The translations under genes were made by a program, and so were the position numbers. Shown piece after piece: positions 1-64,000 of a DNA stretch of 64,000 nucleotides. The DNA is from Candidatus Calescibacterium sp. (GTDB taxonomy: Bacteria > Calescibacteriota > Calescibacteriia > Calescibacteriales > Calescibacteriaceae). Below the pieces are notes generated by a model, which did not search any database, was not told where the DNA came from, and saw only the letters and a program-made list of their open reading frames with translations. How positions within the stretch are numbered: position 1 is the first letter of the stretch; each line of letters opens with the position of its first letter. The stretch spans positions 1 through 64,000 of the forward strand of contig JANXBU010000009.1 in NCBI GenBank assembly GCA_025060505.1, given 5' to 3'.

Positions 1-1397
1 CACATACATTTGGAAGACAAGCAATTCCCATGGTATGGGATTTCGCAGAAGTGAATCCATTTGGTGATGCTTCAGGGAATGTTGAAGGAGCTTTGGATTG
101 GGTATGGGAGGTTATTAAAGAGCTTGCAAATTTAAATAATCCTGCTCAGGTCCTGCGCACCTCTGCAACGGAGCTTCCTTATCCAGAAAACTTTTTTGAT
201 GCTATCATTACTGATCCACCCTACTATGACAATGTGCCTTACGCAGATTTATCTGATTTCTTCTATGTCTGGCTCAAACGTTCCATTGGACACCTTTATC
301 CTGAGCATTTTACAGGAGAACTTACCCCGAAGAAAAAAGAGATTATTGCAGATGCAAAGAGACATGGAAGTAAAGAAAAAGCTAAGAAATTTTATGAAGA
401 GATGATGGAGCAGGCTTTGAAAGAAGCATGGAGAGTCCTAAAGCCAGATTCTCCATTGGTTATAATTTATGCTCATAAAACAACCGCTGGATGGTCAACA
501 CTTGTTGAAGCATTAAGAAAAGTAGGATTTATTATTCAAGAGGCATGGCCCATTCATACTGAGAGACCTGGAAGACTTCTTGAAATTGGTTCTTCTGCTC
601 TTGCCTCAAGTATTTTTCTTGCTGCACGAAAGCGTGAGAGAGGAAAAGTTGGTTCGTATGAAAGCGAAGTTTATCCGCAACTTGAGGAAATTATAAAGGA
701 AAGAGTAAACACACTTTTTTCAGAAGGTATCACCGGAGCAGATTTAGTTATTGCCTGCGTTGGTGCTGGGCTTAAGGCATTTACACAATTTGAAAGAGTA
801 GAATACGCTAATGGAGAAGAGGTTACTTCTGAAAAATATCTAAACATCGTTGAAGGGCTTGTTCTTGAGGCAATACTTGAGAAACTTTTTGGAGTGTCAA
901 GAAAAGGTGTTTCAGAAGTTGATCCAGCAACAAGGTTTTATGTTCTGTGGAGATATACATATGGTAAGATGGAAATTGACGCTGGAGAGGCAATTGTCTT
1001 TGCATATCCACAGGGCGTTGAGCTTGATGGTCCAAATGGTTTATCTTCTGGTAGAAATCCATTACTTGAGAAGAAGAAAAATAAATACAGGCTTAGAGAT
1101 TATTCAGAAAGAGGCATGGATGAGAAGTTGGGGCTTGATGGTAAATCCACGATTGATGTTTTACACAGAACCCTTTGGCTTTTGGAGAATCAAGCGTATA
1201 AAATACAAGAATATTTAATGAATGCGAGACCAAATTATGGGATATTAAAATTAACCGCCCAAGCACTTGCAGGAACATCTCTTGTTGGGAGTGAGGAAAT
1301 TATTCGTACAACATCTGATGAAAGATCGCTTATCTCAAGATTACTTTCAAATTGGAAGATGATAGTTCCTGAAGATTCTCTTTTTGGAAGTCGGTAA
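1..1397 (+). CDS. DUF1156-type DNA methylase, C-terminal part (5' end outside window)
   Basis: The reading frame is already open at base 3 and continues to a stop at 1395-1397, so only about the last 465 residues are present. An amino-methyltransferase catalytic motif DPPYYDN is encoded at 213-233, followed by a PYADLSDFFYVWL block typical of the large adenine-specific methylases that carry an N-terminal DUF1156 domain. The family is normally about 900-1000 residues, so the N-terminal half lies upstream of the window. Its usual neighbour, a DUF499 ATPase, follows after 27 bases on the same strand. Such pairs are known from bacterial and archaeal defence islands; a restriction-like or epigenetic role is inference. 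The internal ATG at 30 is not the true start because the family sequence continues upstream of it (TFGRQAIP before MVWDFAEVNPF). Confidence 0.85.
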   Translation, partial: HTFGRQAIPMVWDFAEVNPFGDASGNVEGALDWVWEVIKELANLNNPAQVLRTSATELPYPENFFDAIITDPPYYDNVPYADLSDFFYVWLKRSIGHLYPEHFTGELTPKKKEIIADAKRHGSKEKAKKFYEEMMEQALKEAWRVLKPDSPLVIIYAHKTTAGWSTLVEALRKVGFIIQEAWPIHTERPGRLLEIGSSALASSIFLAARKRERGKVGSYESEVYPQLEEIIKERVNTLFSEGITGADLVIACVGAGLKAFTQFERVEYANGEEVTSEKYLNIVEGLVLEAILEKLFGVSRKGVSEVDPATRFYVLWRYTYGKMEIDAGEAIVFAYPQGVELDGPNGLSSGRNPLLEKKKNKYRLRDYSERGMDEKLGLDGKSTIDVLHRTLWLLENQAYKIQEYLMNARPNYGILKLTAQALAGTSLVGSEEIIRTTSDERSLISRLLSNWKMIVPEDSLFGSR

Positions 1398-1410
1398 AAA
1401 TTAAAATTTT

Positions 1411-1418
1411 AAGGAGGT
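1411..1418 (+). promoter_or_regulatory. Strong Shine-Dalgarno site
   Basis: AAGGAGGT lies six bases before the ATG at 1425. Strong SD sites are rare in this window, so this one fixes the start of the DUF499 gene and suggests translation signals unlike those of most neighbouring genes. Confidence 0.8.
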
Positions 1419-1424
1419 AGAAAA

Positions 1425-4189
1425 ATGAACATAAAACCATGGCCAGAAGTAGTAAAATTACATCCGGATGTAGAATCTGAAAGCACTGCAATATCAACTT
1501 ACGCAATTGATTTAGGTGCTATTGTTGAAAAAGATCCGAATGTCCCACCGATTTATAGAGATGCGTATTCTTTTTTCAAAGCTACTCATCTGACGAGAGA
1601 TATGAGGTTTCTAATAGAAGAGGTTTATGATAGGTTATCAGGTAGGGAAGGCAACAGAGTTTTGCAACTTCGCTCTCCATTTGGAGGGGGAAAATCTCAC
1701 ACTCTTGCTACTTTGTATTATGCATTGAAAAATCGTAAAGAGCTTGAGATTTTATTTCCAGAGATGAAAAAATTGCCCAAAATTTATGGTGTCAAGGTTG
1801 CTGTGTTTGATGGTGAAAAATTTGATGCTTTAACTGGTAAACAAGTTGAAGGTAAAACTATTCACACGATATGGGGTTATATAGCTTGGCAGTTAGGTAA
1901 ATATGAACTACTTGAAGAGCATGACAAAAAGAAGGTTGCACCTGGTGGTGATTTAGTAAAAAAGATTATAGGAGATGAACCGGTTCTTATTATTCTTGAT
2001 GAGGTTTTAAGATATGTTGAAAAATCCGCTGGTGTAAAGGTTGAGGAATCTGCATTAAGTAGACAAGTTTTAGACTTTATGCAGACCATAACGACTGAGG
2101 TTTCTGGTTCAAGGTATGCATGTATGATATACTCTTTGCCAGCAAGTGCAAGAGAGTCTTTTGGTAATGAGCAGATGTTGGAAATTCTTGATCATTTGAC
2201 CTCTCGTGTTGACGCAAAAAGAGAACCAATCACAGGTGATGATATATTTGCTGTGTTAAGAAAACGCCTTCTTGATGAAGCGCCACCAGAAGAAATAGCT
2301 AACAAGGTCGCTGATATTTACATAGATTCTATCAGGAAGAATATTCTCACTTATGTTTCTTCCGATGAAGAAAGGCGTGAATTTGAGGAGCGAATCATAA
2401 AGTATAGGGAAAGATTTGTAATGGCATATCCATTTCATCCTGCACTAATAGATCTTATGAGAGAGAGATGGGCTTCAATCCCAGATTTTCAGAGAACAAG
2501 AGGAGTTTTGAGATTTCTTGCTACTGTGTTAAGACATCTGAAAAAGCGCAATGTTTCAGACCTTTTAATTTCAGCTACCGATATACCGATAGATGAACCT
2601 GAGGTTAGGAGAGTTTTTTCAGTGAAGTTGGGCAAAGAGAACCATATCAAGCCGTGCTTGAGGCGGATTTTATAGGGGCGAATGCAACTGTAAAGAAATT
2701 GGATAAAATTTTTTCCGATGCGAAATCTCCTGCAACAAAAGTTGCAACAGCAATATTAATGTTTTCATTTGGAGGACTACCAAAGAAAGAAGGTAAAGAA
2801 GGGGAAAATTTGCCACCCGGAGTGACAGAACATGATTTGATGTTTGCTTCCATTTCACCATCATTGGACTCAACGATGATAAAAGCTGTTTTAAAAGAAA
2901 TTCTTGCAAGGTGTTTATATGTTCACTATGATGGTGCAAGGTATGCGTTCAAGAGCACGCCGAACATAAATAAACTTTTGGAAGATGAGGTAGATAACAT
3001 AAGTGATACAGAAATAAAAAATGAGATAAAAAGTTTACTTGAATCAGAGCTTGGAGGTAAATCGGCTATTATCTGGCCAAACCAGAGTAGAGATATTCCA
3101 GATAAAGAACCAACATTCCAGATAGCTTATCTACCTTTCGATTTCGTCTATAAAACCCAAAGTGAGCAAGAAAAACTAGGGATAGAGTTTTTAACTCAAT
3201 ATGGTGATAGACCAAGGAGTTATAGGAATGGAATTGGGTTAGCTATTCCCGACAAAGACCAGATTGAACCCTTGCGTAGATCGGCAAAATACTTGATAGC
3301 CATTGAAAGATTAAAAAACAAAAAAAGATCTCTAAATCTTACAGAAGAACAAATTGAGCAATTAAAAGAAAGAGAAAAAACCGAGATAGCTTCAAGGGAC
3401 TCAGCACTAAGAGGTCTTTACAATAAAGTTTGGTTACTCAAAATTGAGAATGGGAATCCAATTATTGATGCTGTTGAAATTGGTGGAAGAGCAATTCAAT
3501 CTACCAATATACACGACAGGCTTATGAATTTGTTAATGCGTACCACTACACCTAAAGTTTTTGATTCTTTAACACCAAAAAAATTATTAGATTACATAAA
3601 AGATGAGACAATAGGAGTGGAAACAATTATTGAGATTTTTTTCTCCTCTTTAGATTCTCCTAAAGTAGTTAGTAAAAATGTAATTATAGAAGCAATTTCA
3701 AAAGGTATAAAAGATGGTCTATTTGGATTAACAACAAAAGATTACATTCAAGGTGTTAGAGATGTATCTTTAATTCCACAGAAAAATGTGATTATTCGTC
3801 AAGAAGTACCCATTGATGAAATTGATGTTGAATCTAGCTATATTGTAAGTAGTAAAAAGATAAAGACTATTGATGAAAAATCTGACATCACGATACCTTT
3901 ATCTTCACAAACTATTTCGTCTCCTATAGAAAAAGAAAAGGAAGCTCATATTTCCTATTGTGCGTCGGAAAGCAAAATAACTAATGTTTCATATGAGTTA
4001 AAACTTACTCGCGCACAGCTATATAAATGCTTCAAAGCTTTTGAAAATCTTTTTGAAAAATCTAAAAAAATTTCATTGAAACTAGAAGCAAACTTTTCGG
4101 AAGGTGTAGATCATAACTGGATTAGGAATGCTTTTGAAGAACCTTTAGAAGAAAACGGAGTGGATATAGTGAACAAAGATTATAAGTGA
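1425..4189 (+). pseudogene. DUF499-family AAA+ ATPase, broken by a one-base frameshift
   Basis: Two overlapping frames together give a nearly full-length DUF499 protein of about 920 residues. The first (1425-2675) holds Walker A SPFGGGKSHT (K90) and a Walker B-like VLIILDEV near residue 190. The second (from about 2618 to 4189) continues the family sequence as SEVGQREPYQAVLEADFIG. The break maps to a run of six T at 2614-2619: a seventh T would read RVFFSEVGQREPY without interruption. The gene is downstream of the DUF1156 methylase and probably co-transcribed with it. DUF499 proteins are predicted ATPases of methylase-containing defence loci. The frameshift may be a real mutation, an assembly or sequencing error in the T-run, or a site of transcriptional slippage; the sequence cannot separate these. 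Confidence 0.85.
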
Positions 4190-4239
4190 AAAAGTTTGAC
4201 TAAAAAAGAAAAAAATAGAACAAAAGTTCATGATTTTAG

Positions 4240-4590
4240 ATTTTTAAGTATGGAAGAAAAGGTTCAAATTCTTTTTCAACGAACATATGTATAGGACAAA
4301 AAGATGGGGATAAATTTATTATTCACCTTTTACGGTTGGGAAGTGCCTCAAAATTTCTCCCAGAGCCAACAAAAGAGTCACTTATAGCTTACTCATTTAG
4401 AATACTTCCAAAAACAGATATTACTTTTCACAAGAATTACTGCTTTGCCAATTGACTTAACAGAAGATGAGGTCAGAAAGAGCTACTGGACATTTGTAGA
4501 ACTTGCGAAAAAACAGGCTATACAAAGCAAAGAGTATCAAGCAAAAGTATTTATGAAATTACGAAGCGATTCAATCAGCAGTACGCAATC
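4240..4590 (+). pseudogene. Decayed coding remnant downstream of DUF499
   Basis: About 400 bases after the DUF499 gene have no intact frame but show two consecutive coding-like stretches in different frames. One, open from about 4240, includes DGDKFIIHLLRLGSASKF and LPEPTKESLIAYSFRILP. The other begins near 4430 and includes ALPIDLTEDEVRKSYWTF; it runs a few codons into the 3' end of the opposite-strand gene. No start codon or SD site heads either stretch. It looks like a third gene of the methylase/DUF499 module that has lost its frame. I do not recognise its family, and DUF3780, a common partner, could not be confirmed by eye. Confidence 0.4.
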
Positions 4591-5540
4591 TATGTACCTT
4601 CAAGAATTTTTCCTAGCTCCCTGACAGTTCTTATTTTTCTGAACTTGTTTACTATCTGTTTCAACTTCTGAACATCCTCAATATTTCTAAGCTTTGATAT
4701 CAGCTTTCGGGAACGAGCGCCAAATTTCGCCTGAATTGCTAACTCCAAACCCTTGATCAAACCCTCTTTTATGCCTTTTTCTCTGCCTTCTTTTAAACCT
4801 TTTTCTCTGCCTTCCTTTAAACCTTTTTCTCTACCCTCTTTTAGACCTTTTTCTCTGCCTTCCTTAATTCCTCTCTCTATTGCTTCCCTGAAAAGGTCAT
4901 ATTCCATCAGATCTATCTTTTGTGTCTCTTGCATAAATTTTTCCACCTCCTTATCTCTCTTTGCTAGCTTACTTAGTATGTATATTTTAGTAATCAAAGA
5001 TGCAGTTTGCTCTTCCGCAAGTTTGTAATCAATTATCCTCTGCAAAAGTTTCCCAACATCACAATCTTTACTTAATATTCCAAAAGCATTTATGTTCGGA
5101 TTATCAAAACTCAAAAATCTTTCAAACGGTATCTCACATAGGTCTATAACTATGTATTTTGATCTCACGTATGAAAAAATCTCCTGACCGCCTAAACCCT
5201 CTATCTTTATCTCTTCATCAAGGGAATCTTTTACATTCTTACCACAAGTTAGAACTATTTGTATCAAAGGATACTCTGGAAATTTCAATTTTACATCACA
5301 CCAATATCCAAGCATCCTTATCGGAAAATTTTTTTCGTAATACAGCTGAATCTCCACCTGAGATAAAAACCTATACGAACCAACAGCGCACTTGTATATG
5401 ATATCAACCCTCCTTTCTCTGACAGACTGAAACTCTACATTCAAAACTTGTAGCTCTTCAACTTTAAATCCAACTATCATCAAAAGATCTTTCTCCACTC
5501 CCGCTATCAGATCCTTGAAAGATATATCAAATTTTCCCAT
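4590..5540 (-). CDS. Rpn/transposase-like PD-(D/E)XK nuclease family protein
   Basis: This 316-residue protein has the layout of the recombination-promoting nuclease (Rpn) family: an N-terminal nuclease-like region with RVDIIYKC followed by a strand with VEIQLYY (a D...E-x-Q type core), a helical middle, and a highly charged stretch of repeated KEGREKGL octapeptides at about residues 224-260. The C-terminal tail is helical (KLISKLRNIEDVQKL). Such proteins are multicopy in many genomes and are annotated as putative transposases, although Rpn proteins are shown to be nucleases that promote RecA-independent recombination. A second member lies 170 bases upstream on the same strand. No flanking inverted repeats were seen. 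The repeat number can vary by slippage without breaking the frame. Confidence 0.7.
   Translation of the reverse strand: MGKFDISFKDLIAGVEKDLLMIVGFKVEELQVLNVEFQSVRERRVDIIYKCAVGSYRFLSQVEIQLYYEKNFPIRMLGYWCDVKLKFPEYPLIQIVLTCGKNVKDSLDEEIKIEGLGGQEIFSYVRSKYIVIDLCEIPFERFLSFDNPNINAFGILSKDCDVGKLLQRIIDYKLAEEQTASLITKIYILSKLAKRDKEVEKFMQETQKIDLMEYDLFREAIERGIKEGREKGLKEGREKGLKEGREKGLKEGREKGIKEGLIKGLELAIQAKFGARSRKLISKLRNIEDVQKLKQIVNKFRKIRTVRELGKILEGT
4776..4871 (-). repeat. 24-bp coding tandem repeat, four units
   Basis: Four 24-bp units (4776-4799, 4800-4823, 4824-4847, 4848-4871) encode the repeated KEGREKGL-type octapeptide of the overlapping Rpn-like gene. Units 1-3 differ at only a few positions; unit 4 is degenerate at its end. 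Because the unit is a multiple of three, gain or loss of units would keep the frame. Confidence 0.85.
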
Positions 5541-5709
5541 CTAACAAAATTTTATAAACTCAATTGAATCCTTCTGGAGAACTCAAATTCAACCAAAACA
5601 AACAAGAATTTTCAAATCATCCCCTGAAAATAATGGATGAGCAAGGTTATGGAAATATTTTAGAAATTTTATTGAGCCCCCTGTAATTAACCAGCCACAA
5701 GACAGAATA

Positions 5710-6702
5710 TCACCTGTGGTTTATGGATTTAAATTTTTCTTCAAATTCTTTCAATGTTCTTGCTTTCAATACCAACCTTTTCAGAAATCTAAGTTTTTCA
5801 ATATCATCAATCTGCATTATTCGCTTCTTGATTGACAAAGATACCTTACCAAACTTAAATCTTATATCATAAAGCAATGCTTCTTTCAGACCTCTCCTTA
5901 AACCTTCTTTTATACCCTCCTTTCTCCCTTTTTGTATGCCTTTTTGTATCCCCTTCTCTAACCCTTCCTTCATTCCTTTCTCAAGTCCTTCTTGGTAGAG
6001 CCAAGTTTTAGTTATGTCTATGTCTATCACTGTTTTTTCTACCTCCTTTCTCAAATCTTCTCTTATGTCTCTGAGATTCCCAAATACTCCTAACCTATTT
6101 ATATATTCTAACAAATCGTGTTTGCTTATCTCCCTTTTCTCAAAACTTTCTCTGAGTCTTGATATTATCTTCCTTATAACTTCTGATATGTCTTCGGTTC
6201 TACCGAGTATTGCAAGTAAATACACATCTGGAGCATCTGACTCCAAAAATTTTTCCGCTTCTATTGTCTTAATATCCACTATCTGATACCTATATGAAAT
6301 AGATGTCCCCTGAAAATTCATATCTATACCATTTCCCATTCTAACACCTTCTTTACCCAGATAAATTACAATTTGCAGAACAGGAAGGTCGTGTCTTGAT
6401 ATAATCACAGAAAAATACCTTAACATTCTCTTTGGCATATCTGGGTCATTTTTTGTCTGAAACTCAATATGTAATATGAACTCAGTTCCATCTTTGAGTT
6501 TGACAATTGCTAAAAAGTCAGCCACAAGCTTACCAATCTGCATTTCAATAGGAAGAGGTCTTACCTCAACGATTTCATATCCAAGAATTTTCAGAACACC
6601 AATGGCCACCTTCTCAAATGTTTTCTTTATCTCAGAATCATATCTCATCTCCTTGAATTTGCAAATTAAATGACAAATCAAATAATTCACACAAAATTCC
6701 AA
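5710..6702 (-). CDS. Rpn/transposase-like PD-(D/E)XK nuclease family protein
   Basis: A second, diverged member of the family found just downstream. The catalytic-type motif is clearer: a strand with LVADFLAIVKLKDG then FILHIEFQT (D...E-x-Q). The C-terminal half has charged repeats of the EKGxxKG type (about residues 237-280), here as hexa- and octapeptides with more variation than in the neighbour. The ATG at 6702 is possible, but a start at 6648 (MRYDSEIKKTF) fits the family better because the first 18 residues are hydrophobic and atypical. Its nuclease role is inferred from the family; I see no partner gene. Confidence 0.65.
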   Translation of the reverse strand: MEFCVNYLICHLICKFKEMRYDSEIKKTFEKVAIGVLKILGYEIVEVRPLPIEMQIGKLVADFLAIVKLKDGTEFILHIEFQTKNDPDMPKRMLRYFSVIISRHDLPVLQIVIYLGKEGVRMGNGIDMNFQGTSISYRYQIVDIKTIEAEKFLESDAPDVYLLAILGRTEDISEVIRKIISRLRESFEKREISKHDLLEYINRLGVFGNLRDIREDLRKEVEKTVIDIDITKTWLYQEGLEKGMKEGLEKGIQKGIQKGRKEGIKEGLRRGLKEALLYDIRFKFGKVSLSIKKRIMQIDDIEKLRFLKRLVLKARTLKEFEEKFKSINHR

Positions 6703-7152
6703 CTTATCGAGCTAAAAGACTATGAAATTGATACAGAAGAGTCTTAGAACTCCGAGCGATTTTGAAGTCCGAAGCTTTTCAAAAAATATAAGAAAGAGAG
6801 AATTTGAGCTGGAAAAGAATATATCAGTTCCATTGTTTTTCTGTATTCTCATATACGCTCTAAACCATAAATATCACAAAAGCGGTAGGCTTTCTAAAAA
6901 CTCCTGAACAAATCCTACACAAAAAGAAATGTAAAGATATATTTCAATTACAAACTCCTCAATCCAAAGATATTGAAGTAATAGAATCACAAATCTTACG
7001 ATGAGTAAATGTATGAAATAAAAATCTGTACATAAGTGTGAATAAAAACAACTTGTAGGAAATCAAAGCAAATTCTTAAGAAGAAAACATGACTTGCAAA
7101 ATATCCTTTTAAGAATAACTAAAATAAAAATGACGGAACCGATGTTATTCAG
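6703..7152. other. 450-bp AT-rich intergenic region
   Basis: No convincing gene is seen. A 61-codon frame at 6722-6907 has no ribosome site and no recognisable composition. The region lies immediately before a DUF2851 protein that lacks its usual N-terminal half, but no DUF2851 N-terminal motif could be found here in any frame by eye. Confidence 0.5.
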
Positions 7153-7902
7153 ATGCAGATAACACAGGAGTTTCTTGAGAAGCTTGGTCAGGAGTGGCTT
7201 GAGCAGAAAATTCAGAGAATGAAAAACCTTATGAAGATTGCAGAACCAGATGAAGCAATTTACAGAGAAATAATGATTTCTCTTGGATATCCAAAGAACA
7301 AAGTTCAGTTTCTGGAACTCGCACTTATGCTCCCTTTCAGAGAAATAAGAAAGCTCAAATACAAAGATGTTATTGAGAATGCTCTTCTGTACCGCGCTGG
7401 ATTTACGGATTTAGATGAAAAACTACCTAATCACTTCGATAGATCTCTTAGAATGCAAAAATCAGTATGGGATTTTGCAAAGATACGCCCCGCAAACCGA
7501 CCAGACAAAAGAATAAAAGGTATCTCAGAGCTTCTTGAACAGAGCTCCCAGAAAGGAATAGCAAAATTATTCTACGAAAGAATAATGAATGAAAACAAAA
7601 ATATACAAACACCCAAAGATGCAAAGGAATACGTAAATAAAATAATGGAATTCAAGGGTCTCGGATCAGATAGGAAAAAAGAAATGTTCTTCAATGTGAT
7701 TTTACCTTTTGCAATAGCAGTAGATAAAAATAACAGAGTCACAGTTTTCCTTAAAAAGATATTTCAGCTACACCCTCCACTTTCAGAAAACTCAATAATC
7801 AAAAAGTTCTTCTATCAAAACCCTGAGTACAGAAAAATGATTCGTTCCACCGAAACTTTCTTCGGAGCACATCTCTATATGAAAAACCTCTCGGATTCAT
7901 AG
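7153..7902 (+). CDS. DUF2851-family protein, C-terminal half only
   Basis: The 249 residues match the second half of DUF2851 proteins: LGQEWLEQKIQRM, then YREIMISLGYPKNKVQFLEL, then the RPANRP block (family RPANFP) near residue 117. Full members are about 400-430 residues, so roughly 170 residues of the N-terminal half are missing here. The start ATG has no SD site. The family has no established function. The gene is either a truncated remnant that keeps an open frame or a short lineage-specific form. It stands alone; NuoCD follows 167 bases later on the same strand. Confidence 0.65.
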   Translation: MQITQEFLEKLGQEWLEQKIQRMKNLMKIAEPDEAIYREIMISLGYPKNKVQFLELALMLPFREIRKLKYKDVIENALLYRAGFTDLDEKLPNHFDRSLRMQKSVWDFAKIRPANRPDKRIKGISELLEQSSQKGIAKLFYERIMNENKNIQTPKDAKEYVNKIMEFKGLGSDRKKEMFFNVILPFAIAVDKNNRVTVFLKKIFQLHPPLSENSIIKKFFYQNPEYRKMIRSTETFFGAHLYMKNLSDS

Positions 7903-8069
7903 TAAATTGCACAAAAAACTAAAAGTAATAACTCTGATGCAAGCACAAATTTCCATAGTATAGTAACACAAGATATTCTTCTGTTTTTGCAAAAAAAGCA
8001 AAAAGCAACTGAACAACAAAATTCCGAAAAATTGAAATACAAAAAATTGTTCAGAAAAATTTCATAAAA

Positions 8070-9809
8070 GTGGGCAAGTCAAAACAAGAAGTATTTGAAG
8101 ATATATCAGAACTCTGTAAAGGACTTTATGAAAACAGAAATCTCAGAGATCTTCCAGAGTTCGTTGTTTCTCCGGAAAAGCTTATTCAATTTGAAACCAA
8201 AATCAAAAACAATGGATACAACATGGTTCTTGACCTATTCGGAGTCGATTTCAAGGATAACCAGAAGCTACAAGAATATGCAGGAATAAAATCAAGATTT
8301 GCTGTAATCTACCACTTCTTAAAAATCCCACAGAATGAAAGGATAAGAGTTATAACCCCTGTTCCCGAGAACAACAGAGTTCCTTCTTCATATCAGCTTT
8401 ACAGAGGCGTAGATTGGTTCGAGCGCGAAGTCTATGACCTTTTTGGAATAATCTTCGAAGGACACCCTGACCTAAGAAGAATACTTATGCCAGAAGATTA
8501 CGAAGGACATCCACTTAGAAAAGATTTTCCAACAAAAGGAGTTAAAGAATATATAGGAGGGAAATTTACTCCAAATCTTGTAAGGCTACCCGGAAAAGAA
8601 AAACCTTCTGACATATTTGAAGAGGGTGCAAGAAACATAATAAATGTGGGTCCAACGCATCCAGCAACTCACGGAACATTCAGAATGATATTTGAACTTG
8701 AGGGAGAAGATATAATAGGTGCAGACCTTGAAATAGGATATCTTCACAGAGGTGTTGAGAAAAACGCAGAAAACATGCGGTGGGAAGACTTCATTCCTAT
8801 GACAGATAGATTGAACTACCTTTCTGCTTACCTGAACAATATGATTTACACCGAAGCTGTTGAGAGAATGACCGGAATATGGAACGATGTACCTCGCAGA
8901 GCAAAATACATAAGAGTTATTTTGGCAGAACTATCAAGAATAGCAGATCACATTGTGAGCATTGGAACAATGGCCGTTGACCTTGGAGCTCTTACACCAT
9001 TCTGGTACCTCTTCAAAATCAGAGAAGAAATATACTCGGTATTTGAATGGACCGTTGGAGCAAGACTCACAACATCTGGAACATCTTTTGGTGGAGTAAG
9101 AGGAGACTTCAATGAAAAAGTTATAGAAAAAATAAGAAATATAATAGATAAAGAACTTCCAAAGGCACTCAAAGACCTTGATAACCTACTTACCAAAAAC
9201 AGAATTTTCATAGACCGAACTCGTGGCATCGGAAAAATCTCAGCAAAAGATGCAATTGAATGGGGCTTCACAGGTCCATCTCTAAGAGGTTCAGGCGTAG
9301 CATGGGACATAAGAAAAGTTCAAACATACGGACTTTACGAGGAGTTCGACTTTGAAATTCCTGTGGCCACAGAAGGAGATGTTTATTCAAGGTACCTTGT
9401 TAGAGTAGAAGAAATGTATCAGAGTGCAAAAATAGTTCGTCAAGCCCTTGATAATCTTCCACAAGACGGAACGAAAATAGGAACCGACAAAAAATCTGTC
9501 CTACCCTCTCTGCCAGACAAAAAATATGTCTACACACAAATAGAAGCTCTTATACATCACTTCAAAGGAATGGCAGAAGGAGTAGTTCCGCCATTCGGAT
9601 GGTACTACTTTGGAGGAGAAGCCGCAAACGGAGAACTGGGATTCTTTATGATATCTGAAAACAAAAGGATACCATGGAGAATAAGAATAAGACCCCCATG
9701 CTTTGCTATATATCAAGCTTTCAGACATCTGGTTCTTGGACACAAATTGGCTGACTTCATAGCTATACTCGGAAGCATAAACATAGTAGCCGGAGAACTT
9801 GATAGATAA
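8070..9809 (+). CDS. nuoCD: NADH-quinone oxidoreductase, fused subunits C and D
   Basis: This is the peripheral-arm core of respiratory complex I, which passes electrons from NADH or ferredoxin to quinone at the cytoplasmic face of the membrane. Residues 1-170 are the 30-kDa NuoC part with the signature DWFEREVYDLFGI and the block GHPLRKDFP. Residues 190-579 are the 49-kDa NuoD part with NVGPTHPATHG (quinone-site histidine), IGYLHRGVEK and the C-terminal AILGSINIVAGELDR. C-D fusions occur in several bacterial groups. Translation appears to start at a GTG (8070) without an SD site, since no in-frame ATG lies just upstream. No other nuo gene is in the window, so the complex must be encoded in pieces elsewhere. 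Confidence 0.95.
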   Translation: MGKSKQEVFEDISELCKGLYENRNLRDLPEFVVSPEKLIQFETKIKNNGYNMVLDLFGVDFKDNQKLQEYAGIKSRFAVIYHFLKIPQNERIRVITPVPENNRVPSSYQLYRGVDWFEREVYDLFGIIFEGHPDLRRILMPEDYEGHPLRKDFPTKGVKEYIGGKFTPNLVRLPGKEKPSDIFEEGARNIINVGPTHPATHGTFRMIFELEGEDIIGADLEIGYLHRGVEKNAENMRWEDFIPMTDRLNYLSAYLNNMIYTEAVERMTGIWNDVPRRAKYIRVILAELSRIADHIVSIGTMAVDLGALTPFWYLFKIREEIYSVFEWTVGARLTTSGTSFGGVRGDFNEKVIEKIRNIIDKELPKALKDLDNLLTKNRIFIDRTRGIGKISAKDAIEWGFTGPSLRGSGVAWDIRKVQTYGLYEEFDFEIPVATEGDVYSRYLVRVEEMYQSAKIVRQALDNLPQDGTKIGTDKKSVLPSLPDKKYVYTQIEALIHHFKGMAEGVVPPFGWYYFGGEAANGELGFFMISENKRIPWRIRIRPPCFAIYQAFRHLVLGHKLADFIAILGSINIVAGELDR

Positions 9810-9918
9810 AACCTGTGAGAAAAGAAAAACTCAAAACGAAAAGAAAAACCGAAAACAACAGAAGAAAACAACAAAAAATAAAATACTAATAAAAAATATT
9901 TTGTTTAATTCAATAAGT

Positions 9919-11064
9919 ATGACAATACTTAAACCATTTTACGCATACAGATACTCAGATAAATTCAAAGAAAAGATAAGCGAACTGATATGTCCTCCCT
10001 ATGATGTGATAGATGAAAAATTACAGATGGAACTTTTTAAAAATCCATACAATTATGTAAGAATCGTTCTTTCACCACACGGGCATGACCACGCGGCAGA
10101 AGCTCTGAAAAAATTTATCTCAGATGGAATAATCATAAAAGAGCCCAAAGAGAAGATATACATACTGGAACAGTCCTTTACTCTGGGAAACACAACAAAC
10201 AAAGTAGTCGGTATAATAGCTCTGATTTCAAAAGACGCTAAAATACTTGTACATGAGCAAACAAAATCCAAAGTAATTCAAGATAGAATAGAACTCCTTG
10301 AAAAAACCGGTTTCAACACGTGCCCCATAATGCTTTTCGCTAAAAACACAAATATCAGAGACTTTTCGGAAAAAACTCAAAAAGAAAAGATATTTGATTT
10401 TGAGTACATATCAGATGACTTTAGAATAACAATAAAAGGTTCAATTTACTCCTCAGAAGACTTCTCAATACTCAATGAGCTTGAAAAAACTTACTTCTTC
10501 ATAGCAGACGGACATCACAGATTCAAAGCCATAAAAACAGTGTATGAAAAAAAGAATGAAAAATATCTTATGGCATACATAACAGATGAAAACTCCGGAA
10601 TGAAAATATTTCCAATAATACGTGAGTTAAAACACAAAAACGATGTTCTGGATAAAATTAAGAGCTTATCAAAAGAAATTCACCATCTAAACTTGAAAAA
10701 CTCTCACAACATAGGAGAATGGTTTGACGTATTCAAAAACAATAAATTTGACTGTATCTTTATAGACGAGAAAAATACATTAAAAGTCAATTTCCAAAAA
10801 AATCTTGAAGAAAACACAATAAATTTCATACATAACTATATATTAAACAATTTTGAATTATCATTTGAGCATAGCATTCTTAAATCGTTAGAAAATATGA
10901 AAGGGAGGAAGATAGAATGCTCAATAATACCCAAAGTTTTATCTGTTCAGGAAATTTGGGAAACAGTGGAAAGAGGAGAAATTCTTCCTCCAAAGTCAAC
11001 ATACTTTTGGCCCAAAATACCGTCCGGTCTAACTCTGAACAGAACAAATTTTTCAAATATCTAA
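9919..11064 (+). CDS. DUF1015-family protein
   Basis: The 381-residue protein carries the family marks in order: ILKPFYAYRY at the start, ICPPYDVID near residue 23, a central DGHHRFKA near residue 200 and ILPPKSTYFWPKIPSGL at the end. The open frame extends upstream to 9799, but those 40 residues are almost all K, N, T and Q and overlap the end of nuoCD, so the ATG at 9919 is preferred. The family is widespread in anaerobes and thermophiles; its molecular function is not established here. A radical SAM gene follows 84 bases later on the same strand. Confidence 0.85.
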   Translation: MTILKPFYAYRYSDKFKEKISELICPPYDVIDEKLQMELFKNPYNYVRIVLSPHGHDHAAEALKKFISDGIIIKEPKEKIYILEQSFTLGNTTNKVVGIIALISKDAKILVHEQTKSKVIQDRIELLEKTGFNTCPIMLFAKNTNIRDFSEKTQKEKIFDFEYISDDFRITIKGSIYSSEDFSILNELEKTYFFIADGHHRFKAIKTVYEKKNEKYLMAYITDENSGMKIFPIIRELKHKNDVLDKIKSLSKEIHHLNLKNSHNIGEWFDVFKNNKFDCIFIDEKNTLKVNFQKNLEENTINFIHNYILNNFELSFEHSILKSLENMKGRKIECSIIPKVLSVQEIWETVERGEILPPKSTYFWPKIPSGLTLNRTNFSNI

Positions 11065-11148
11065 AACCAATATTTGTTTTTTTCTCAAACCACCTGAAAA
11101 AGGTAAAGTCATCTGAACACTTTTTGATTTAAAAGGAGGGTCTAAAAA

Positions 11149-12249
11149 ATGGCAATACAGGTAAAAAATCAACTTAACGATACTATATCGTATCTAAACA
11201 GAACCAGTGTTAAAGAATCAAATGGGAAGGAATTAATATCATACGAGCCAATAACAAAACAACTCCAGATGCTTGAAATTGAGATAACTTTAAGGTGCCC
11301 GCTAAGATGTATACATTGCAGCGTAAACGGAGGAGAAAGCAAAGTAGATATACCCCTTGAAAAATTCCATGAAATAGTTGATGACTGCGAGCAAATAGGA
11401 ATAGAATCCCTAGACATAATAGGTGGAGAGCCCCTAGCTTATCATCACATATACGAGGCTCTAAGATATGCCATACAAAAAATACCAAAAGTATATCTCA
11501 ACACTGCTGGATACTTCTTCAATGAAAAAATAATACAGAAATTACAAGAAACAGGACTTAAAGATATTTTCATAAGCTTAGATGGAGCTACACAGGAAAA
11601 GCACGAAAAAATAAGAGGACCCGGAACATTTTACAAAACTCTGGATGCCATCAAGAAAATGTCAGAAGCTGGATTTTACCTGATTGTTTCCTTTGTAGCC
11701 AATGCAGAAAACTACACAGATATTCCAGCAATGCTTGACCTATGCGAGAGATACGGAGCAAAAAAGCTATTCATCCTTTCTCTCATACCAGAAGGCAGAG
11801 GCAAAAACATAAAAAACCTAGTACTCAAAGAACACATGATCAAAACAATCTTTGAATCAATAAGTAAATACAAAGGACCAGTTGAAATAGAACTTGATTG
11901 CTCTTTGAAAACAGATTTTGAGGACTTCCCGGATTATGTAAAAGTCTGCCCAGCTGGAACAACATTCTGTACCATAAAAGTCAACGGTGATGTGATACCA
12001 TGTGGCTTTCTCCCTTCAAAGTTCTCAATTGGGAACATCTACCAGAAAAGATTTTACGATATATGGAACGACGATCGGAAATTTTACTTCTGGAGAAAAG
12101 GTATATCTGGCTGCCAAACCTGCTCAATATACAAAGAATGCAGAGGCGGATGCCAAGCTCTGAAATTCGGAAAAGTGTGCGAAGGAGATACTCAAAAGAG
12201 AATCAATCTTCTAAAAGAAATAAAAAACATCACAAGAACATTAATATGA
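11149..12249 (+). CDS. Radical SAM protein with SPASM domain
   Basis: A 366-residue radical SAM enzyme. The S-adenosylmethionine iron-sulfur cluster motif CPLRCIHC uses C50, C54 and C57, and IGGEP follows near residue 106. The C-terminal SPASM region holds VCPAGTTFCTIK, a GDVIPCGFLP segment and the closing CQTCSIYKECRGGC, which would bind extra iron-sulfur clusters. Such enzymes modify ribosomal peptides, mature enzymes or act in heme d1 and heme synthesis; the substrate cannot be told from this context. No precursor peptide gene is visible nearby. The start is set by AAGGAGGG about ten bases upstream, one of the few strong SD sites in the window. The gene is convergent with a lipoprotein gene. 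Confidence 0.9.
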   Translation: MAIQVKNQLNDTISYLNRTSVKESNGKELISYEPITKQLQMLEIEITLRCPLRCIHCSVNGGESKVDIPLEKFHEIVDDCEQIGIESLDIIGGEPLAYHHIYEALRYAIQKIPKVYLNTAGYFFNEKIIQKLQETGLKDIFISLDGATQEKHEKIRGPGTFYKTLDAIKKMSEAGFYLIVSFVANAENYTDIPAMLDLCERYGAKKLFILSLIPEGRGKNIKNLVLKEHMIKTIFESISKYKGPVEIELDCSLKTDFEDFPDYVKVCPAGTTFCTIKVNGDVIPCGFLPSKFSIGNIYQKRFYDIWNDDRKFYFWRKGISGCQTCSIYKECRGGCQALKFGKVCEGDTQKRINLLKEIKNITRTLI

Positions 12250-12282
12250 TAGACTGATAAATAAATAAACAATTAAAAGAAA

Positions 12283-12305
12283 GGAGGGAGAAAAACCCCC
12301 TCCCT
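12283..12305. terminator. Hairpin between convergent genes
   Basis: GGAGGG (12283-12288) can pair with CCCTCC (12298-12303) around a short A-rich loop, with an alternative register one or two bases further. It is the only GC-rich patch between the convergent radical SAM and lipoprotein genes, so it may terminate both. There is a moderately T-rich stretch on the plus-strand side. Confidence 0.55.
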
Positions 12306-12327
12306 ATGTCCATTGATTTTTATTATC

Positions 12328-13950
12328 TCAATGCATTCCGTGGTGATGCGATGATTCTCCACCAGACATCATACCATACCCTTTTCTTTTAACATGATCT
12401 TTGATCTTATCTTTCATATTTTCACCAGCTGAACAAATATCTGCAATGAAAACAACAGTCTTATTATCTACTTTTGATTTCACCCCGACATCACAAACAC
12501 ATCCTTCATTGAATACTATTTCAAGATCTATACTCTCACCATTCCTAACTACATAACCATAGATTATACCTCCAACTGGCCTATTACAACCCCTCTGGAA
12601 CACCACGTCTTTGAGCTCTGCAATTATTTTCTCTCCCTGATCTATGATAATCTCTATAATTCCTGAAAGTTTCACACTCCCTTCACCCTTAACTGCAGTC
12701 AGCGTATGGTTATATGATCTTATGACATCGCCATTAACTTTAAGATAACTTGTGATTGAAAGAGAAAATGTTTTTCCATCCTGAGTCTTTTCATGCTTTA
12801 CAGATTTGTATCTATAACCAGAAAGTGAAAAAGAAGTTCCAGAAGATGAGTAGCCAACATCAACAGAGTCCTCCCTTGCAATAAACTTTGGATCTCTTGA
12901 CTTTTCTCTTTTGTTCAAACCCTTTAGAGCTATTGTTCCGTTGTCTGAAACTATGTTCAGATCATACGATACCAATGAGTTTCCCTTCTCTCTATCTTCA
13001 ATATCCACTACCCCATCTACGGTATAACTTGTGTTATCATCTCTTCTAGTTAAACTAAAATCTCGAAAAACAACTTTGAGTTTAGATTCTGTTTCTCCTT
13101 CCTGATAACTCGCATTGTGAGAGATGCTTCCTTCAAGCGAAATTTTGTCTTCTGTATCCTCAAGTCTGACTCCGTTTACGGTCTGATCCCATATCACTGA
13201 ATACAGTGCAGAAGTGACGCTTCCAGAAAGTGTTCCGGAAACGAAATTGATATATTTATCCTTACTTTTCTCAAATTTCAAATTATTGAAGGTCAGCGAG
13301 TATGAGAAATTAGATGGAACGTTCCCTTTCAGAACAATGTAAGATGTTCCGGAAACGGAGTATCCACTATCAATCTCGCATCGGACAAACTCAACATTAC
13401 AGGAAATATCAAATGGAGAAATTTTCAGGCTTCGGCAACCTAGAAGATAAATATTTCCTTCCTGCCAACACTTACTTAAATTTCTCGCAAGACTAACGAT
13501 TGCGCTTGAATATTTATGAAGAATTTTTTGCCCCACTCTTATGCTTTTTTCAGCCTTTTTAAGATTATTCAAATCATCCTCCGATATATACTGAGAAAAA
13601 AGATCAGAAAAATAAAACTCAGACGTGATCCCATCTTCGGTATCCCTGAAAGGTTTCTCATATATTTCATCACTATCTGAGTCATCTCCTTTCTCAAAGA
13701 TATTCAAATAAGCAGCTCTTGCTGTCATTATCTCATTTATAGAACCTTCTATCAAAGCAGGGTTAAGTTCAGTTTGAGCTAAAATATAAAATTCACCCAA
13801 GACATCCTCAGAAGCAGAATTCAATTTGTTTGCCTGATCCGCCGGAATTTTATCTAATGATGTTTCCTGAGTTTGGGTTGATCTTTCTCCGGCACACCCG
13901 AAAATGGCCGCCAAAATAATAAAAAAGAAAGCTTTTCTTAATTTCATCAT
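12328..13950 (-). CDS. Large beta-rich lipoprotein with histidine-rich tail
   Basis: A 540-residue protein with a type II signal peptide (MMKLRKAFFFIILAAIFGC, lipidated Cys at 19). After a short helical region come many alternating hydrophobic strands rich in S, T, V and D, with paired cysteines near residues 159-187 and 473-515. The last residues (SGGESSHHHGMH) form a histidine-rich tail that could bind metal. I recognise no named domain. Its architecture resembles the smaller lipoprotein at 51791-52627. The start is supported by GGGAGGT 13 bases upstream. The gene is divergent from the FHA activator, with two operator-like sites between them, so it may be that activator's target. Confidence 0.75.
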   Translation of the reverse strand: MMKLRKAFFFIILAAIFGCAGERSTQTQETSLDKIPADQANKLNSASEDVLGEFYILAQTELNPALIEGSINEIMTARAAYLNIFEKGDDSDSDEIYEKPFRDTEDGITSEFYFSDLFSQYISEDDLNNLKKAEKSIRVGQKILHKYSSAIVSLARNLSKCWQEGNIYLLGCRSLKISPFDISCNVEFVRCEIDSGYSVSGTSYIVLKGNVPSNFSYSLTFNNLKFEKSKDKYINFVSGTLSGSVTSALYSVIWDQTVNGVRLEDTEDKISLEGSISHNASYQEGETESKLKVVFRDFSLTRRDDNTSYTVDGVVDIEDREKGNSLVSYDLNIVSDNGTIALKGLNKREKSRDPKFIAREDSVDVGYSSSGTSFSLSGYRYKSVKHEKTQDGKTFSLSITSYLKVNGDVIRSYNHTLTAVKGEGSVKLSGIIEIIIDQGEKIIAELKDVVFQRGCNRPVGGIIYGYVVRNGESIDLEIVFNEGCVCDVGVKSKVDNKTVVFIADICSAGENMKDKIKDHVKRKGYGMMSGGESSHHHGMH

Positions 13951-14030
13951 ATCTACTTACCTCCCAATCAGAAAGGCAAAAAGTGTTCCAAGAAAAATAT
14001 ATGTGATAAACACAATAAGAATAAAAAAAT

Positions 14031-14069
14031 GGATATTATAGTATCCAAAAACTGGATACAAGAGTATCT
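14031..14069. promoter_or_regulatory. Two tandem 16-bp operator-like inverted repeats
   Basis: GGATATTATAGTATCC (14031-14046) and GGATACAAGAGTATCT (14054-14069) both fit the pattern GGATAY-N4-GTATCY, with five of six arm bases pairing in each. Their centres are 23 bp apart, about two helical turns. They sit in the only gap between the divergent lipoprotein and FHA-activator genes, where a dimeric regulator could act on both. Confidence 0.6.
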
Positions 14070-14124
14070 ACATTAAAACTTGAAAATCAAAACAAAAAGA
14101 AAAAATACACAAACCAAAACACTA

Positions 14125-14130
14125 AATAAT
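14125..14130 (+). promoter_or_regulatory. -10 box with leaderless geometry
   Basis: AATAAT ends exactly six bases before the ATG at 14137, so the predicted transcription start is the start codon itself. This favours 14137 over the in-frame ATG at 14080. Confidence 0.4.
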
Positions 14131-14136
14131 TATTCA

Positions 14137-15456
14137 ATGGAAAAAACAATAAAACTAGACAAAAAACAAACAGAAATAGATATATGTGAACTTGAAATTC
14201 TAAAAGGACCAGACAAAGGTAAAAAATTCAGGTTATCATCAAGAGAAACAACAATAGGAACATCCCCAACCTGTGATATAAATCTTTCAGATCCAACAGT
14301 TTCTCGTCAGCACGCAAGAATAATATGGGACGATCAGAACAAAGCTTTCAGAATTGAAGATCTAGGAAGCACAAACGGAACATACCTGAACGACATTCGT
14401 ATAACATCAGCGTTTCTATCTACAAACGGTATAAATGTGAAGTTAGGAAACACCGAACTAATATTCAGAGCTATTGGGAAGAAAAAAGCTCTTGAAATTT
14501 TTCCAGAAGATAACTTTTTTGGATGTGTTGGTGAGAGTTTAGCGATGAAAGAAATTTTCGCAACTGCTTTCAAAGTAGCTCAAACAGATCTCAATATTCT
14601 AATAGAAGGAGAAACGGGAGTTGGTAAGGAAGAACTTGCAAAAGCAATACACTTGGCAAGCCCACGAAAAGATGGAAAGTTTGTTATATGCGATCTTACA
14701 ACCATAGATAAGAACCTTTTCTTATCTGAACTTTTTGGATACGAAAAGGGAGCTTTTACCGGAGCCGAAAGAAGCAAAGAAGGATTGGTTTCACTGGCCA
14801 ATCGCGGAACTTTGTTTCTTGATGAAATAGGTGAAATACCTCCACAGGATCAAGTTCAACTTCTCAGATTCGTTGAAAAAAAAGAGTTCCGTCCAATCGG
14901 CTCAACTAAGAATCTTTATGTTGACACAAGAATAATATCTGCGACATCAAAAAATATATCAGATGAAATTGAGAAAGGAAATTTCAGGTCTGACCTCTTT
15001 TTCAGGTTAGCCCAATTCAGAATAAAAATACCACCACTACGCGAGAGAAAAGAAGATATATTCCCCCTAATAAGACATTTCCTCAACAAACTTTCCGGAA
15101 ACGAAAAAGAAGTACAGAAGCTCTACCAAGAACTTCACAAAAACTCCACACTTATTTTAGGATACAGCTGGATGGGCAACGTAAGAGAACTAAAAAACTT
15201 TGTTGAAAGATTTTACAATATATGGAAAATAACAAACGAATTTTACATTGAGCTACCAATTGAACAAAAAGTTCAAGAAAACACATCAGCAGATTTCAAA
15301 TCAATGAAACAGAAAATCATTGAGGAATTTGAAAAAAACTATGTCAGAAACCTGTATATTTCCTGCAAAGGAAACATATCTGAGTGCGCAAGAGTTGCAA
15401 AAATAAACAGAAAATACATGGAAAAACTTGTCAGAAAATATATCAGAAATGAATAA
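14137..15456 (+). CDS. Sigma-54 activator with N-terminal FHA domain
   Basis: The 439-residue protein joins three parts. An FHA phosphothreonine-binding domain (about residues 28-95) shows TTIGTSPTCDINL, VSRQHARI and LGSTNGTYLN. An AAA+ sigma-54 interaction domain follows with Walker A GETGVGKEE (about 158-166), the sigma-54 contact loop GAFTGA (205-210) and Walker B TLFLDEIGEIP. A Fis-type DNA-binding helix-turn-helix closes the protein. The GAFTGA loop is intact, so it should open sigma-54 promoters. The FHA domain implies control by a Ser/Thr kinase, and a kinase gene starts about 90 bases downstream on the same strand. Similar FHA activators are known from myxobacteria. The first 19 codons of the longer frame are low-complexity and were left out. 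Confidence 0.92.
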   Translation: MEKTIKLDKKQTEIDICELEILKGPDKGKKFRLSSRETTIGTSPTCDINLSDPTVSRQHARIIWDDQNKAFRIEDLGSTNGTYLNDIRITSAFLSTNGINVKLGNTELIFRAIGKKKALEIFPEDNFFGCVGESLAMKEIFATAFKVAQTDLNILIEGETGVGKEELAKAIHLASPRKDGKFVICDLTTIDKNLFLSELFGYEKGAFTGAERSKEGLVSLANRGTLFLDEIGEIPPQDQVQLLRFVEKKEFRPIGSTKNLYVDTRIISATSKNISDEIEKGNFRSDLFFRLAQFRIKIPPLRERKEDIFPLIRHFLNKLSGNEKEVQKLYQELHKNSTLILGYSWMGNVRELKNFVERFYNIWKITNEFYIELPIEQKVQENTSADFKSMKQKIIEEFEKNYVRNLYISCKGNISECARVAKINRKYMEKLVRKYIRNE

Positions 15457-15543
15457 CCATAGAAAAATACCAGACCCGCAAACATACAAAAGATAAAAAT
15501 TCAGAATAAATTTAGATTGGTAGTTAAAGAAGTTATCAGAAAG

Positions 15544-16959
15544 ATGAGATTTGATAGAAAAATCCTTATATGGGAAGGAAATCTCTCAAAAACATATCTT
15601 GCATACGATAAAAAACTATCTAAAAATGTGATACTGAAAGAATACCCAAAAGAAAATAGGGAATACGCTCAAAAAGAATACAACATACTTTCAAAGATAA
15701 AATACAAAACCCCGGAAGTCTATGAATTTTTTGAAGACGAAAACTACTTATGCATAGTCAGAGAATACATCCCCGGAAAAACCCTGAGAGAATTGATTGA
15801 AGAGAAAAGTCAGATACCTCCGAACATCTTGCTTTTTATATGCTATGAAATTTTAAGATTTCTTGATTTTATACACTCAAAAGGAGAGTTCAACGGAGAC
15901 ATAACCCCGTCAAACATACTTATAGGATTTGATGGAACAGTAAGAATACTTGACTTTGCGAAGTCAGAAGAACTTATTACACCAGAATACTACGACAAAA
16001 ATGAAAAAAAAGATATATCGGCAGACCTCAAAGCCCTTGGAAAAATTATTGATAAAATATGCAAGAATGAATCAATCAAGGAAATATCAAAAAAAGCACA
16101 ACAAGGAAAATACAAAAACCCATCAGATTTTATTTCAGATATAATCAAAGTTATTCCGAAATTTGATATTGCTCTTGAAAAAGATCTCAGCATGTTTGTA
16201 ATAGGTCAGGAGAAATATAATACAGAAAACAATACAAGAAAATTAAATGAAAACATCACAAAATTTCTGAAAAACATAGGAATTGCTGTTGTTTCATTTG
16301 CTCTTGGTGTAGTATTCATACATTCTTTAAAATTCATCAAAAACAAATCAGCTCCAGAAATGGAGAAAACTAATGAAAAAAATATTTCAAACATTGAAGA
16401 ATCAAATCAAACATCAACCGAATTGAAAAATCAGCAGGAACCAGAAAGATTAACTGAAAGTTCAAAAAGATTAGCCGAAGCTACCTCAGTAATAATTCAG
16501 AACACAGATCCGAAAGGTTCAATAACAAAAGAAACACAAAATGTAAAAACAGTTAAAGAAACTAATGAAATACAAAGAAAAGCTCAGAACGATGAGAAAG
16601 AAAAAACGAGATCAGAAAAAACAAAGGAATCAAAAGAAAATAGAAATGCTGGAATAATTACAGAAACGAAAATCAGGCAAGAAGAAAATGAAGAAAAATA
16701 CGGATATCTTTTCATAAACACTGTTCCAGAATGCGAAGTTTGGATAAACGGAAAATATATAGATAAAACACCAATAGTAAACCTGAAAATTGAAATTGGA
16801 GAGAAAGAAATTGAATTCAGGACAGAAGATAAATCAGAAAAGACAAAATTACATATAAAAAGCGAAGAAAAGATTTTCCTTTTCGCTGATCTTAAAGGCA
16901 AAAAAATAGAGATAAAAAAAGAACTTGCAGAAAAAACTGAAACCCAACAAAATAAATAA
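15544..16959 (+). CDS. Membrane Ser/Thr protein kinase with C-terminal PEGA domain
   Basis: The 471-residue protein begins with a divergent kinase domain. The ATP lysine is in VILKEY (K32), the catalytic-loop aspartate and asparagine are in NGDITPSN (D119, N124), and the metal aspartate is in LDFAKS (D137). The HRD and DFG motifs have become NGD and DFA, the loop lysine is threonine, and the glycine-rich loop keeps one glycine, so activity is likely but not certain. A single membrane span (about 240-262) leads to a K/E/T-rich spacer and a PEGA domain (GYLFINTVPECEVWINGKY...). The kinase would be cytoplasmic and the PEGA domain outside. An upstream in-frame TTG at 15517 is an alternative start. 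It probably phosphorylates the FHA activator encoded just before it or one of its partners. Confidence 0.8.
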   Translation: MRFDRKILIWEGNLSKTYLAYDKKLSKNVILKEYPKENREYAQKEYNILSKIKYKTPEVYEFFEDENYLCIVREYIPGKTLRELIEEKSQIPPNILLFICYEILRFLDFIHSKGEFNGDITPSNILIGFDGTVRILDFAKSEELITPEYYDKNEKKDISADLKALGKIIDKICKNESIKEISKKAQQGKYKNPSDFISDIIKVIPKFDIALEKDLSMFVIGQEKYNTENNTRKLNENITKFLKNIGIAVVSFALGVVFIHSLKFIKNKSAPEMEKTNEKNISNIEESNQTSTELKNQQEPERLTESSKRLAEATSVIIQNTDPKGSITKETQNVKTVKETNEIQRKAQNDEKEKTRSEKTKESKENRNAGIITETKIRQEENEEKYGYLFINTVPECEVWINGKYIDKTPIVNLKIEIGEKEIEFRTEDKSEKTKLHIKSEEKIFLFADLKGKKIEIKKELAEKTETQQNK

Positions 16960-16971
16960 ATCTGTCTTTAA

Positions 16972-17649
16972 ATGCTTCTGAAAAATCTCATTGATCAGAA
17001 CAAGTTTGTTCTGTATGTGGTTACTGACGATAAATTTCTTCCTCGTGATGCAGATACAAGATCGCTTGAAACTCTTAAAGACATCGTAAAAATGTGCGCA
17101 GATGGCGGAGCGAAAATTTTTCAGTACAGAGCCAAAAAATTAGATATGTACATACAGTTCAAGCAAGCAGAAACTATAAAACATGAATGTGATAATAACA
17201 ATCTCGTATTTGCTGTAAACGATAGAGCCGATCTTGCTTATATTCTTGGCTCACAAATCCTACACGTTGGACAAGAAGATATACCTCCTTATGCCATAAA
17301 GAAAAAATTCCCAGAACTCAAAATTGGTTTTTCAACTCATAATATGGAGCAAGTCAAAGGAGCGATGCAGATAAACGAGCTAATAGACTACATAAGCTTT
17401 GGTCCAGTATTTGGAACAACAACAAAAGAGAATCCATATCCAAAAACAGGAATAGATGACCTAAAATGGACAATTGAAAATTCAAAGCTCCCCGTTGTAG
17501 CAATAGGTGGTATAAACGATAAGAACTTAGATCAGGTAATCTTGAGCGGAGCAAGAGCAATAGCAATGATATCCTTCGTACTTGAAGATACAAAGAAAAT
17601 AAGGGAAAGATGCGAATTAATAATAAAAAAAGCACAAGAACTGATGTGA
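16972..17649 (+). CDS. thiE: Thiamine-phosphate synthase
   Basis: ThiE couples hydroxymethylpyrimidine diphosphate with thiazole phosphate to make thiamine phosphate. The 225-residue TIM barrel shows FQYRAKK for diphosphate binding, VNDRADLA, HVGQEDIP, then GPVFGTTTKENPYPKTG and the closing AIGGI. Length matches the family. The gene begins 12 bases after the PEGA kinase and is probably in the same transcript, although the two functions are unrelated. No thiamine riboswitch was found before it. Confidence 0.93.
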   Translation: MLLKNLIDQNKFVLYVVTDDKFLPRDADTRSLETLKDIVKMCADGGAKIFQYRAKKLDMYIQFKQAETIKHECDNNNLVFAVNDRADLAYILGSQILHVGQEDIPPYAIKKKFPELKIGFSTHNMEQVKGAMQINELIDYISFGPVFGTTTKENPYPKTGIDDLKWTIENSKLPVVAIGGINDKNLDQVILSGARAIAMISFVLEDTKKIRERCELIIKKAQELM

Positions 17650-17661
17650 AACAATCAGAAC

Positions 17662-17679
17662 TTTCAGATCAATCTGAAA
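17662..17679. terminator. Perfect hairpin at convergent gene ends
   Basis: TTTCAGAT (17662-17669) and ATCTGAAA (17672-17679) pair perfectly across two bases. It overlaps the stop codon of the minus-strand phosphatase gene and lies 13 bases after thiE. No T-run follows, so termination is tentative. Confidence 0.35.
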
Positions 17680-18073
17680 CTTGCATACCTTTATTTCTCT
17701 CCAAATTTTCTGAAAGTTCTATAACTATCTGTTTTATTTGATCTCTTACTTTTCTTAGGAAATCTATTGACGAGAAAGCAGGGTCTTCAACATCGTAGTA
17801 AAGCACTTTGGTCGGAGCGAAGAAAAATATTCTTGATAGTACTACTACGTAATCATATTCGGATATTTCTGATGTATTTACAGGCTTGGAATAGAGTCCA
17901 GATGTATCTACTCCATCCTCCTCAAGAACCTGAATAACCTCGTCAGGAACATAACCAAATGGTCTGATACCCGCGCTTTTTATCTCAAATCCTTTCAGAT
18001 ATTTTCTCGCATAGGCTTCAGCAATTATACTCCTGTATGCATTCCCAACACAAACAAAAAGAATTTTTGCCAT
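17669..18073 (-). CDS. Low-molecular-weight protein tyrosine phosphatase / arsenate reductase family
   Basis: A 134-residue protein with the CX5R phosphate loop CVGNAYRS (C8, R14) at the N terminus and the general-acid region DVEDPAF (D97). Both halves of the catalytic site are present. The family includes tyrosine phosphatases and arsenate reductases. The extra cysteines of the thioredoxin-linked arsenate reductases are absent, so a phosphatase role or a glutaredoxin-type reductase is more likely. It may counteract a kinase, but a Ser/Thr kinase neighbour does not prove this. A small co-directional reading frame ends 16 bases upstream. Confidence 0.8.
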   Translation of the reverse strand: MAKILFVCVGNAYRSIIAEAYARKYLKGFEIKSAGIRPFGYVPDEVIQVLEEDGVDTSGLYSKPVNTSEISEYDYVVVLSRIFFFAPTKVLYYDVEDPAFSSIDFLRKVRDQIKQIVIELSENLERNKGMQVSD

Positions 18074-18089
18074 GTTCAGTGCCCTTTAC

Positions 18090-18221
18090 TTAATGTTCTT
18101 TATGTTTTCGCCTAAGCCTTCTCATGAAAGTTGGAGAGAAATCAATTTTTCGTTCCTCCTTTTGGTCATGCTCTACTATACGTCCAGCTATCCTTATGAC
18201 CTTCTGCTTCTTCTTTTCCAT
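18090..18221 (-). CDS. Small basic protein, 43 residues (tentative)
   Basis: A short frame just upstream of the phosphatase and co-directional with it. It starts at the ATG ending at 18221, with the purine-rich GGGAGTGGG about eleven bases before, and stops 16 bases before the phosphatase start. The product is highly charged (MEKKKQKVIRIAG..., C-terminal FMRRLRRKHKEH). An in-frame GTG eight codons upstream is a possible longer start. No family is recognised. Position and composition argue for a real gene, but its size makes this uncertain. Confidence 0.4.
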   Translation of the reverse strand: MEKKKQKVIRIAGRIVEHDQKEERKIDFSPTFMRRLRRKHKEH

Positions 18222-18330
18222 AAGTCTTTTTTCCCACTCCCTCACAAGTCAAATATTAATACTACTGAATAATTGAATATTCATTTACCATATAAATACA
18301 GATTTGCATAATTACAAAGATCCAAAAATC

Positions 18331-18388
18331 AAAACAAACAAAAAAACAAACAACAAACAAACAAAAAACAAACAAAAAAATAAAAATT
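18331..18388 (+). repeat. A/C-rich (CAAA)-like tract
   Basis: About 58 bases are almost only A and C on the plus strand, with irregular AAAC units. The tract directly precedes the -10 box of the next gene. Comparable A/C-rich tracts precede the starts at 9919 and 14137, so it may act as an upstream promoter element. Confidence 0.55.
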
Positions 18389-18393
18389 ACGAA

Positions 18394-18399
18394 TATATT
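18394..18399 (+). promoter_or_regulatory. -10 box with leaderless geometry
   Basis: TATATT ends six bases before the ATG at 18406. This places the expected transcript start at the start codon and supports 18406 over the upstream frame extension. Confidence 0.5.
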
Positions 18400-18405
18400 T
18401 TACTG

Positions 18406-18966
18406 ATGAGAAGAACTCTCTTCATATTATTACTCTCATTTGCCTTTATTACTATAAGCTATGGACAAATTTTCAATGTTCCAACTGGCTCCTTTGCCAC
18501 CGGGACCATATTAACTGGAATATCAGTAGCTCTTCCGGGAGAAGTAATAGACCCATCTCCTGTTGTCTTCAGAATAGATGAAGGATTTTTCACACCAGCT
18601 GATTCCATTGTAGATATGTCCGGATGCTATGCTCATGGAACTGCTTACTGGGCAGATTACATAAGCAGAGTCGTTATAGAAATAAAAGATATAACATGCC
18701 CACAAGGAGAAAAAACATATCACATAGAAGCTCTTGGATACCTATACGATGAAAATGGAGGATTCGGCTTTGAAGGAGAAATAACCAGATATGAAAAAGA
18801 AGTATGGGGTATAAGAATAAGAACCGGCTATGCAACTGTTCCTGCTTTTTCAAGAGGAATTCTGTTCCTCCGACAGGGATTCAACTTTGAAAGAAAAGAC
18901 CTGAAACATCCAAGATGGAGAAGACCGCTTACATTCCCAGAAAACTTCAAAGACTTCCCACCTTAA
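18406..18966 (+). CDS. Secreted stand-alone TraB/TrbI (VirB10-like) domain protein
   Basis: The 186-residue product has a signal peptide (MRRTLFILLLSFAFITISYG) and then one domain that resembles the C-terminal part of the TraB/TrbI/VirB10 family. The order is PTGSFATGTILTGI, SPVVFRID, GCYAHGTAYWADYISRVVIEI, ITCPQGEK, then YLYDENGGFGFEGEI. The two cysteines (GCY, ITC) sit where the TraB family has a conserved pair. Real VirB10 or TraB proteins also have a cytoplasmic tail, a membrane helix and a proline-rich linker; all are absent. No other type IV secretion gene lies nearby. It may be a repurposed periplasmic or outer-membrane beta-domain. Recognition is by eye; the secretion call is firmer than the family call. 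Confidence 0.6.
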   Translation: MRRTLFILLLSFAFITISYGQIFNVPTGSFATGTILTGISVALPGEVIDPSPVVFRIDEGFFTPADSIVDMSGCYAHGTAYWADYISRVVIEIKDITCPQGEKTYHIEALGYLYDENGGFGFEGEITRYEKEVWGIRIRTGYATVPAFSRGILFLRQGFNFERKDLKHPRWRRPLTFPENFKDFPP

Positions 18967-19134
18967 ATATATACGAACAAACTACAACACAGGAACAAAA
19001 ATTCGATAAAACCTCTAATTTCGTTCAAAAATCTGTACTAAGCTTTCAAAAAAATACTAATTTATAAATCCCAATTTAAGATCACATTTTTATCGATATT
19101 ACAAAGATTATTCATTAGTTCGACGCGCAGTTAT

Positions 19135-22100
19135 TTAGTCCTGAGAAAGAGTTGCATAAGCTGCAAAACCATTCCATATAAATACAATGTGAGGAACTCT
19201 TTTGCTATCCACCAATATGTTTACTCCCCTATTTTGTGGGAATAAATTTACCAGAGCCACTGTATACTTCTTCCACTGTCCACTCCATAAAGTTGCATAA
19301 CGAATCTCACCGAATGGTTTTGAGTAATACGCAATGTGAGGATTCCCTAAATTATCCACAGTTATAGAACACGATGATATAGGAACAGCTGAATCAACTC
19401 CTTGTATAGGATCAAAACTGCTATTTTTAGCTTTTGCATAGAATAAATTTGTAGCGTTTTCACCTGCAAAGCATACATGAGTTGTACCATCTGAAAATAA
19501 AGCTATACCAACACTTTTTACATTGTAAGTATAAGTTGTAATCCTTATTGGAACCAACCAAGCACCAAAATTATATGGAGTAAGATTCCTTGTATAATAT
19601 GGATAATATATTCCTCCATCCAGCCCAGCAAATATTATGTGAACTGTTGCTCCGTTTGGACTAACAACCATATCAATATCTGTAACACTCATCGGCGATA
19701 TTATAGCAGACGATAATGAAAAATTCGGAGTCAAAGGAACAGCATAAGTATGAACAATTGAAATACCTGTTGAATATACAACGTGTGTAGCGCTACCGCC
19801 AAAGTAAGATACATTCTCAACAATATCCAAAGAGCTAAATCTTCCATGAGAATTTAAATTTTTAGGCGACTCCCATTGATTCGATTGATTCGAATAAGAT
19901 ATAACACAGACACCATAACTAGCACATGTTCCTCCACTTGTTACAGAATAAGAAAAATAAGCCGTTGCTCCGTTAGAAAAAACATCTATTGAGCAGTTAT
20001 AAATATTGCCGGAACCAAGATAGTGAGTTTGAGAATACCAAACATTGACGGTTTTTCTGTAATAGCCAAGCCACATTGGACCACCATATGCAGTATAGTT
20101 GAAAGCTACATGAAGATCACCATTAACATCGATGGAAGAATCTACATAATGAACAGGAGATAAAGAGCTTATTGTCTCCCAATCAAAAATCAGATTATCT
20201 ATTACTCCATCGCAATTTTCATCTCCCCCATCCACTATCTCAGTAATACTTGGATTAAATTTCGGATTTCCGTCATCACAATCACCTCGGTTTGAAACAA
20301 ACCCTGCTGGTGCAGAGCAAGCCTGAGTAGTAGAATTAGGATTTCCATATCCATCTGAATCTGAATCACGGTAGAAAGTTATAAGAACTCCATCATCTAA
20401 TATACCGTTGCAATTTTCATCTACACCGTCACAGTTTACCTCGTTTATACCGAACCTTACAGATGAATTAGCATCGTTGCAATCAAGAGAATTTTCCGAC
20501 CAAGCACCTGATAACTCTAATCCGTTTATATCTCTTAACTTGTTTGAAAGATCCCTACAAGCAGAAGTGATACCAGATGAGCTACCCTGTCCATCTCCAT
20601 CACCATCTTTATAAAAGTAAGATAAAATACCATCATTCACAAAACCATCACAATCCTGATCCAGAGTATCACATATCTCAATAGAAGTTGGTTTTATCAT
20701 ACTGTTTGAATCATTGCAGTCAAGATTATTCATAACATACCCATTTGGTTTTGAGCAAGCTTGTGTAGTAGAGTTAGGATTTCCATATCCGTCTGAATCT
20801 GAATCACGGTAGAATACAAGATAGACAAATTCGTCTATATCTCCGTTACAATTATCATCTTTCCCGTTGCATATTTCTACCGCGCCCGGATGAACAGACA
20901 CATCAGAATCATTGCAGTCATTTGTATTCCCTACATAACCATAAGGTGCATAGCAGTCTTCGACATAATTCTGACCATCACCAAAACCATCACCATCTCC
21001 ATCTCTATAAAATTTTGTCAATATGCATTCTGGAAACAAACCTAAGATACCTAAATCAACCACCTGACCGTTTCTTACAGATGCTATCTCTATGCCTATC
21101 TCATAATCACTTCTTATAAACATAAGAGTATAGCTTCCGGGGAGCACATCTGATAATGTAAAGCTCCCATCATTTGTTGTCACAGTAGCATTCCCAGATG
21201 GTAATAATATAACAGTCACACCTCCCACTGGTTTTGTTGTCACCCAGTTATATACCTTCCCCTTTATAGCACCTAATTTCAAGTTGTTCTGTAAAAGTCT
21301 AACTTTTATCTCCTGACCTTCAACGGTTGCAATTTCCATCTGATAACCCTCTTTCCACACAGTTATAGTTTTTGAATCATCTGAGATTTGAAAATTTCCA
21401 TATCTATCTGAAATAGCTGACTTACCTGTATCTGATACAATAAGAGCACCTGCAACAGGCTCATCATTTTGATCAACAACCTTTCCTGACCTAAATTTTT
21501 GCTCCACGCGTTCAAGTTCAAACTCACCTATGAAAACAATTGTTCCAGATTCTATTTGAACACCGCGCGTAATGTCACTTTCATATCCATACTTTTCTAT
21601 GACAAAATCATAAGTTCCAATAGGTATATCTCCCATGATAAAGTTTCCGTCTTCATCTGTTATAGTAACCATAGGAGTTCCAGGCACATAAACATAAACT
21701 CCCTGTGCAGAATCAGAGCCCTTCAGTTTAACTTTTCCATAAATACCTCCGGTTGCATATATCATTATTTCACCCACATCTTTCTTTTTGTTTTTTATAT
21801 CTTCCTGGGTTATTTCAATAACTTGTCTGACTTTATAGCTTTTTCCGTCCTTCCTTACAGCTCCAACCGAAAGAGTAAATTTGCACGGACAACCAGAGAC
21901 TGAAACCGGTAAAGAGAAATTTCCTTCCGTATCTGATTCGGTAGATACTCCCTGCTCTTCCACTGCAACCAGCGCACCAGCAACCTTTTGTTTTTCATCT
22001 TTTTTGAACAAAGGGGAGCGAGCGGTGACTATTCTACCAGTTACAATTCTACCTGTAACAATTCTAGCTGTAACTATGCCCTGCTCCTGCACAAAGCCCA

Positions 22101-22242
22101 ATTCAGCAGACACGCTTCCCGTAATTTCTACCCAATCCTTTCCTTTCTCTTTATCAATTTGATTACCATTCTTTGCACCTTCCTGACAAGCTGAGAGAAA
22201 CAAGACTGCAATTGATAAAAATATCAACGATCCTGTTTTCAT
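19135..22242 (-). CDS. Large lipoprotein: carboxypeptidase-like beta domains, four MopE-type repeats and a beta-rich C terminus
   Basis: The 1035-residue protein has a lipobox signal (MKTGSLIFLSIAVLFLSAC). An IVT[AG]R pentapeptide is repeated four times near residues 55-74. Several carboxypeptidase-regulatory-like beta-sandwich domains (about 75-400) show phrases such as DEDGNFIMGDIPIGTY. Four MopE-type putative metal-binding units (about 405-685) alternate a D-x-D-x-DG-x-G loop (FYRDGDGDGFGDG, FYRDSDSDGYGN) with DCND...EICNGKDDNCNGDIDE. The remaining 350 residues contain repeated strand-turn units like a beta-propeller (DVNGDLHVAFNY, NLGNPHIAYY). It is probably an outer-membrane surface protein. 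MopE-type units are typical of deltaproteobacteria and related groups, where they are thought to bind Ca or Cu. Confidence 0.88.
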   Translation of the reverse strand: MKTGSLIFLSIAVLFLSACQEGAKNGNQIDKEKGKDWVEITGSVSAELGFVQEQGIVTARIVTGRIVTGRIVTARSPLFKKDEKQKVAGALVAVEEQGVSTESDTEGNFSLPVSVSGCPCKFTLSVGAVRKDGKSYKVRQVIEITQEDIKNKKKDVGEIMIYATGGIYGKVKLKGSDSAQGVYVYVPGTPMVTITDEDGNFIMGDIPIGTYDFVIEKYGYESDITRGVQIESGTIVFIGEFELERVEQKFRSGKVVDQNDEPVAGALIVSDTGKSAISDRYGNFQISDDSKTITVWKEGYQMEIATVEGQEIKVRLLQNNLKLGAIKGKVYNWVTTKPVGGVTVILLPSGNATVTTNDGSFTLSDVLPGSYTLMFIRSDYEIGIEIASVRNGQVVDLGILGLFPECILTKFYRDGDGDGFGDGQNYVEDCYAPYGYVGNTNDCNDSDVSVHPGAVEICNGKDDNCNGDIDEFVYLVFYRDSDSDGYGNPNSTTQACSKPNGYVMNNLDCNDSNSMIKPTSIEICDTLDQDCDGFVNDGILSYFYKDGDGDGQGSSSGITSACRDLSNKLRDINGLELSGAWSENSLDCNDANSSVRFGINEVNCDGVDENCNGILDDGVLITFYRDSDSDGYGNPNSTTQACSAPAGFVSNRGDCDDGNPKFNPSITEIVDGGDENCDGVIDNLIFDWETISSLSPVHYVDSSIDVNGDLHVAFNYTAYGGPMWLGYYRKTVNVWYSQTHYLGSGNIYNCSIDVFSNGATAYFSYSVTSGGTCASYGVCVISYSNQSNQWESPKNLNSHGRFSSLDIVENVSYFGGSATHVVYSTGISIVHTYAVPLTPNFSLSSAIISPMSVTDIDMVVSPNGATVHIIFAGLDGGIYYPYYTRNLTPYNFGAWLVPIRITTYTYNVKSVGIALFSDGTTHVCFAGENATNLFYAKAKNSSFDPIQGVDSAVPISSCSITVDNLGNPHIAYYSKPFGEIRYATLWSGQWKKYTVALVNLFPQNRGVNILVDSKRVPHIVFIWNGFAAYATLSQD
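20316..20814 (-). repeat. Two nearly identical 61-bp copies inside the MopE region
   Basis: Copies at about 20316-20376 and 20753-20814 differ at only a few bases and both encode FYRDSDSDGYGNPNSTTQAC. This is much closer at DNA level than the other MopE units, which suggests a recent duplication or gene conversion. Confidence 0.75.
22026..22077 (-). repeat. 15-bp coding tandem repeat
   Basis: Roughly three and a half 15-bp units encode the four IVT[AG]R pentapeptides next to the lipidated N terminus of the MopE lipoprotein. The unit length preserves the frame, so the linker could vary in length between strains. Confidence 0.8.
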
Positions 22243-23085
22243 TGCTATATCTTACAAAATCTCAAAAACATTATAGTTTTTCCAAAATTATTCACTTTTT
22301 CATCAATTGTTGAATAGTCTTGTTTTATCTCAATTATGATGCTTTATTTCTGAAACTTTCATACATGATATTTTCCCCAGAGAACTCCAGAGTCTTTAAA
22401 CAGAGCAAAAATATTTTACTCACACCTTCGCCAAGAAATGAAATGATAAAACTGGCAAGAATTCTTTTCATAACTCTCTTTTGCTTTATCAAACATCCTA
22501 ATATTGCACTATTTTGTAGTAGGTATTGATTTCCTTTCAGAGAATACAACAAAAGTCTTTTTTAAATATATTGACAAAAAATTGTATCTCAATCATGCAC
22601 TCAAATATGCAGAAGAATAACAAAAAGATGTAATGAGATCCAGAAAACTCTTGGTTTCTTTATCACAATTTCTTATGAGAACGATCAACAATGAACTCAA
22701 TAGAGCAAATAGCTTTCCTTAACTGCTTTGATTTGGCTTAAAATTTTATTTCATTAGATCTCCTAATAACATTTTCATTCCTAGTTATATACCAATAGAA
22801 TTATTCAATAAATATAAGTAAATATATAAAAAGTAGAAACGCTGCAGTTGGCACCTCTCTTTATGATCAAAATAAATAAATAAGATAAGAAGTTGAACAC
22901 TCTGTTCAGTTCAGAGGAACATCCTGTGAGAAGCATTTTTTCTTTCAAAATTATAAGATGTTAGATGCAACAGAGTAGTTTTATTATACTTTCCTGAAAA
23001 CATTTAAGCATAACTTTTCACAAGAATATAACCAGACAGAATCCTTTAAGGATTTCACATCCGCAAAATTTTAAAATTTTTTAAG
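22243..23085. other. 843-bp AT-rich intergenic region
   Basis: This gap lies between divergent lipoprotein and flavoprotein genes and should hold both promoters. A 72-codon minus-strand frame at 22334-22552 contains a hydrophobic segment (LASFIISFLGEGVSKIFLL) reminiscent of the start of polysaccharide flippases, but it ends early and has no SD site, so it is not called as a gene. I see no RNA gene or long repeat. Confidence 0.5.
22249..22254 (-). promoter_or_regulatory. -10 box with leaderless geometry
   Basis: On the minus strand TAAGAT ends six bases before the ATG of the MopE lipoprotein. No SD site is present. Confidence 0.35.
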
Positions 23086-24999
23086 ATGACAGAAAAAGAT
23101 ATAGCGAAAATTCGGAAGTTTGCCAGATTCGTCTTTCCCTTTGATTTTCCAAGAAAAGAAGAACAGGTAGATGTCACAGAGAAACAAGAAATGAGAATAT
23201 CTGACATAGTGAACTTAGCTGACAACCAGACCAAAAGAGTAATACTTTATTCGCTTTATCTACTCGATTTCCTCTCTCTTATTTATGAAAGCGGAGATTT
23301 CCTTTCACTTGATGACCAGAGAACTCAGAGATTGATAACAAGACTATCAAACTCCCCAAGCAAGATTCAATACAATGTTTTCAGAATACTGCGTTTTATA
23401 TCACTTCTTTCATTCTGGGATGCATTCGGCAATGAAAAAGTTGGATTCAATGTTAGTCCATCCAACAAAATTCCAAAGATCGAACTCTCTGATCTTGAAA
23501 AAATAGAAGAGAAAAAACCCGGATTTACTGGAATTGAATGGGATATAGAAAGAATAAGATTCGGTAAATATGTGAGAGGAGATATAAGAATAGTTTCAGA
23601 TGTCATAATAGTAGGTTCAGGCATAACAGCTTCTTTAATAGCAGAGAGATTATCAAGAGAAGATATATCAGTTTCTGTACTGGAAAAAGGTTATTTTCTT
23701 GATGCAGAAAATGTATCTGGATACTTGGAGATGGGAACAACATTCGGGGGAGTTCTGCCAGTTCTATCATCAGCTAACACAAACATGGTATTGAGCAGAG
23801 GTGTTGGTGGTTCAACAAACATCTATTTTTCACTTTTCGAAAAAATAAGAGATGACGCAAAGGAAATCTGGAGAAAATTTCATGGAGTTAACACAAAAGA
23901 TATGTTTCTTGATAGTGCAACAGAAGAAATATCCAAAATAATAAATTCAAGGGCTGTAAATTCAAACAATTCAGAAGCTCCAGAAATTCTCGTAAGAATA
24001 TCAGAAGCCCTGAAAACTGAAGTTAAAAAATTCACAAAACTTGAAGGTCGCAAATCTAATCTACTGACATCAGATAAAGTTCTTTCTTCCGAAGTTATGC
24101 TCAGATATGCTGTCCACTTTGGAGCAAACATATACACTGGTTTTGAAGTTGAAAAAATAGCAAGAAGCAGTAGAAAATGGTTCTGCGAAGGATCTGTAAA
24201 AGATGAGTTTGGGAACATAAAAGGTAGATTCATAGCTGAAGCAAAAGCTGTATTTCTGTGCGCCGGACCTTATGGAAATTTCAAAATACTTTCAAACTCT
24301 GGATTCAAAGAAAATATGCTTGGAAAAAAGCTCAAAATTCATCCCGCTGGTATAATTACCGCGTACTTTAACTCAGTTCAGGAAAAAATAAACAATCCAT
24401 ATTACATAGAGTTTGAAGATATATTTCTGATGGAGATAAAATTTTCTCCTGCAATCTCTGGATCTTTTATATCTGACAGTGCAAGAGATGATCTTGTGAA
24501 AAGATCAAAGATGTATCCATTTGCAAGAACTTTTGTGTTTTGGTTCAGAGAAACTGGAAACTCACAATTTACGAAAAATCCACTTGGAGCATTTCCAAGA
24601 CTATTCCTCTCCGGAGAAGACATATCAAAATTTCTGTTCGCTGCAAAAGAGGTATCACTTGCTTTGATACTTTCCGGAGCAAGAGAAGTAATATTACCTA
24701 TAAGATCTGTTCCTTCTGTTTCTTCTGTTGATGATCTTGATAAACTTGATATAGAAAATGTGAAGCCAAAGCAACTAGAAATAATTTCTCTGTATCAAAC
24801 AGGAGGATGTCCAATCAGTTTCTCCTCAAAATACGGAATAGTTGATTCAATAGGTAGAGTCTTCGGAGAGAAAACTCTTTTTATAAGCGATACGAGCGTT
24901 ATGCCAGATTCTTCACTTGTTCCACCGCTACTTACAGCATCTGCTCTGAGCTACATATCTGTTGAATCTTTTTTGGAAAGGATCAAATATGTAAAATAA
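23086..24999 (+). CDS. Divergent GMC-like FAD oxidoreductase lacking the canonical catalytic residues
   Basis: This 637-residue protein is a paralogue of the GMC enzyme at 58091-59968. An N-terminal helical region (about 1-125) resembles the gluconate-2-dehydrogenase subunit 3-like domain of that enzyme. The FAD-binding motif is IIVGSGITASLIAERL near residue 180, and GVGGSTNIYF matches the GMC signature GGSTAIN. In the C-terminal domain the usual FHPLGTCRMG is replaced by LYQTGGCPIS, and VNPQIT by VPPLLT, so the catalytic His and Asn of GMC enzymes are both gone. It probably still binds FAD but may do a different reaction or act as a partner subunit. The anion permease gene starts 35 bases downstream. 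Confidence 0.75.
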   Translation: MTEKDIAKIRKFARFVFPFDFPRKEEQVDVTEKQEMRISDIVNLADNQTKRVILYSLYLLDFLSLIYESGDFLSLDDQRTQRLITRLSNSPSKIQYNVFRILRFISLLSFWDAFGNEKVGFNVSPSNKIPKIELSDLEKIEEKKPGFTGIEWDIERIRFGKYVRGDIRIVSDVIIVGSGITASLIAERLSREDISVSVLEKGYFLDAENVSGYLEMGTTFGGVLPVLSSANTNMVLSRGVGGSTNIYFSLFEKIRDDAKEIWRKFHGVNTKDMFLDSATEEISKIINSRAVNSNNSEAPEILVRISEALKTEVKKFTKLEGRKSNLLTSDKVLSSEVMLRYAVHFGANIYTGFEVEKIARSSRKWFCEGSVKDEFGNIKGRFIAEAKAVFLCAGPYGNFKILSNSGFKENMLGKKLKIHPAGIITAYFNSVQEKINNPYYIEFEDIFLMEIKFSPAISGSFISDSARDDLVKRSKMYPFARTFVFWFRETGNSQFTKNPLGAFPRLFLSGEDISKFLFAAKEVSLALILSGAREVILPIRSVPSVSSVDDLDKLDIENVKPKQLEIISLYQTGGCPISFSSKYGIVDSIGRVFGEKTLFISDTSVMPDSSLVPPLLTASALSYISVESFLERIKYVK

Positions 25000-25034
25000 A
25001 ATAAATAAAAATCATCAGGAAATACTGTTCTCCA

Positions 25035-26258
25035 ATGGAAGAAAAAAAGATAATCTTGATTATAATTTTCTCGTTAACTTATTTGGGCTTGGCTTTTGGC
25101 TCAATCCCCGGACTGCTCATAGATAGAGCTGGAATATCTTTGATAGGCTCTGCTCTTATAATACTGTTTGGAATTATGACAACGCATGAGGCTCTTGAAC
25201 ACATCGACATATCTACAATACTTCTGCTCTATGGTCTTATGGTTCTTTCCGCACAACTGAGAATAGGTGGATTCTACACCAAAGTCGCCTTACTCATAAT
25301 GAAAAACATCAAATCTCCAAAAATACTTCTGCTTCAGATTATGATAGCTTCAGCACTACTTTCTGCTATTTTAGCAAACGATATAGTATGCCTTGCCTTC
25401 ACCCCTGTTGTTGCATACTCAACACTCAAAAGCGGAATAAATCCTATACCTTTTCTCATAGCTCTCGCTGTATCAAGCAATATAGGTTCAGCATCAACAA
25501 TAGTCGGAAATCCACAAAACATGTTCATAGGACAGTTTGCAAAACTTGATTTTCTTAGCTTCATACTTTGGTGCTCCCCTCCCTCAGTTCTTTCTCTCTT
25601 GGCATCTTACCTTATAATACTTACTATATTCAGAAAAAAATGGACTCTACCAGCTGATAAAATACAGATACCTGAAAAAATTTGGGATGAATTCAACAAG
25701 CATCACTCCATAAAAGGTTTAATATTTGTTGTCATTACAATATTACTCTTTTTCACACCAATCCCAAGAGAAATAATAGCAACAACAGCAGCTTCTTTGC
25801 TCATGATAAGCAGATATATAAGCACAAGAAAACTCCTCGAACTAGTTGATTGGTCTCTCATAATTTTATTCATATGCTTATTTATAATAGTCGGTGCTAT
25901 CTCAAAGTATCAGATACCTCAAGATATACTCTCAGTGTTGGAGAAATACGGATTAAACATAAATGATCCGCTACATCTTTCACTCACAACTGTTATAATA
26001 AGCAACATCTTCAGCAATGTTCCAGCAGTAATGCTTCTTATAAACACGCTTGATAAAACTACAGAAAACTACTACATTCTTGCTGTTTCAAGTACATTTG
26101 CTGGAAATCTTCTTACAATCGGTAGCATAGCAAATCTCATTGTAATTGAGCAGGCAAAAAATTTTGGGGTAAAAATAACTTTTCTGGAATATGCCAAAAC
26201 AGGGATACCCGTGACATTGGTTTCAATAGTTCTGTTACTTATTTGGATCAGAATCTAA
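25035..26258 (+). CDS. SLC13/ArsB-type anion permease
   Basis: A 407-residue inner-membrane transporter with about eleven hydrophobic segments. The motif SSNIGSASTIVGNPQNMFIG near residues 150-170 and its echo ISNIFSNVPAVMLL near 320 are the paired re-entrant signatures of the ion-transporter superfamily that includes ArsB, NhaD and citrate or dicarboxylate carriers. No ArsR or ArsC neighbour supports arsenite export, so the substrate stays open. It directly follows the GMC-like gene and may be co-transcribed with it. Confidence 0.8.
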   Translation: MEEKKIILIIIFSLTYLGLAFGSIPGLLIDRAGISLIGSALIILFGIMTTHEALEHIDISTILLLYGLMVLSAQLRIGGFYTKVALLIMKNIKSPKILLLQIMIASALLSAILANDIVCLAFTPVVAYSTLKSGINPIPFLIALAVSSNIGSASTIVGNPQNMFIGQFAKLDFLSFILWCSPPSVLSLLASYLIILTIFRKKWTLPADKIQIPEKIWDEFNKHHSIKGLIFVVITILLFFTPIPREIIATTAASLLMISRYISTRKLLELVDWSLIILFICLFIIVGAISKYQIPQDILSVLEKYGLNINDPLHLSLTTVIISNIFSNVPAVMLLINTLDKTTENYYILAVSSTFAGNLLTIGSIANLIVIEQAKNFGVKITFLEYAKTGIPVTLVSIVLLLIWIRI

Positions 26259-26376
26259 AATCTTTTTAGATCATTACAATCTCTTTGATTTTGCAACCTG
26301 ATTTTGTAAATATTTCAAACATTAAGAACAAATTACTTGATCGTGAATCTTAATTTCTGAAAAAAACAAACAGCAT

Positions 26377-26401
26377 TTCTGAAAATCAAAAATTTTCAGA
26401 A
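26377..26401 (+). promoter_or_regulatory. Perfect 10-bp inverted repeat at the cobT start
   Basis: TTCTGAAAAT (26377-26386) and ATTTTCAGAA (26392-26401) pair perfectly around a five-base loop, ending two bases before the ATG at 26404. As DNA it could be an operator; as RNA it would cover the translation start. A further TTTCTGAAAAA half-site lies about 25 bases upstream. No cobalamin riboswitch was seen. Confidence 0.55.
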
Positions 26402-26403
26402 CC

Positions 26404-27435
26404 ATGGCTCGAGAAAAAGAGATACTAGAAAAAGTCAGAGCAAGGCTAGATGATCTTACGAAACCAAAAGATAGTCTCGGATATCTTGAAAAAATTATTG
26501 AAAGATACGCAAGCATAACAGAAAAGACCGAATTCAAGCTTCCGCTGAAAAAAATAATTTCTGTTTTCTGTGGAGACCACGGTATAGCAGAAGAAGGAGT
26601 AAGCGCATATCCTCAGGAAGTGACAAAGCAGATGGTATACAATTTTGTTCGCGGTGGAGCTGCAATAAATGTTATAGGTAAATACATAGGAGCTGATGTG
26701 TTTGTTGTAGATGTTGGAGTAAATGGAGATATTGAAAAGAAAGGAGATGGAATGTGGGAGTTTTTCATCTCTCACAAAGTAAATCATGGAACAAAAAACT
26801 TCCTCAAAGAGCCAGCTATGACACCCGATGAAGCAAAAAAATCAATTGAGGTTGGATACAAAATGTCAGAAATTGCTCAAAAATATGACATCGCAGTTCC
26901 AGGAGATATGGGAATAGCTAACACAACACCAGCATCCGCTATTGTATCTTTCATAACAGAACAGCCACCCGAAAAAGTTGTCGGAAGAGGAACTGGAATA
27001 GATGACCAAAAGCTCAAAAAGAAAATTCAGGTCGTCAGAGAAGCTATTGAGAAATGGAGACCGAAAAACGGAATGGAAGCACTTGAAAAGTTTGGAGGAT
27101 TCGAAATAGGAGCAATAGCTGGATTTATACTCGGATGTGCTGAAAAGAAGATACCAGTTGTAGTTGATGGTATAATATCTCTTGCTGGGTTTTGTGTCGC
27201 ATACTCATTAGATAGAAGCATACCGGAAAAAGTTTTCTTTGGACACAAGACATACGAGCCCGGCGGAGCTGTTATATCTGAGTTTTTCGGACAAAGACCT
27301 ATTGTAGATCTTGAAATGAGACTCGGAGAAGGAACCGGCGGAGCTATTGCTACAACAATAATCGAAATAGCCCTGAGCTTATATATGAATATGGCTACAT
27401 TCTCATCTGCTGGTGTTTCAAGAAAAATAGACTGA
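26404..27435 (+). CDS. cobT: Nicotinate-nucleotide--dimethylbenzimidazole phosphoribosyltransferase
   Basis: CobT makes alpha-ribazole phosphate for the lower ligand of cobalamin. The 343 residues show LTKPKDSLGYLEKI at the start, FCGDHGIAEEGVSAYP, GDMGIANTTPASA in the middle, and LEMRLGEGTGGAIA, whose glutamate is the catalytic base of the family. All main motifs and the length are normal. No other cobalamin gene is in the window. The start overlaps the flank of a perfect inverted repeat and has no SD site. Confidence 0.95.
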   Translation: MAREKEILEKVRARLDDLTKPKDSLGYLEKIIERYASITEKTEFKLPLKKIISVFCGDHGIAEEGVSAYPQEVTKQMVYNFVRGGAAINVIGKYIGADVFVVDVGVNGDIEKKGDGMWEFFISHKVNHGTKNFLKEPAMTPDEAKKSIEVGYKMSEIAQKYDIAVPGDMGIANTTPASAIVSFITEQPPEKVVGRGTGIDDQKLKKKIQVVREAIEKWRPKNGMEALEKFGGFEIGAIAGFILGCAEKKIPVVVDGIISLAGFCVAYSLDRSIPEKVFFGHKTYEPGGAVISEFFGQRPIVDLEMRLGEGTGGAIATTIIEIALSLYMNMATFSSAGVSRKID

Positions 27436-27553
27436 ACCGTGAATCTTGCAAAAACAAAAACATAAGATTCAGAAGAAAAAGATACTTTACATATCTCAAA
27501 CAAAGCAGTAAAAATATACAAAAATTTCTTACACAAGAATTAAATTAAATCAT

Positions 27554-29473
27554 ATGGATTTGATACTAAAATTCGGGGAGGAATCAAAAATAAAAAATAT
27601 CCCAGAACTTTTCGTAGAGAGAACAAACAGGTCCTATGGCAAATTAGCTTACAGATACAAAGAAGGTGATAACTGGAAAGATGTAACCTGGGGAGAATTC
27701 AAAAAATCTGTTTTTTCTGTTGCCTCATTTCTTCTGAAAAGAGGTGTAAAAAAAGGAGAAAAAATATCTGTTCTATCTGAAACAAAGCCTGCTTGGTGCA
27801 TTGCAGATCTTGCTATATTATCTGTTGGAGGAACAACTGTTGGGCTTTATCCAACTTTATCTCCTTCACAGATTGAATACATAGTGAATCACTCAGATTC
27901 AAGAGCAATCTTTGTAGAAAACAAGGAAAAGCTTGAGAAATTTTTATCTGTAAGGAAAAAAACTGGAGTAAAAGAAATAATCATATTTGAACCTGAAGGT
28001 GCACAAGGCTATATGGCAGAGGATCCAAACATATTCTCTCTTGATCAAATATTGAAGGATGAGAAATTAGATCAAGACTCAGTTGAAAAACGTATATCAG
28101 AAATAACACAAGACGACATCGCTCTTTTAGTTTATACCTCTGGAACGACCGGAAACCCAAAAGCCGCAATGATTTCCCATGGAAACATACTGGCTTTTCT
28201 CTCTTCGTTTGATGATTTTGCCAACATAGGGATTAGCGAAGACGATATAAGTTATCACTTCTTGCCCATGGCTCATGTAGCAGAACACATTGCTGGATTT
28301 TTTGGAAGAATAAACCTTGGATTGGCAGCAGCTTATGCTACAAGCATAAAAGCAGTTGTTGACGAAATAAGAGAAGTAAGACCAACTATCTTTGGAGCAG
28401 TTCCAAGAATCTTTGAGAAAGCTTATGCAAGAATTCAGGAAGAGGTCGCAAAGCAACCACAAAGAAGACAGAAAATCTTCCGATGGGCCGAAAGAGCTGG
28501 AAGAGAATATGTCAAACATCTGAATGAAAGAAAAAGTATACCATTATCTCTGAAAATAAAATATGCACTAGCTTACAATCTTGTTTTAAAGAGAGTCAAG
28601 GATGCATTTGGAGGAAGAATCAAATATTTTATAACAGGTGCTGCACCAATACCCTATGAAATTCTTGAGTTCATGTGGGCCTGTAAACTACAAATCTACG
28701 AAGTCTATGGATTAACTGAAGCTACAGTCATAACTCATGCAAACACTCCGTTTGATTTCAAACTCGGAACAGTCGGAAAACCCATAAAGTGTGTCCAAAG
28801 CAAACTTGCCCAAGACGGAGAGATACTCATAAAAGGTCCAACAGTATTCAAAGGATACTACAAAAACGAAGAAGCAACAAAAGAAGCAATTGATACCGAA
28901 GGATGGCTACATACAGGAGACATAGGAGAAATAGATAAAGACGGATTCCTAAAAATAAAAGATAGAAAAAAACACATCATAATAACATCCGGTGGAAAGA
29001 ACATAACCCCAGCGGAAATAGAAAACAAGCTCAAAGCAATGGATATCATAATATCACAAGTTCATGTTCATGGAGATAGAAGACCTTATATATCAGCAAT
29101 TATAACATTAAACCCATCTGAGGCAATTGAGTTTGCAATAAAAGAAGGAATACTCGATAAAGAAGATGAAATAAAGAAAGCTCGGCAGATTCTTGAAGAG
29201 CTCCAAGAGAAACCATTGGCAAGACCAGAAGGTATAGATGAAATTATGAAAAAAATAACATCCAATCCCAAAGTATACGAAAGAGTGAATAAAGCAGTAG
29301 AGAGAGCAAACTCAGAACTTTCAAGAGTAGAAAACATAAGGAAATTCAGAATTCTTGAAAGAGATTTCTACATAGAAGAAGGAGAAATAACTCCTACTCT
29401 GAAAGTCAGAAGAAAAACTATTGAAGAAAAATATAAACACATCTTCGATGAAATGTATAAAGATACAGATTAA
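27554..29473 (+). CDS. Long-chain acyl-CoA synthetase
   Basis: A 639-residue AMP-forming fatty-acid:CoA ligase of the large FadD15/long-chain type. The P-loop is LVYTSGTTGNPKAAMISHGN (about residues 192-211). YGLTEAT marks the adenylate site, GWLHTGDIGEIDKDG the hinge region, and the C-terminal lid has a TPTLKVRRK lysine. It activates long fatty acids for oxidation or membrane use. The gene is convergent with an acyl-CoA dehydrogenase, a natural next step in beta-oxidation. The start ATG has no SD site. Confidence 0.92.
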   Translation: MDLILKFGEESKIKNIPELFVERTNRSYGKLAYRYKEGDNWKDVTWGEFKKSVFSVASFLLKRGVKKGEKISVLSETKPAWCIADLAILSVGGTTVGLYPTLSPSQIEYIVNHSDSRAIFVENKEKLEKFLSVRKKTGVKEIIIFEPEGAQGYMAEDPNIFSLDQILKDEKLDQDSVEKRISEITQDDIALLVYTSGTTGNPKAAMISHGNILAFLSSFDDFANIGISEDDISYHFLPMAHVAEHIAGFFGRINLGLAAAYATSIKAVVDEIREVRPTIFGAVPRIFEKAYARIQEEVAKQPQRRQKIFRWAERAGREYVKHLNERKSIPLSLKIKYALAYNLVLKRVKDAFGGRIKYFITGAAPIPYEILEFMWACKLQIYEVYGLTEATVITHANTPFDFKLGTVGKPIKCVQSKLAQDGEILIKGPTVFKGYYKNEEATKEAIDTEGWLHTGDIGEIDKDGFLKIKDRKKHIIITSGGKNITPAEIENKLKAMDIIISQVHVHGDRRPYISAIITLNPSEAIEFAIKEGILDKEDEIKKARQILEELQEKPLARPEGIDEIMKKITSNPKVYERVNKAVERANSELSRVENIRKFRILERDFYIEEGEITPTLKVRRKTIEEKYKHIFDEMYKDTD

Positions 29474-29503
29474 AAAAGATACAGATCAAAAATATACAGA
29501 TTA
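29462..29503. repeat. Three short direct repeats between convergent genes
   Basis: GATACAGAT, GATACAGAT and TATACAGAT begin at 29462, 29478 and 29493, each followed by T or C and an A-run. The first overlaps the stop codon of the acyl-CoA synthetase. Spacing is 15-16 bp. Probably slippage-derived; no function is evident. Confidence 0.6.
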
Positions 29504-29505
29504 AA

Positions 29506-30996
29506 TCACAAATAGCTCCACAGATCCGCAATTTTCACAAACAAATCTTCAATATCTTCTTCCTTCTTGTTGTCTGGTAAATCCAAAAACCTTTCAGTAT
29601 AGTCTTCAACTTCTTTGAGCTTCTTTATTTTGAATTCATCTCCTCTGAATTTCTCTTTCAAGAAATCAAATAGCAATTTATGTGAGCTTTTTTTCGCAAT
29701 GGTTTCAAGACCATCTAGCATCTGTCTGTGCGGAGTCCCCTCCCATATAGAAAGGATTATAGATTCTCTGAAAAGCCTTTCCACTGGAAACTCTTCAAGT
29801 ATTCCAAGTCCACCCCAAACTTCCATAGCCCACTTAGATGTCTGTATTGCTACCTCAGCAGTATAGTACTTTGATATATGAGAAAGTATTCTGAAAAGCA
29901 AAAATCTATCAGAAAAAGGTGGAACCTCCTTGAAGACTTCGTTGTAAATCTTGACGGCATCCCATGCCATATTGAAGCACTTGAAGAGCTCTGAAACTCT
30001 CTTTCTGAACTGTTTGAGCATAAGTGGGTGTTCAAAAACATATCTACCAAAAGCAAAACGCTGACTTGCAAACTTGTAAGCTAAGTTCAGTGCTCTTTGT
30101 ATAACAGCAACGCTTCCAAATATGTTTGAGAGACGAGACGAATTCAAAACATCCAGAATCTCATAAATACCCCACTCTTTTTTGCCAAGAAGATACGCTT
30201 CGGTATTTCTGAACTCAACTTCTCCTGTTGGAACTGAGCGAGTTCCTATTTTGTTTTTCAGACGTCTTACAAAATAATTCAGACTTCCATCTCCTTTGAA
30301 CTTTTTGATGACAAAAAGAGCGAGTCCCTTTACATTTCTTTGAGAGTTTTTTGGTCTTGCAGCAACAACTGCAACCTGAGCACCAACATTTGAAGAAAAA
30401 TATTTATCACCATTCAAGATCCATCTTCCATCTCCTACTTCATAAGCTTCTGTCTCAACCGCATATCCAAGATCAGAGCCTCCCTTTATCTCCGTCATCC
30501 ACGTAGCTCCCTGCCAAACATCAGGTCCACAAATCCTCATTTTTGGGATTATCTCATCTTTGAGCGCACTATCTCCATACTTTGATATCGGCAGGGCCGT
30601 AGAAAGCGATACTGTATATGGACACCCAAGCCCAGCATCAAAAAATGTAACAACGTAAAGCATAAGATAAAAAGGAATTACAGAATCATACCGAAAAACC
30701 ATATCTATTATGCCTCTCCTGTATCCCTCATAAAGAAGTTCCCAGTATTCAGATGGATATTGTATTTCATCCACTCTTTTTCCAGTCTCGTCAAACATTT
30801 TCAACCAAGGGGTTCCGTGCCTATCAACAGAGTCAGAATAGAACTGTCCTCTTTCGAAAAACCACTTCTCATATTCTCTGAGAACTGTTTTCAATCCATC
30901 GTACCCAAAACTATCAATATCTATGAACCGCAGAAGAAAATCAACAGGAGATCCACCAAGTATATTTTCAACAGATTTATCAAGTTCAGATCCCAT
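29506..30996 (-). CDS. Acyl-CoA dehydrogenase, AidB-like branch
   Basis: A 496-residue FAD enzyme with an N-terminal extension compared with classical acyl-CoA dehydrogenases. WQGATWMTEIKGGSDLG is the FAD/substrate motif near residue 175, followed by WILNGDKYFSSN. The C-terminal domain has SQRFAFGRYVFEHPL and a glutamate in ILSIWEGTPHRQML where the family's catalytic base lies. The long form and the WEGT block resemble the AidB and ACAD10-like branch, so the substrate may be an unusual acyl-CoA. It has a -10 box seven bases before its ATG and no SD site. Confidence 0.85.
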   Translation of the reverse strand: MGSELDKSVENILGGSPVDFLLRFIDIDSFGYDGLKTVLREYEKWFFERGQFYSDSVDRHGTPWLKMFDETGKRVDEIQYPSEYWELLYEGYRRGIIDMVFRYDSVIPFYLMLYVVTFFDAGLGCPYTVSLSTALPISKYGDSALKDEIIPKMRICGPDVWQGATWMTEIKGGSDLGYAVETEAYEVGDGRWILNGDKYFSSNVGAQVAVVAARPKNSQRNVKGLALFVIKKFKGDGSLNYFVRRLKNKIGTRSVPTGEVEFRNTEAYLLGKKEWGIYEILDVLNSSRLSNIFGSVAVIQRALNLAYKFASQRFAFGRYVFEHPLMLKQFRKRVSELFKCFNMAWDAVKIYNEVFKEVPPFSDRFLLFRILSHISKYYTAEVAIQTSKWAMEVWGGLGILEEFPVERLFRESIILSIWEGTPHRQMLDGLETIAKKSSHKLLFDFLKEKFRGDEFKIKKLKEVEDYTERFLDLPDNKKEEDIEDLFVKIADLWSYL

Positions 30997-31003
30997 GTCT
31001 TGA

Positions 31004-31009
31004 ATTTTA
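31004..31009 (-). promoter_or_regulatory. -10 box with leaderless geometry
   Basis: On the minus strand TAAAAT ends seven bases before the acyl-CoA dehydrogenase ATG at 30996. Confidence 0.4.
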
Positions 31010-31123
31010 TCTTATAGCACACATCTTTTGTTTTTTTACAAAAGAATTCTTGTGAAAAAATGAGTAATTATAAAAAATTTCATAAAAACTATATATTCAC
31101 ACTTAACACTTTTTTTGCAAAAC

Positions 31124-31129
31124 TATATT
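31124..31129 (+). promoter_or_regulatory. -10 box with leaderless geometry
   Basis: TATATT ends seven bases before the ATG at 31137. It supports that codon as the start of the GH38-type lipoprotein, although ATG 31158 would also give a good signal peptide. Confidence 0.45.
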
Positions 31130-31136
31130 TTAAAGT

Positions 31137-33473
31137 ATGAGGCCACATTTTAAAAATATGAAATATAAGTTCCTATATCTTGTATCTTTTTTAGTGATTC
31201 TCTCTTGGTGCAAAGATCAAAAGAAAGAAGAAATAAAAACAGGTGTTCAATTTCCTCCTGATGCCCAGTATGTTGTAATATTTGGCCAATCAAGTCACCT
31301 TGACATATCTTGGTTTTACACATCAGAGGAGTATTATGAAAAGCTTGTAAGAAAAATCTTCATAAAAACAGTCGAGTTTCTCAAACAGGACGCAATACAT
31401 ACATCATTTTTCGCTGAAGCTTTTTGGATTGACAAATTCTTAAATGAAAACTTACCAGAGAAAGATGATTTCTTGAAATTCATAAAAGAAGGTAGAATAA
31501 AAATAGAAGGAGGAGGAGTCGGAACAGATGATCAGCTGGTTGTTCCAACAGAAGGAATAATAAGAAACTACATCACAGGACGAAAAAGAATGAATCAAAT
31601 AGGTATCCAAACTACACAGAACGCCTGGGTCCCCGATTCCTTTGGATTTCCGCCTTCAACGCCTGATTTATATAAAATCATGGGTTTTGACTCAATAGGA
31701 ATCGCAAGAGTCAATGGATTTTCTGCTCCAACGTCTGTGTATTATCTCAAACCACTGATTGATGGATCTTTTGAAATACCAAAAAACATGGTGAATAAAG
31801 ATTCAGGTGGATGGGAACTTATTGAAAAAGGTCAGCTTTTCATATGGAAAGGATTATATGGAACCGAGATAATCGTATACTGGATGCCCTTCCTTTACGG
31901 AATAGGCTCATCTTTGTTTTGCAAATCTGGTCTCGCTCCAAATGTTTACCTCAATCCAGATATTGAATGTCTGGGTGAAGAAGATAAAGCAAATGAAGAG
32001 GAGTTCTCTCAAAAACTCCAAACATATCTTTCAAAAATCAAACCTAACTCCAAATTTGTTTTTGTGCCTCTCGGATGGGATTTCGAAAAACCTCAGTTCA
32101 ATCTCGGGAAATACATAAGATACTGGAATGAAAAATACTATCCTCAGAAAAAAATTTATCTCACATCTGCAAGCTTTTCAGATTACATCGAGCTCGTTAA
32201 GAAAGAACAATTACCCGTGTTTTCTGGAAATCTCGCTCCATACTGGACAGGATATTTTGGCTCGCACGCAAACATAAAAAAATTTATCTTTGAGAAAACT
32301 TACAGATTACTTTCAATTGAGACCATATCAAGCATAAGCAAAATAGCAGGAATAGACATTGATCTGAAGCAATTAGAGCAAAAACTAAGCGAGATATGGT
32401 GGTACATGGGAATGATGACAAATCACGACACAGGAGCAGGAACACTGTACAAGAAAACTTATCAGAACGAAACAGTAAAACTTATGGAAATAATATCCAA
32501 AAAAATAGAAGATCTGGAAAAAGAAGTTTTTGGCAAAATCGCGCAAAACACACAACAGGGAAAATACATAATATTCAATCCTCTGAGTTTCAAGAGAAAA
32601 GAAATTCCAGCTTTCGGATTCAAGATAGCAGATAAGCCACCGGAATACAAAATATCTCCTTGTTCAACAACAGAAGCAGCTGGACTAAAAATTTCCACAG
32701 TTCTTTGGCAAGACGATGGTGGATCCTGGAGAATCGGTTCCGAAACTCCACCTGGAAAATTTCAGGAAACAGAACTCAAAGTTCCTACACAAGCAAAATG
32801 CGAACTCATAGATGACAAGACAAACATATCTATTAAAGCTGAATCAATACCTCTTGGACACTCTCTGACAGTGAGAATATCTTTTCCTTCAAAGATCACC
32901 AGAATAAAGGTTGAACAACATCTGGATCTTATAGAGTTTGAAAACAGGTACCTTGTTTACACACCAACATTTATACCATATCTCACTTTCTTCAAAGTTT
33001 ATACCGAAGATGGTAAAAGCTATACCTTCTCCACAAAGGGAGCAAAAGGAGTTGCAAAAACATCTGAAAACTCGGTAGACGCTTTTATTGGAAGAAACGT
33101 TCGCTTCGAAAAACACGATATTCTCGGTCCGATTGGAGACATGAGCGAAGATGGTCCATTTGAAATCGAAATACAGATAACACAAGACACAGATGAACTC
33201 AGTTCATTTTTTTCATCCTACTCATTCCATTTTCCACTGATAGCTATTGAAGGTAAAAGCGAAAAAACAAACTTTCAACCTGAACTCTCTGTTATGAATA
33301 TAAGCGATAACCTTGGAATACTTTTTTCATCAATAGGAGTGAATCACATAAGAACTGTTCTCCCGTCAAAGACAATAAAATTCCAGAGTAATATCTTCAA
33401 GTCATCAAATCCTATCTCTCCTTTGACACTGAAAACTTCGGAGCTTTCAAACACATTTGAGCTCATAAAGTAG
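31137..33473 (+). CDS. Lipoprotein with glycoside hydrolase family 38-type catalytic domain
   Basis: A 778-residue protein with a lipobox signal ending at LSWC (C25). The catalytic domain keeps GH38 marks: SSHLDISW with zinc ligands H54 and D56, NAWVPDSFGFPPSTPDLYKIMGFDSIGIAR with the nucleophile D167, and TNHDTGAGTLYKKTYQ further on. The C-terminal 350 residues are beta-rich, as in alpha-mannosidases. GH38 enzymes are usually cytoplasmic in bacteria, so a lipid anchor that places one in the periplasm or on the surface is uncommon. It may trim mannose-containing glycans for uptake or remodel cell-surface glycans. The substrate is unproven and no sugar transporter is adjacent. Confidence 0.82.
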   Translation: MRPHFKNMKYKFLYLVSFLVILSWCKDQKKEEIKTGVQFPPDAQYVVIFGQSSHLDISWFYTSEEYYEKLVRKIFIKTVEFLKQDAIHTSFFAEAFWIDKFLNENLPEKDDFLKFIKEGRIKIEGGGVGTDDQLVVPTEGIIRNYITGRKRMNQIGIQTTQNAWVPDSFGFPPSTPDLYKIMGFDSIGIARVNGFSAPTSVYYLKPLIDGSFEIPKNMVNKDSGGWELIEKGQLFIWKGLYGTEIIVYWMPFLYGIGSSLFCKSGLAPNVYLNPDIECLGEEDKANEEEFSQKLQTYLSKIKPNSKFVFVPLGWDFEKPQFNLGKYIRYWNEKYYPQKKIYLTSASFSDYIELVKKEQLPVFSGNLAPYWTGYFGSHANIKKFIFEKTYRLLSIETISSISKIAGIDIDLKQLEQKLSEIWWYMGMMTNHDTGAGTLYKKTYQNETVKLMEIISKKIEDLEKEVFGKIAQNTQQGKYIIFNPLSFKRKEIPAFGFKIADKPPEYKISPCSTTEAAGLKISTVLWQDDGGSWRIGSETPPGKFQETELKVPTQAKCELIDDKTNISIKAESIPLGHSLTVRISFPSKITRIKVEQHLDLIEFENRYLVYTPTFIPYLTFFKVYTEDGKSYTFSTKGAKGVAKTSENSVDAFIGRNVRFEKHDILGPIGDMSEDGPFEIEIQITQDTDELSSFFSSYSFHFPLIAIEGKSEKTNFQPELSVMNISDNLGILFSSIGVNHIRTVLPSKTIKFQSNIFKSSNPISPLTLKTSELSNTFELIK

Positions 33474-33724
33474 TGAATATTAAGTAATGAATATTTAGAT
33501 TTGCTCTAAATCATCCTTCTTTCACATATCTAGAATAATCAAACAAAAAATACAATCATACAGAAACATCTGATAAAGCAGAGCCAAGCACACAATCAAA
33601 TTCAAAGAAAACAGTAATCTTCAAGGTAATCAATTCGGGATATCTGACTCAGAACAGATATAAAGAACAATCAACCTACTGAAATTAAAAGAAATTGATT
33701 CAAAAATAACTAATATGAAAGACT

Positions 33725-35461
33725 ATGAGCGAGATTCATTTTCTTTTGGACTTTTTAAAACACCTTCTCAGACAAAAGAGTTTGCTTGTTTTAGCTATTC
33801 TGTTCATAGGAATCGATGTAGGGTCGGAACTTCTCATTCCGATAATACTCAAAGATTTTCTTGACTCTCCGGAGAAAAATCTACTGAGCTTTTCTCTTGT
33901 TCTCATAGGTGTAATATCTACCAATGCCGCTTCAAGATACTTTTCAATATACCTTACAAACAAGGTCGGGCAGAACATACTACATAGCATAAGAAATAAT
34001 CTGTTCTCTCATATCACAAAACTGAAAATGAGATTTTTTGATAAGAATCAATCAGGAAAGCTTGTTATAAGAGTCATAAACGATGTGGAAAATCTCAATG
34101 AACTTTTTGTATCTGGTCTTATTACATTCGTTGCAGATATACTGATAATCTTTGGTATCATCACAATTATGTTCATTTTGAACTTCAAATTAGCTCTCGT
34201 TTCTTTGGCGGTCTTCCCATTTATGATATACACCATTGTAGTCTTCAGAAAGAAAGCCTCTGAGATATATCTTTCAATCAGAAAAAAAATATCAGAGCTC
34301 AATTCATTTACAGCCGAAGCCATAACTGGAATAAAAACGGTCAAGATAATCCCTGGATACATATTCTCAAGCAGAAAATTCAGAAAACTCAATGAAGATT
34401 ACTCAAATGAAGTAAATCGTTCAATAATACTCTATTCGTTTTTCTTTTCATCAATTATATTCTTCTCATCGCTTTCACTTGCAGGAGTTTTCCTATACGG
34501 TGGTATAAAAATACTCCTTGAAGAGCTCACGTTCGGAACTTTCATAGCTTTCTGGTATGCTGTCAACAAGCTCTATGATCCTGTTTGGGATTTCAGCGAA
34601 AAATATAATATATTCCAAGTAGCAGTCGCATCAGCAAAGAGAATGAAAGAAATATTGAACGAACCAGAAGAAACAGCAAACGAAGAAATTCAACCAGCAG
34701 AATACGAAAAAACCAATGGAAGATCCAACAACGGAAAATTCAGTATTTCAATAACTACACCTCAGTACAACGAAATGAACTGGAAAATAGAGTTCTCAGA
34801 TGTACATTTTTCCTACGATGGAAATAAAGAAGTTCTAAAAGGAGTCAGCTTCACCTTGGAACCTCGTGAAAAAGTATCAATAGTCGGAGTGACGGGAGCT
34901 GGCAAAACAACAATAGCTAATCTGCTGACAAGAATGTATGAACCTCAGAAAGGCAAAATACTTCTGGACGGCAAAGACATAAGAGAATATCCGCTAAACT
35001 TCATAAGAAAAAACATATGCTTTGTTCATCAAGATATATTCATTCTGTCGGGAACGGTACTAGAAAACATAACATTTGGTCAATATGATGAGAACAAGAT
35101 AGACAAAATAGTCAAAATAATGAAAGCAGCTGAAATAAACATTCCTCTTTCAAGAGAAATCTCAGAAGACGGCGTCGGACTATCATCTGGTGAAAAACAA
35201 ATAATATCTATACTGAGAGCAATATACCGCGATCCGAGAGTCATAATATTTGATGAAGCCACAGCATTTGTTGACATTGAAACCGAGCGGAAAATTTCCT
35301 ATATACTTGAAAACATCCTCAAAGACAAAACTATAATAAAAATAGCCCACAGAATATCAACAGCACTGGAATCAGATAAGATAATTCTTATAAAGGATGG
35401 AAAAGCTCATGTTTTCAAAAAACTCAAAAGAAAAGAACTGATAAATATCCTTGGTATATAA
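33725..35461 (+). CDS. ABC exporter, fused permease and ATPase
   Basis: A 578-residue half-transporter. Six membrane helices (about 15-310) precede an ATPase with Walker A GVTGAGKTT, a Q-loop at FVHQDIF, Walker B VIIFDEATAF and the H-loop IAHRIST. The ABC signature reads LSSGEKQ instead of LSGGQ, a changed second glycine and last position. It belongs to the MsbA/multidrug/lipid exporter branch; in a cell with LPS genes a lipid flippase role is possible but unproven. Its last ten bases overlap the upstream frame of the AMP-binding gene. Confidence 0.88.
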   Translation: MSEIHFLLDFLKHLLRQKSLLVLAILFIGIDVGSELLIPIILKDFLDSPEKNLLSFSLVLIGVISTNAASRYFSIYLTNKVGQNILHSIRNNLFSHITKLKMRFFDKNQSGKLVIRVINDVENLNELFVSGLITFVADILIIFGIITIMFILNFKLALVSLAVFPFMIYTIVVFRKKASEIYLSIRKKISELNSFTAEAITGIKTVKIIPGYIFSSRKFRKLNEDYSNEVNRSIILYSFFFSSIIFFSSLSLAGVFLYGGIKILLEELTFGTFIAFWYAVNKLYDPVWDFSEKYNIFQVAVASAKRMKEILNEPEETANEEIQPAEYEKTNGRSNNGKFSISITTPQYNEMNWKIEFSDVHFSYDGNKEVLKGVSFTLEPREKVSIVGVTGAGKTTIANLLTRMYEPQKGKILLDGKDIREYPLNFIRKNICFVHQDIFILSGTVLENITFGQYDENKIDKIVKIMKAAEINIPLSREISEDGVGLSSGEKQIISILRAIYRDPRVIIFDEATAFVDIETERKISYILENILKDKTIIKIAHRISTALESDKIILIKDGKAHVFKKLKRKELINILGI

Positions 35462-35462
35462 T
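35457..35462 (+). promoter_or_regulatory. Consensus -10 box with leaderless geometry
   Basis: A perfect TATAAT ends six bases before the ATG at 35469 and overlaps the last codons of the ABC exporter gene. The downstream synthetase can therefore be transcribed on its own and leaderless. Confidence 0.5.
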
Positions 35463-35468
35463 ACAACT

Positions 35469-36926
35469 ATGGCATGGGAAATTCCGTTTCAGTTCAATAT
35501 GGGACAAGCTATGCTCTCTTCTCCAGATGAAGATGGTTTAGCTTTTATATACTATGATGGCAAGGAAAAGCTTGAATTCACATATCATCAAACAAAAATA
35601 ATATCAAGAAAGATAGGTGGTTTCATAAAAAGCAAGGTTGAAAAAACCCAGTCAATAGTCGCTCTGATAAGCGAACCCATTCCTGAACTTCTTTTCACTC
35701 ACATTGGAGTTTATCTCAGCGGGAACATCTCAATGCCAATATCTCCCGTTCTCGGTGACGAGCTTCTGAGAAAAAGGATGGTGAAAGCTAGGCCAAAAAT
35801 AATTTTCTGTAGTAAAAGCAACTTTGAAAGGTTACAAGATATCGCAAAAGAGATAGAATCAGAAATCTACACCATAGAAGATATCAAGAACACAGTAGTC
35901 TCAGCAAAAGAAATAGAATCAGCAACCACATATCCAGAAACTCCGGCTATAATACTCTTTACATCTGGAAGTGAAAAAGAACCAAAGGGAGTAATTCACG
36001 GACACAAGATACTTCTTGCAAGAAGTGTGATATTCAAGTATATGGTTCAGGAAATAAACGGACTTATATGGGATATTGCAGACTGGGGCTGGATGGCCGG
36101 GATGTTCTATGGACCATTTCCAGCAATGTATCTCAAGAAACCATTTTTGATTTACCGAATGAAAAAGTTTGACCCAGATGAAGCGCTACACATAATAAAG
36201 AAATTCAACATCAAGATTGTGTTTATGCCACCGACTGCTCTGAGGATAATCCAGAAGGAAAGCAACAAACAAAGATTTGATTACCAAATAGAATCACTTC
36301 TGACCGCTGGAGAGTATGTTGGAGAAGGTTTGTTCGAATGGAGCAAATCTTTCTTCGGAATAGAACCAACCGAATTTTATAGTCAAACCGAAGGAGGACC
36401 AATTATAGCCAATTCACCAAAACTATTCAGACCAAAGCCCGCCTCAATGGGAAAGACAATACCTGGAGTGGCGGTAAAGCTCGTGGATGAAAAAGGAAAT
36501 GAAATAAACAAACCTGGAGAAATAGGAGATATATGCATCAGCATATCTTCTCCTATATCTATGCTTGGATATTTCGGAGAAGATCTCAAAACAGAATTCG
36601 GATGGTTCAAAACCGGAGACACAGCTTACTTTGATGATCAAGGATATTTTTTCTACAAAGGTAGAAAAGATAAAATCATAAAGACCTCCGGATACCGTAT
36701 ATCACCAGAAGAAGTAGAAGATGTAGTGCGTAGATATGCTGGAACAGAATGTGTCGTTATTCCAGAACAAGATGAAACCAGACAATATATCCTGAAAATA
36801 CTTACAAAAGATGAAAACGAAAAGATAGCTATGGTGGTCAGAAAATACATAGGCCCACATATAAAGTTCAGTATTGAGAAAGTCGATGAATTTCCAAAAA
36901 CTATTACAGGAAAGATCAGAAGATGA
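35469..36926 (+). CDS. AMP-forming acyl-CoA synthetase, short/medium-chain type
   Basis: A 485-residue ligase related to acetyl- and medium-chain acyl-CoA synthetases. Motifs are LFTSGSEKEPKGVIHGHK (P-loop), FYSQTEGGPI (adenylate site), WFKTGDTAYFDDQGYFFYKGRKDKIIKTSGYR (hinge) and the catalytic lysine in FPKTITGKIRR at the very end. The substrate is probably a short or medium carboxylic acid. Start 35469 is preferred to 35451 because of the precisely placed TATAAT box and because the six extra residues would overlap the exporter gene. Confidence 0.88.
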   Translation: MAWEIPFQFNMGQAMLSSPDEDGLAFIYYDGKEKLEFTYHQTKIISRKIGGFIKSKVEKTQSIVALISEPIPELLFTHIGVYLSGNISMPISPVLGDELLRKRMVKARPKIIFCSKSNFERLQDIAKEIESEIYTIEDIKNTVVSAKEIESATTYPETPAIILFTSGSEKEPKGVIHGHKILLARSVIFKYMVQEINGLIWDIADWGWMAGMFYGPFPAMYLKKPFLIYRMKKFDPDEALHIIKKFNIKIVFMPPTALRIIQKESNKQRFDYQIESLLTAGEYVGEGLFEWSKSFFGIEPTEFYSQTEGGPIIANSPKLFRPKPASMGKTIPGVAVKLVDEKGNEINKPGEIGDICISISSPISMLGYFGEDLKTEFGWFKTGDTAYFDDQGYFFYKGRKDKIIKTSGYRISPEEVEDVVRRYAGTECVVIPEQDETRQYILKILTKDENEKIAMVVRKYIGPHIKFSIEKVDEFPKTITGKIRR

Positions 36927-37102
36927 AAATAGTAAGAAAAAAATAAAAAATCAAGAAAAAACAGACGATCTCAGTATATACGATTCACCAGATTGCTCAA
37001 GAAAAGTTCAAAATTTAATATACTCTATTGAATTGACTAAGGTAAAGCACTCAGAAATACGGAAAAACACAGCGGCTCTGTAATGGTTCAGGAGGTAGAT
37101 TT

Positions 37103-37150
37103 ATGGAACTCAGAGCAAAAGCTATTTTGAAAGCTGGTATCCTTCTTTAG
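37103..37150 (+). other. SD-led 15-codon mini-ORF
   Basis: A perfect AGGAGGT (37090-37096) sits six bases before an ATG that opens a frame of only 15 codons (MELRAKAILKAGILL) before TAG. It runs into the 3' end of the opposite-strand rhodanese gene. As strong SD sites are scarce in this window, it may be the stub of a gene cut by a rearrangement, or a leader peptide. Confidence 0.35.
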
Positions 37151-37529
37151 TCCAATCTTTAACTCCGCCAGCATTCAGAACATTTTTGTAGCCCATTTTA
37201 AGAAGCGTACTTTTTGCTATGTCTGACCTTCTTCCGGATCTACAATAGAGTATGATTGTTGTGTTTTTATCATTGACACCCATCTGCGGGAGTTTGTCTA
37301 TCTGATCATGCGGAATATTCATATCTGTGCCCGGAATGTATCCTTCCTTATGTTCTTCACTAGTTCTTACATCAATAAGAACAAACGATTTCTTACCCTC
37401 TTTTCTCTCTTGAAGAAGCTTATTAAGTTCCTTGGCATGTATATCATGAGCTACAGCTCTTGATGGGAAGAAAATGAATATGCCAAAAGCCAAAATACCC
37501 AAAAAGCCAAAAAGTAATATGCTTTTCAT
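37122..37529 (-). CDS. Exported rhodanese-like protein
   Basis: A 135-residue single rhodanese domain behind an N-terminal signal or anchor helix (about residues 1-27, ending SRAVAHD). LIDVRTSEEHKEGYIPGT is the CH2A-type motif and YCRSGRRS the active-site loop with C96. The six-residue loop is typical of sulfur-transfer rhodaneses. It should work in the periplasm or be anchored facing it. It is divergent from the alanine racemase gene with 167 bases between. Confidence 0.85.
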   Translation of the reverse strand: MKSILLFGFLGILAFGIFIFFPSRAVAHDIHAKELNKLLQERKEGKKSFVLIDVRTSEEHKEGYIPGTDMNIPHDQIDKLPQMGVNDKNTTIILYCRSGRRSDIAKSTLLKMGYKNVLNAGGVKDWTKEGYQLSK

Positions 37530-37696
37530 TTTAATCCATAAAAATTAACAATTGCTTCAATAGATAAGATATTTACAAACAATTCAGTAAAGATATCTAT
37601 CTGATAAGCGTTTCTGCAAGGATCTGAACCATCAACAATTAACAAACTGAAAATCCTCAATCCAAATGAATAATGGAAAATATGAAAAACTAAATA

Positions 37697-38797
37697 ATGG
37701 TGGATAGAAAAAACATTCGCAAAAACATAACCATAAAAGTTCGCGGAAAGATAATTGAAATAAATACTCAGAATCTGCTGAATAACATAAGAATAGTGAA
37801 AGAAAAAGTAAAAGGCGGAACGAAAATATTTTCTGTCATAAAATCTAATGCCTACGGGCACGGAATAAAAAATATAGTCCCTCTGATAGATGAGTTTGTT
37901 GATGGTTGGTGTGTGATAAGCTTGGAGGAAGCTCTACTTACAAGAAAACTTTCAAAAAAAGAAATAGTAATTCTGAAAGGAACTTCAGACAAAACTGAGA
38001 CAAAAGAAGCAGCTGAAAAAAAATTCACAATAGTTGCAAGAGATCTAATAGACCTCGAACAGAAAATGAAATCAAGAGTTCCGAACCTTTTGGTCAAATT
38101 TGATACTGGGATGGGAAGACTCGGGATACTCCCAGATGAGATTGATAAATTTGAAGATATAGTACAAAAATACAAAGGAAAAAGTAGGATCAAGGGCATT
38201 ATAACTCACTTTGCCTACTCTGATTTCGGAGATCCGAACTTCATAAAAAAACAAAATGAGATTTTTGATCATATATCCCAGAGAGTTGAGAAATTTCTCG
38301 GTAAGAGAATAATCAGAACAATTTCAAACTCAGCCGGAACACTTATAGGAGACGACTTCCATAAAGACATTGTGAGACCGGGAATATGTATTTACGGAAT
38401 TTCACCATTCGGAAAAGAAAAAGATTTTTCACTCAAACCAGCTATGTCTGTAAAATCAAGAGTTCTAACAATCAAAGAGATACCAAAAGGTTGGAGTGTT
38501 GGATATTCAAGAAAATTCATCGCAAACGAGAGAACAAAAATAGCTGTTATTGACATAGGATATTCAGACGGAATACCCCGGATATTGTGGGAACAAGGTT
38601 TTGTTTCAATAAACGGAAAAAGATTCAAAATAATCGGAGTTATTTCTATGGATATGTTGTGCTCTCTTTGTGACAATTCGGTAAAGCCTCAGGATGAAGT
38701 TCAAATAATCGGAGACGATATATCAATTTATGAAGTTGCGGAAAAAGCACAAACAATTCCATATGAGATTCTCTGCTCGGTTGGTCTGAAAACTTAA
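37697..38797 (+). CDS. alr: Alanine racemase
   Basis: A PLP enzyme that makes D-alanine for peptidoglycan. The 366 residues contain the PLP lysine in SVIKSNAYGHG (K49), the tyrosine base in SVGYSRKF near residue 270, and VISMDMLCSLC. N-terminal barrel and C-terminal beta domain are both present. The first 20 residues before INTQNLLNN are basic and slightly long, so a start a few codons later is possible. There is no SD site. Confidence 0.93.
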   Translation: MVDRKNIRKNITIKVRGKIIEINTQNLLNNIRIVKEKVKGGTKIFSVIKSNAYGHGIKNIVPLIDEFVDGWCVISLEEALLTRKLSKKEIVILKGTSDKTETKEAAEKKFTIVARDLIDLEQKMKSRVPNLLVKFDTGMGRLGILPDEIDKFEDIVQKYKGKSRIKGIITHFAYSDFGDPNFIKKQNEIFDHISQRVEKFLGKRIIRTISNSAGTLIGDDFHKDIVRPGICIYGISPFGKEKDFSLKPAMSVKSRVLTIKEIPKGWSVGYSRKFIANERTKIAVIDIGYSDGIPRILWEQGFVSINGKRFKIIGVISMDMLCSLCDNSVKPQDEVQIIGDDISIYEVAEKAQTIPYEILCSVGLKT

Positions 38798-38938
38798 TTT
38801 TTATCTCGTCATAGCAGTTTTTAAGATTAGATTTCAGATTCGGTATTTTCTAAGAATGTAATCCGTATTTGCAACAGGACAATATTTCAACTAGTATTTT
38901 TCACAGAGGATTGAATCACTGCCATGGCGTGATTCTTC

Positions 38939-39637
38939 TTATTTTCTTTCACCAAATATAGCTCTTCCAATTCTAACGAAACTTGCTCCTTCCTCAATGG
39001 CTACTTCAAAATCATCCGTCATACCCATAGAAAGTTCAGGCAAGTTATAGCCTTGTGAAATAAGTTTATCTCTTATTTTTCTCATACGAACAAAGTACTG
39101 CCTTGCTTTCTCTGGATCATCTGATGGCGGTGGAATTGTCATAAGACCAACAAGCTCAATACTCTTTGGAGAAATCTCAAAAAATCTTTTTATGAATTCA
39201 AAAATCTGCTCCTCGTATATTCCAGATTTTGTTTTTTCCTCTCCTATATTGATCTGAACAAAACACTTTATCTTCTTTCCGTTGTATCTTTTTTCAAACT
39301 CAATAATATGATTTTCGGAAGACAAAGAATGAACAAAGGAGAAGCTTTGATATATGTTTTTTATCTTATTGCTCTGTATCCTTCCTATAAAGTGCCATGT
39401 TATATCAAGATCTCCAAGTTCATTCATCTTTGGAAATGCTTCCTGAAAATAGTTTTCTCCAAAGTCTCTTATGCCTGCCTCGTATGCATACCTTATATAC
39501 TCCGGTGGAAATGTTTTGGAAACAGCAACGATTCTAACATCAGACGGTCTACGTCCAGCTCTCAGACAAGCTGATTTTACCCTTTCAAGAACACTCTGAA
39601 CATTTTGAATTATTCTTTGCCTCAGATCATTAGACAT
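38939..39637 (-). CDS. YggS-family PLP homeostasis protein
   Basis: A 232-residue single-domain PLP-binding barrel. VAVSKTFPPEYI carries the PLP lysine (K41), followed by GENYFQEAFPKM, ITWHFIGRIQSNKIK and the closing MGMTDDFEVAIEEGASFVRIGRAIFG. The family buffers free PLP and affects amino-acid metabolism but has no proven catalytic activity. The start at 39637 (MSNDLRQRI) matches the family; an upstream extension to 39670 is atypical. Aconitase is encoded 44 bases upstream on the same strand, so the two may share a transcript. Confidence 0.92.
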   Translation of the reverse strand: MSNDLRQRIIQNVQSVLERVKSACLRAGRRPSDVRIVAVSKTFPPEYIRYAYEAGIRDFGENYFQEAFPKMNELGDLDITWHFIGRIQSNKIKNIYQSFSFVHSLSSENHIIEFEKRYNGKKIKCFVQINIGEEKTKSGIYEEQIFEFIKRFFEISPKSIELVGLMTIPPPSDDPEKARQYFVRMRKIRDKLISQGYNLPELSMGMTDDFEVAIEEGASFVRIGRAIFGERK

Positions 39638-39680
39638 ATTGAACAACCAAAGAACAGATTCATTTATCAACTTTTGTAAA

Positions 39681-42323
39681 TTATTTAGCTTTGTTTTTTA
39701 GTATCTTGCGCAGGACATACGGAAGAATTCCACCGTGTCTTATATAATCCACCTCAACATAGGTATTTATCTTTGCAATAACCTGAAACTTTACAGATTC
39801 ACCGTTCGACCTTACCATCTCAACTTCTATTTCCTTCTGTGGAGCTAAATCCTTCAATGGTATGTTGAAGATCTCCGATCCATTTATTTGAAGTTCCTTG
39901 AGATTGGTAGATTTGAACTGCAAGGGAACTATTCCCATACCAACAAGATTACTTCTGTGAATTGTCTCAAAGCTTTCTGCTATAACTGCTTTTATTCCAA
40001 GCAAGGCAGGACCTTTGGCAGCCCAGTCTCTTGAGCTTCCGGAACCATACTCCTTTCCTGCAATAACCAAAAGGGGAACACCGTCTTTTTTGTACATCTC
40101 CGATGCTTCAAAAACAGAAACTACTTTTCCATCATAAACCGTGTAGCCTCCTTCAAGGTCCACCATAAGATTTTTAAGTCTTATGTTCGCAAATGTACCT
40201 CTGACCATAACCTCCCAGTTTCCTCTCCTTGCTCCGTAGTTATTGAAATCAACTGGTTTAACTCCTCTTTCAACGAGATACTTTCCAGCAGGTGAGTCTG
40301 CTTTTATATTTCCAGCCGGAGATATATGGTCTGTTGTAATGCTATCGCCAAGAATAAGAAGGAGCCTTGCACCTTTTATATCTTTTATTTCTTTCGGTTC
40401 ATCTATCTCAAAATTTTCAAAAAACGGTGGGGCTTTTATGTAAGTTGAGTTTTGATCCCAAGAATATGTATCCGATTTCGGAGCTTTCAATTTCTTCCAT
40501 TCTTCTGTTCCCTCAAAAACATTTGAATACTTTTTTTTGAAAAGTTCCGAAGAAATAATTGAAGTGAATCTTTCAACTTCTTCTTTCTGTGGCCATATGT
40601 CTTTTAGGTACACTGGATTACCGTTTGGATCGTACCCAATTGGCTCTTCAAGAAGGTTTATATCTATTCTTCCAGCAATCGCGAATGCGACAACAAGAGG
40701 TGGAGACATAAGGAAGTTAGCTCGAGCAGAAGGATGGATCCTCGCTTCAAAGTTTCTGTTCCCACTCAAAACCGAGACAGCTACAAGATTTTCTTTCTTT
40801 ATAGCTTGCTCAATTTTTTCGTTTATTGGTCCACTGTTTCCTATACAAACCGTACAGCCATATCCAGTTATGTGAAATCCAAGAGCTTTCAGATATGGCA
40901 TCAGCCCAGCTCTTTCGAGATACTCCGCAACTACCAGAGAACCTGGAGCATTTGAAGTTTTAACATATCCCGGAACCCTCAGTCCTCGTTCCACAGCCTT
41001 TTTCGCTAAGATACCAGCTCCTATCATAAGATGTGGATTTGATGTATTCGTGCAACTTGTTATAGCAGAAAGCACAACAGATCCATCTCTGAGCTTTATT
41101 CTTTCTGTCTCGTTCAGATCAACTTCTACCTCCTTTTTTTCCCTGCCCAAGTATGAAATAAACTTTGACTTCAGATCTCCGAGCGAGATTCTATCGTGAG
41201 GTCTCGATGGACCGGCAACAGATGGCTCAACTTTTTCAAGATCAATCTCAACAACATCATCGAATTCAATCTTGGATTCATCTTCATAAAAGAGCATGTT
41301 TCTTTTAAGATAAGCTTCAACAATTTTCAGATGTTTCTTTGATCTACCTGTAAGTTCGAGGTATTTCAAAGTTTCGCTATCCACAGGAAAGAATCCGCAT
41401 CTTGCACCGTATTCTGGAGACATATTAGATATTGTTGCTCTGTCTGGAACAGAAAGGTTCTTGAGTCCCGGCCCGAAGAATTCAACGAACTTATCAACAA
41501 CTTTCTTTTTTCTCAGAATCTCTGTTATGGTAAGAACTATGTCTGTAGCCGTGACTCCTTCTTTTGGTTTTCCAATCAACTTGACACCTACTGTTTCCGG
41601 AACAACAATGTAGTTCGGTTCTCCGAGCATAACAGCTTCAGCTTCTATTCCACCAACACCCCATCCTAAAACTCCTATTGCGTTTATCATTGTTGTATGT
41701 GAGTCTGTTCCGAGCAAAGTATCCGGAAAGAGTATTGGTTTCTTTCTCTTATTTGATTTTTCTACTCTCACAACATCTGCCAAAAATTCAAGATTTACCT
41801 GATGAATTATTCCGGCTCCTGGAGGTATAACTCTGATATTCTTGAAGTTCTCCTGCGCCCACTTTAAAAACTCGTATCTTTCTCTGTTTCTCTCAAATTC
41901 TTTTTTTGTGTTGAGCTCAAAAGCTAAATCCATTCCAAAAAAGTCAACCTGAACTGAGTGATCTATAACAAGGTCGCACCTTTTTATTGGGTTTATAATC
42001 TTCGGATCTTTTCCAAACTTCTTTGCAACATCTCTCATAACTGCTATATCTGTTATAAGAGGAACTCCAGTGAAATCCTGAAGAATTACTCTTTCTGGAA
42101 AAAACGGTATCTCGCTGCCCTTTTTTCTTTTAAGGAGAAGATCAATGTGCTCCTCTTTTACTATTTTTTCTCTTTCGTCTTTTTTATCATCTTCCAAATC
42201 CTTGTATCTCAAAAGATTTTCAAGAAGTATTCTTAGTGAGTATGGAAGTTTTTTCGTTTCCTCAAAACCCTTGATTGAATAGAAACCATAACTCCTTCCA
42301 TCAATAGATATATTTGAGAACAT
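39681..42323 (-). CDS. acnA: Aconitate hydratase
   Basis: The 880-residue enzyme interconverts citrate and isocitrate in the TCA cycle. It is of the AcnA/IRP type. Iron-sulfur cluster cysteines are in AITSCTNTSNP and GYGCTVCIG. DSHTTMINAIGVLGWGVGG and the C-terminal swivel domain with GKEYGSGSSRDWAAKG are intact, and length is normal. No other TCA gene is near. It lies just upstream of the YggS gene on the same strand. Confidence 0.95.
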   Translation of the reverse strand: MFSNISIDGRSYGFYSIKGFEETKKLPYSLRILLENLLRYKDLEDDKKDEREKIVKEEHIDLLLKRKKGSEIPFFPERVILQDFTGVPLITDIAVMRDVAKKFGKDPKIINPIKRCDLVIDHSVQVDFFGMDLAFELNTKKEFERNRERYEFLKWAQENFKNIRVIPPGAGIIHQVNLEFLADVVRVEKSNKRKKPILFPDTLLGTDSHTTMINAIGVLGWGVGGIEAEAVMLGEPNYIVVPETVGVKLIGKPKEGVTATDIVLTITEILRKKKVVDKFVEFFGPGLKNLSVPDRATISNMSPEYGARCGFFPVDSETLKYLELTGRSKKHLKIVEAYLKRNMLFYEDESKIEFDDVVEIDLEKVEPSVAGPSRPHDRISLGDLKSKFISYLGREKKEVEVDLNETERIKLRDGSVVLSAITSCTNTSNPHLMIGAGILAKKAVERGLRVPGYVKTSNAPGSLVVAEYLERAGLMPYLKALGFHITGYGCTVCIGNSGPINEKIEQAIKKENLVAVSVLSGNRNFEARIHPSARANFLMSPPLVVAFAIAGRIDINLLEEPIGYDPNGNPVYLKDIWPQKEEVERFTSIISSELFKKKYSNVFEGTEEWKKLKAPKSDTYSWDQNSTYIKAPPFFENFEIDEPKEIKDIKGARLLLILGDSITTDHISPAGNIKADSPAGKYLVERGVKPVDFNNYGARRGNWEVMVRGTFANIRLKNLMVDLEGGYTVYDGKVVSVFEASEMYKKDGVPLLVIAGKEYGSGSSRDWAAKGPALLGIKAVIAESFETIHRSNLVGMGIVPLQFKSTNLKELQINGSEIFNIPLKDLAPQKEIEVEMVRSNGESVKFQVIAKINTYVEVDYIRHGGILPYVLRKILKNKAK

Positions 42324-42463
42324 GATTTTTGATTAGTGAAAAGGAATTTTGCTTTGTTTTTTAATGAAATTTTATTTGTTTATTCTAATCAAACTGTATT
42401 TGCATGATTTTGAATAAAATTATGCTGATTTTAAATACAAGCACCTAAATTGAATATACCAAT

Positions 42464-43264
42464 TTATCTCTGAACTTTTTTAGCCATATACTCACCAATT
42501 GCGTTTATGCTCCATACGAGCAGGAAAATCAAGACAGAAGGTATTATGATAAATCTCGGATATATTGATATGGCTCTGAATCCCTCTTCCGCAAGCACTC
42601 CCAGAGATGATGTTGGAGGTTTGAGACCAAGACCTATAAAAGATAATCCAGATTCTGTTAGTATAGCTGTTGGAACCCTCAAAACAAGCATAACAATCAC
42701 GTAGTTTATTATATTTGGTATTATATGTTTGAAAAATATTCTGAGCGTTGAGTTTCCGACCAAAATAGCAGATGCGATAAATTCCTCGTTTTTGAGTTTG
42801 ACGACCTCTCCTCTTATTACTCTTGCAACAGAAAGCCAAGCTCCAAGAGAAATAGCAGCTATTATAGCAATCTCACCCTGCCCTATTACAAGAGATATAA
42901 GAACAATCAGAATTATGTCTGGAATAGAAATAAAAAAGTCAATAAACCGCATAATCAGAACATCCACTATGCCGCCAAACCAACCAGATATTATCCCTAT
43001 CACAGTTCCGAGTATTGTAGCTATCAGAGCAGCAGTTATCGCAACTCTTAGAGATATACCGAGACCATAAGATGTTCTTGCAAGAAGATCTCTTCCTATT
43101 TCATCTGTTCCAAATGGATGTTCAAGAGAAAATCCTTCAAGCGTCCTTTCTGGAAACTGCTCATAATAAGTATAAGGTAAAATCGGATATGAAAGAGCAA
43201 AAAGAAAAAGAGCTATAAGAATGAAAACAGCTATCCTAACATCTGTTGGCAATTGTTTCAACAT
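42464..43264 (-). CDS. Peptide/nickel-type ABC transporter permease (DppC/OppC family)
   Basis: The 266-residue inner-membrane permease has a first helix near residues 10-30, then FGTDEIGRDLLARTSYGLGISL and five further helices. The EAA loop is present around LSVARVIRGEVVKLKNEEFIASAILVG, and SGLSFIGLGLKPPTSSLG is the family hallmark. The partner permease (DppB/OppB), ATPases and binding protein are not in the window, so the transporter genes are scattered or this is a leftover. Substrate class is peptides or related compounds by family only. Confidence 0.88.
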   Translation of the reverse strand: MLKQLPTDVRIAVFILIALFLFALSYPILPYTYYEQFPERTLEGFSLEHPFGTDEIGRDLLARTSYGLGISLRVAITAALIATILGTVIGIISGWFGGIVDVLIMRFIDFFISIPDIILIVLISLVIGQGEIAIIAAISLGAWLSVARVIRGEVVKLKNEEFIASAILVGNSTLRIFFKHIIPNIINYVIVMLVLRVPTAILTESGLSFIGLGLKPPTSSLGVLAEEGFRAISIYPRFIIIPSVLIFLLVWSINAIGEYMAKKVQR

Positions 43265-43432
43265 TATAAGTAAAACAATGTAAAATAATTTAAAGATTTA
43301 TACGATTCACAATTTTCCTCTCAAATTTCATTTTCTTTTCAGGGAATTCTTTAATTCATATTTCAGGTCGGCGAATTTATGAAAAAGAACTTATTATGTA
43401 AAATATTGAAGAACTATAATTAAAATAATGAG

Positions 43433-44095
43433 ATGAGGTGGATAAAGAGAAAGGAAGAGATCAATAAAGAAAAAATCAGTAAGGTAAGGAAGAGGGGACA
43501 AAAAACAAGAGAGAAGATCATAAAAGTCGCTACGAAGCTTTTTGGCAAATACGGATTCGCCGGAACAAGTATGGACGAAATATCTGAAAAGGTTGGAATA
43601 AAAAAAGCTTCACTGTATCATCATTTTCCAAGCAAACAAGATATATATTTTGAACTCATAGATAAAGTTCTTACAGAAATCCTTGATATATTTCAAATAT
43701 CGTTCACATCAGATGACATAATAAAAGATTCCGAGATGTTCTTTGAGAAAATAATGGACTACATATCAAAAAATCAGGATTATATAAAAATACTCGTCAG
43801 AGAGCTTCTTGATGAGAACATACCAATAAGACAGCTTTCACAAGAATATGTTCCAAAACTTCTTAACTTCGGAGAAAAGATAATCGGTGAGGGAGTGAGA
43901 AAAGGAATTTTTCGCGAAGGTATTGATCCAATCCAACTTTCTGTGACTCTAACAGGTGCAGTTCTGATATATTTTTTATTTATACCTATCTTAGATCCAT
44001 TCATTCCAAATCCGCTGAGCAAAAAATCAATTGAGACAAGAGTAAAACACATGGTAGATATATTCTTAAACGGAATAATACTGAGAAACAAATGA
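43433..44095 (+). CDS. TetR-family transcriptional regulator
   Basis: A 220-residue repressor with a long basic N terminus, a helix-turn-helix (about 23-68) reading KLFGKYGFAGTSMDEISEKVGIKKASLYHHFPSKQDIYFEL, and a helical ligand-binding C-terminal part with a hydrophobic final region. A TATAAT box at 43415-43420 lies 12 bases before the ATG. An acyl-CoA dehydrogenase gene follows 69 bases later on the same strand, the usual context of TetR regulators of fatty-acid oxidation. An acyl-CoA or fatty-acid ligand is therefore a fair guess. Confidence 0.88.
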   Translation: MRWIKRKEEINKEKISKVRKRGQKTREKIIKVATKLFGKYGFAGTSMDEISEKVGIKKASLYHHFPSKQDIYFELIDKVLTEILDIFQISFTSDDIIKDSEMFFEKIMDYISKNQDYIKILVRELLDENIPIRQLSQEYVPKLLNFGEKIIGEGVRKGIFREGIDPIQLSVTLTGAVLIYFLFIPILDPFIPNPLSKKSIETRVKHMVDIFLNGIILRNK

Positions 44096-44164
44096 AAAAG
44101 AAAACCTGATACAAAAAATCTGTAATATTATATAAGCCTTATAGATGTAGAGAAAATATATGTT

Positions 44165-45436
44165 ATGAAACCAGATGGAATAAACTTCAATCCTCCACAG
44201 GAAGTAAGGCAGATAATCGACTCGATGTTCAAATTCATAGACAACGAAATAGTTCCGCTTGAGAAGGAAAACAAAAAGGTTCTGGAAGATGAAACCAAAA
44301 TGTACGATGAAAACTTATATCTGAAAAAAGAGGTTCAGGAACTAAGAAGTTATGTTAGGAAGAAATCAGCAGAAGCGGGATTTTATACTATATTTGTTCC
44401 TGAAAGTCTTGGTGGTAGCGGGTTCGGCCCTCTTTCTTCGGTATTTATAAACATAAAGCTTCACGCAAGGTATGGTCCCGGGCGCCCGCTTATAACTCCA
44501 GGAAGAGGTTTGCTTGTATCCCCACTTATGGCTGGCTTCGTAGATGGGCCATCTTCTGTAATCGCAGAAATGACAGATGAACTGAAAAAACAAGTTCTAC
44601 CCGGATTACTTAAAGGTGAAAAAACACAGTGCTTTGCTCTTTCTGAACCAGAAGCGGGCTCAGATGTATGGTCTATGAAAACACGAGCGGAAAGAAAAGG
44701 AAAAAACTGGGTTATAAATGGAATAAAGCAATGGATAACAAACGGTCCATACGCAGATTACGCGGTTGTTTTCGCAGTAACAGATACAGAACTTCTCAAA
44801 GCTAAAAAGGGCGGAATCACAGCTTTCTATGTAGAAAAAGAAAGAGGTTGGAAGGTTCAATCAATAATACCATACATGGGACACTTTGGATCCGATACAG
44901 CTATTTTATCATTTGACAATGTTGAGGTTCCAGAAAGCCACGTTATAGGTGAAGTCAATTTTGGATTTCTGAAAGCTATGGAAGGAATAGACATCGGACG
45001 CCTTGCAATAGGAGCAATATGCAGCGGACTTTCAGAATGGGCTCTGAACGAATCAATTGAATACTCAAAACAAAGAAAAGCTTTCGGGCAAACAATTTCT
45101 GAATATCAGGCGATTCAATTTATGCTTGCCGATTCATATCTGGATACCTACACATCACAAACTCTTTGCATACACTGTGGATGGCTCGCAGAAAACTCAG
45201 AAAAACCACCGATAAAAGAAATATCAGCAGCAAAAGGATACTGCGTAGAAGCCTGCCAACGTGTCTTTGATAGAGCCATACAAATATTCGGCGGAATGGG
45301 GCTCACCAACGAACTAAGACTACAAGACGGGTTCAGACTCGCGAGAACCTACAGAATACCAGATGGAACATCCGAAATCCAGAGAAGAACAATAGCAAGA
45401 AGACTCCTTAAAGGCGATACATCTGTTGTGTTCTGA
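44165..45436 (+). CDS. Acyl-CoA dehydrogenase
   Basis: A 423-residue FAD enzyme resembling the ACAD10/11-like and FadE12-like branch. QCFALSEPEAGSDVWSMKTRAER is the FAD-binding motif, followed by WVINGIKQWITNGPYADYAVV. IQIFGGMGLTNELRL and RIPDGTSEIQRRTIARRLL close the C-terminal domain. At the position where medium-chain enzymes have the catalytic Glu (EGTS) this protein has Asp (DGTS), as some related subfamilies do. It catalyses the first step of beta-oxidation or a related reaction. The upstream TetR gene probably controls it. Confidence 0.88.
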   Translation: MKPDGINFNPPQEVRQIIDSMFKFIDNEIVPLEKENKKVLEDETKMYDENLYLKKEVQELRSYVRKKSAEAGFYTIFVPESLGGSGFGPLSSVFINIKLHARYGPGRPLITPGRGLLVSPLMAGFVDGPSSVIAEMTDELKKQVLPGLLKGEKTQCFALSEPEAGSDVWSMKTRAERKGKNWVINGIKQWITNGPYADYAVVFAVTDTELLKAKKGGITAFYVEKERGWKVQSIIPYMGHFGSDTAILSFDNVEVPESHVIGEVNFGFLKAMEGIDIGRLAIGAICSGLSEWALNESIEYSKQRKAFGQTISEYQAIQFMLADSYLDTYTSQTLCIHCGWLAENSEKPPIKEISAAKGYCVEACQRVFDRAIQIFGGMGLTNELRLQDGFRLARTYRIPDGTSEIQRRTIARRLLKGDTSVVF

Positions 45437-45487
45437 GCTTCATATACTGCAAAAATAAATAATTAATAACCTATACAATCCCCCACA

Positions 45488-47030
45488 CTACAATTTCTCC
45501 CATTCAAAATTCACGACGTTTCTTTTTTGCACACTGAAATCTACTCCTATCAGGTATATCTCATTGAATTTTCCAGTGTATTTCTCCCAGTAACGTTTTG
45601 ACTTTATCTGCTCCAATGCCTTACTCTGAACATTATCTATCTCCAAAACTTTGAATTCAAATATATAGCACTTATCACCTAATTTAACCGTCAGATCTAT
45701 TCTTCCCTCGTTTGTTATATCCTCACCCACTACATCTAATCCAGTTGATTGAAACAGAGTATATACAACACTTGCGCAAAATGATTCATATTTGTTTAAA
45801 CCTATGTACCAAAAATACTTGATGCAAAAATACTCTTTATCAGCTCAACTATTTCATCAATGTTTCCATTCATAAACGCAAGTTGCAACTTCAGTGTTAG
45901 TCTGAAACTTTCTGATCTGTTCTGCACAACATAACCCAGTATGTAAGAGTTTAGAGAAATCTTTACTTCCTTGTTTGGATATGTCAGCACATAGATAATT
46001 CCCGTTGCAGCTTCCTTAACTTCCTTATTGTTAGGTATCCAGTTTGAAACAAAAGATTCTCTGGCTCTATAAAGTCTATATCAAAATAACCGAGTAAATT
46101 CTCGTTTGCAAAAAGACTCTCTAGATCCGGTATATGAAACCTCTTGTTAATCAAAAGCTTTACAAGAAAAGCAGGTGTTCCCGTCTCAAACCAGTATGGT
46201 CTGAATACCTTTTCTGATAAATACAATAGAACATCAAATGGATTATATACTGGCTCCCCTAACCAAGAATATCCATTATACCACGTCCTTATATCTTCCA
46301 AATTCAATCCTGCCAGCTCCGGTGCAAATACCTCCTCAAACTCCTTCTGTGTATACCCGCATATCGTCGCATACTCCCTATTCAGTGTTATGTCTTGCAG
46401 CTGATTTATCCCTGAAAACAACGATACCTTTGAAAACTTACTTACTCCAGTTATAAATACAAACCTCAAATACTCATCCGCACCCTTCAACACAGAATAA
46501 AAATTCTTCAACTTCTCTCTTATCCTCAATACTGTCTCACTCTCACCCTCTATCCTATCAAGTATCGGTTTGTCGTACTCATCTATCAAAACTACCACCT
46601 TACTCCTGTATTTCTCATATAGGCTCACTATCAGCTCCTTCAATCGGTAATTTATCAGTCTCTTTCTCAACTTCACTCCGTAGTTCTCCGCATTCTCCAA
46701 AAGTATCTCAGACATCACCTCCTCCAAGTTCTTCTCATCCTCAACTACACCATCTCCGAAATTTATCAGTATTACAGGATGAAATTCATCCCAGTTCCAG
46801 TTATTCTCCAAATATAATCCCTCAAAAAGTTTCTTCTTTCCTAAAAACGCCTGTCTCAGTGTATCCAGAAACAAAGATTTGCCAAATCTACGAGGTCTTG
46901 ATAGAAAGTAATATTTCCCCTCACTAGCGAGCTTTGACACAAAATATGTCTTATCTACGTAATAGTATCCATTAGTCCTCATTTCCTCAAAACTCTGTAT
47001 TCCTATTGGGAGTTTCTTACCGATTCTCAT
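45488..47030 (-). pseudogene. AAA-ATPase-like / PD-(D/E)XK nuclease protein, broken by two frameshifts
   Basis: Read from 47030 downwards, the first 340 residues are an AAA-ATPase-like domain (PF09820 type): SRPRRFGKSLFLDTLRQ is the P-loop and VVLIDEYDKPI the Walker B. The frame breaks near 46025 and again near 45820. Restoring one base at each site gives a continuous protein through GYLTIKEVKEAATGIIYV, ASKYFWYIGLNKYESF and the nuclease core EGRIDLTVKLGDKCYIFEFK (D...E-x-K). The restored length, about 515 residues, is normal for the family. These multicopy genes are common in Bacteroidetes, thermophiles and anaerobes and have no proven role. Both breaks look like one-base losses in short A-runs on the coding strand. 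Confidence 0.85.
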
Positions 47031-47137
47031 AACCTATAATCAAAATTTGAACCTCTGAAGCACGCAGAATTAATCTACAAGAAGTCATTATGTCTTCGTT
47101 CACCTGAAATTAAGAACTTTTCAGAAAATATGGAACC

Positions 47138-48583
47138 TCAATCCAAAGATATGTCAGTTCCTATAACAGTGGATATATACATATTCTCGTTTGAGCCACC
47201 TTGAGAAAGTGAAGATTGATATTCAACTGCTTTTTTCCTTTGCTCCTCAATAGGTAAATTTTTATCTATATCAAAAGTCCATGGCCCAAGAATAATGAAT
47301 CCGCCATCTTTGAAGCTTTGCAGACCGTCAAACTTTATTTCATCAAGCGGGGGATTACCAATGTAGTTTATGTCCCTTCTTGCTCTTTTATCTCTTCCGA
47401 GTATCGCTGTCTGACCATCAAATGATGTATCAAACATATTACCGGTCATCATAGGATTAACATTGAAAGCTATGCTCTTTTTCCATGTTATGTCTATTTT
47501 TCGGAACTGGCAGCCCTTTCCTTCAAACAAAGCTATATGCGGATTTGTGCAACCGACATAGTATTCGGTCTGTATGCTCCCCATAGTAGAAGCAAGCCAT
47601 TCATAAGTCTGCCAGTGCTTTAGCCCCCCAAGACCTGCCCAAGCTCCGGAATTCGCATCAGGCTGAAGAAGAACATCGCAACCTTTCTCATCAAGAGTCC
47701 TGATATACTCCGGAACAAAAGCGTCAAGACTTATTCCAATGCATACATCAATTGGAGTTTCTGGTATTCTGTAAACTTCAAGCTCCTCATAACTACTTGA
47801 TGAGAACTGAAGATCGTTTTTCTCTGTTGGAACAAGATTTACCTTGCGTGTCTTGTGAACTATATCTCCTTGTGGAGAAAAAATAAAACAGGTATTCCAA
47901 ACGTCTGAAGTAGTTGCTTCATAATAAAAGGATTTATCTTCAACAACTGGGTCAACAAATTTTTCAGATCCGCTTGTAAAATTTTTCTTATCCAAATATG
48001 GATAAGGAGTATTCTGACATGAAACCACATAGACTCCGTATTCTTTTGCAAAAGAAGAAAAGGTATTGTAGAAAACCCTCCACAAGGTATCAGTGAGCGC
48101 TAAGAATATCTGCCTACCCTGCATACCATCTATTTCTGGAAATTTATCTGTATAATACGAAATTGCACTGCCGATTTTACCCATAAGTAAAATTGAAGCT
48201 TGAAGAACAGATTTAGCCTGCTCTCTCGCATTTCTTCCATTTTCTCCGAAGAAAACAAGAGGCAGTCCAGCATGCTCTTCAAAAACAACTACGTTTTTAT
48301 ATCTCTTTGAAATATATGGTTTTATAATCTCCATATACTTCTTATACGATTGATAATATGATTCTTCGTCCACAACGTCTTTTTTGAGATCAAACCTGTG
48401 TCCAACAGCAAAAAATCTGACAGTCTTTGATGCATCAAGATTATCATTAAAGTCAAAAATTACGGCAATCTTCTCATCCCCATGAGTTCTGAATTCATTT
48501 AAAGAAGCACCCTTTTTTTTATCATCCTTCTGACTGCAAAAAAATAAAACTAAAACCAAAGAAAAAAGTATTCGCAAACGCAT
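47138..48583 (-). CDS. Lipoprotein with carbon-nitrogen hydrolase (nitrilase) fold
   Basis: A 481-residue protein with a short lipobox signal (MRLRILFSLVLVLFFC). The nitrilase triad can be placed: a glutamate in VVFEEHAGLPLV, a lysine in HKTRKVNLVPTEK, and the cysteine in DVCIGISLDAFVPEY. The family is nearly always cytoplasmic except for the apolipoprotein N-acyltransferase Lnt, which is a membrane protein. A lipid-anchored form facing away from the cytoplasm is unusual. An extra 60-residue segment precedes the fold. Amide hydrolysis or N-acyl transfer on an envelope substrate is possible; nothing nearby narrows it. Confidence 0.8.
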   Translation of the reverse strand: MRLRILFSLVLVLFFCSQKDDKKKGASLNEFRTHGDEKIAVIFDFNDNLDASKTVRFFAVGHRFDLKKDVVDEESYYQSYKKYMEIIKPYISKRYKNVVVFEEHAGLPLVFFGENGRNAREQAKSVLQASILLMGKIGSAISYYTDKFPEIDGMQGRQIFLALTDTLWRVFYNTFSSFAKEYGVYVVSCQNTPYPYLDKKNFTSGSEKFVDPVVEDKSFYYEATTSDVWNTCFIFSPQGDIVHKTRKVNLVPTEKNDLQFSSSSYEELEVYRIPETPIDVCIGISLDAFVPEYIRTLDEKGCDVLLQPDANSGAWAGLGGLKHWQTYEWLASTMGSIQTEYYVGCTNPHIALFEGKGCQFRKIDITWKKSIAFNVNPMMTGNMFDTSFDGQTAILGRDKRARRDINYIGNPPLDEIKFDGLQSFKDGGFIILGPWTFDIDKNLPIEEQRKKAVEYQSSLSQGGSNENMYISTVIGTDISLD

Positions 48584-48769
48584 ATAAAAAAGTTTATATA
48601 TAACTCTGAAATTTTTATTTTTTTATACACACATTTTGCACATTCTTGAATACAATCAAATCTTATACACATAAACAAAACCTCCAAAAAGATTCAAAAT
48701 ATAAACATCAAACAACCATCAGAAAAAGCATATTATCATTTATAAATTTGGCTTTGTAAAATTGTCTTT

Positions 48770-50890
48770 ATGATACAGGTCATCATCTCGATTGTGAACA
48801 TAATCATATCATTAGCTATACTTGGACTATCACTTGATTCATCTGCTCCTCGTTCTCCTTTTATAAGCGGATATCCAAATGAAATACTTATGAAACTGTA
48901 CGGAAGCGTTTTTCTTGCACTAGGATATGGTCTTATTCCACTTTCAGCAGGATTTCTTATGATAAGTCTTATTTCTCTCATAAAAAAAGAAGTTCAAACA
49001 AGATATATTGCTTTAACAGTAATGATAGCAATAGGAATATCTGCTGTAAGCTCTTATGTAAGCGTAGATTCCGGAGGAATTTTAGGATTTGAGATAAAAA
49101 AGCTCTTCGAAAGACTAAATCTTCCACAAAATCTTTCGTTAGCTATAATAACTGGGGCAACTTTCATTTTTTCTTTTATAATTACATCTCCAATCATACT
49201 GAAAACAGCAAAAATCCTATCTAGAAAGAAAACTATAGAATCGGTTGATCAAAACCAGGCACCAGAAGAGGATCAGCTGAAAACTGAATACAAAAGAACA
49301 GAGATAACCCTCAAAATAGATGAGACATCACACATAACAGATGTCATAAATATTATGCAGAACAATCGAGTTGAGCTAGCTGAACAAGAAGAAATGACCA
49401 GAGTTCAAGAAAACAATGAGACAGACAAAGACGAAGAAGAGTATAATGAATACACAAAGGGTAACCAGTACACTAAGGATAAAACCGAAAAAGAAAAATT
49501 TGAACTTCCAAGTCCAGATATTTTAGATGAACCAGGTGAATCCAACTATGATCCCCCAGAAATTCTTTCAAAGACATCTCGTGAGCTTCTCCAAGCACTT
49601 GAATCATTTGGAATAAAAGGAAAAATTACATCTGTAACATCAGGACCCGTTGTGAATTTTTTTGAATTCATTCCCGAAACAGGAATTCGAGCAACAAAGA
49701 TAGTTCTTCTTGGAGATGATATAGCAATAGCAATGAGAATGCCCGGAATAAGAATCATTGCTCCTGTTCCAGGTAGCGGCGCGGTTGGATTTGAAGTGCC
49801 AAGAAAAACAAGAAGTATTGTTCGTCTAAAAGAAGTCTTCTTCGCACAAGAAGCAAAAAAAATGAAAATACCGCTAACGATAGGAAAAGATATATATGGA
49901 AAACCTTTCGTAGTAGATCTCCAAAAACTACCACATCTTCTTATTGCCGGAACAACTGGTTCAGGAAAAAGTGTTCTTCTGAACGCCATAATAATAAGCC
50001 TGCTTCTGAGATTTAGACCAGATGAGCTAAAATTCATTCTCGTTGACCCCAAAATGCTGGAATTCTCTCCGTACAGTGGAATTCCGAACTTAGTTACAGA
50101 TGTTGTAACAAGTCCAAAGGGAGCAATAGATGTTCTAAGATGGGCTGTGGATGAAATGTTACGCAGATACCAAACTATGAAGAAAGAATCAGCTAAAAAC
50201 ATAGACCACTTCGTTGAAAAGACCGGCCAAACCATGCACAGAATAATTGTAGTAATAGATGAGTTTGCCGATCTTATGGTAAGCTCTGCAAGAAAAGTTG
50301 AAGAGTATGTTATGAGACTCTCACAAATGGCAAGAGCAGCCGGAATACATCTTATACTCACAACCCAAAGACCTTCCGCGGACGTTGTAACGGGAATAAT
50401 AAAATCAAACCTGCCAGCAAGAATCGCACTGAGAGTTTCAGATAAGACAAATTCCCGTGTTATACTAGATGTCAACGGTGCGGAAACACTTCTTGGACAA
50501 GGTGATTTCCTCTTTTCTATGCCCGGAACAACCCCTCAAAGAGGGCACGCTTGCTTCATATCTGATAATGAAATATCAAGAGTAGTTGAACATCTGAAAA
50601 AGCAAGGAGAACCAGATTATATACAAATCATAACCGAAGATGAGGACCAAGCTTTTATGTCACCTGAATTTTTTGAAAACAAAGATCCAAAGTTCAGAGA
50701 AGCAATCGAAATAGCCAAAAACTTCGGGCAAATATCAATATCGCTTCTCCAAAGAAAACTCGGAATCGGATTCAACAGAGCAGCAAGAATAGTTGAAGAA
50801 ATGGAACAAGAAGGAATAGTCAAAAAACATGATAAAAAACTCATATACGTCGGAATACAACCAAAACAAAATGAAAATCAGGAAACCTGA
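48770..50890 (+). CDS. ftsK: DNA translocase FtsK/SpoIIIE
   Basis: The 706-residue hexameric motor pumps chromosome ends away from the division septum. The N terminus has about four membrane helices (to residue 150), then a charged linker rich in E, K, T and N (about 150-260), shorter than in E. coli. The alpha and beta motor domains include Walker A GTTGSGKS (394-401), Walker B VVIDEFADLM, and HLILTTQRPSADVVTGIIKSN. The C-terminal 65 residues form the winged-helix gamma domain (SISLLQRKLGIGFNRAARI). Both ends appear complete. Confidence 0.95.
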   Translation: MIQVIISIVNIIISLAILGLSLDSSAPRSPFISGYPNEILMKLYGSVFLALGYGLIPLSAGFLMISLISLIKKEVQTRYIALTVMIAIGISAVSSYVSVDSGGILGFEIKKLFERLNLPQNLSLAIITGATFIFSFIITSPIILKTAKILSRKKTIESVDQNQAPEEDQLKTEYKRTEITLKIDETSHITDVINIMQNNRVELAEQEEMTRVQENNETDKDEEEYNEYTKGNQYTKDKTEKEKFELPSPDILDEPGESNYDPPEILSKTSRELLQALESFGIKGKITSVTSGPVVNFFEFIPETGIRATKIVLLGDDIAIAMRMPGIRIIAPVPGSGAVGFEVPRKTRSIVRLKEVFFAQEAKKMKIPLTIGKDIYGKPFVVDLQKLPHLLIAGTTGSGKSVLLNAIIISLLLRFRPDELKFILVDPKMLEFSPYSGIPNLVTDVVTSPKGAIDVLRWAVDEMLRRYQTMKKESAKNIDHFVEKTGQTMHRIIVVIDEFADLMVSSARKVEEYVMRLSQMARAAGIHLILTTQRPSADVVTGIIKSNLPARIALRVSDKTNSRVILDVNGAETLLGQGDFLFSMPGTTPQRGHACFISDNEISRVVEHLKKQGEPDYIQIITEDEDQAFMSPEFFENKDPKFREAIEIAKNFGQISISLLQRKLGIGFNRAARIVEEMEQEGIVKKHDKKLIYVGIQPKQNENQET

Positions 50891-50996
50891 TATCTTACAT
50901 ACAGAACCCCAAAATTCAGCCTCAATCAAATAAACTCACACTTAATTAAATCACATCATAACCATAAACTAAAATATATTTGCAAAATTTATTCAA

Positions 50997-51794
50997 ATGC
51001 TTCCGTATATCAGCATAGGAGACCTTTATCTTCCATTCTTCTCCATAGGTTTCTCCATAACCTGTCTAATTTTTTTATTCCTGAGCTTCAAATCACTTAG
51101 AAAGTATGGAATCAACGAAAACGATGCTATAAACATACCAACAATAATATGCATAGTCTCAATTCTCTTTTCAAAGATTCCATTGGGACTAATCTACAGA
51201 TGGGATTTAATAGAATATGCGAAGTTTTGGAAAACGGGACACACACTTGTAGGAGTGCTGATAATCTCAACAGCTGCAATAATCGTATATACACTGGTAA
51301 GAAAAATAAAATTTATTGATATAGTAGCAGGACTTGTATATCCATCATTCTTCGCACTTTCATCATATAGACTACTTGTATGTTTCACAGTAGGATGCTG
51401 CTATGGATTTGAATCTCAAAAATACGGAATTGTTTTCTCCCCTGAATCTTTTGCAGGAAACGGCAATTATGTTAAACTGTTTCCGACTCAGATTGTTGAG
51501 TCAGCTCTGTTCTTTTTTTCCGGAATTATAATATATAAACTCAAAAATTTGAGCAAAGAGAAAATAATAATTACTGGACTGTTACTCCTGATACTTGAAA
51601 GGTTTATTGCAGAACAAATAAGAGCAGATATAAAAGAAAAAATCATAAAATTTGAAAACTTTGGAATAAGTATATGGTTCCTGGCTCTCTTAATTATACT
51701 AATTATAACAGACATCTACCTTAACTTATTAAGATATTGGATAAACGACATCAAAAGAGCAGAATACAAAATGAGAGAGGATAAAATCAAATGA
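50997..51794 (+). CDS. Lgt-like prolipoprotein diacylglyceryl transferase family protein
   Basis: A 265-residue membrane protein with about seven helices. It keeps family landmarks in order: YRLLVCFTVGCCYG (the R-x2-CF-x2-GC pattern of divergent Lgt proteins), FPTQIVES and ERFIAEQIRAD near the end. Housekeeping Lgt has GRIGNF-type motifs, so this may be a divergent paralogue. Its stop overlaps the start of a lipoprotein gene by four bases, implying translational coupling and possibly a dedicated substrate. Confidence 0.65.
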   Translation: MLPYISIGDLYLPFFSIGFSITCLIFLFLSFKSLRKYGINENDAINIPTIICIVSILFSKIPLGLIYRWDLIEYAKFWKTGHTLVGVLIISTAAIIVYTLVRKIKFIDIVAGLVYPSFFALSSYRLLVCFTVGCCYGFESQKYGIVFSPESFAGNGNYVKLFPTQIVESALFFFSGIIIYKLKNLSKEKIIITGLLLLILERFIAEQIRADIKEKIIKFENFGISIWFLALLIILIITDIYLNLLRYWINDIKRAEYKMREDKIK

Positions 51795-52627
51795 GAACAA
51801 AAAAGAAAACAACAAACAAAAAAATCGCAATTCTGATGATTCTTCTAACTTTAACGCAGAACTGCAAACAAAAGAACAATACCGAAAACATCAATATCAC
51901 TGAGCTCAGGAAATCAATGAGCATAATTTATTCATTCAGCAATGCTCTGATTTTTACTTCTTATACATTCATAAAAATTTACGAACTCCTTGATATATGT
52001 GCAATCTACGAAAACGAAAAAACAAATATAAACTGTGTATTTGATTTTCGCCAACTCAAAGAAGCTAAAACTCAGGGAAAATGTGAGAAAAAATCTGGCA
52101 AGAACTTCCCGATCAGATTAGAAAACTGCGAAATTGTATTATCAGCACAGAATTTTTATTTGGAGCTATATGGAACAGTAGAACTTTCAAAGTTCAAAGT
52201 ATATTATGAAAACTTAACCGCAAAAATAATCACTCCGGAATCATATTCAGGTTCAATTGATATATCAGAAACCTTCTCAGAAATATTCCTAATTGAATAC
52301 GAGACAATAAGGTACTTCAAAATAAACGCCACAGGAAATATAGGACGAAACTCAATAAGAGCTTCAAATTACGTTGTAAGAGATGATGGATTCAATCCCA
52401 TACAGATACAATTTGAAAACAGTCACATTGAAACAAACGGATGCGCAAAACTAAATATAGAAATCACATCTGAAAATTTCATAAGCTTTTCGAAGAACTC
52501 TTGTCCACAAAATGGCATAGTATTAAAAGATAACAAAAAAATAACATTTTTAGGAGGAGAAATTCAATATGAAGACAAAGTTGAAAGATGTCCTGAAATC
52601 CCTGAATGTCCTGTTGTTTACTTCTGA
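51791..52627 (+). CDS. Predicted lipoprotein, beta-rich, unknown function
   Basis: A 278-residue protein with a basic start and lipobox (ILMILLTLTQNC, Cys near 28). A helical stretch follows, then beta-rich sequence with eight or more cysteines (NCVFDF, GKCEKK, ENCEIVL, NGCAKLNI, NSCPQNG, ERCPEIPECP). Pairing of Cys and the order of strands recall the larger lipoprotein at 12328-13950. It overlaps the Lgt-like gene by four bases and the next membrane-protein gene by 59 bases, so the three form a tight operon. No family is recognised. Confidence 0.7.
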   Translation: MRTKKKTTNKKIAILMILLTLTQNCKQKNNTENINITELRKSMSIIYSFSNALIFTSYTFIKIYELLDICAIYENEKTNINCVFDFRQLKEAKTQGKCEKKSGKNFPIRLENCEIVLSAQNFYLELYGTVELSKFKVYYENLTAKIITPESYSGSIDISETFSEIFLIEYETIRYFKINATGNIGRNSIRASNYVVRDDGFNPIQIQFENSHIETNGCAKLNIEITSENFISFSKNSCPQNGIVLKDNKKITFLGGEIQYEDKVERCPEIPECPVVYF

Positions 52628-53408
52628 AATTTTCAATCCTTTAAGAACATTGCTACTGATTGTTATATCTTTCATACTTGCCAACTCAAAAATAGATTAC
52701 TTCTCCATAAACATACCACTGATGTATAAATCTTTTCTGAAATATCTTTTGAAATACTTTTTGCTGTGCTTTGCTGTTTTTATATTGTTTCAAAACATCG
52801 TAAGAAAGAAATTCATAAAATCAACAATACTTATCTCAGCAGTATTGTCTTTTTACATAATGAAATTTGCTGAAATGAGTTTTTTGGTTGCGCTATTTTT
52901 CCTTACTTCGCTTTATATCTTGAAACCTTCCGGAATCAATTTGTTCATTATTCCATCGGTATTAGCCTTCTTTCTTGGAATACAAAACTCACCACCATCT
53001 TGGATAGATCTTGAAACAAAGATGTTTTTTATTCTGCCGTATGCAATATTATCTTTACAAACAGACAGAAGATCTTGGAGCGAGCTTTCTTCTATAATTC
53101 TACTCTGCTTCTTGTTTTTCGTTTCAAGACCAATTGGTATATTTTCTGGTTTGACTTTCCTTATTTCAAAAAGAATCTCTTCAATCTTTCCAAAGCTCAG
53201 ATTTATTTTTTCTGCCTTTCTACCTTTTTTAGGTTTCTCATTTGGATATATCTTCTTTATTGAATTCCAAAGAGGAATACCAATAGGAGAACCATTTATT
53301 TTTCTTTCAAAAGTTCATATCCCAGCTATTCTCAGTGCCATATATCCTTCTTTAGCTCTCATCTTATATTCCATTCGATCTATTAAATCTAGGAAGAAAA
53401 ATGCTTGA
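52569..53408 (+). CDS. Polytopic membrane protein, unknown function
   Basis: A 279-residue protein with seven or eight hydrophobic helices and few charged residues between them. The start is fixed by AGGAGG (52552-52557) 11 bases before the ATG, inside the 3' end of the lipoprotein gene; the two frames overlap by 59 bases. I recognise no family. Coupling to the Lgt-like and lipoprotein genes suggests an envelope role. A strong inverted repeat overlaps the stop codon. Confidence 0.75.
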   Translation: MKTKLKDVLKSLNVLLFTSEIFNPLRTLLLIVISFILANSKIDYFSINIPLMYKSFLKYLLKYFLLCFAVFILFQNIVRKKFIKSTILISAVLSFYIMKFAEMSFLVALFFLTSLYILKPSGINLFIIPSVLAFFLGIQNSPPSWIDLETKMFFILPYAILSLQTDRRSWSELSSIILLCFLFFVSRPIGIFSGLTFLISKRISSIFPKLRFIFSAFLPFLGFSFGYIFFIEFQRGIPIGEPFIFLSKVHIPAILSAIYPSLALILYSIRSIKSRKKNA

Positions 53409-53427
53409 TCATGCTGATCAACTGCAT
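53401..53427. terminator. Hairpin at the end of the Lgt-like operon
   Basis: TTGATCA (53405-53411) and TGATCAA (53415-53421) pair perfectly across TGC; ATGC and GCAT extend the stem beyond a two-base bulge. It overlaps the stop codon of the membrane gene and is followed by AT-rich DNA before the convergent lptB gene. Confidence 0.45.
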
Positions 53428-53483
53428 GCTTAATTAATTACATACTTATATATTTGTAAAACTTGCTTTCAATAATAACCAAG

Positions 53484-54200
53484 CTACAACTCAAAGCTTT
53501 CTCCAAAAAACAGAGTTTTAGCCTTATATGATTTTATGATTTGATCAGGTGTTCCTTCTTCAATAGTTCTACCATCATACAGTAGATAAACTCTATTGCA
53601 TATTTTCAAAACATCTCTAACATTGTGATCAGAAATTATAACTCCAACATTTTTTGATAAATCATCGATAATGCTAGCAACAAGATTTATTGATTTTGGA
53701 TCTATACCTGCAAAAGGCTCGTCAAGAATAATGAAATTTGGAGAAAGCAACCATACTCTTGCAATTTCAACCTTTCTTCTCTCACCACCAGAAAGAACAG
53801 AAACTCTCTTTTTCATAAGTTCCTGTATCCCAAATTTTCCAACCACTTCATCTATCCTATCCACAGAAATACCGGCAATCTGAGCCGCTATCTTAAAATT
53901 TTCATATACAGAAATGTCTTCAAAGAGAGTGTTTTTCTGTGGAAGGTAGGCTATACCAAGCTTTGCCTTCTCAAAAGCAGATAAGTGTGTTATATCTCTT
54001 TTTGAACTATCATCTATTAGGTTGATCTTACCTTCATCGGCCTTATAAAATCCAGCCAAAACCATAAAAGTTGTCGTCTTCCCTGCACCATTTGGTCCGA
54101 GTATAGCTATCTTTTCTCCGACCGAACATTCAAAACTTACGTCTTTCAGAATATTTTTCTTATCTATCTTCTTTTTTATGCTTATAACTTCAAGTTTCAT
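53484..54200 (-). CDS. lptB: LPS export ABC transporter ATPase LptB
   Basis: A 238-residue ATPase that powers extraction of lipopolysaccharide from the inner membrane with LptFG. Walker A is GPNGAGKTTT, the signature LSGGERRK, and Walker B with the D-loop reads FIILDEPFAGIDP. The C-terminal hallmark of LptB is present: VIISDHNVRDVL, then the GTPDQII segment and LFFGESFEL. Its presence argues strongly for an outer membrane with LPS. The partner genes lptA, lptC, lptF and lptG are not in the window. A TTTAAT box lies six bases before the start. Confidence 0.92.
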   Translation of the reverse strand: MKLEVISIKKKIDKKNILKDVSFECSVGEKIAILGPNGAGKTTTFMVLAGFYKADEGKINLIDDSSKRDITHLSAFEKAKLGIAYLPQKNTLFEDISVYENFKIAAQIAGISVDRIDEVVGKFGIQELMKKRVSVLSGGERRKVEIARVWLLSPNFIILDEPFAGIDPKSINLVASIIDDLSKNVGVIISDHNVRDVLKICNRVYLLYDGRTIEEGTPDQIIKSYKAKTLFFGESFEL

Positions 54201-54206
54201 GCTTCA

Positions 54207-54212
54207 ATTAAA
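54207..54212 (-). promoter_or_regulatory. -10 box with leaderless geometry
   Basis: On the minus strand TTTAAT ends six bases before the lptB ATG at 54200; no SD site is present. Confidence 0.35.
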
Positions 54213-54388
54213 GTAACATTTTATATTTATCGCAAAGATGGAATCTATTAATAGAAAACACACCCCAAAACTAACATATGAAAAAATCCTATGTGAAGTT
54301 AGTAAAATATCCTGCAAACAAAATTTCTGAATATTATCCTCCTGATTTTCCATGTCAATATTTTTATATAAATAGGAGGTAACAAGAT

Positions 54389-54784
54389 ATGAAGAAGATG
54401 ACAAAGATAGTTTTAGCTTTATCTCTCTTTGTGGTCTCTCCAGTTTTTGCACAAAAAGATGGGAAAACTCAACAGAGCAAACCACAAGAAAAAACTCCAG
54501 CGCAACAACCGGCACAAAAGTTTGATGATAAAGCCATGATCGATTTAGCAACAAAAAAAGGATGCATGGCCTGCCATCAAATAGATAACAAACTGATTGG
54601 TCCATCATGGAAGGAAGTTTCTAAAAAATATACAGAGAAAGATGTGGACAGTCTTGTTAACTCTGTTCTAAATGGCTCAGTTGGAAAATGGGGAAATGTT
54701 CCTATGACTGCCAACAAAGGAATTGTAACAGAGGCTGAAGCAAAACAATTTGTTCTCTGGATACTCTCTCTGAAAAATAAATAA
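54389..54784 (+). CDS. Periplasmic class I cytochrome c
   Basis: A 131-residue protein with a cleavable signal peptide (cut after VSPVFA, residue 21), a Q/P/K-rich linker, and one heme site CMACH (C59, C62, H63). M106 in GNVPMTAN is the likely sixth ligand. The small single-heme fold resembles cytochrome c-551/c-552 electron carriers. A perfect AGGAGGT (54374-54380) eight bases before the ATG fixes the start and suggests strong expression. The gene is divergent from lptB. Confidence 0.9.
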   Translation: MKKMTKIVLALSLFVVSPVFAQKDGKTQQSKPQEKTPAQQPAQKFDDKAMIDLATKKGCMACHQIDNKLIGPSWKEVSKKYTEKDVDSLVNSVLNGSVGKWGNVPMTANKGIVTEAEAKQFVLWILSLKNK

Positions 54785-54949
54785 TAACTGAGCATTCTCA
54801 AAAATCAATTTAGACTCTGGTTCTGTAATACAAAATCCATAAAACAAAATAGCAATAAGGCAAAAGCGTAGGCTGTATAAAAACACTCTTGACCAGATCA
54901 AAACAAAGAATCTATGTTTTTTGGAAAATTCCGCAAATTACAACTAAAC

Positions 54950-54955
54950 TTTAAT
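54950..54955 (+). promoter_or_regulatory. -10 box with leaderless geometry
   Basis: TTTAAT ends seven bases before the ATG at 54963; no SD site is present. Confidence 0.4.
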
Positions 54956-54962
54956 AAAATAA

Positions 54963-55742
54963 ATGAAAATAGAAGTACTTGGTGCATTTGGCTCAAAACT
55001 CAAAAATCTTGGAATGACTTCAATACTCATAAATGATAAAGTCTCAATAGATGCGGGAAACATAGTAAGAAAAGGAGAAAAGATATTCCAACTTGAACAC
55101 ATCGTATTAACTCACCAACACCTTGACCACATAGCAGATATACCGTATTTGATCGCAGAGTCATTTCCGGTAAGAAAAAATCCACTGAAAATATATACAC
55201 ATACAAAAGCTCTTGAATCAATAAGCAGACATATTCTAAATACAGAAATATGGCCGGATTTTTCGAGCATAAAGATGATCGACAGAGAAGATTCATCTTT
55301 AAGATACGAAAAAATCTCACTTGGACAAGAAATAAATATAGACGGACTAAAAATAACACCGTTTGAATCAAATCATACAGTTTTGACTTTCGGATACAAA
55401 GTTTATGATCAAAAATCAAATTGTGCTTTCCTCATAACTGGTGATACATGGAAACAAGACAATGTATGGGAAATCGCAAATTCCGACCCAGATGTTAAAG
55501 CTATATTCGTTGATGTTTCTTATCCAAAAAGAATGAGAGAACTTGGAAAAATCTCAAAACATCTTAGCTCCGATGTATTTGAAGAGGAACTGTATAAACT
55601 CAAAAGAAAAGACCTGAAAATTTACGTGTATCACATAAAACCTGCCTTCCGAAAAGAAGTAATAGATGAAATATCTGAAATAAAGAAAAGAACAAAATTT
55701 AAAATAGAAATACTAAAAGATGGCATGACATTTGAGATTTGA
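54963..55742 (+). CDS. Metallo-beta-lactamase-fold hydrolase
   Basis: A 259-residue protein with the zinc-binding motif LTHQHLDHIAD (H51, H53, D55, H56), further ligands likely in ESNHTV and ITGDTW, and a late YHIKPAFR histidine. The start (MKIEVLGAFG then TSILINDKVSIDAG) resembles class II cyclic-nucleotide phosphodiesterases, so cyclic-nucleotide or phosphodiester hydrolysis is a plausible role. It is convergent with the lpxH-like gene and has no clear operon partner. Confidence 0.82.
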   Translation: MKIEVLGAFGSKLKNLGMTSILINDKVSIDAGNIVRKGEKIFQLEHIVLTHQHLDHIADIPYLIAESFPVRKNPLKIYTHTKALESISRHILNTEIWPDFSSIKMIDREDSSLRYEKISLGQEINIDGLKITPFESNHTVLTFGYKVYDQKSNCAFLITGDTWKQDNVWEIANSDPDVKAIFVDVSYPKRMRELGKISKHLSSDVFEEELYKLKRKDLKIYVYHIKPAFRKEVIDEISEIKKRTKFKIEILKDGMTFEI

Positions 55743-55773
55743 TAAACCAATTCTCAATTATAAAAATTATGAT

Positions 55774-56514
55774 TCATCTTTCCCAAGTCTTAATAGTTAT
55801 GTTTTGACTATCCTGAATCTCTATGTATGTTCCGTAATTTTCTGACCAGAAACCAGAATTGAGATATATTTTTCCTTCTACTTTTATAAAAGAAGGAATA
55901 TGGCAATGGCCAAAAATTACTCCATCGAGTTTTTTTTCCTTTGCTATTTGTATAGCATTTGAAAGCATAGATGAAAATATTTTGTTTCTTTTCTTTGAAG
56001 CCACAGGATGCATGTATTTCCTGCGCGATATAGATACAAAAACTTCTCCAATTCTATTTATGCTCCGATCAAAGTAGCCGTTGACCATAATTTTGAAAAT
56101 CTTTTCTGTCTTAATCAGAGCCTTTCTGTATATTCTGTGAGATAACTCGCCAGAATATATATCACCATGAGAAATAAGAAATTTTTTACCATTCAACAAT
56201 ATCTCCTTCTCCGTTGTTCTTACAACACCCAATTCATCAAGCCAAGTCAAATGAAAATCATGATTCCCCTCAACATAGATTATCTGATTTTTTCCTTTTT
56301 CTATAACTTTTATAAATTCTTGAAAATTTGATTGCATATCTAAGTTTACTCCTATCCACAGATCGAATATATCTCCTAACAGTATTATATTCCCCTTCCT
56401 TTTGTATTCTTCCATAAAATCAATAAATATTTTCTTCCTACTATCGTTTCGGCGAAGGTGTATGTCAGAAACTACGAATGTTTTTCCTTCAAGCTCTATT
56501 TTTGATTCACCCAT
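55774..56514 (-). CDS. lpxH: UDP-2,3-diacylglucosamine hydrolase-like metallophosphatase
   Basis: A 246-residue calcineurin-like phosphoesterase with FVVSDIHLRRND, LLGDIFDLWIG, VEGNHDFHL, ISHGDI and GHCHIPS, the five metal-binding blocks in LpxH order. LpxH splits UDP-diacylglucosamine in lipid A synthesis, which agrees with lptB nearby. The insert between GDI and GHCH has the basic helices seen in LpxH. Assignment to LpxH rather than another phosphoesterase is likely but not certain. A phosphohexomutase gene lies 30 bases upstream on the same strand. Confidence 0.75.
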   Translation of the reverse strand: MGESKIELEGKTFVVSDIHLRRNDSRKKIFIDFMEEYKRKGNIILLGDIFDLWIGVNLDMQSNFQEFIKVIEKGKNQIIYVEGNHDFHLTWLDELGVVRTTEKEILLNGKKFLISHGDIYSGELSHRIYRKALIKTEKIFKIMVNGYFDRSINRIGEVFVSISRRKYMHPVASKKRNKIFSSMLSNAIQIAKEKKLDGVIFGHCHIPSFIKVEGKIYLNSGFWSENYGTYIEIQDSQNITIKTWER

Positions 56515-56544
56515 CTTATTGTTCTCTGTTTATCTTTCACAGAT

Positions 56545-57951
56545 CTATTCTCTATTTTCTATACCAAAAATTTTGCAAAAAGATGATATTATTTTTTTCG
56601 TCTTTTGTTCGGAATCGGTTTCAGCATAAACCCTTAAAACAGGCTCTGTTCCAGACGGCCTTACAAGTAAAAATCCTCCGCCCTTAAACCTTATCTTGTA
56701 TCCATCAATTGTTTCGATTGTTTCAACTTTGAATTTATCTATGTTTTCAAGGTTTCCAGCTTTATCCATAACTTCTTGTTTTTTTTCATCTGATATATGA
56801 AAATCTTGCCTCAGATATATGTGCTTTCCGAACTTTTTCTCAATCCTTGAAATCAAAGATGAAAAGTCTTTCCCTTCCTCAAAAGAGTACTTAATAACAA
56901 GGCATGAGCAGAACAAACTATCTCTCTCCTTCAGATGATAACTAATCCCTATTCCACCTGATTCCTCCCCAGCAATCACAGCATTATCTTCAATCATCCC
57001 TTTTATAAGATGTTTGAACCCAACAGGAGTTGTGACGACCTCAAAACCATAAAAATTTGCCACCTTTTCAACAAGATCAGAAGCTGTAACAGTCTTGTAA
57101 ACCTTCCCCTTGACATTTCTATATTTTGAAATATACTCAATAAGCATTGCGAAAACTCTGTGAGCGTCTATTATTTTACCTGTTTTTGTGCACGCGTATA
57201 TTCTATCTCCGTCTCCATCGAAAGCAAATCCATCCTTTCTGAGTTTTTTGCATGTCTGCTGCAGTGGCAGAAGAGTATACGGTGTCGGTTCAGGTTTACC
57301 GTAATCTGGAAAAAGAGGATTAAGAGTATTTCTTATTTCAACGGCTTTTTTACCGAATATCATAGATGGGAGGCCTATACAGGCTCCGTGCATAAGATCA
57401 AAAACGAAAGTATCTATTTTCTTTAATACACCTCTTACTTCAGAATCTCTAACAACAGCTTCAACATATGGAGAGACTATATCCTCAGTTTTATAACCCC
57501 CGCTTTCTTCATACTTGAATTTACTTTTTTTCTCATCCCATTCCGGTTTTATCTCCTGAATTATTCTCTCTATTTCAGATGTAGTTTCAGGAGAAGCAGG
57601 ACCGCCGAACCATTCTCTGACTTTGTATCCATTAAACTGATAAGGATTATGAGAAGCAGTTATAGCTATTCCTCCCGAGAGTTTCTGAGAACCTATGAAA
57701 AAAGATACAGCAGGAGTTGGGCAAAATTTCTCCGACAAGAAAACTTTTATATCTTCATGAGCTAAAACAGATGCAGAAAACTTAGCAAACTCATCTGAAA
57801 GAAATCTAGTGTCATATCCAACAACAACTTCAGGATTTTTGAAATTCTTTTTTATGTATCTTGAATAAGCTAAGTTAACAAGTCCAACGTTATCAAAGGT
57901 AAACTCTTGACCAATTCTTGCTCTCCATCCATCTGTCCCAAACTTTATCAT
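56545..57951 (-). CDS. Phosphoglucomutase/phosphomannomutase family protein
   Basis: The 468-residue alpha-D-phosphohexomutase interconverts sugar 1- and 6-phosphates. It has the phosphoserine loop AITASHNPYQFNGYK (S100), the metal loop DGDGDRIYA, the sugar loop GEESGGIG and the phosphate loop RPSGTEPVLRVYAE. All four are intact. The start at 57951 (MIKFGTDGWRARIG) matches the family better than the in-frame TTG at 57963. It probably feeds nucleotide-sugar synthesis for the envelope and may be transcribed with the lpxH-like gene. Confidence 0.93.
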   Translation of the reverse strand: MIKFGTDGWRARIGQEFTFDNVGLVNLAYSRYIKKNFKNPEVVVGYDTRFLSDEFAKFSASVLAHEDIKVFLSEKFCPTPAVSFFIGSQKLSGGIAITASHNPYQFNGYKVREWFGGPASPETTSEIERIIQEIKPEWDEKKSKFKYEESGGYKTEDIVSPYVEAVVRDSEVRGVLKKIDTFVFDLMHGACIGLPSMIFGKKAVEIRNTLNPLFPDYGKPEPTPYTLLPLQQTCKKLRKDGFAFDGDGDRIYACTKTGKIIDAHRVFAMLIEYISKYRNVKGKVYKTVTASDLVEKVANFYGFEVVTTPVGFKHLIKGMIEDNAVIAGEESGGIGISYHLKERDSLFCSCLVIKYSFEEGKDFSSLISRIEKKFGKHIYLRQDFHISDEKKQEVMDKAGNLENIDKFKVETIETIDGYKIRFKGGGFLLVRPSGTEPVLRVYAETDSEQKTKKIISSFCKIFGIENRE

Positions 57952-58090
57952 AATAAACTTCAAAATAAACTGATGAAAAACTTTTTAGCTGTATTCAAAA
58001 TTTTTTTAGAAATTCTTCAGATCAGATATACCAGATTAGTTGTGAAGATTTATAGAAATTTATTTTTTTGCAGATTATAATAAATAGATA

Positions 58091-59968
58091 ATGTTTTCAG
58101 AACATGAGAAAAAAGTATTGAAGGCGGTATGTGAGGCAGTTATACCACCCGGAAAATATTTTGATGGCGGTGGCGAAGAAGATGTGATCAAACTCGAAAA
58201 TTTCTTCAAAGAAGATAAAACAGCTGAAAAGGTCTACAGATTAGCAATCCATCTTCTTGATTATCTAACAAAAATATCAAAATTCAAAAGCTTCACAGAC
58301 ATTCATATAGATGAAAGAAGAAAAATACTGGAAGAATACAGCATCAGCTCAAACCCCGCAAAAAGAGCCATATCTGAAATACTACTAACCACAATAAAAG
58401 TTTCACATTTCAGTGATGAAAAGATCTACTCAAAAATCGGGTGTATTTGGGATAAAAGTCCAAAGACATACCAAGTTCCCACATACATGGAAAATGTAAA
58501 AAACGATATCGAAGATAGTGAAATCGAGTGCGATGCTGTTGTGGTAGGTTCTGGAGCAGGTGGAGCTGTTGTGGCAAAAGAACTTGCTGAAAAAGGATTC
58601 GGAATTCTGATAGTTGAAGAAGGAAAATATTACACGAGAAAAGATTTCACCGGTAAAGCTGGAGAGTCTTTCAGAAAATTTTACAGAAACAGAGGTCTGA
58701 CTTTTGCGATTGGAAACGCGATAATACCTATACCAATGGGAAGAATGGTTGGAGGTTCAACTGCAATAAATACAGGAACATCTTGGAGAACTCCCGAGTG
58801 GATTCTTTCAAAGTGGGAAAAAGAATTTGGACTTAAAGAACTCTCTCCCAAAAACATGGAAAAATATTTCGAAAGAGTAGAAACAACAATTCAGGTTGAA
58901 AGAACGAATCCAAAAGTTATAGGTGGAATAATCAAAGTTATTGCAAGAGGCTGCGATTTGCTCGGATACAGACATTACCCGGTAAAGAGAAACGCTCCAG
59001 ACTGTGATGGACAAGGAGTTTGCACTTTTGGATGTCCGACAGATGCGAAAAAATCAACGAATATATCATATATTCCAATGGCTCTGAAATCAGGAGCTTT
59101 ATTACTTGAAGAGACGAAGTTCAAAAAACTTATTATTAAAAACGGAAAAGTGGAAGGAATAATTGCAGAACTCAAATCAGGAAGGCAAATAAACATAAGA
59201 GCTAAAGCTGTTGTGTTATCTTGTGGTGCAGTTATGACTCCATTTTATCTTATAGAGGAAGGATTCAAAAATAAAAACATTGGTGGAAATCTTACAATTC
59301 ATCCTGCAACGTCTGTTCTAGCTTACTGTCCAGATGATGAAATCAGGCAATACAACCACGTTCCGCAAGGATACTGCGTTGATACTTTTATGAAAATCGG
59401 AATTCTGCTACTACACGGTGGATTACCCATAGATGCAGGAGCAGGAGCGATACCTTTTGTAGGGGAGAAATTTTCGGAAGCTATGTCGAATTTTGATAAA
59501 ATAGCGTCGTTCGGTGCCATGATAGAAGACGAACCATCTGGAAGAGTCATGTCAATCATGAACAGACCATTTGTGTTTTACTGGCTCAAAAAAAGGGAAC
59601 TGACTCTTCTGAAACTGGGTATAGAAATCTTAACGAAAATATTTCTCACAGCAGGGGCTCAAGAAATTTGGCCGATGATAAGAGGATGTCCGCCGATAAA
59701 AAATTGGAAAGATTACTATGAATTTCAGAAAAGTAGCTTCAAACCAATAGATTATCTACTTTCAGCTTTTCATCCACTTGGAACATGCAGAATGGGAAAA
59801 TCTAGTTTGAACTCTGTTGTAGATGAGAATCACAAAGTATGGGATGTGGAAAATCTTTATATCGTTGATGGTGGAGTTGTTCCGTCATCAATTGGTGTGA
59901 ATCCTCAGATAACTATAATGGCACTTGCAACAAGAGCATCTGAAAAAATAGCAGAAAGAATTTCATGA
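58091..59968 (+). CDS. GMC oxidoreductase, long-chain alcohol oxidase type
   Basis: A 625-residue FAD enzyme with an N-terminal gluconate-2-dehydrogenase subunit 3-like helical domain (about 1-135). VVVGSGAGGAVVAKEL binds FAD. GRMVGGSTAINTGTSWRTP is the GMC signature. CDGQGVCTFGCPTDAKKS is the cysteine block seen in fatty-alcohol oxidases. The catalytic FHPLGTCRMG histidine and the VNPQIT asparagine are both present, unlike the paralogue at 23086-24999. Oxidation of long-chain or sterol-like alcohols is the likely role. TATAAT at 58076-58081 lies nine bases before the ATG. Confidence 0.9.
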   Translation: MFSEHEKKVLKAVCEAVIPPGKYFDGGGEEDVIKLENFFKEDKTAEKVYRLAIHLLDYLTKISKFKSFTDIHIDERRKILEEYSISSNPAKRAISEILLTTIKVSHFSDEKIYSKIGCIWDKSPKTYQVPTYMENVKNDIEDSEIECDAVVVGSGAGGAVVAKELAEKGFGILIVEEGKYYTRKDFTGKAGESFRKFYRNRGLTFAIGNAIIPIPMGRMVGGSTAINTGTSWRTPEWILSKWEKEFGLKELSPKNMEKYFERVETTIQVERTNPKVIGGIIKVIARGCDLLGYRHYPVKRNAPDCDGQGVCTFGCPTDAKKSTNISYIPMALKSGALLLEETKFKKLIIKNGKVEGIIAELKSGRQINIRAKAVVLSCGAVMTPFYLIEEGFKNKNIGGNLTIHPATSVLAYCPDDEIRQYNHVPQGYCVDTFMKIGILLLHGGLPIDAGAGAIPFVGEKFSEAMSNFDKIASFGAMIEDEPSGRVMSIMNRPFVFYWLKKRELTLLKLGIEILTKIFLTAGAQEIWPMIRGCPPIKNWKDYYEFQKSSFKPIDYLLSAFHPLGTCRMGKSSLNSVVDENHKVWDVENLYIVDGGVVPSSIGVNPQITIMALATRASEKIAERIS

Positions 59969-60069
59969 TGCCTTTTCCCAATCTGTGAGAAGATAATTTT
60001 TACCAAATTTTCACCAAGAAAGCTGTATATTTCAGTTAAGATATTTTAGCTGATTAAGTTTTTACAGGA

Positions 60070-60157
60070 GGGTAGGTGGCGGAACAGGTAGACGCAGAGG
60101 ACTTAAAATCCTCTGGAGGGTAATACCTCCGTGCGGGTTCGAGTCCCGCCCTACCCA
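60070..60157 (+). tRNA. tRNA-Leu (anticodon TAA)
   Basis: An 88-base class II tRNA. The acceptor arm GGGTAGG (60070-60076) pairs with CCTACCC (60150-60156) before discriminator A. The anticodon stem GAGGA/TCCTC encloses CTTAAAA with anticodon TAA, the long variable arm GGAGGG...CCTCC marks leucine, and the T-arm holds GTTCGAGTC. CCA is not encoded, so it must be added by a nucleotidyltransferase. Confidence 0.97.
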
Positions 60158-60167
60158 CTTACCCTTA

Positions 60168-61289
60168 GTGTTCTTTTCTTCTGGCTTTTCATATGATCCG
60201 GATCCTCTGAAAGCTTGTCAGGAAGCATTTGAGAAAGCTCTGGAAAAATTTGACACGAGACCAAAGAACAAAGAAATTCTTGGAATGATATTTATGAGCC
60301 CAAAGTATGACCCCCAACAAGTAATGGAATTTTTCAAAGATATAGATTTTATAGGACTAACAACATCTGGGAATATAAGTTTATCTGGAGAATACAAAGG
60401 CGAAAGAAGCGGAATAACTGTGAACATAATAGATAAAAGACAGGTGTATTGTGAAACTTTTTCAGCATCTGTTATGAGCCGAAGACCAAGAGAGATAGGC
60501 AATATGATAGCAGAACGATTTAAAAATCCATTCAATTCATCTATTATACTTTTCGCTTGCCCATTTTATGATGTTTCAGAAATACTTACAGGAATAGGAG
60601 AAAATTCAGATATACATGTAAGCGGAGGAATAGCAAGTTCTGACAGAAACAGACCAATTTTCATATTTGAAAATGGTTCAATAGGAAGTTACATGATAGG
60701 CGGTGTATTTATAGAGGGAGTCAGAACAAGGCATAGAATATTCCAAACATGCAAAATAGTCGGAGAAAATTTTCTGATAACTTCTGCTTATGAAAACATT
60801 ATTGAAGAAATAGAAGGAATAGAAGCAGAAGATTTTATATGGGGAGTATCTCCGATCATAGAAGATCCAGAAGCCATGGAATCTTCTTGGTTTATAGCAT
60901 TACCCATAGATGAAAATCAGGAGATATACAAATTTATTCCAGTAGCTGAAATCCACGATGGGAAGATATTTCTTTTTGAAAAGATAGAAACAGGGAAGAT
61001 TGCGAAATTAGCATTTCTCTCTCGGGACTTCGCTAAAAACAGTGCGGAATCAGAGACAAATGCTTTGCCGGAGGATACAGATTTCTGTTTATTCGTAAAC
61101 TGTGTAGCAAGAAGTACAATGGTTGGAAAAAATGATGTATCCACTATAAACAAAAGAAAAAAATCAAAAAGCTTGAAATTTGAGATGAGCGGTTTTCTAT
61201 CAAACGGTGAGATAATCACTTTGAAAAAACCAACACTTCTTACATACACCGGGGTTCTTTCCCTCTTCTCACGGATGACTATTATGTGA
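60168..61289 (+). CDS. FIST-domain signalling protein
   Basis: A 373-residue protein with FIST_N features (FIGLTTSGNISLSGE, where the family has the iGcSTaGei pattern) and a FIST_C region ending with FVNCVARSTMVG. FIST proteins are predicted small-ligand sensors, often next to chemotaxis or diguanylate-cyclase genes, none of which is here. The only start that keeps the N terminus is a GTG at 60168, ten bases after the tRNA-Leu gene, so the mRNA may be made by read-through from the tRNA. No SD site is visible. Confidence 0.8.
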   Translation: MFFSSGFSYDPDPLKACQEAFEKALEKFDTRPKNKEILGMIFMSPKYDPQQVMEFFKDIDFIGLTTSGNISLSGEYKGERSGITVNIIDKRQVYCETFSASVMSRRPREIGNMIAERFKNPFNSSIILFACPFYDVSEILTGIGENSDIHVSGGIASSDRNRPIFIFENGSIGSYMIGGVFIEGVRTRHRIFQTCKIVGENFLITSAYENIIEEIEGIEAEDFIWGVSPIIEDPEAMESSWFIALPIDENQEIYKFIPVAEIHDGKIFLFEKIETGKIAKLAFLSRDFAKNSAESETNALPEDTDFCLFVNCVARSTMVGKNDVSTINKRKKSKSLKFEMSGFLSNGEIITLKKPTLLTYTGVLSLFSRMTIM

Positions 61290-61328
61290 AAGTTCTTATG
61301 AAATTTTAAATCGTAGAGATAAAACTAG

Positions 61329-61865
61329 TTATTGGACTATGAATTCTGTAAAATATACATTTATTACTCTTCCGGTTTCAAGAATTGCATTTATTCTTGA
61401 AATAAGCTCTTCTTTGAGAACAAGCTGTGCTTCATATCCACGGAGATCGGCCATTGTTTTTGAAGAAATAAGACCTATTATAGCATCCTTTATTATTGGT
61501 TCTTTTTCTTGCATTTCCGCAATAGCAATTGCTCTATCTAGTTCAAAAGTGAATGTGACTTTAAGGAATCTTGGAACATTTGCATCAGCTAAGTTTATAA
61601 CGAGCGACCATGCTGGAAACATAACTCCCCTTTTGACAGCAACACGAGCAACCTCAACACTTTTCTGCTCAATTTTTTCTTCCTCGGATGGCGCGGAAAA
61701 GAAATTTTTGTAAATGTAATATCCTCCAAAAATCAAAGCCAACAAGATAGGAATATAATAAATAAAACTTGGGATTCTTATTTGTATACCGCCACCTTTT
61801 TTCTTCTTTCCCTCTTCTCCTATTTCTTCTATGATTTCTATTTCTTCTACTTTACCCTCTGCCAT
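61329..61865 (-). CDS. fliL: Flagellar basal-body protein FliL
   Basis: A 178-residue protein with an acidic then basic N-terminal tail, one membrane helix (about 32-51) and a periplasmic domain with LVINLADANVPRFLKVTFTFELD and a closing block INAILETGRVINVYFTEFIVQ. This matches FliL, which supports stator function around the flagellar motor. FliL is usually encoded next to fliM and fliN; here it is alone, between the FIST gene and the 23S rRNA gene. It is the only flagellar gene in the window. Confidence 0.85.
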   Translation of the reverse strand: MAEGKVEEIEIIEEIGEEGKKKKGGGIQIRIPSFIYYIPILLALIFGGYYIYKNFFSAPSEEEKIEQKSVEVARVAVKRGVMFPAWSLVINLADANVPRFLKVTFTFELDRAIAIAEMQEKEPIIKDAIIGLISSKTMADLRGYEAQLVLKEELISRINAILETGRVINVYFTEFIVQ

Positions 61866-62454
61866 ATAATGAAATCTTAATCGTAATTAATTGATTTTTT
61901 CTTTTTTTGAAACAATTAATCTTTCTGATGAGCTTATGAGAAATTCTTTTTTAATCTTCTATGTTTCGTCTAAAGGATAAAGAAACTTCCAAGAGAATCT
62001 TTTAGAACATTGCTATACTCCTGATGGCAAAGCAATTAAATAGAATAAAAAAGATATTTAAAAATTTTTCTATGTGTCAAAGATAAAAAAGATTATTCTG
62101 GTACCCTGTTGAAAACAAGATAGTTATATAGAGAATCTAATTCAAAAGCTTACATATTTGAATAAAACACCTATTAGACTGTTGACGCAAGATTATTATT
62201 ACATAAGGAATGATAATGGGAAATTTTTTGGGAATTTTTAATTTCTTCATAGATTTATTTTCAGATTAAAAACATTATGATTTCATATAAACAGAATTGA
62301 TTGCAATAATAAAAAGTAGAAAGATGTACGGTAATTAAATAGATAAAAAGATAGATAAAAAACAAGATACACAGAAAATAAATTGAAGATATAACAAGAT
62401 GGTAGTAGAAATGGTTATGTAAATTAAAAGAATAAAGGAAAAAGAGAGAGATAT
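61866..62454. other. AT-rich spacer between 23S rRNA and fliL, without 5S rRNA
   Basis: About 590 bases of very AT-rich DNA with no open gene. No GC-rich block of about 115 bases that could be 5S rRNA is present on either strand, and no tRNA. It should contain the rRNA terminator and the fliL promoter, but no clear GC hairpin was found. Short direct repeats of GATAAAAAGATA type occur near 62340-62360. Confidence 0.6.

Positions 62455-64000
<1,546 letters not shown>

Follow-up and report, generated by a model that had tools for sequence, protein, structure and literature searches.

A predicted kinase-linked sigma54 regulon of surface lipoproteins with paired enhancer-like dyads

Three genes in region 12328-16959 of the window analysed here (the whole stretch of 64,000 nucleotides, from an organism with a 2.3-Mb genome), taken with their DNA-level wiring and the link between kinase and activator, very probably belong to a kinase-linked sigma54 regulon of surface lipoproteins. 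They are a predicted lipoprotein gene on the minus strand of the ORF list and, on the plus strand, a sigma54 activator gene and a kinase gene, these two recognised by profile searches. The initial annotation had described these genes together with a pair of operator-like sites, and all are present where it placed them, although two of the gene starts required correction. The activator was assigned to the ATG at 14137 rather than the TTG at 14080 of the ORF list, and the kinase to the ATG at 15544 rather than the TTG at 15517, because the aligned orthologues begin exactly at these points. With these starts, the lipoprotein and activator genes are separated by an intergenic region of 186 bp.

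Scanning upstream of 13950 for -24/-12 sites revealed a predicted sigma54 promoter, TTGGAACACTTTTTGCC (13975-13991, minus strand), reading towards the lipoprotein gene and positioned 25 nt before its ATG. Under a home-made consensus weighting this was the top-scoring -24/-12 site in the 64-kb window (both strands scanned), and about 0.0008 sites of this score are expected by chance per upstream stretch in simulated sequence. Behind the promoter, the operator-like pair resolves into two 18-bp dyads, TGGATAC-N4-GTATCCA, with centres 23 bp apart: a promoter-proximal candidate enhancer, TGGATATTATAGTATCCA (14030-14047), which is a putative activator site found in the same register in two relatives, and a promoter-distal one, TGGATACAAGAGTATCTA (14053-14070). 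From base composition, a genome-wide total of 0.0002 exact copies of this pair would be expected. The predicted -24/-12 site and the two dyads are arranged as in a sigma54 promoter that has a pair of enhancers. The distance from the centre of the proximal dyad to the -24 GG corresponds to n + 0.8 helical turns in four of five promoters (40, 40, 50 and 82 bp), and is 42 bp in the fifth, the C67 promoter of genome G001 described below.

To follow these elements beyond the window, we compared five genomes of one family, 82-86% complete: the window's own (G000), G001, G002, G003 and G004. The gene rpoN is present in the window's genome, as in all five (5/5). The activator (66-67% identity) and the kinase (40-41%) form a divergent pair in both G001 and G003; the lipoprotein gene is ~34 kb from this pair in the former and on a separate contig in the latter. 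The three-gene order, whose conservation the initial annotation had proposed to check, is thus not conserved. In alignment, the G001 and G003 lipoprotein genes are nevertheless preceded by a -24/-12 site at -46 and by the two dyads, still in 23-bp register; all three genomes that have the activator (3/3) thus show the dyad pair and the promoter ahead of the lipoprotein gene, ordered alike. In G002 and G004, where lipoprotein and rpoN are present, we detected no activator or kinase orthologue, and the lipoprotein upstream regions contained neither the dyads nor the -24/-12 site; both genomes do have other sigma54 activators. The dyads and promoter therefore stay with the target and not with the neighbour, which argues for control of the lipoprotein in trans in G001 and G003, where activator and kinase lie elsewhere. 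Absence of synteny, which had been named as a refutation of the original proposal, thus concerns the lipoprotein only, and is answered by the sites shared in trans.

Taken alone, the presence or absence of the activator versus that of the dyads gives a Fisher p = 0.1. Just three genomes have the system, of which two are closely related, and completeness is 84-85% in those that lack the activator. It is therefore the match in sequence, and not the count, that carries the weight. Sigma54 control of the lipoprotein, strongly supported by the promoter, the dyads and their conservation, is the best-supported step of the predicted scheme. The linkage of kinase and activator genes also held: the two adjoin in 3/3 genomes, in two different arrangements, an adjacency that argues for a functional link between them. 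That the activator generally regulates itself through the dyads was considered and rejected, as neither G001 nor G003 has a dyad before the activator.

The activator (14137-15456, plus strand, 439 aa) matches the Pfam families Sigma54_activat (PF00158, 2.2e-60), FHA (PF00498, 1.7e-18) and AAA_lid_14 (6e-14), the FHA domain (residues 57-113 in the numbering of the longer ORF) preceding the AAA+ domain. GETGVGKE (Walker A), GTLF(L/I)DEIGE (Walker B) and GAFTGA are common to the three orthologues, and the C-terminus carries a conserved GNISECARxAKxNRKYMEKLxRKY, Fis-like by eye, in which Pfam does not call HTH_8. This FHA-AAA+(GAFTGA) protein with a putative Fis-type C-terminus is, as predicted from its domains, an FHA-type sigma54 enhancer-binding protein (FHA-EBP). 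Its FHA domain departs from the canonical phosphothreonine-binding set of Gly-Arg, Ser, His and Asn-Gly at one position: when aligned with GarA, all three orthologues have Thr (IGTSP) at the usual Arg position, with VSR.H and STNGT retained. In canonical FHA domains this Arg contacts phosphothreonine. In FHA-EBPs of other lineages this position is occupied by S, K or G; the missing Arg therefore does not exclude membership of the FHA-EBP class, of which the Thr may be a feature.

The neighbouring gene (15544-16959, plus strand) encodes a 471-aa protein that matches PF00069 (Pkinase) at 2.6e-20, above the cut-off, and is ordered as a cytoplasmic kinase domain, one transmembrane segment (about 16270-16340, by eye), a low-complexity linker and a putative C-terminal PEGA domain. 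Residues K32, E45, D119, N124 and D137 are invariant in the orthologues. Canonical HRD and DFG motifs and a canonical activation segment were not found: NGD for HRD, and DFA (DFA or DCA across the orthologues) for DFG, occupy the motif positions, and the segment is almost absent. By its sequence, the protein is classed as a membrane Hanks-like kinase of putative activity. The PEGA outer part described in the initial annotation (16700-16820, plus strand) is divergent and predicted to lie outside the inner membrane. A PF08308 match recurs at the same place in the three orthologues but stays below the Pfam cut-off in all of them (17.1 bits, E 0.005, in the window kinase against a cut-off of 20.8; 15.6 and 17.2 bits in the others; E range 0.005-0.015). 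Single-sequence structure prediction of this region gave a mean pLDDT of 56, too low for a fold search.

The presumed target, a predicted surface lipoprotein of 540 aa (12328-13950, minus strand; ORF list and alignment of homologues), begins by eye with a basic start, a hydrophobic run and a Cys. Its signal peptide ends in FGC, and the lipobox is loose across homologues (IFGC, YFGC, QSC, INC). In alignment the protein shows conserved Cys residues and the C-terminus GESSHHHGMH. No family in Pfam or NCBIfam matched it. A search of 60 genomes, those beyond the family being from the same domain, gave homologues (26-37% identity) in four genomes only, all from its own family; the lipoprotein family is, on this search, restricted to the source lineage. 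Its predicted structure, from the single sequence, had a mean pLDDT of 36, too low for a fold search. The His-rich tail noted earlier is real in the window lipoprotein but is not conserved, being absent from G001, G002 and G003; elsewhere a His/Met tail is found only in the G004 homologue, in a genome without the activator. We therefore rejected the tail as a defining feature, given its absence from 3/4 genomes with homologues and its retention in one without the regulator. Downstream of the gene is a predicted intrinsic terminator (12281-12305, minus strand), whose 10-pair stem runs into a T-rich tail.

Further candidate targets emerged when TATCCA-N5-TGGATA-N6-TATCCA was sought in the window's genome at no more than one mismatch. 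Two places matched (0.0097 expected), the lipoprotein and C27:227330-227370. The C27 promoter, CTGGCATGATTTTTGCA, had the highest -24/-12 score found (15.1), and precedes a 42-aa ORF and then a 656-aa lipoprotein. In G001, a pair with no more than two mismatches and a -24/-12 site, ATGGAACAGATTTTGCA, lie on C67 before a CarboxypepD_reg-like lipoprotein gene. Homologues of the C27 and C67 genes in other genomes are without the sites; we therefore rejected both as conserved targets, leaving the lipoprotein of the window as the only core target. The 42-aa ORF (within L160:9064-9340, in G000) contains a hydrophobic, signal-peptide-like segment and is possibly a leader or a small membrane peptide. 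The C67 gene has an in-frame TAG in its signal-peptide region in this assembly (L161, about 4600-4660), and the next gene downstream encodes a metallopeptidase of M6 type (immune inhibitor A-like).

Several other features of the surroundings were recorded. The radical SAM/SPASM gene at 11149-12249 was rejected as a partner, with no match in the regions fetched around the relatives' lipoproteins, and no type VI secretion genes were recognised adjoining the locus. A second putative lipoprotein, of 1035 aa (19135-22242, minus strand), has repeated DGDGDGFGDG and DCND...PGAxEICNGKDDNCNG-type motifs, and a 220-aa protein (18304-18966, plus strand) has a TrbI-like match just below the Pfam cut-off (34.7 versus 35 bits). 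On the same strand, the single ORF at 8070-9809 apparently fuses NuoC- and NuoD-like complex I subunits (by eye), and the listed TTG start of the DUF1015 ORF at 9799-11064 gives a Lys/Asn-rich leader, an ATG at MTILKPFYAYRY being likelier. Identical 29-mers at C18:6635, C19:38 and C34:11970 of G000 suggest a repeated element in the window's genome.

We propose that the FHA-EBP would bind the dyad pair, which lies 40-80 bp ahead of -24/-12 promoters, and that, once bound, it would remodel sigma54-RNA polymerase, turning on surface lipoprotein genes, chiefly 12328-13950. Its activity would be set by the neighbouring one-transmembrane kinase, whose outer PEGA domain would face the periplasm or cell wall and might report the state of the envelope. 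Most likely, kinase and activator would be coupled by the FHA domain, through recognition that depends on phosphorylation or on docking of the kinase; that phosphorylation itself acts through this domain, with an active kinase and an FHA domain that reads phosphate, we infer with about even confidence.

A related pair exists in an unrelated lineage. There, genome G135 encodes a kinase that keeps its HRD and has four strong PEGA repeats (2.6e-56); a few bases separate this gene from an FHA activator gene downstream. A PEGA-kinase adjoins an FHA activator in 5/8 genomes of this order, G135 counted (loci L212, L222-L224 and L226). The pairing is therefore recurrent and not a curiosity of the window. 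Both systems place a kinase directly beside an FHA-EBP; canonical HRD and four strong PEGA repeats in G135 contrast with NGD and one divergent, putative PEGA domain in the window, which gives a weak match to one G135 repeat in profile comparison. Our literature search returned no paper joining 'PEGA domain', 'kinase' and 'FHA'. These pairs may represent a widespread and undescribed signalling class, in which a PEGA membrane kinase and an FHA sigma54 activator with a non-canonical FHA domain (no Arg) govern surface lipoprotein genes, here with a reduced kinase lacking the activation segment; we hold this broader view tentatively, at somewhat less than even confidence.

The departures from canonical motifs could also mean that the kinase is a pseudokinase or scaffold, and that the PEGA/transmembrane protein binds the activator directly, for example by membrane sequestration, as PspA holds PspF, with no phosphorylation and the same DNA targets. 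NGD for HRD, DFA/DCA for DFG, the near absence of an activation segment and the FHA Thr, all shared by the three orthologues, fit such an arrangement, which we nonetheless regard as rather unlikely: no orthologue has lost the Lys, the Glu, the catalytic Asp, the Asn or the metal-binding Asp; the S, K or G at the FHA Arg position in other lineages' FHA-EBPs would make the Thr a possible class feature; and the related pair of G135 has an intact HRD. Moreover, the window kinase has weak NCBIfam matches to Bud32-type kinases, which function without an activation loop, using a short GD..N motif.

Assignment of the dyads to the FHA activator depends on a different set of observations. Several further sigma54 activators are encoded in the window's genome, the helix-turn-helix sequence does not reveal binding specificity, and the upstream region of the activator itself lacks a dyad in G001 and G003, all of which would fit sites that belong to another regulator, whether a repressor or another sigma54 activator, with the FHA activator a chance neighbour in the window. 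We consider this improbable, since all three activator-bearing genomes have the dyads while the two activator-less ones, which do have other sigma54 activators, lack them in front of the lipoprotein, and since in the window the dyads sit in the activator's own upstream region; we thus infer that the FHA activator, rather than another, would bind them. Taken literally, the first model would have three genes kept together as a cassette, PEGA sensing the envelope, a phosphorylation step and, as the output, a His-tailed lipoprotein that binds metal; it agrees with the gene content and promoter of the window. It is very improbable in that form, however, with the lipoprotein unlinked in two relatives and the distribution of the His tail described above. 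The kinase-linked regulon acting on its lipoprotein promoter, in trans where necessary, is the reading that we prefer.

Ser/Thr kinase input to sigma54 transcription is known mainly from myxobacteria, in which, to our knowledge, few chains from kinase to activator to target have been fully joined. In an otherwise isolated lineage, comparative genomics brings the parts of the predicted regulon into view at once, from kinase and activator to enhancer sequence, promoter and target genes. The result is a small regulon open to testing, with a DNA motif by which to recognise it elsewhere. Two biochemical questions follow: whether an FHA domain would still read phosphate without the Arg, and whether NGD and DFA motifs are compatible with an active kinase.

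The FHA-EBPs of Myxococcus xanthus probably receive Ser/Thr kinase input. Such FHA-type enhancer-binding proteins of M. xanthus were reportedly the subject of work by Jelsbak, Givskov and Kaiser in 2005 (PNAS 102:3010; cited in PMC12288465 and PMC4320627). Like the window activator, they carry an FHA N-terminus on a sigma54 AAA+ activator, and the predicted regulon is a variation on this FHA-EBP/kinase scheme with readable targets. It differs in belonging to an unrelated lineage, in having a PEGA-bearing kinase next door, in the Thr at the FHA Arg position, and in enhancer sites and target genes that are readable from sequence. A membrane Ser/Thr kinase acting on an FHA protein, as predicted in our case, is also seen in PpkA/Fha1 of type VI secretion, where the output is post-translational, the assembly of the secretion system, whereas here it would be sigma54 transcription (PMC10482370). 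On the DNA side, the predicted system resembles NtrC-type control, with two dyads upstream of a -24/-12 promoter and helical phasing (~n + 0.8 turns in 4/5 promoters here), but the receiver domain and histidine kinase of NtrC-type systems are replaced by an FHA input and a Hanks-like kinase.
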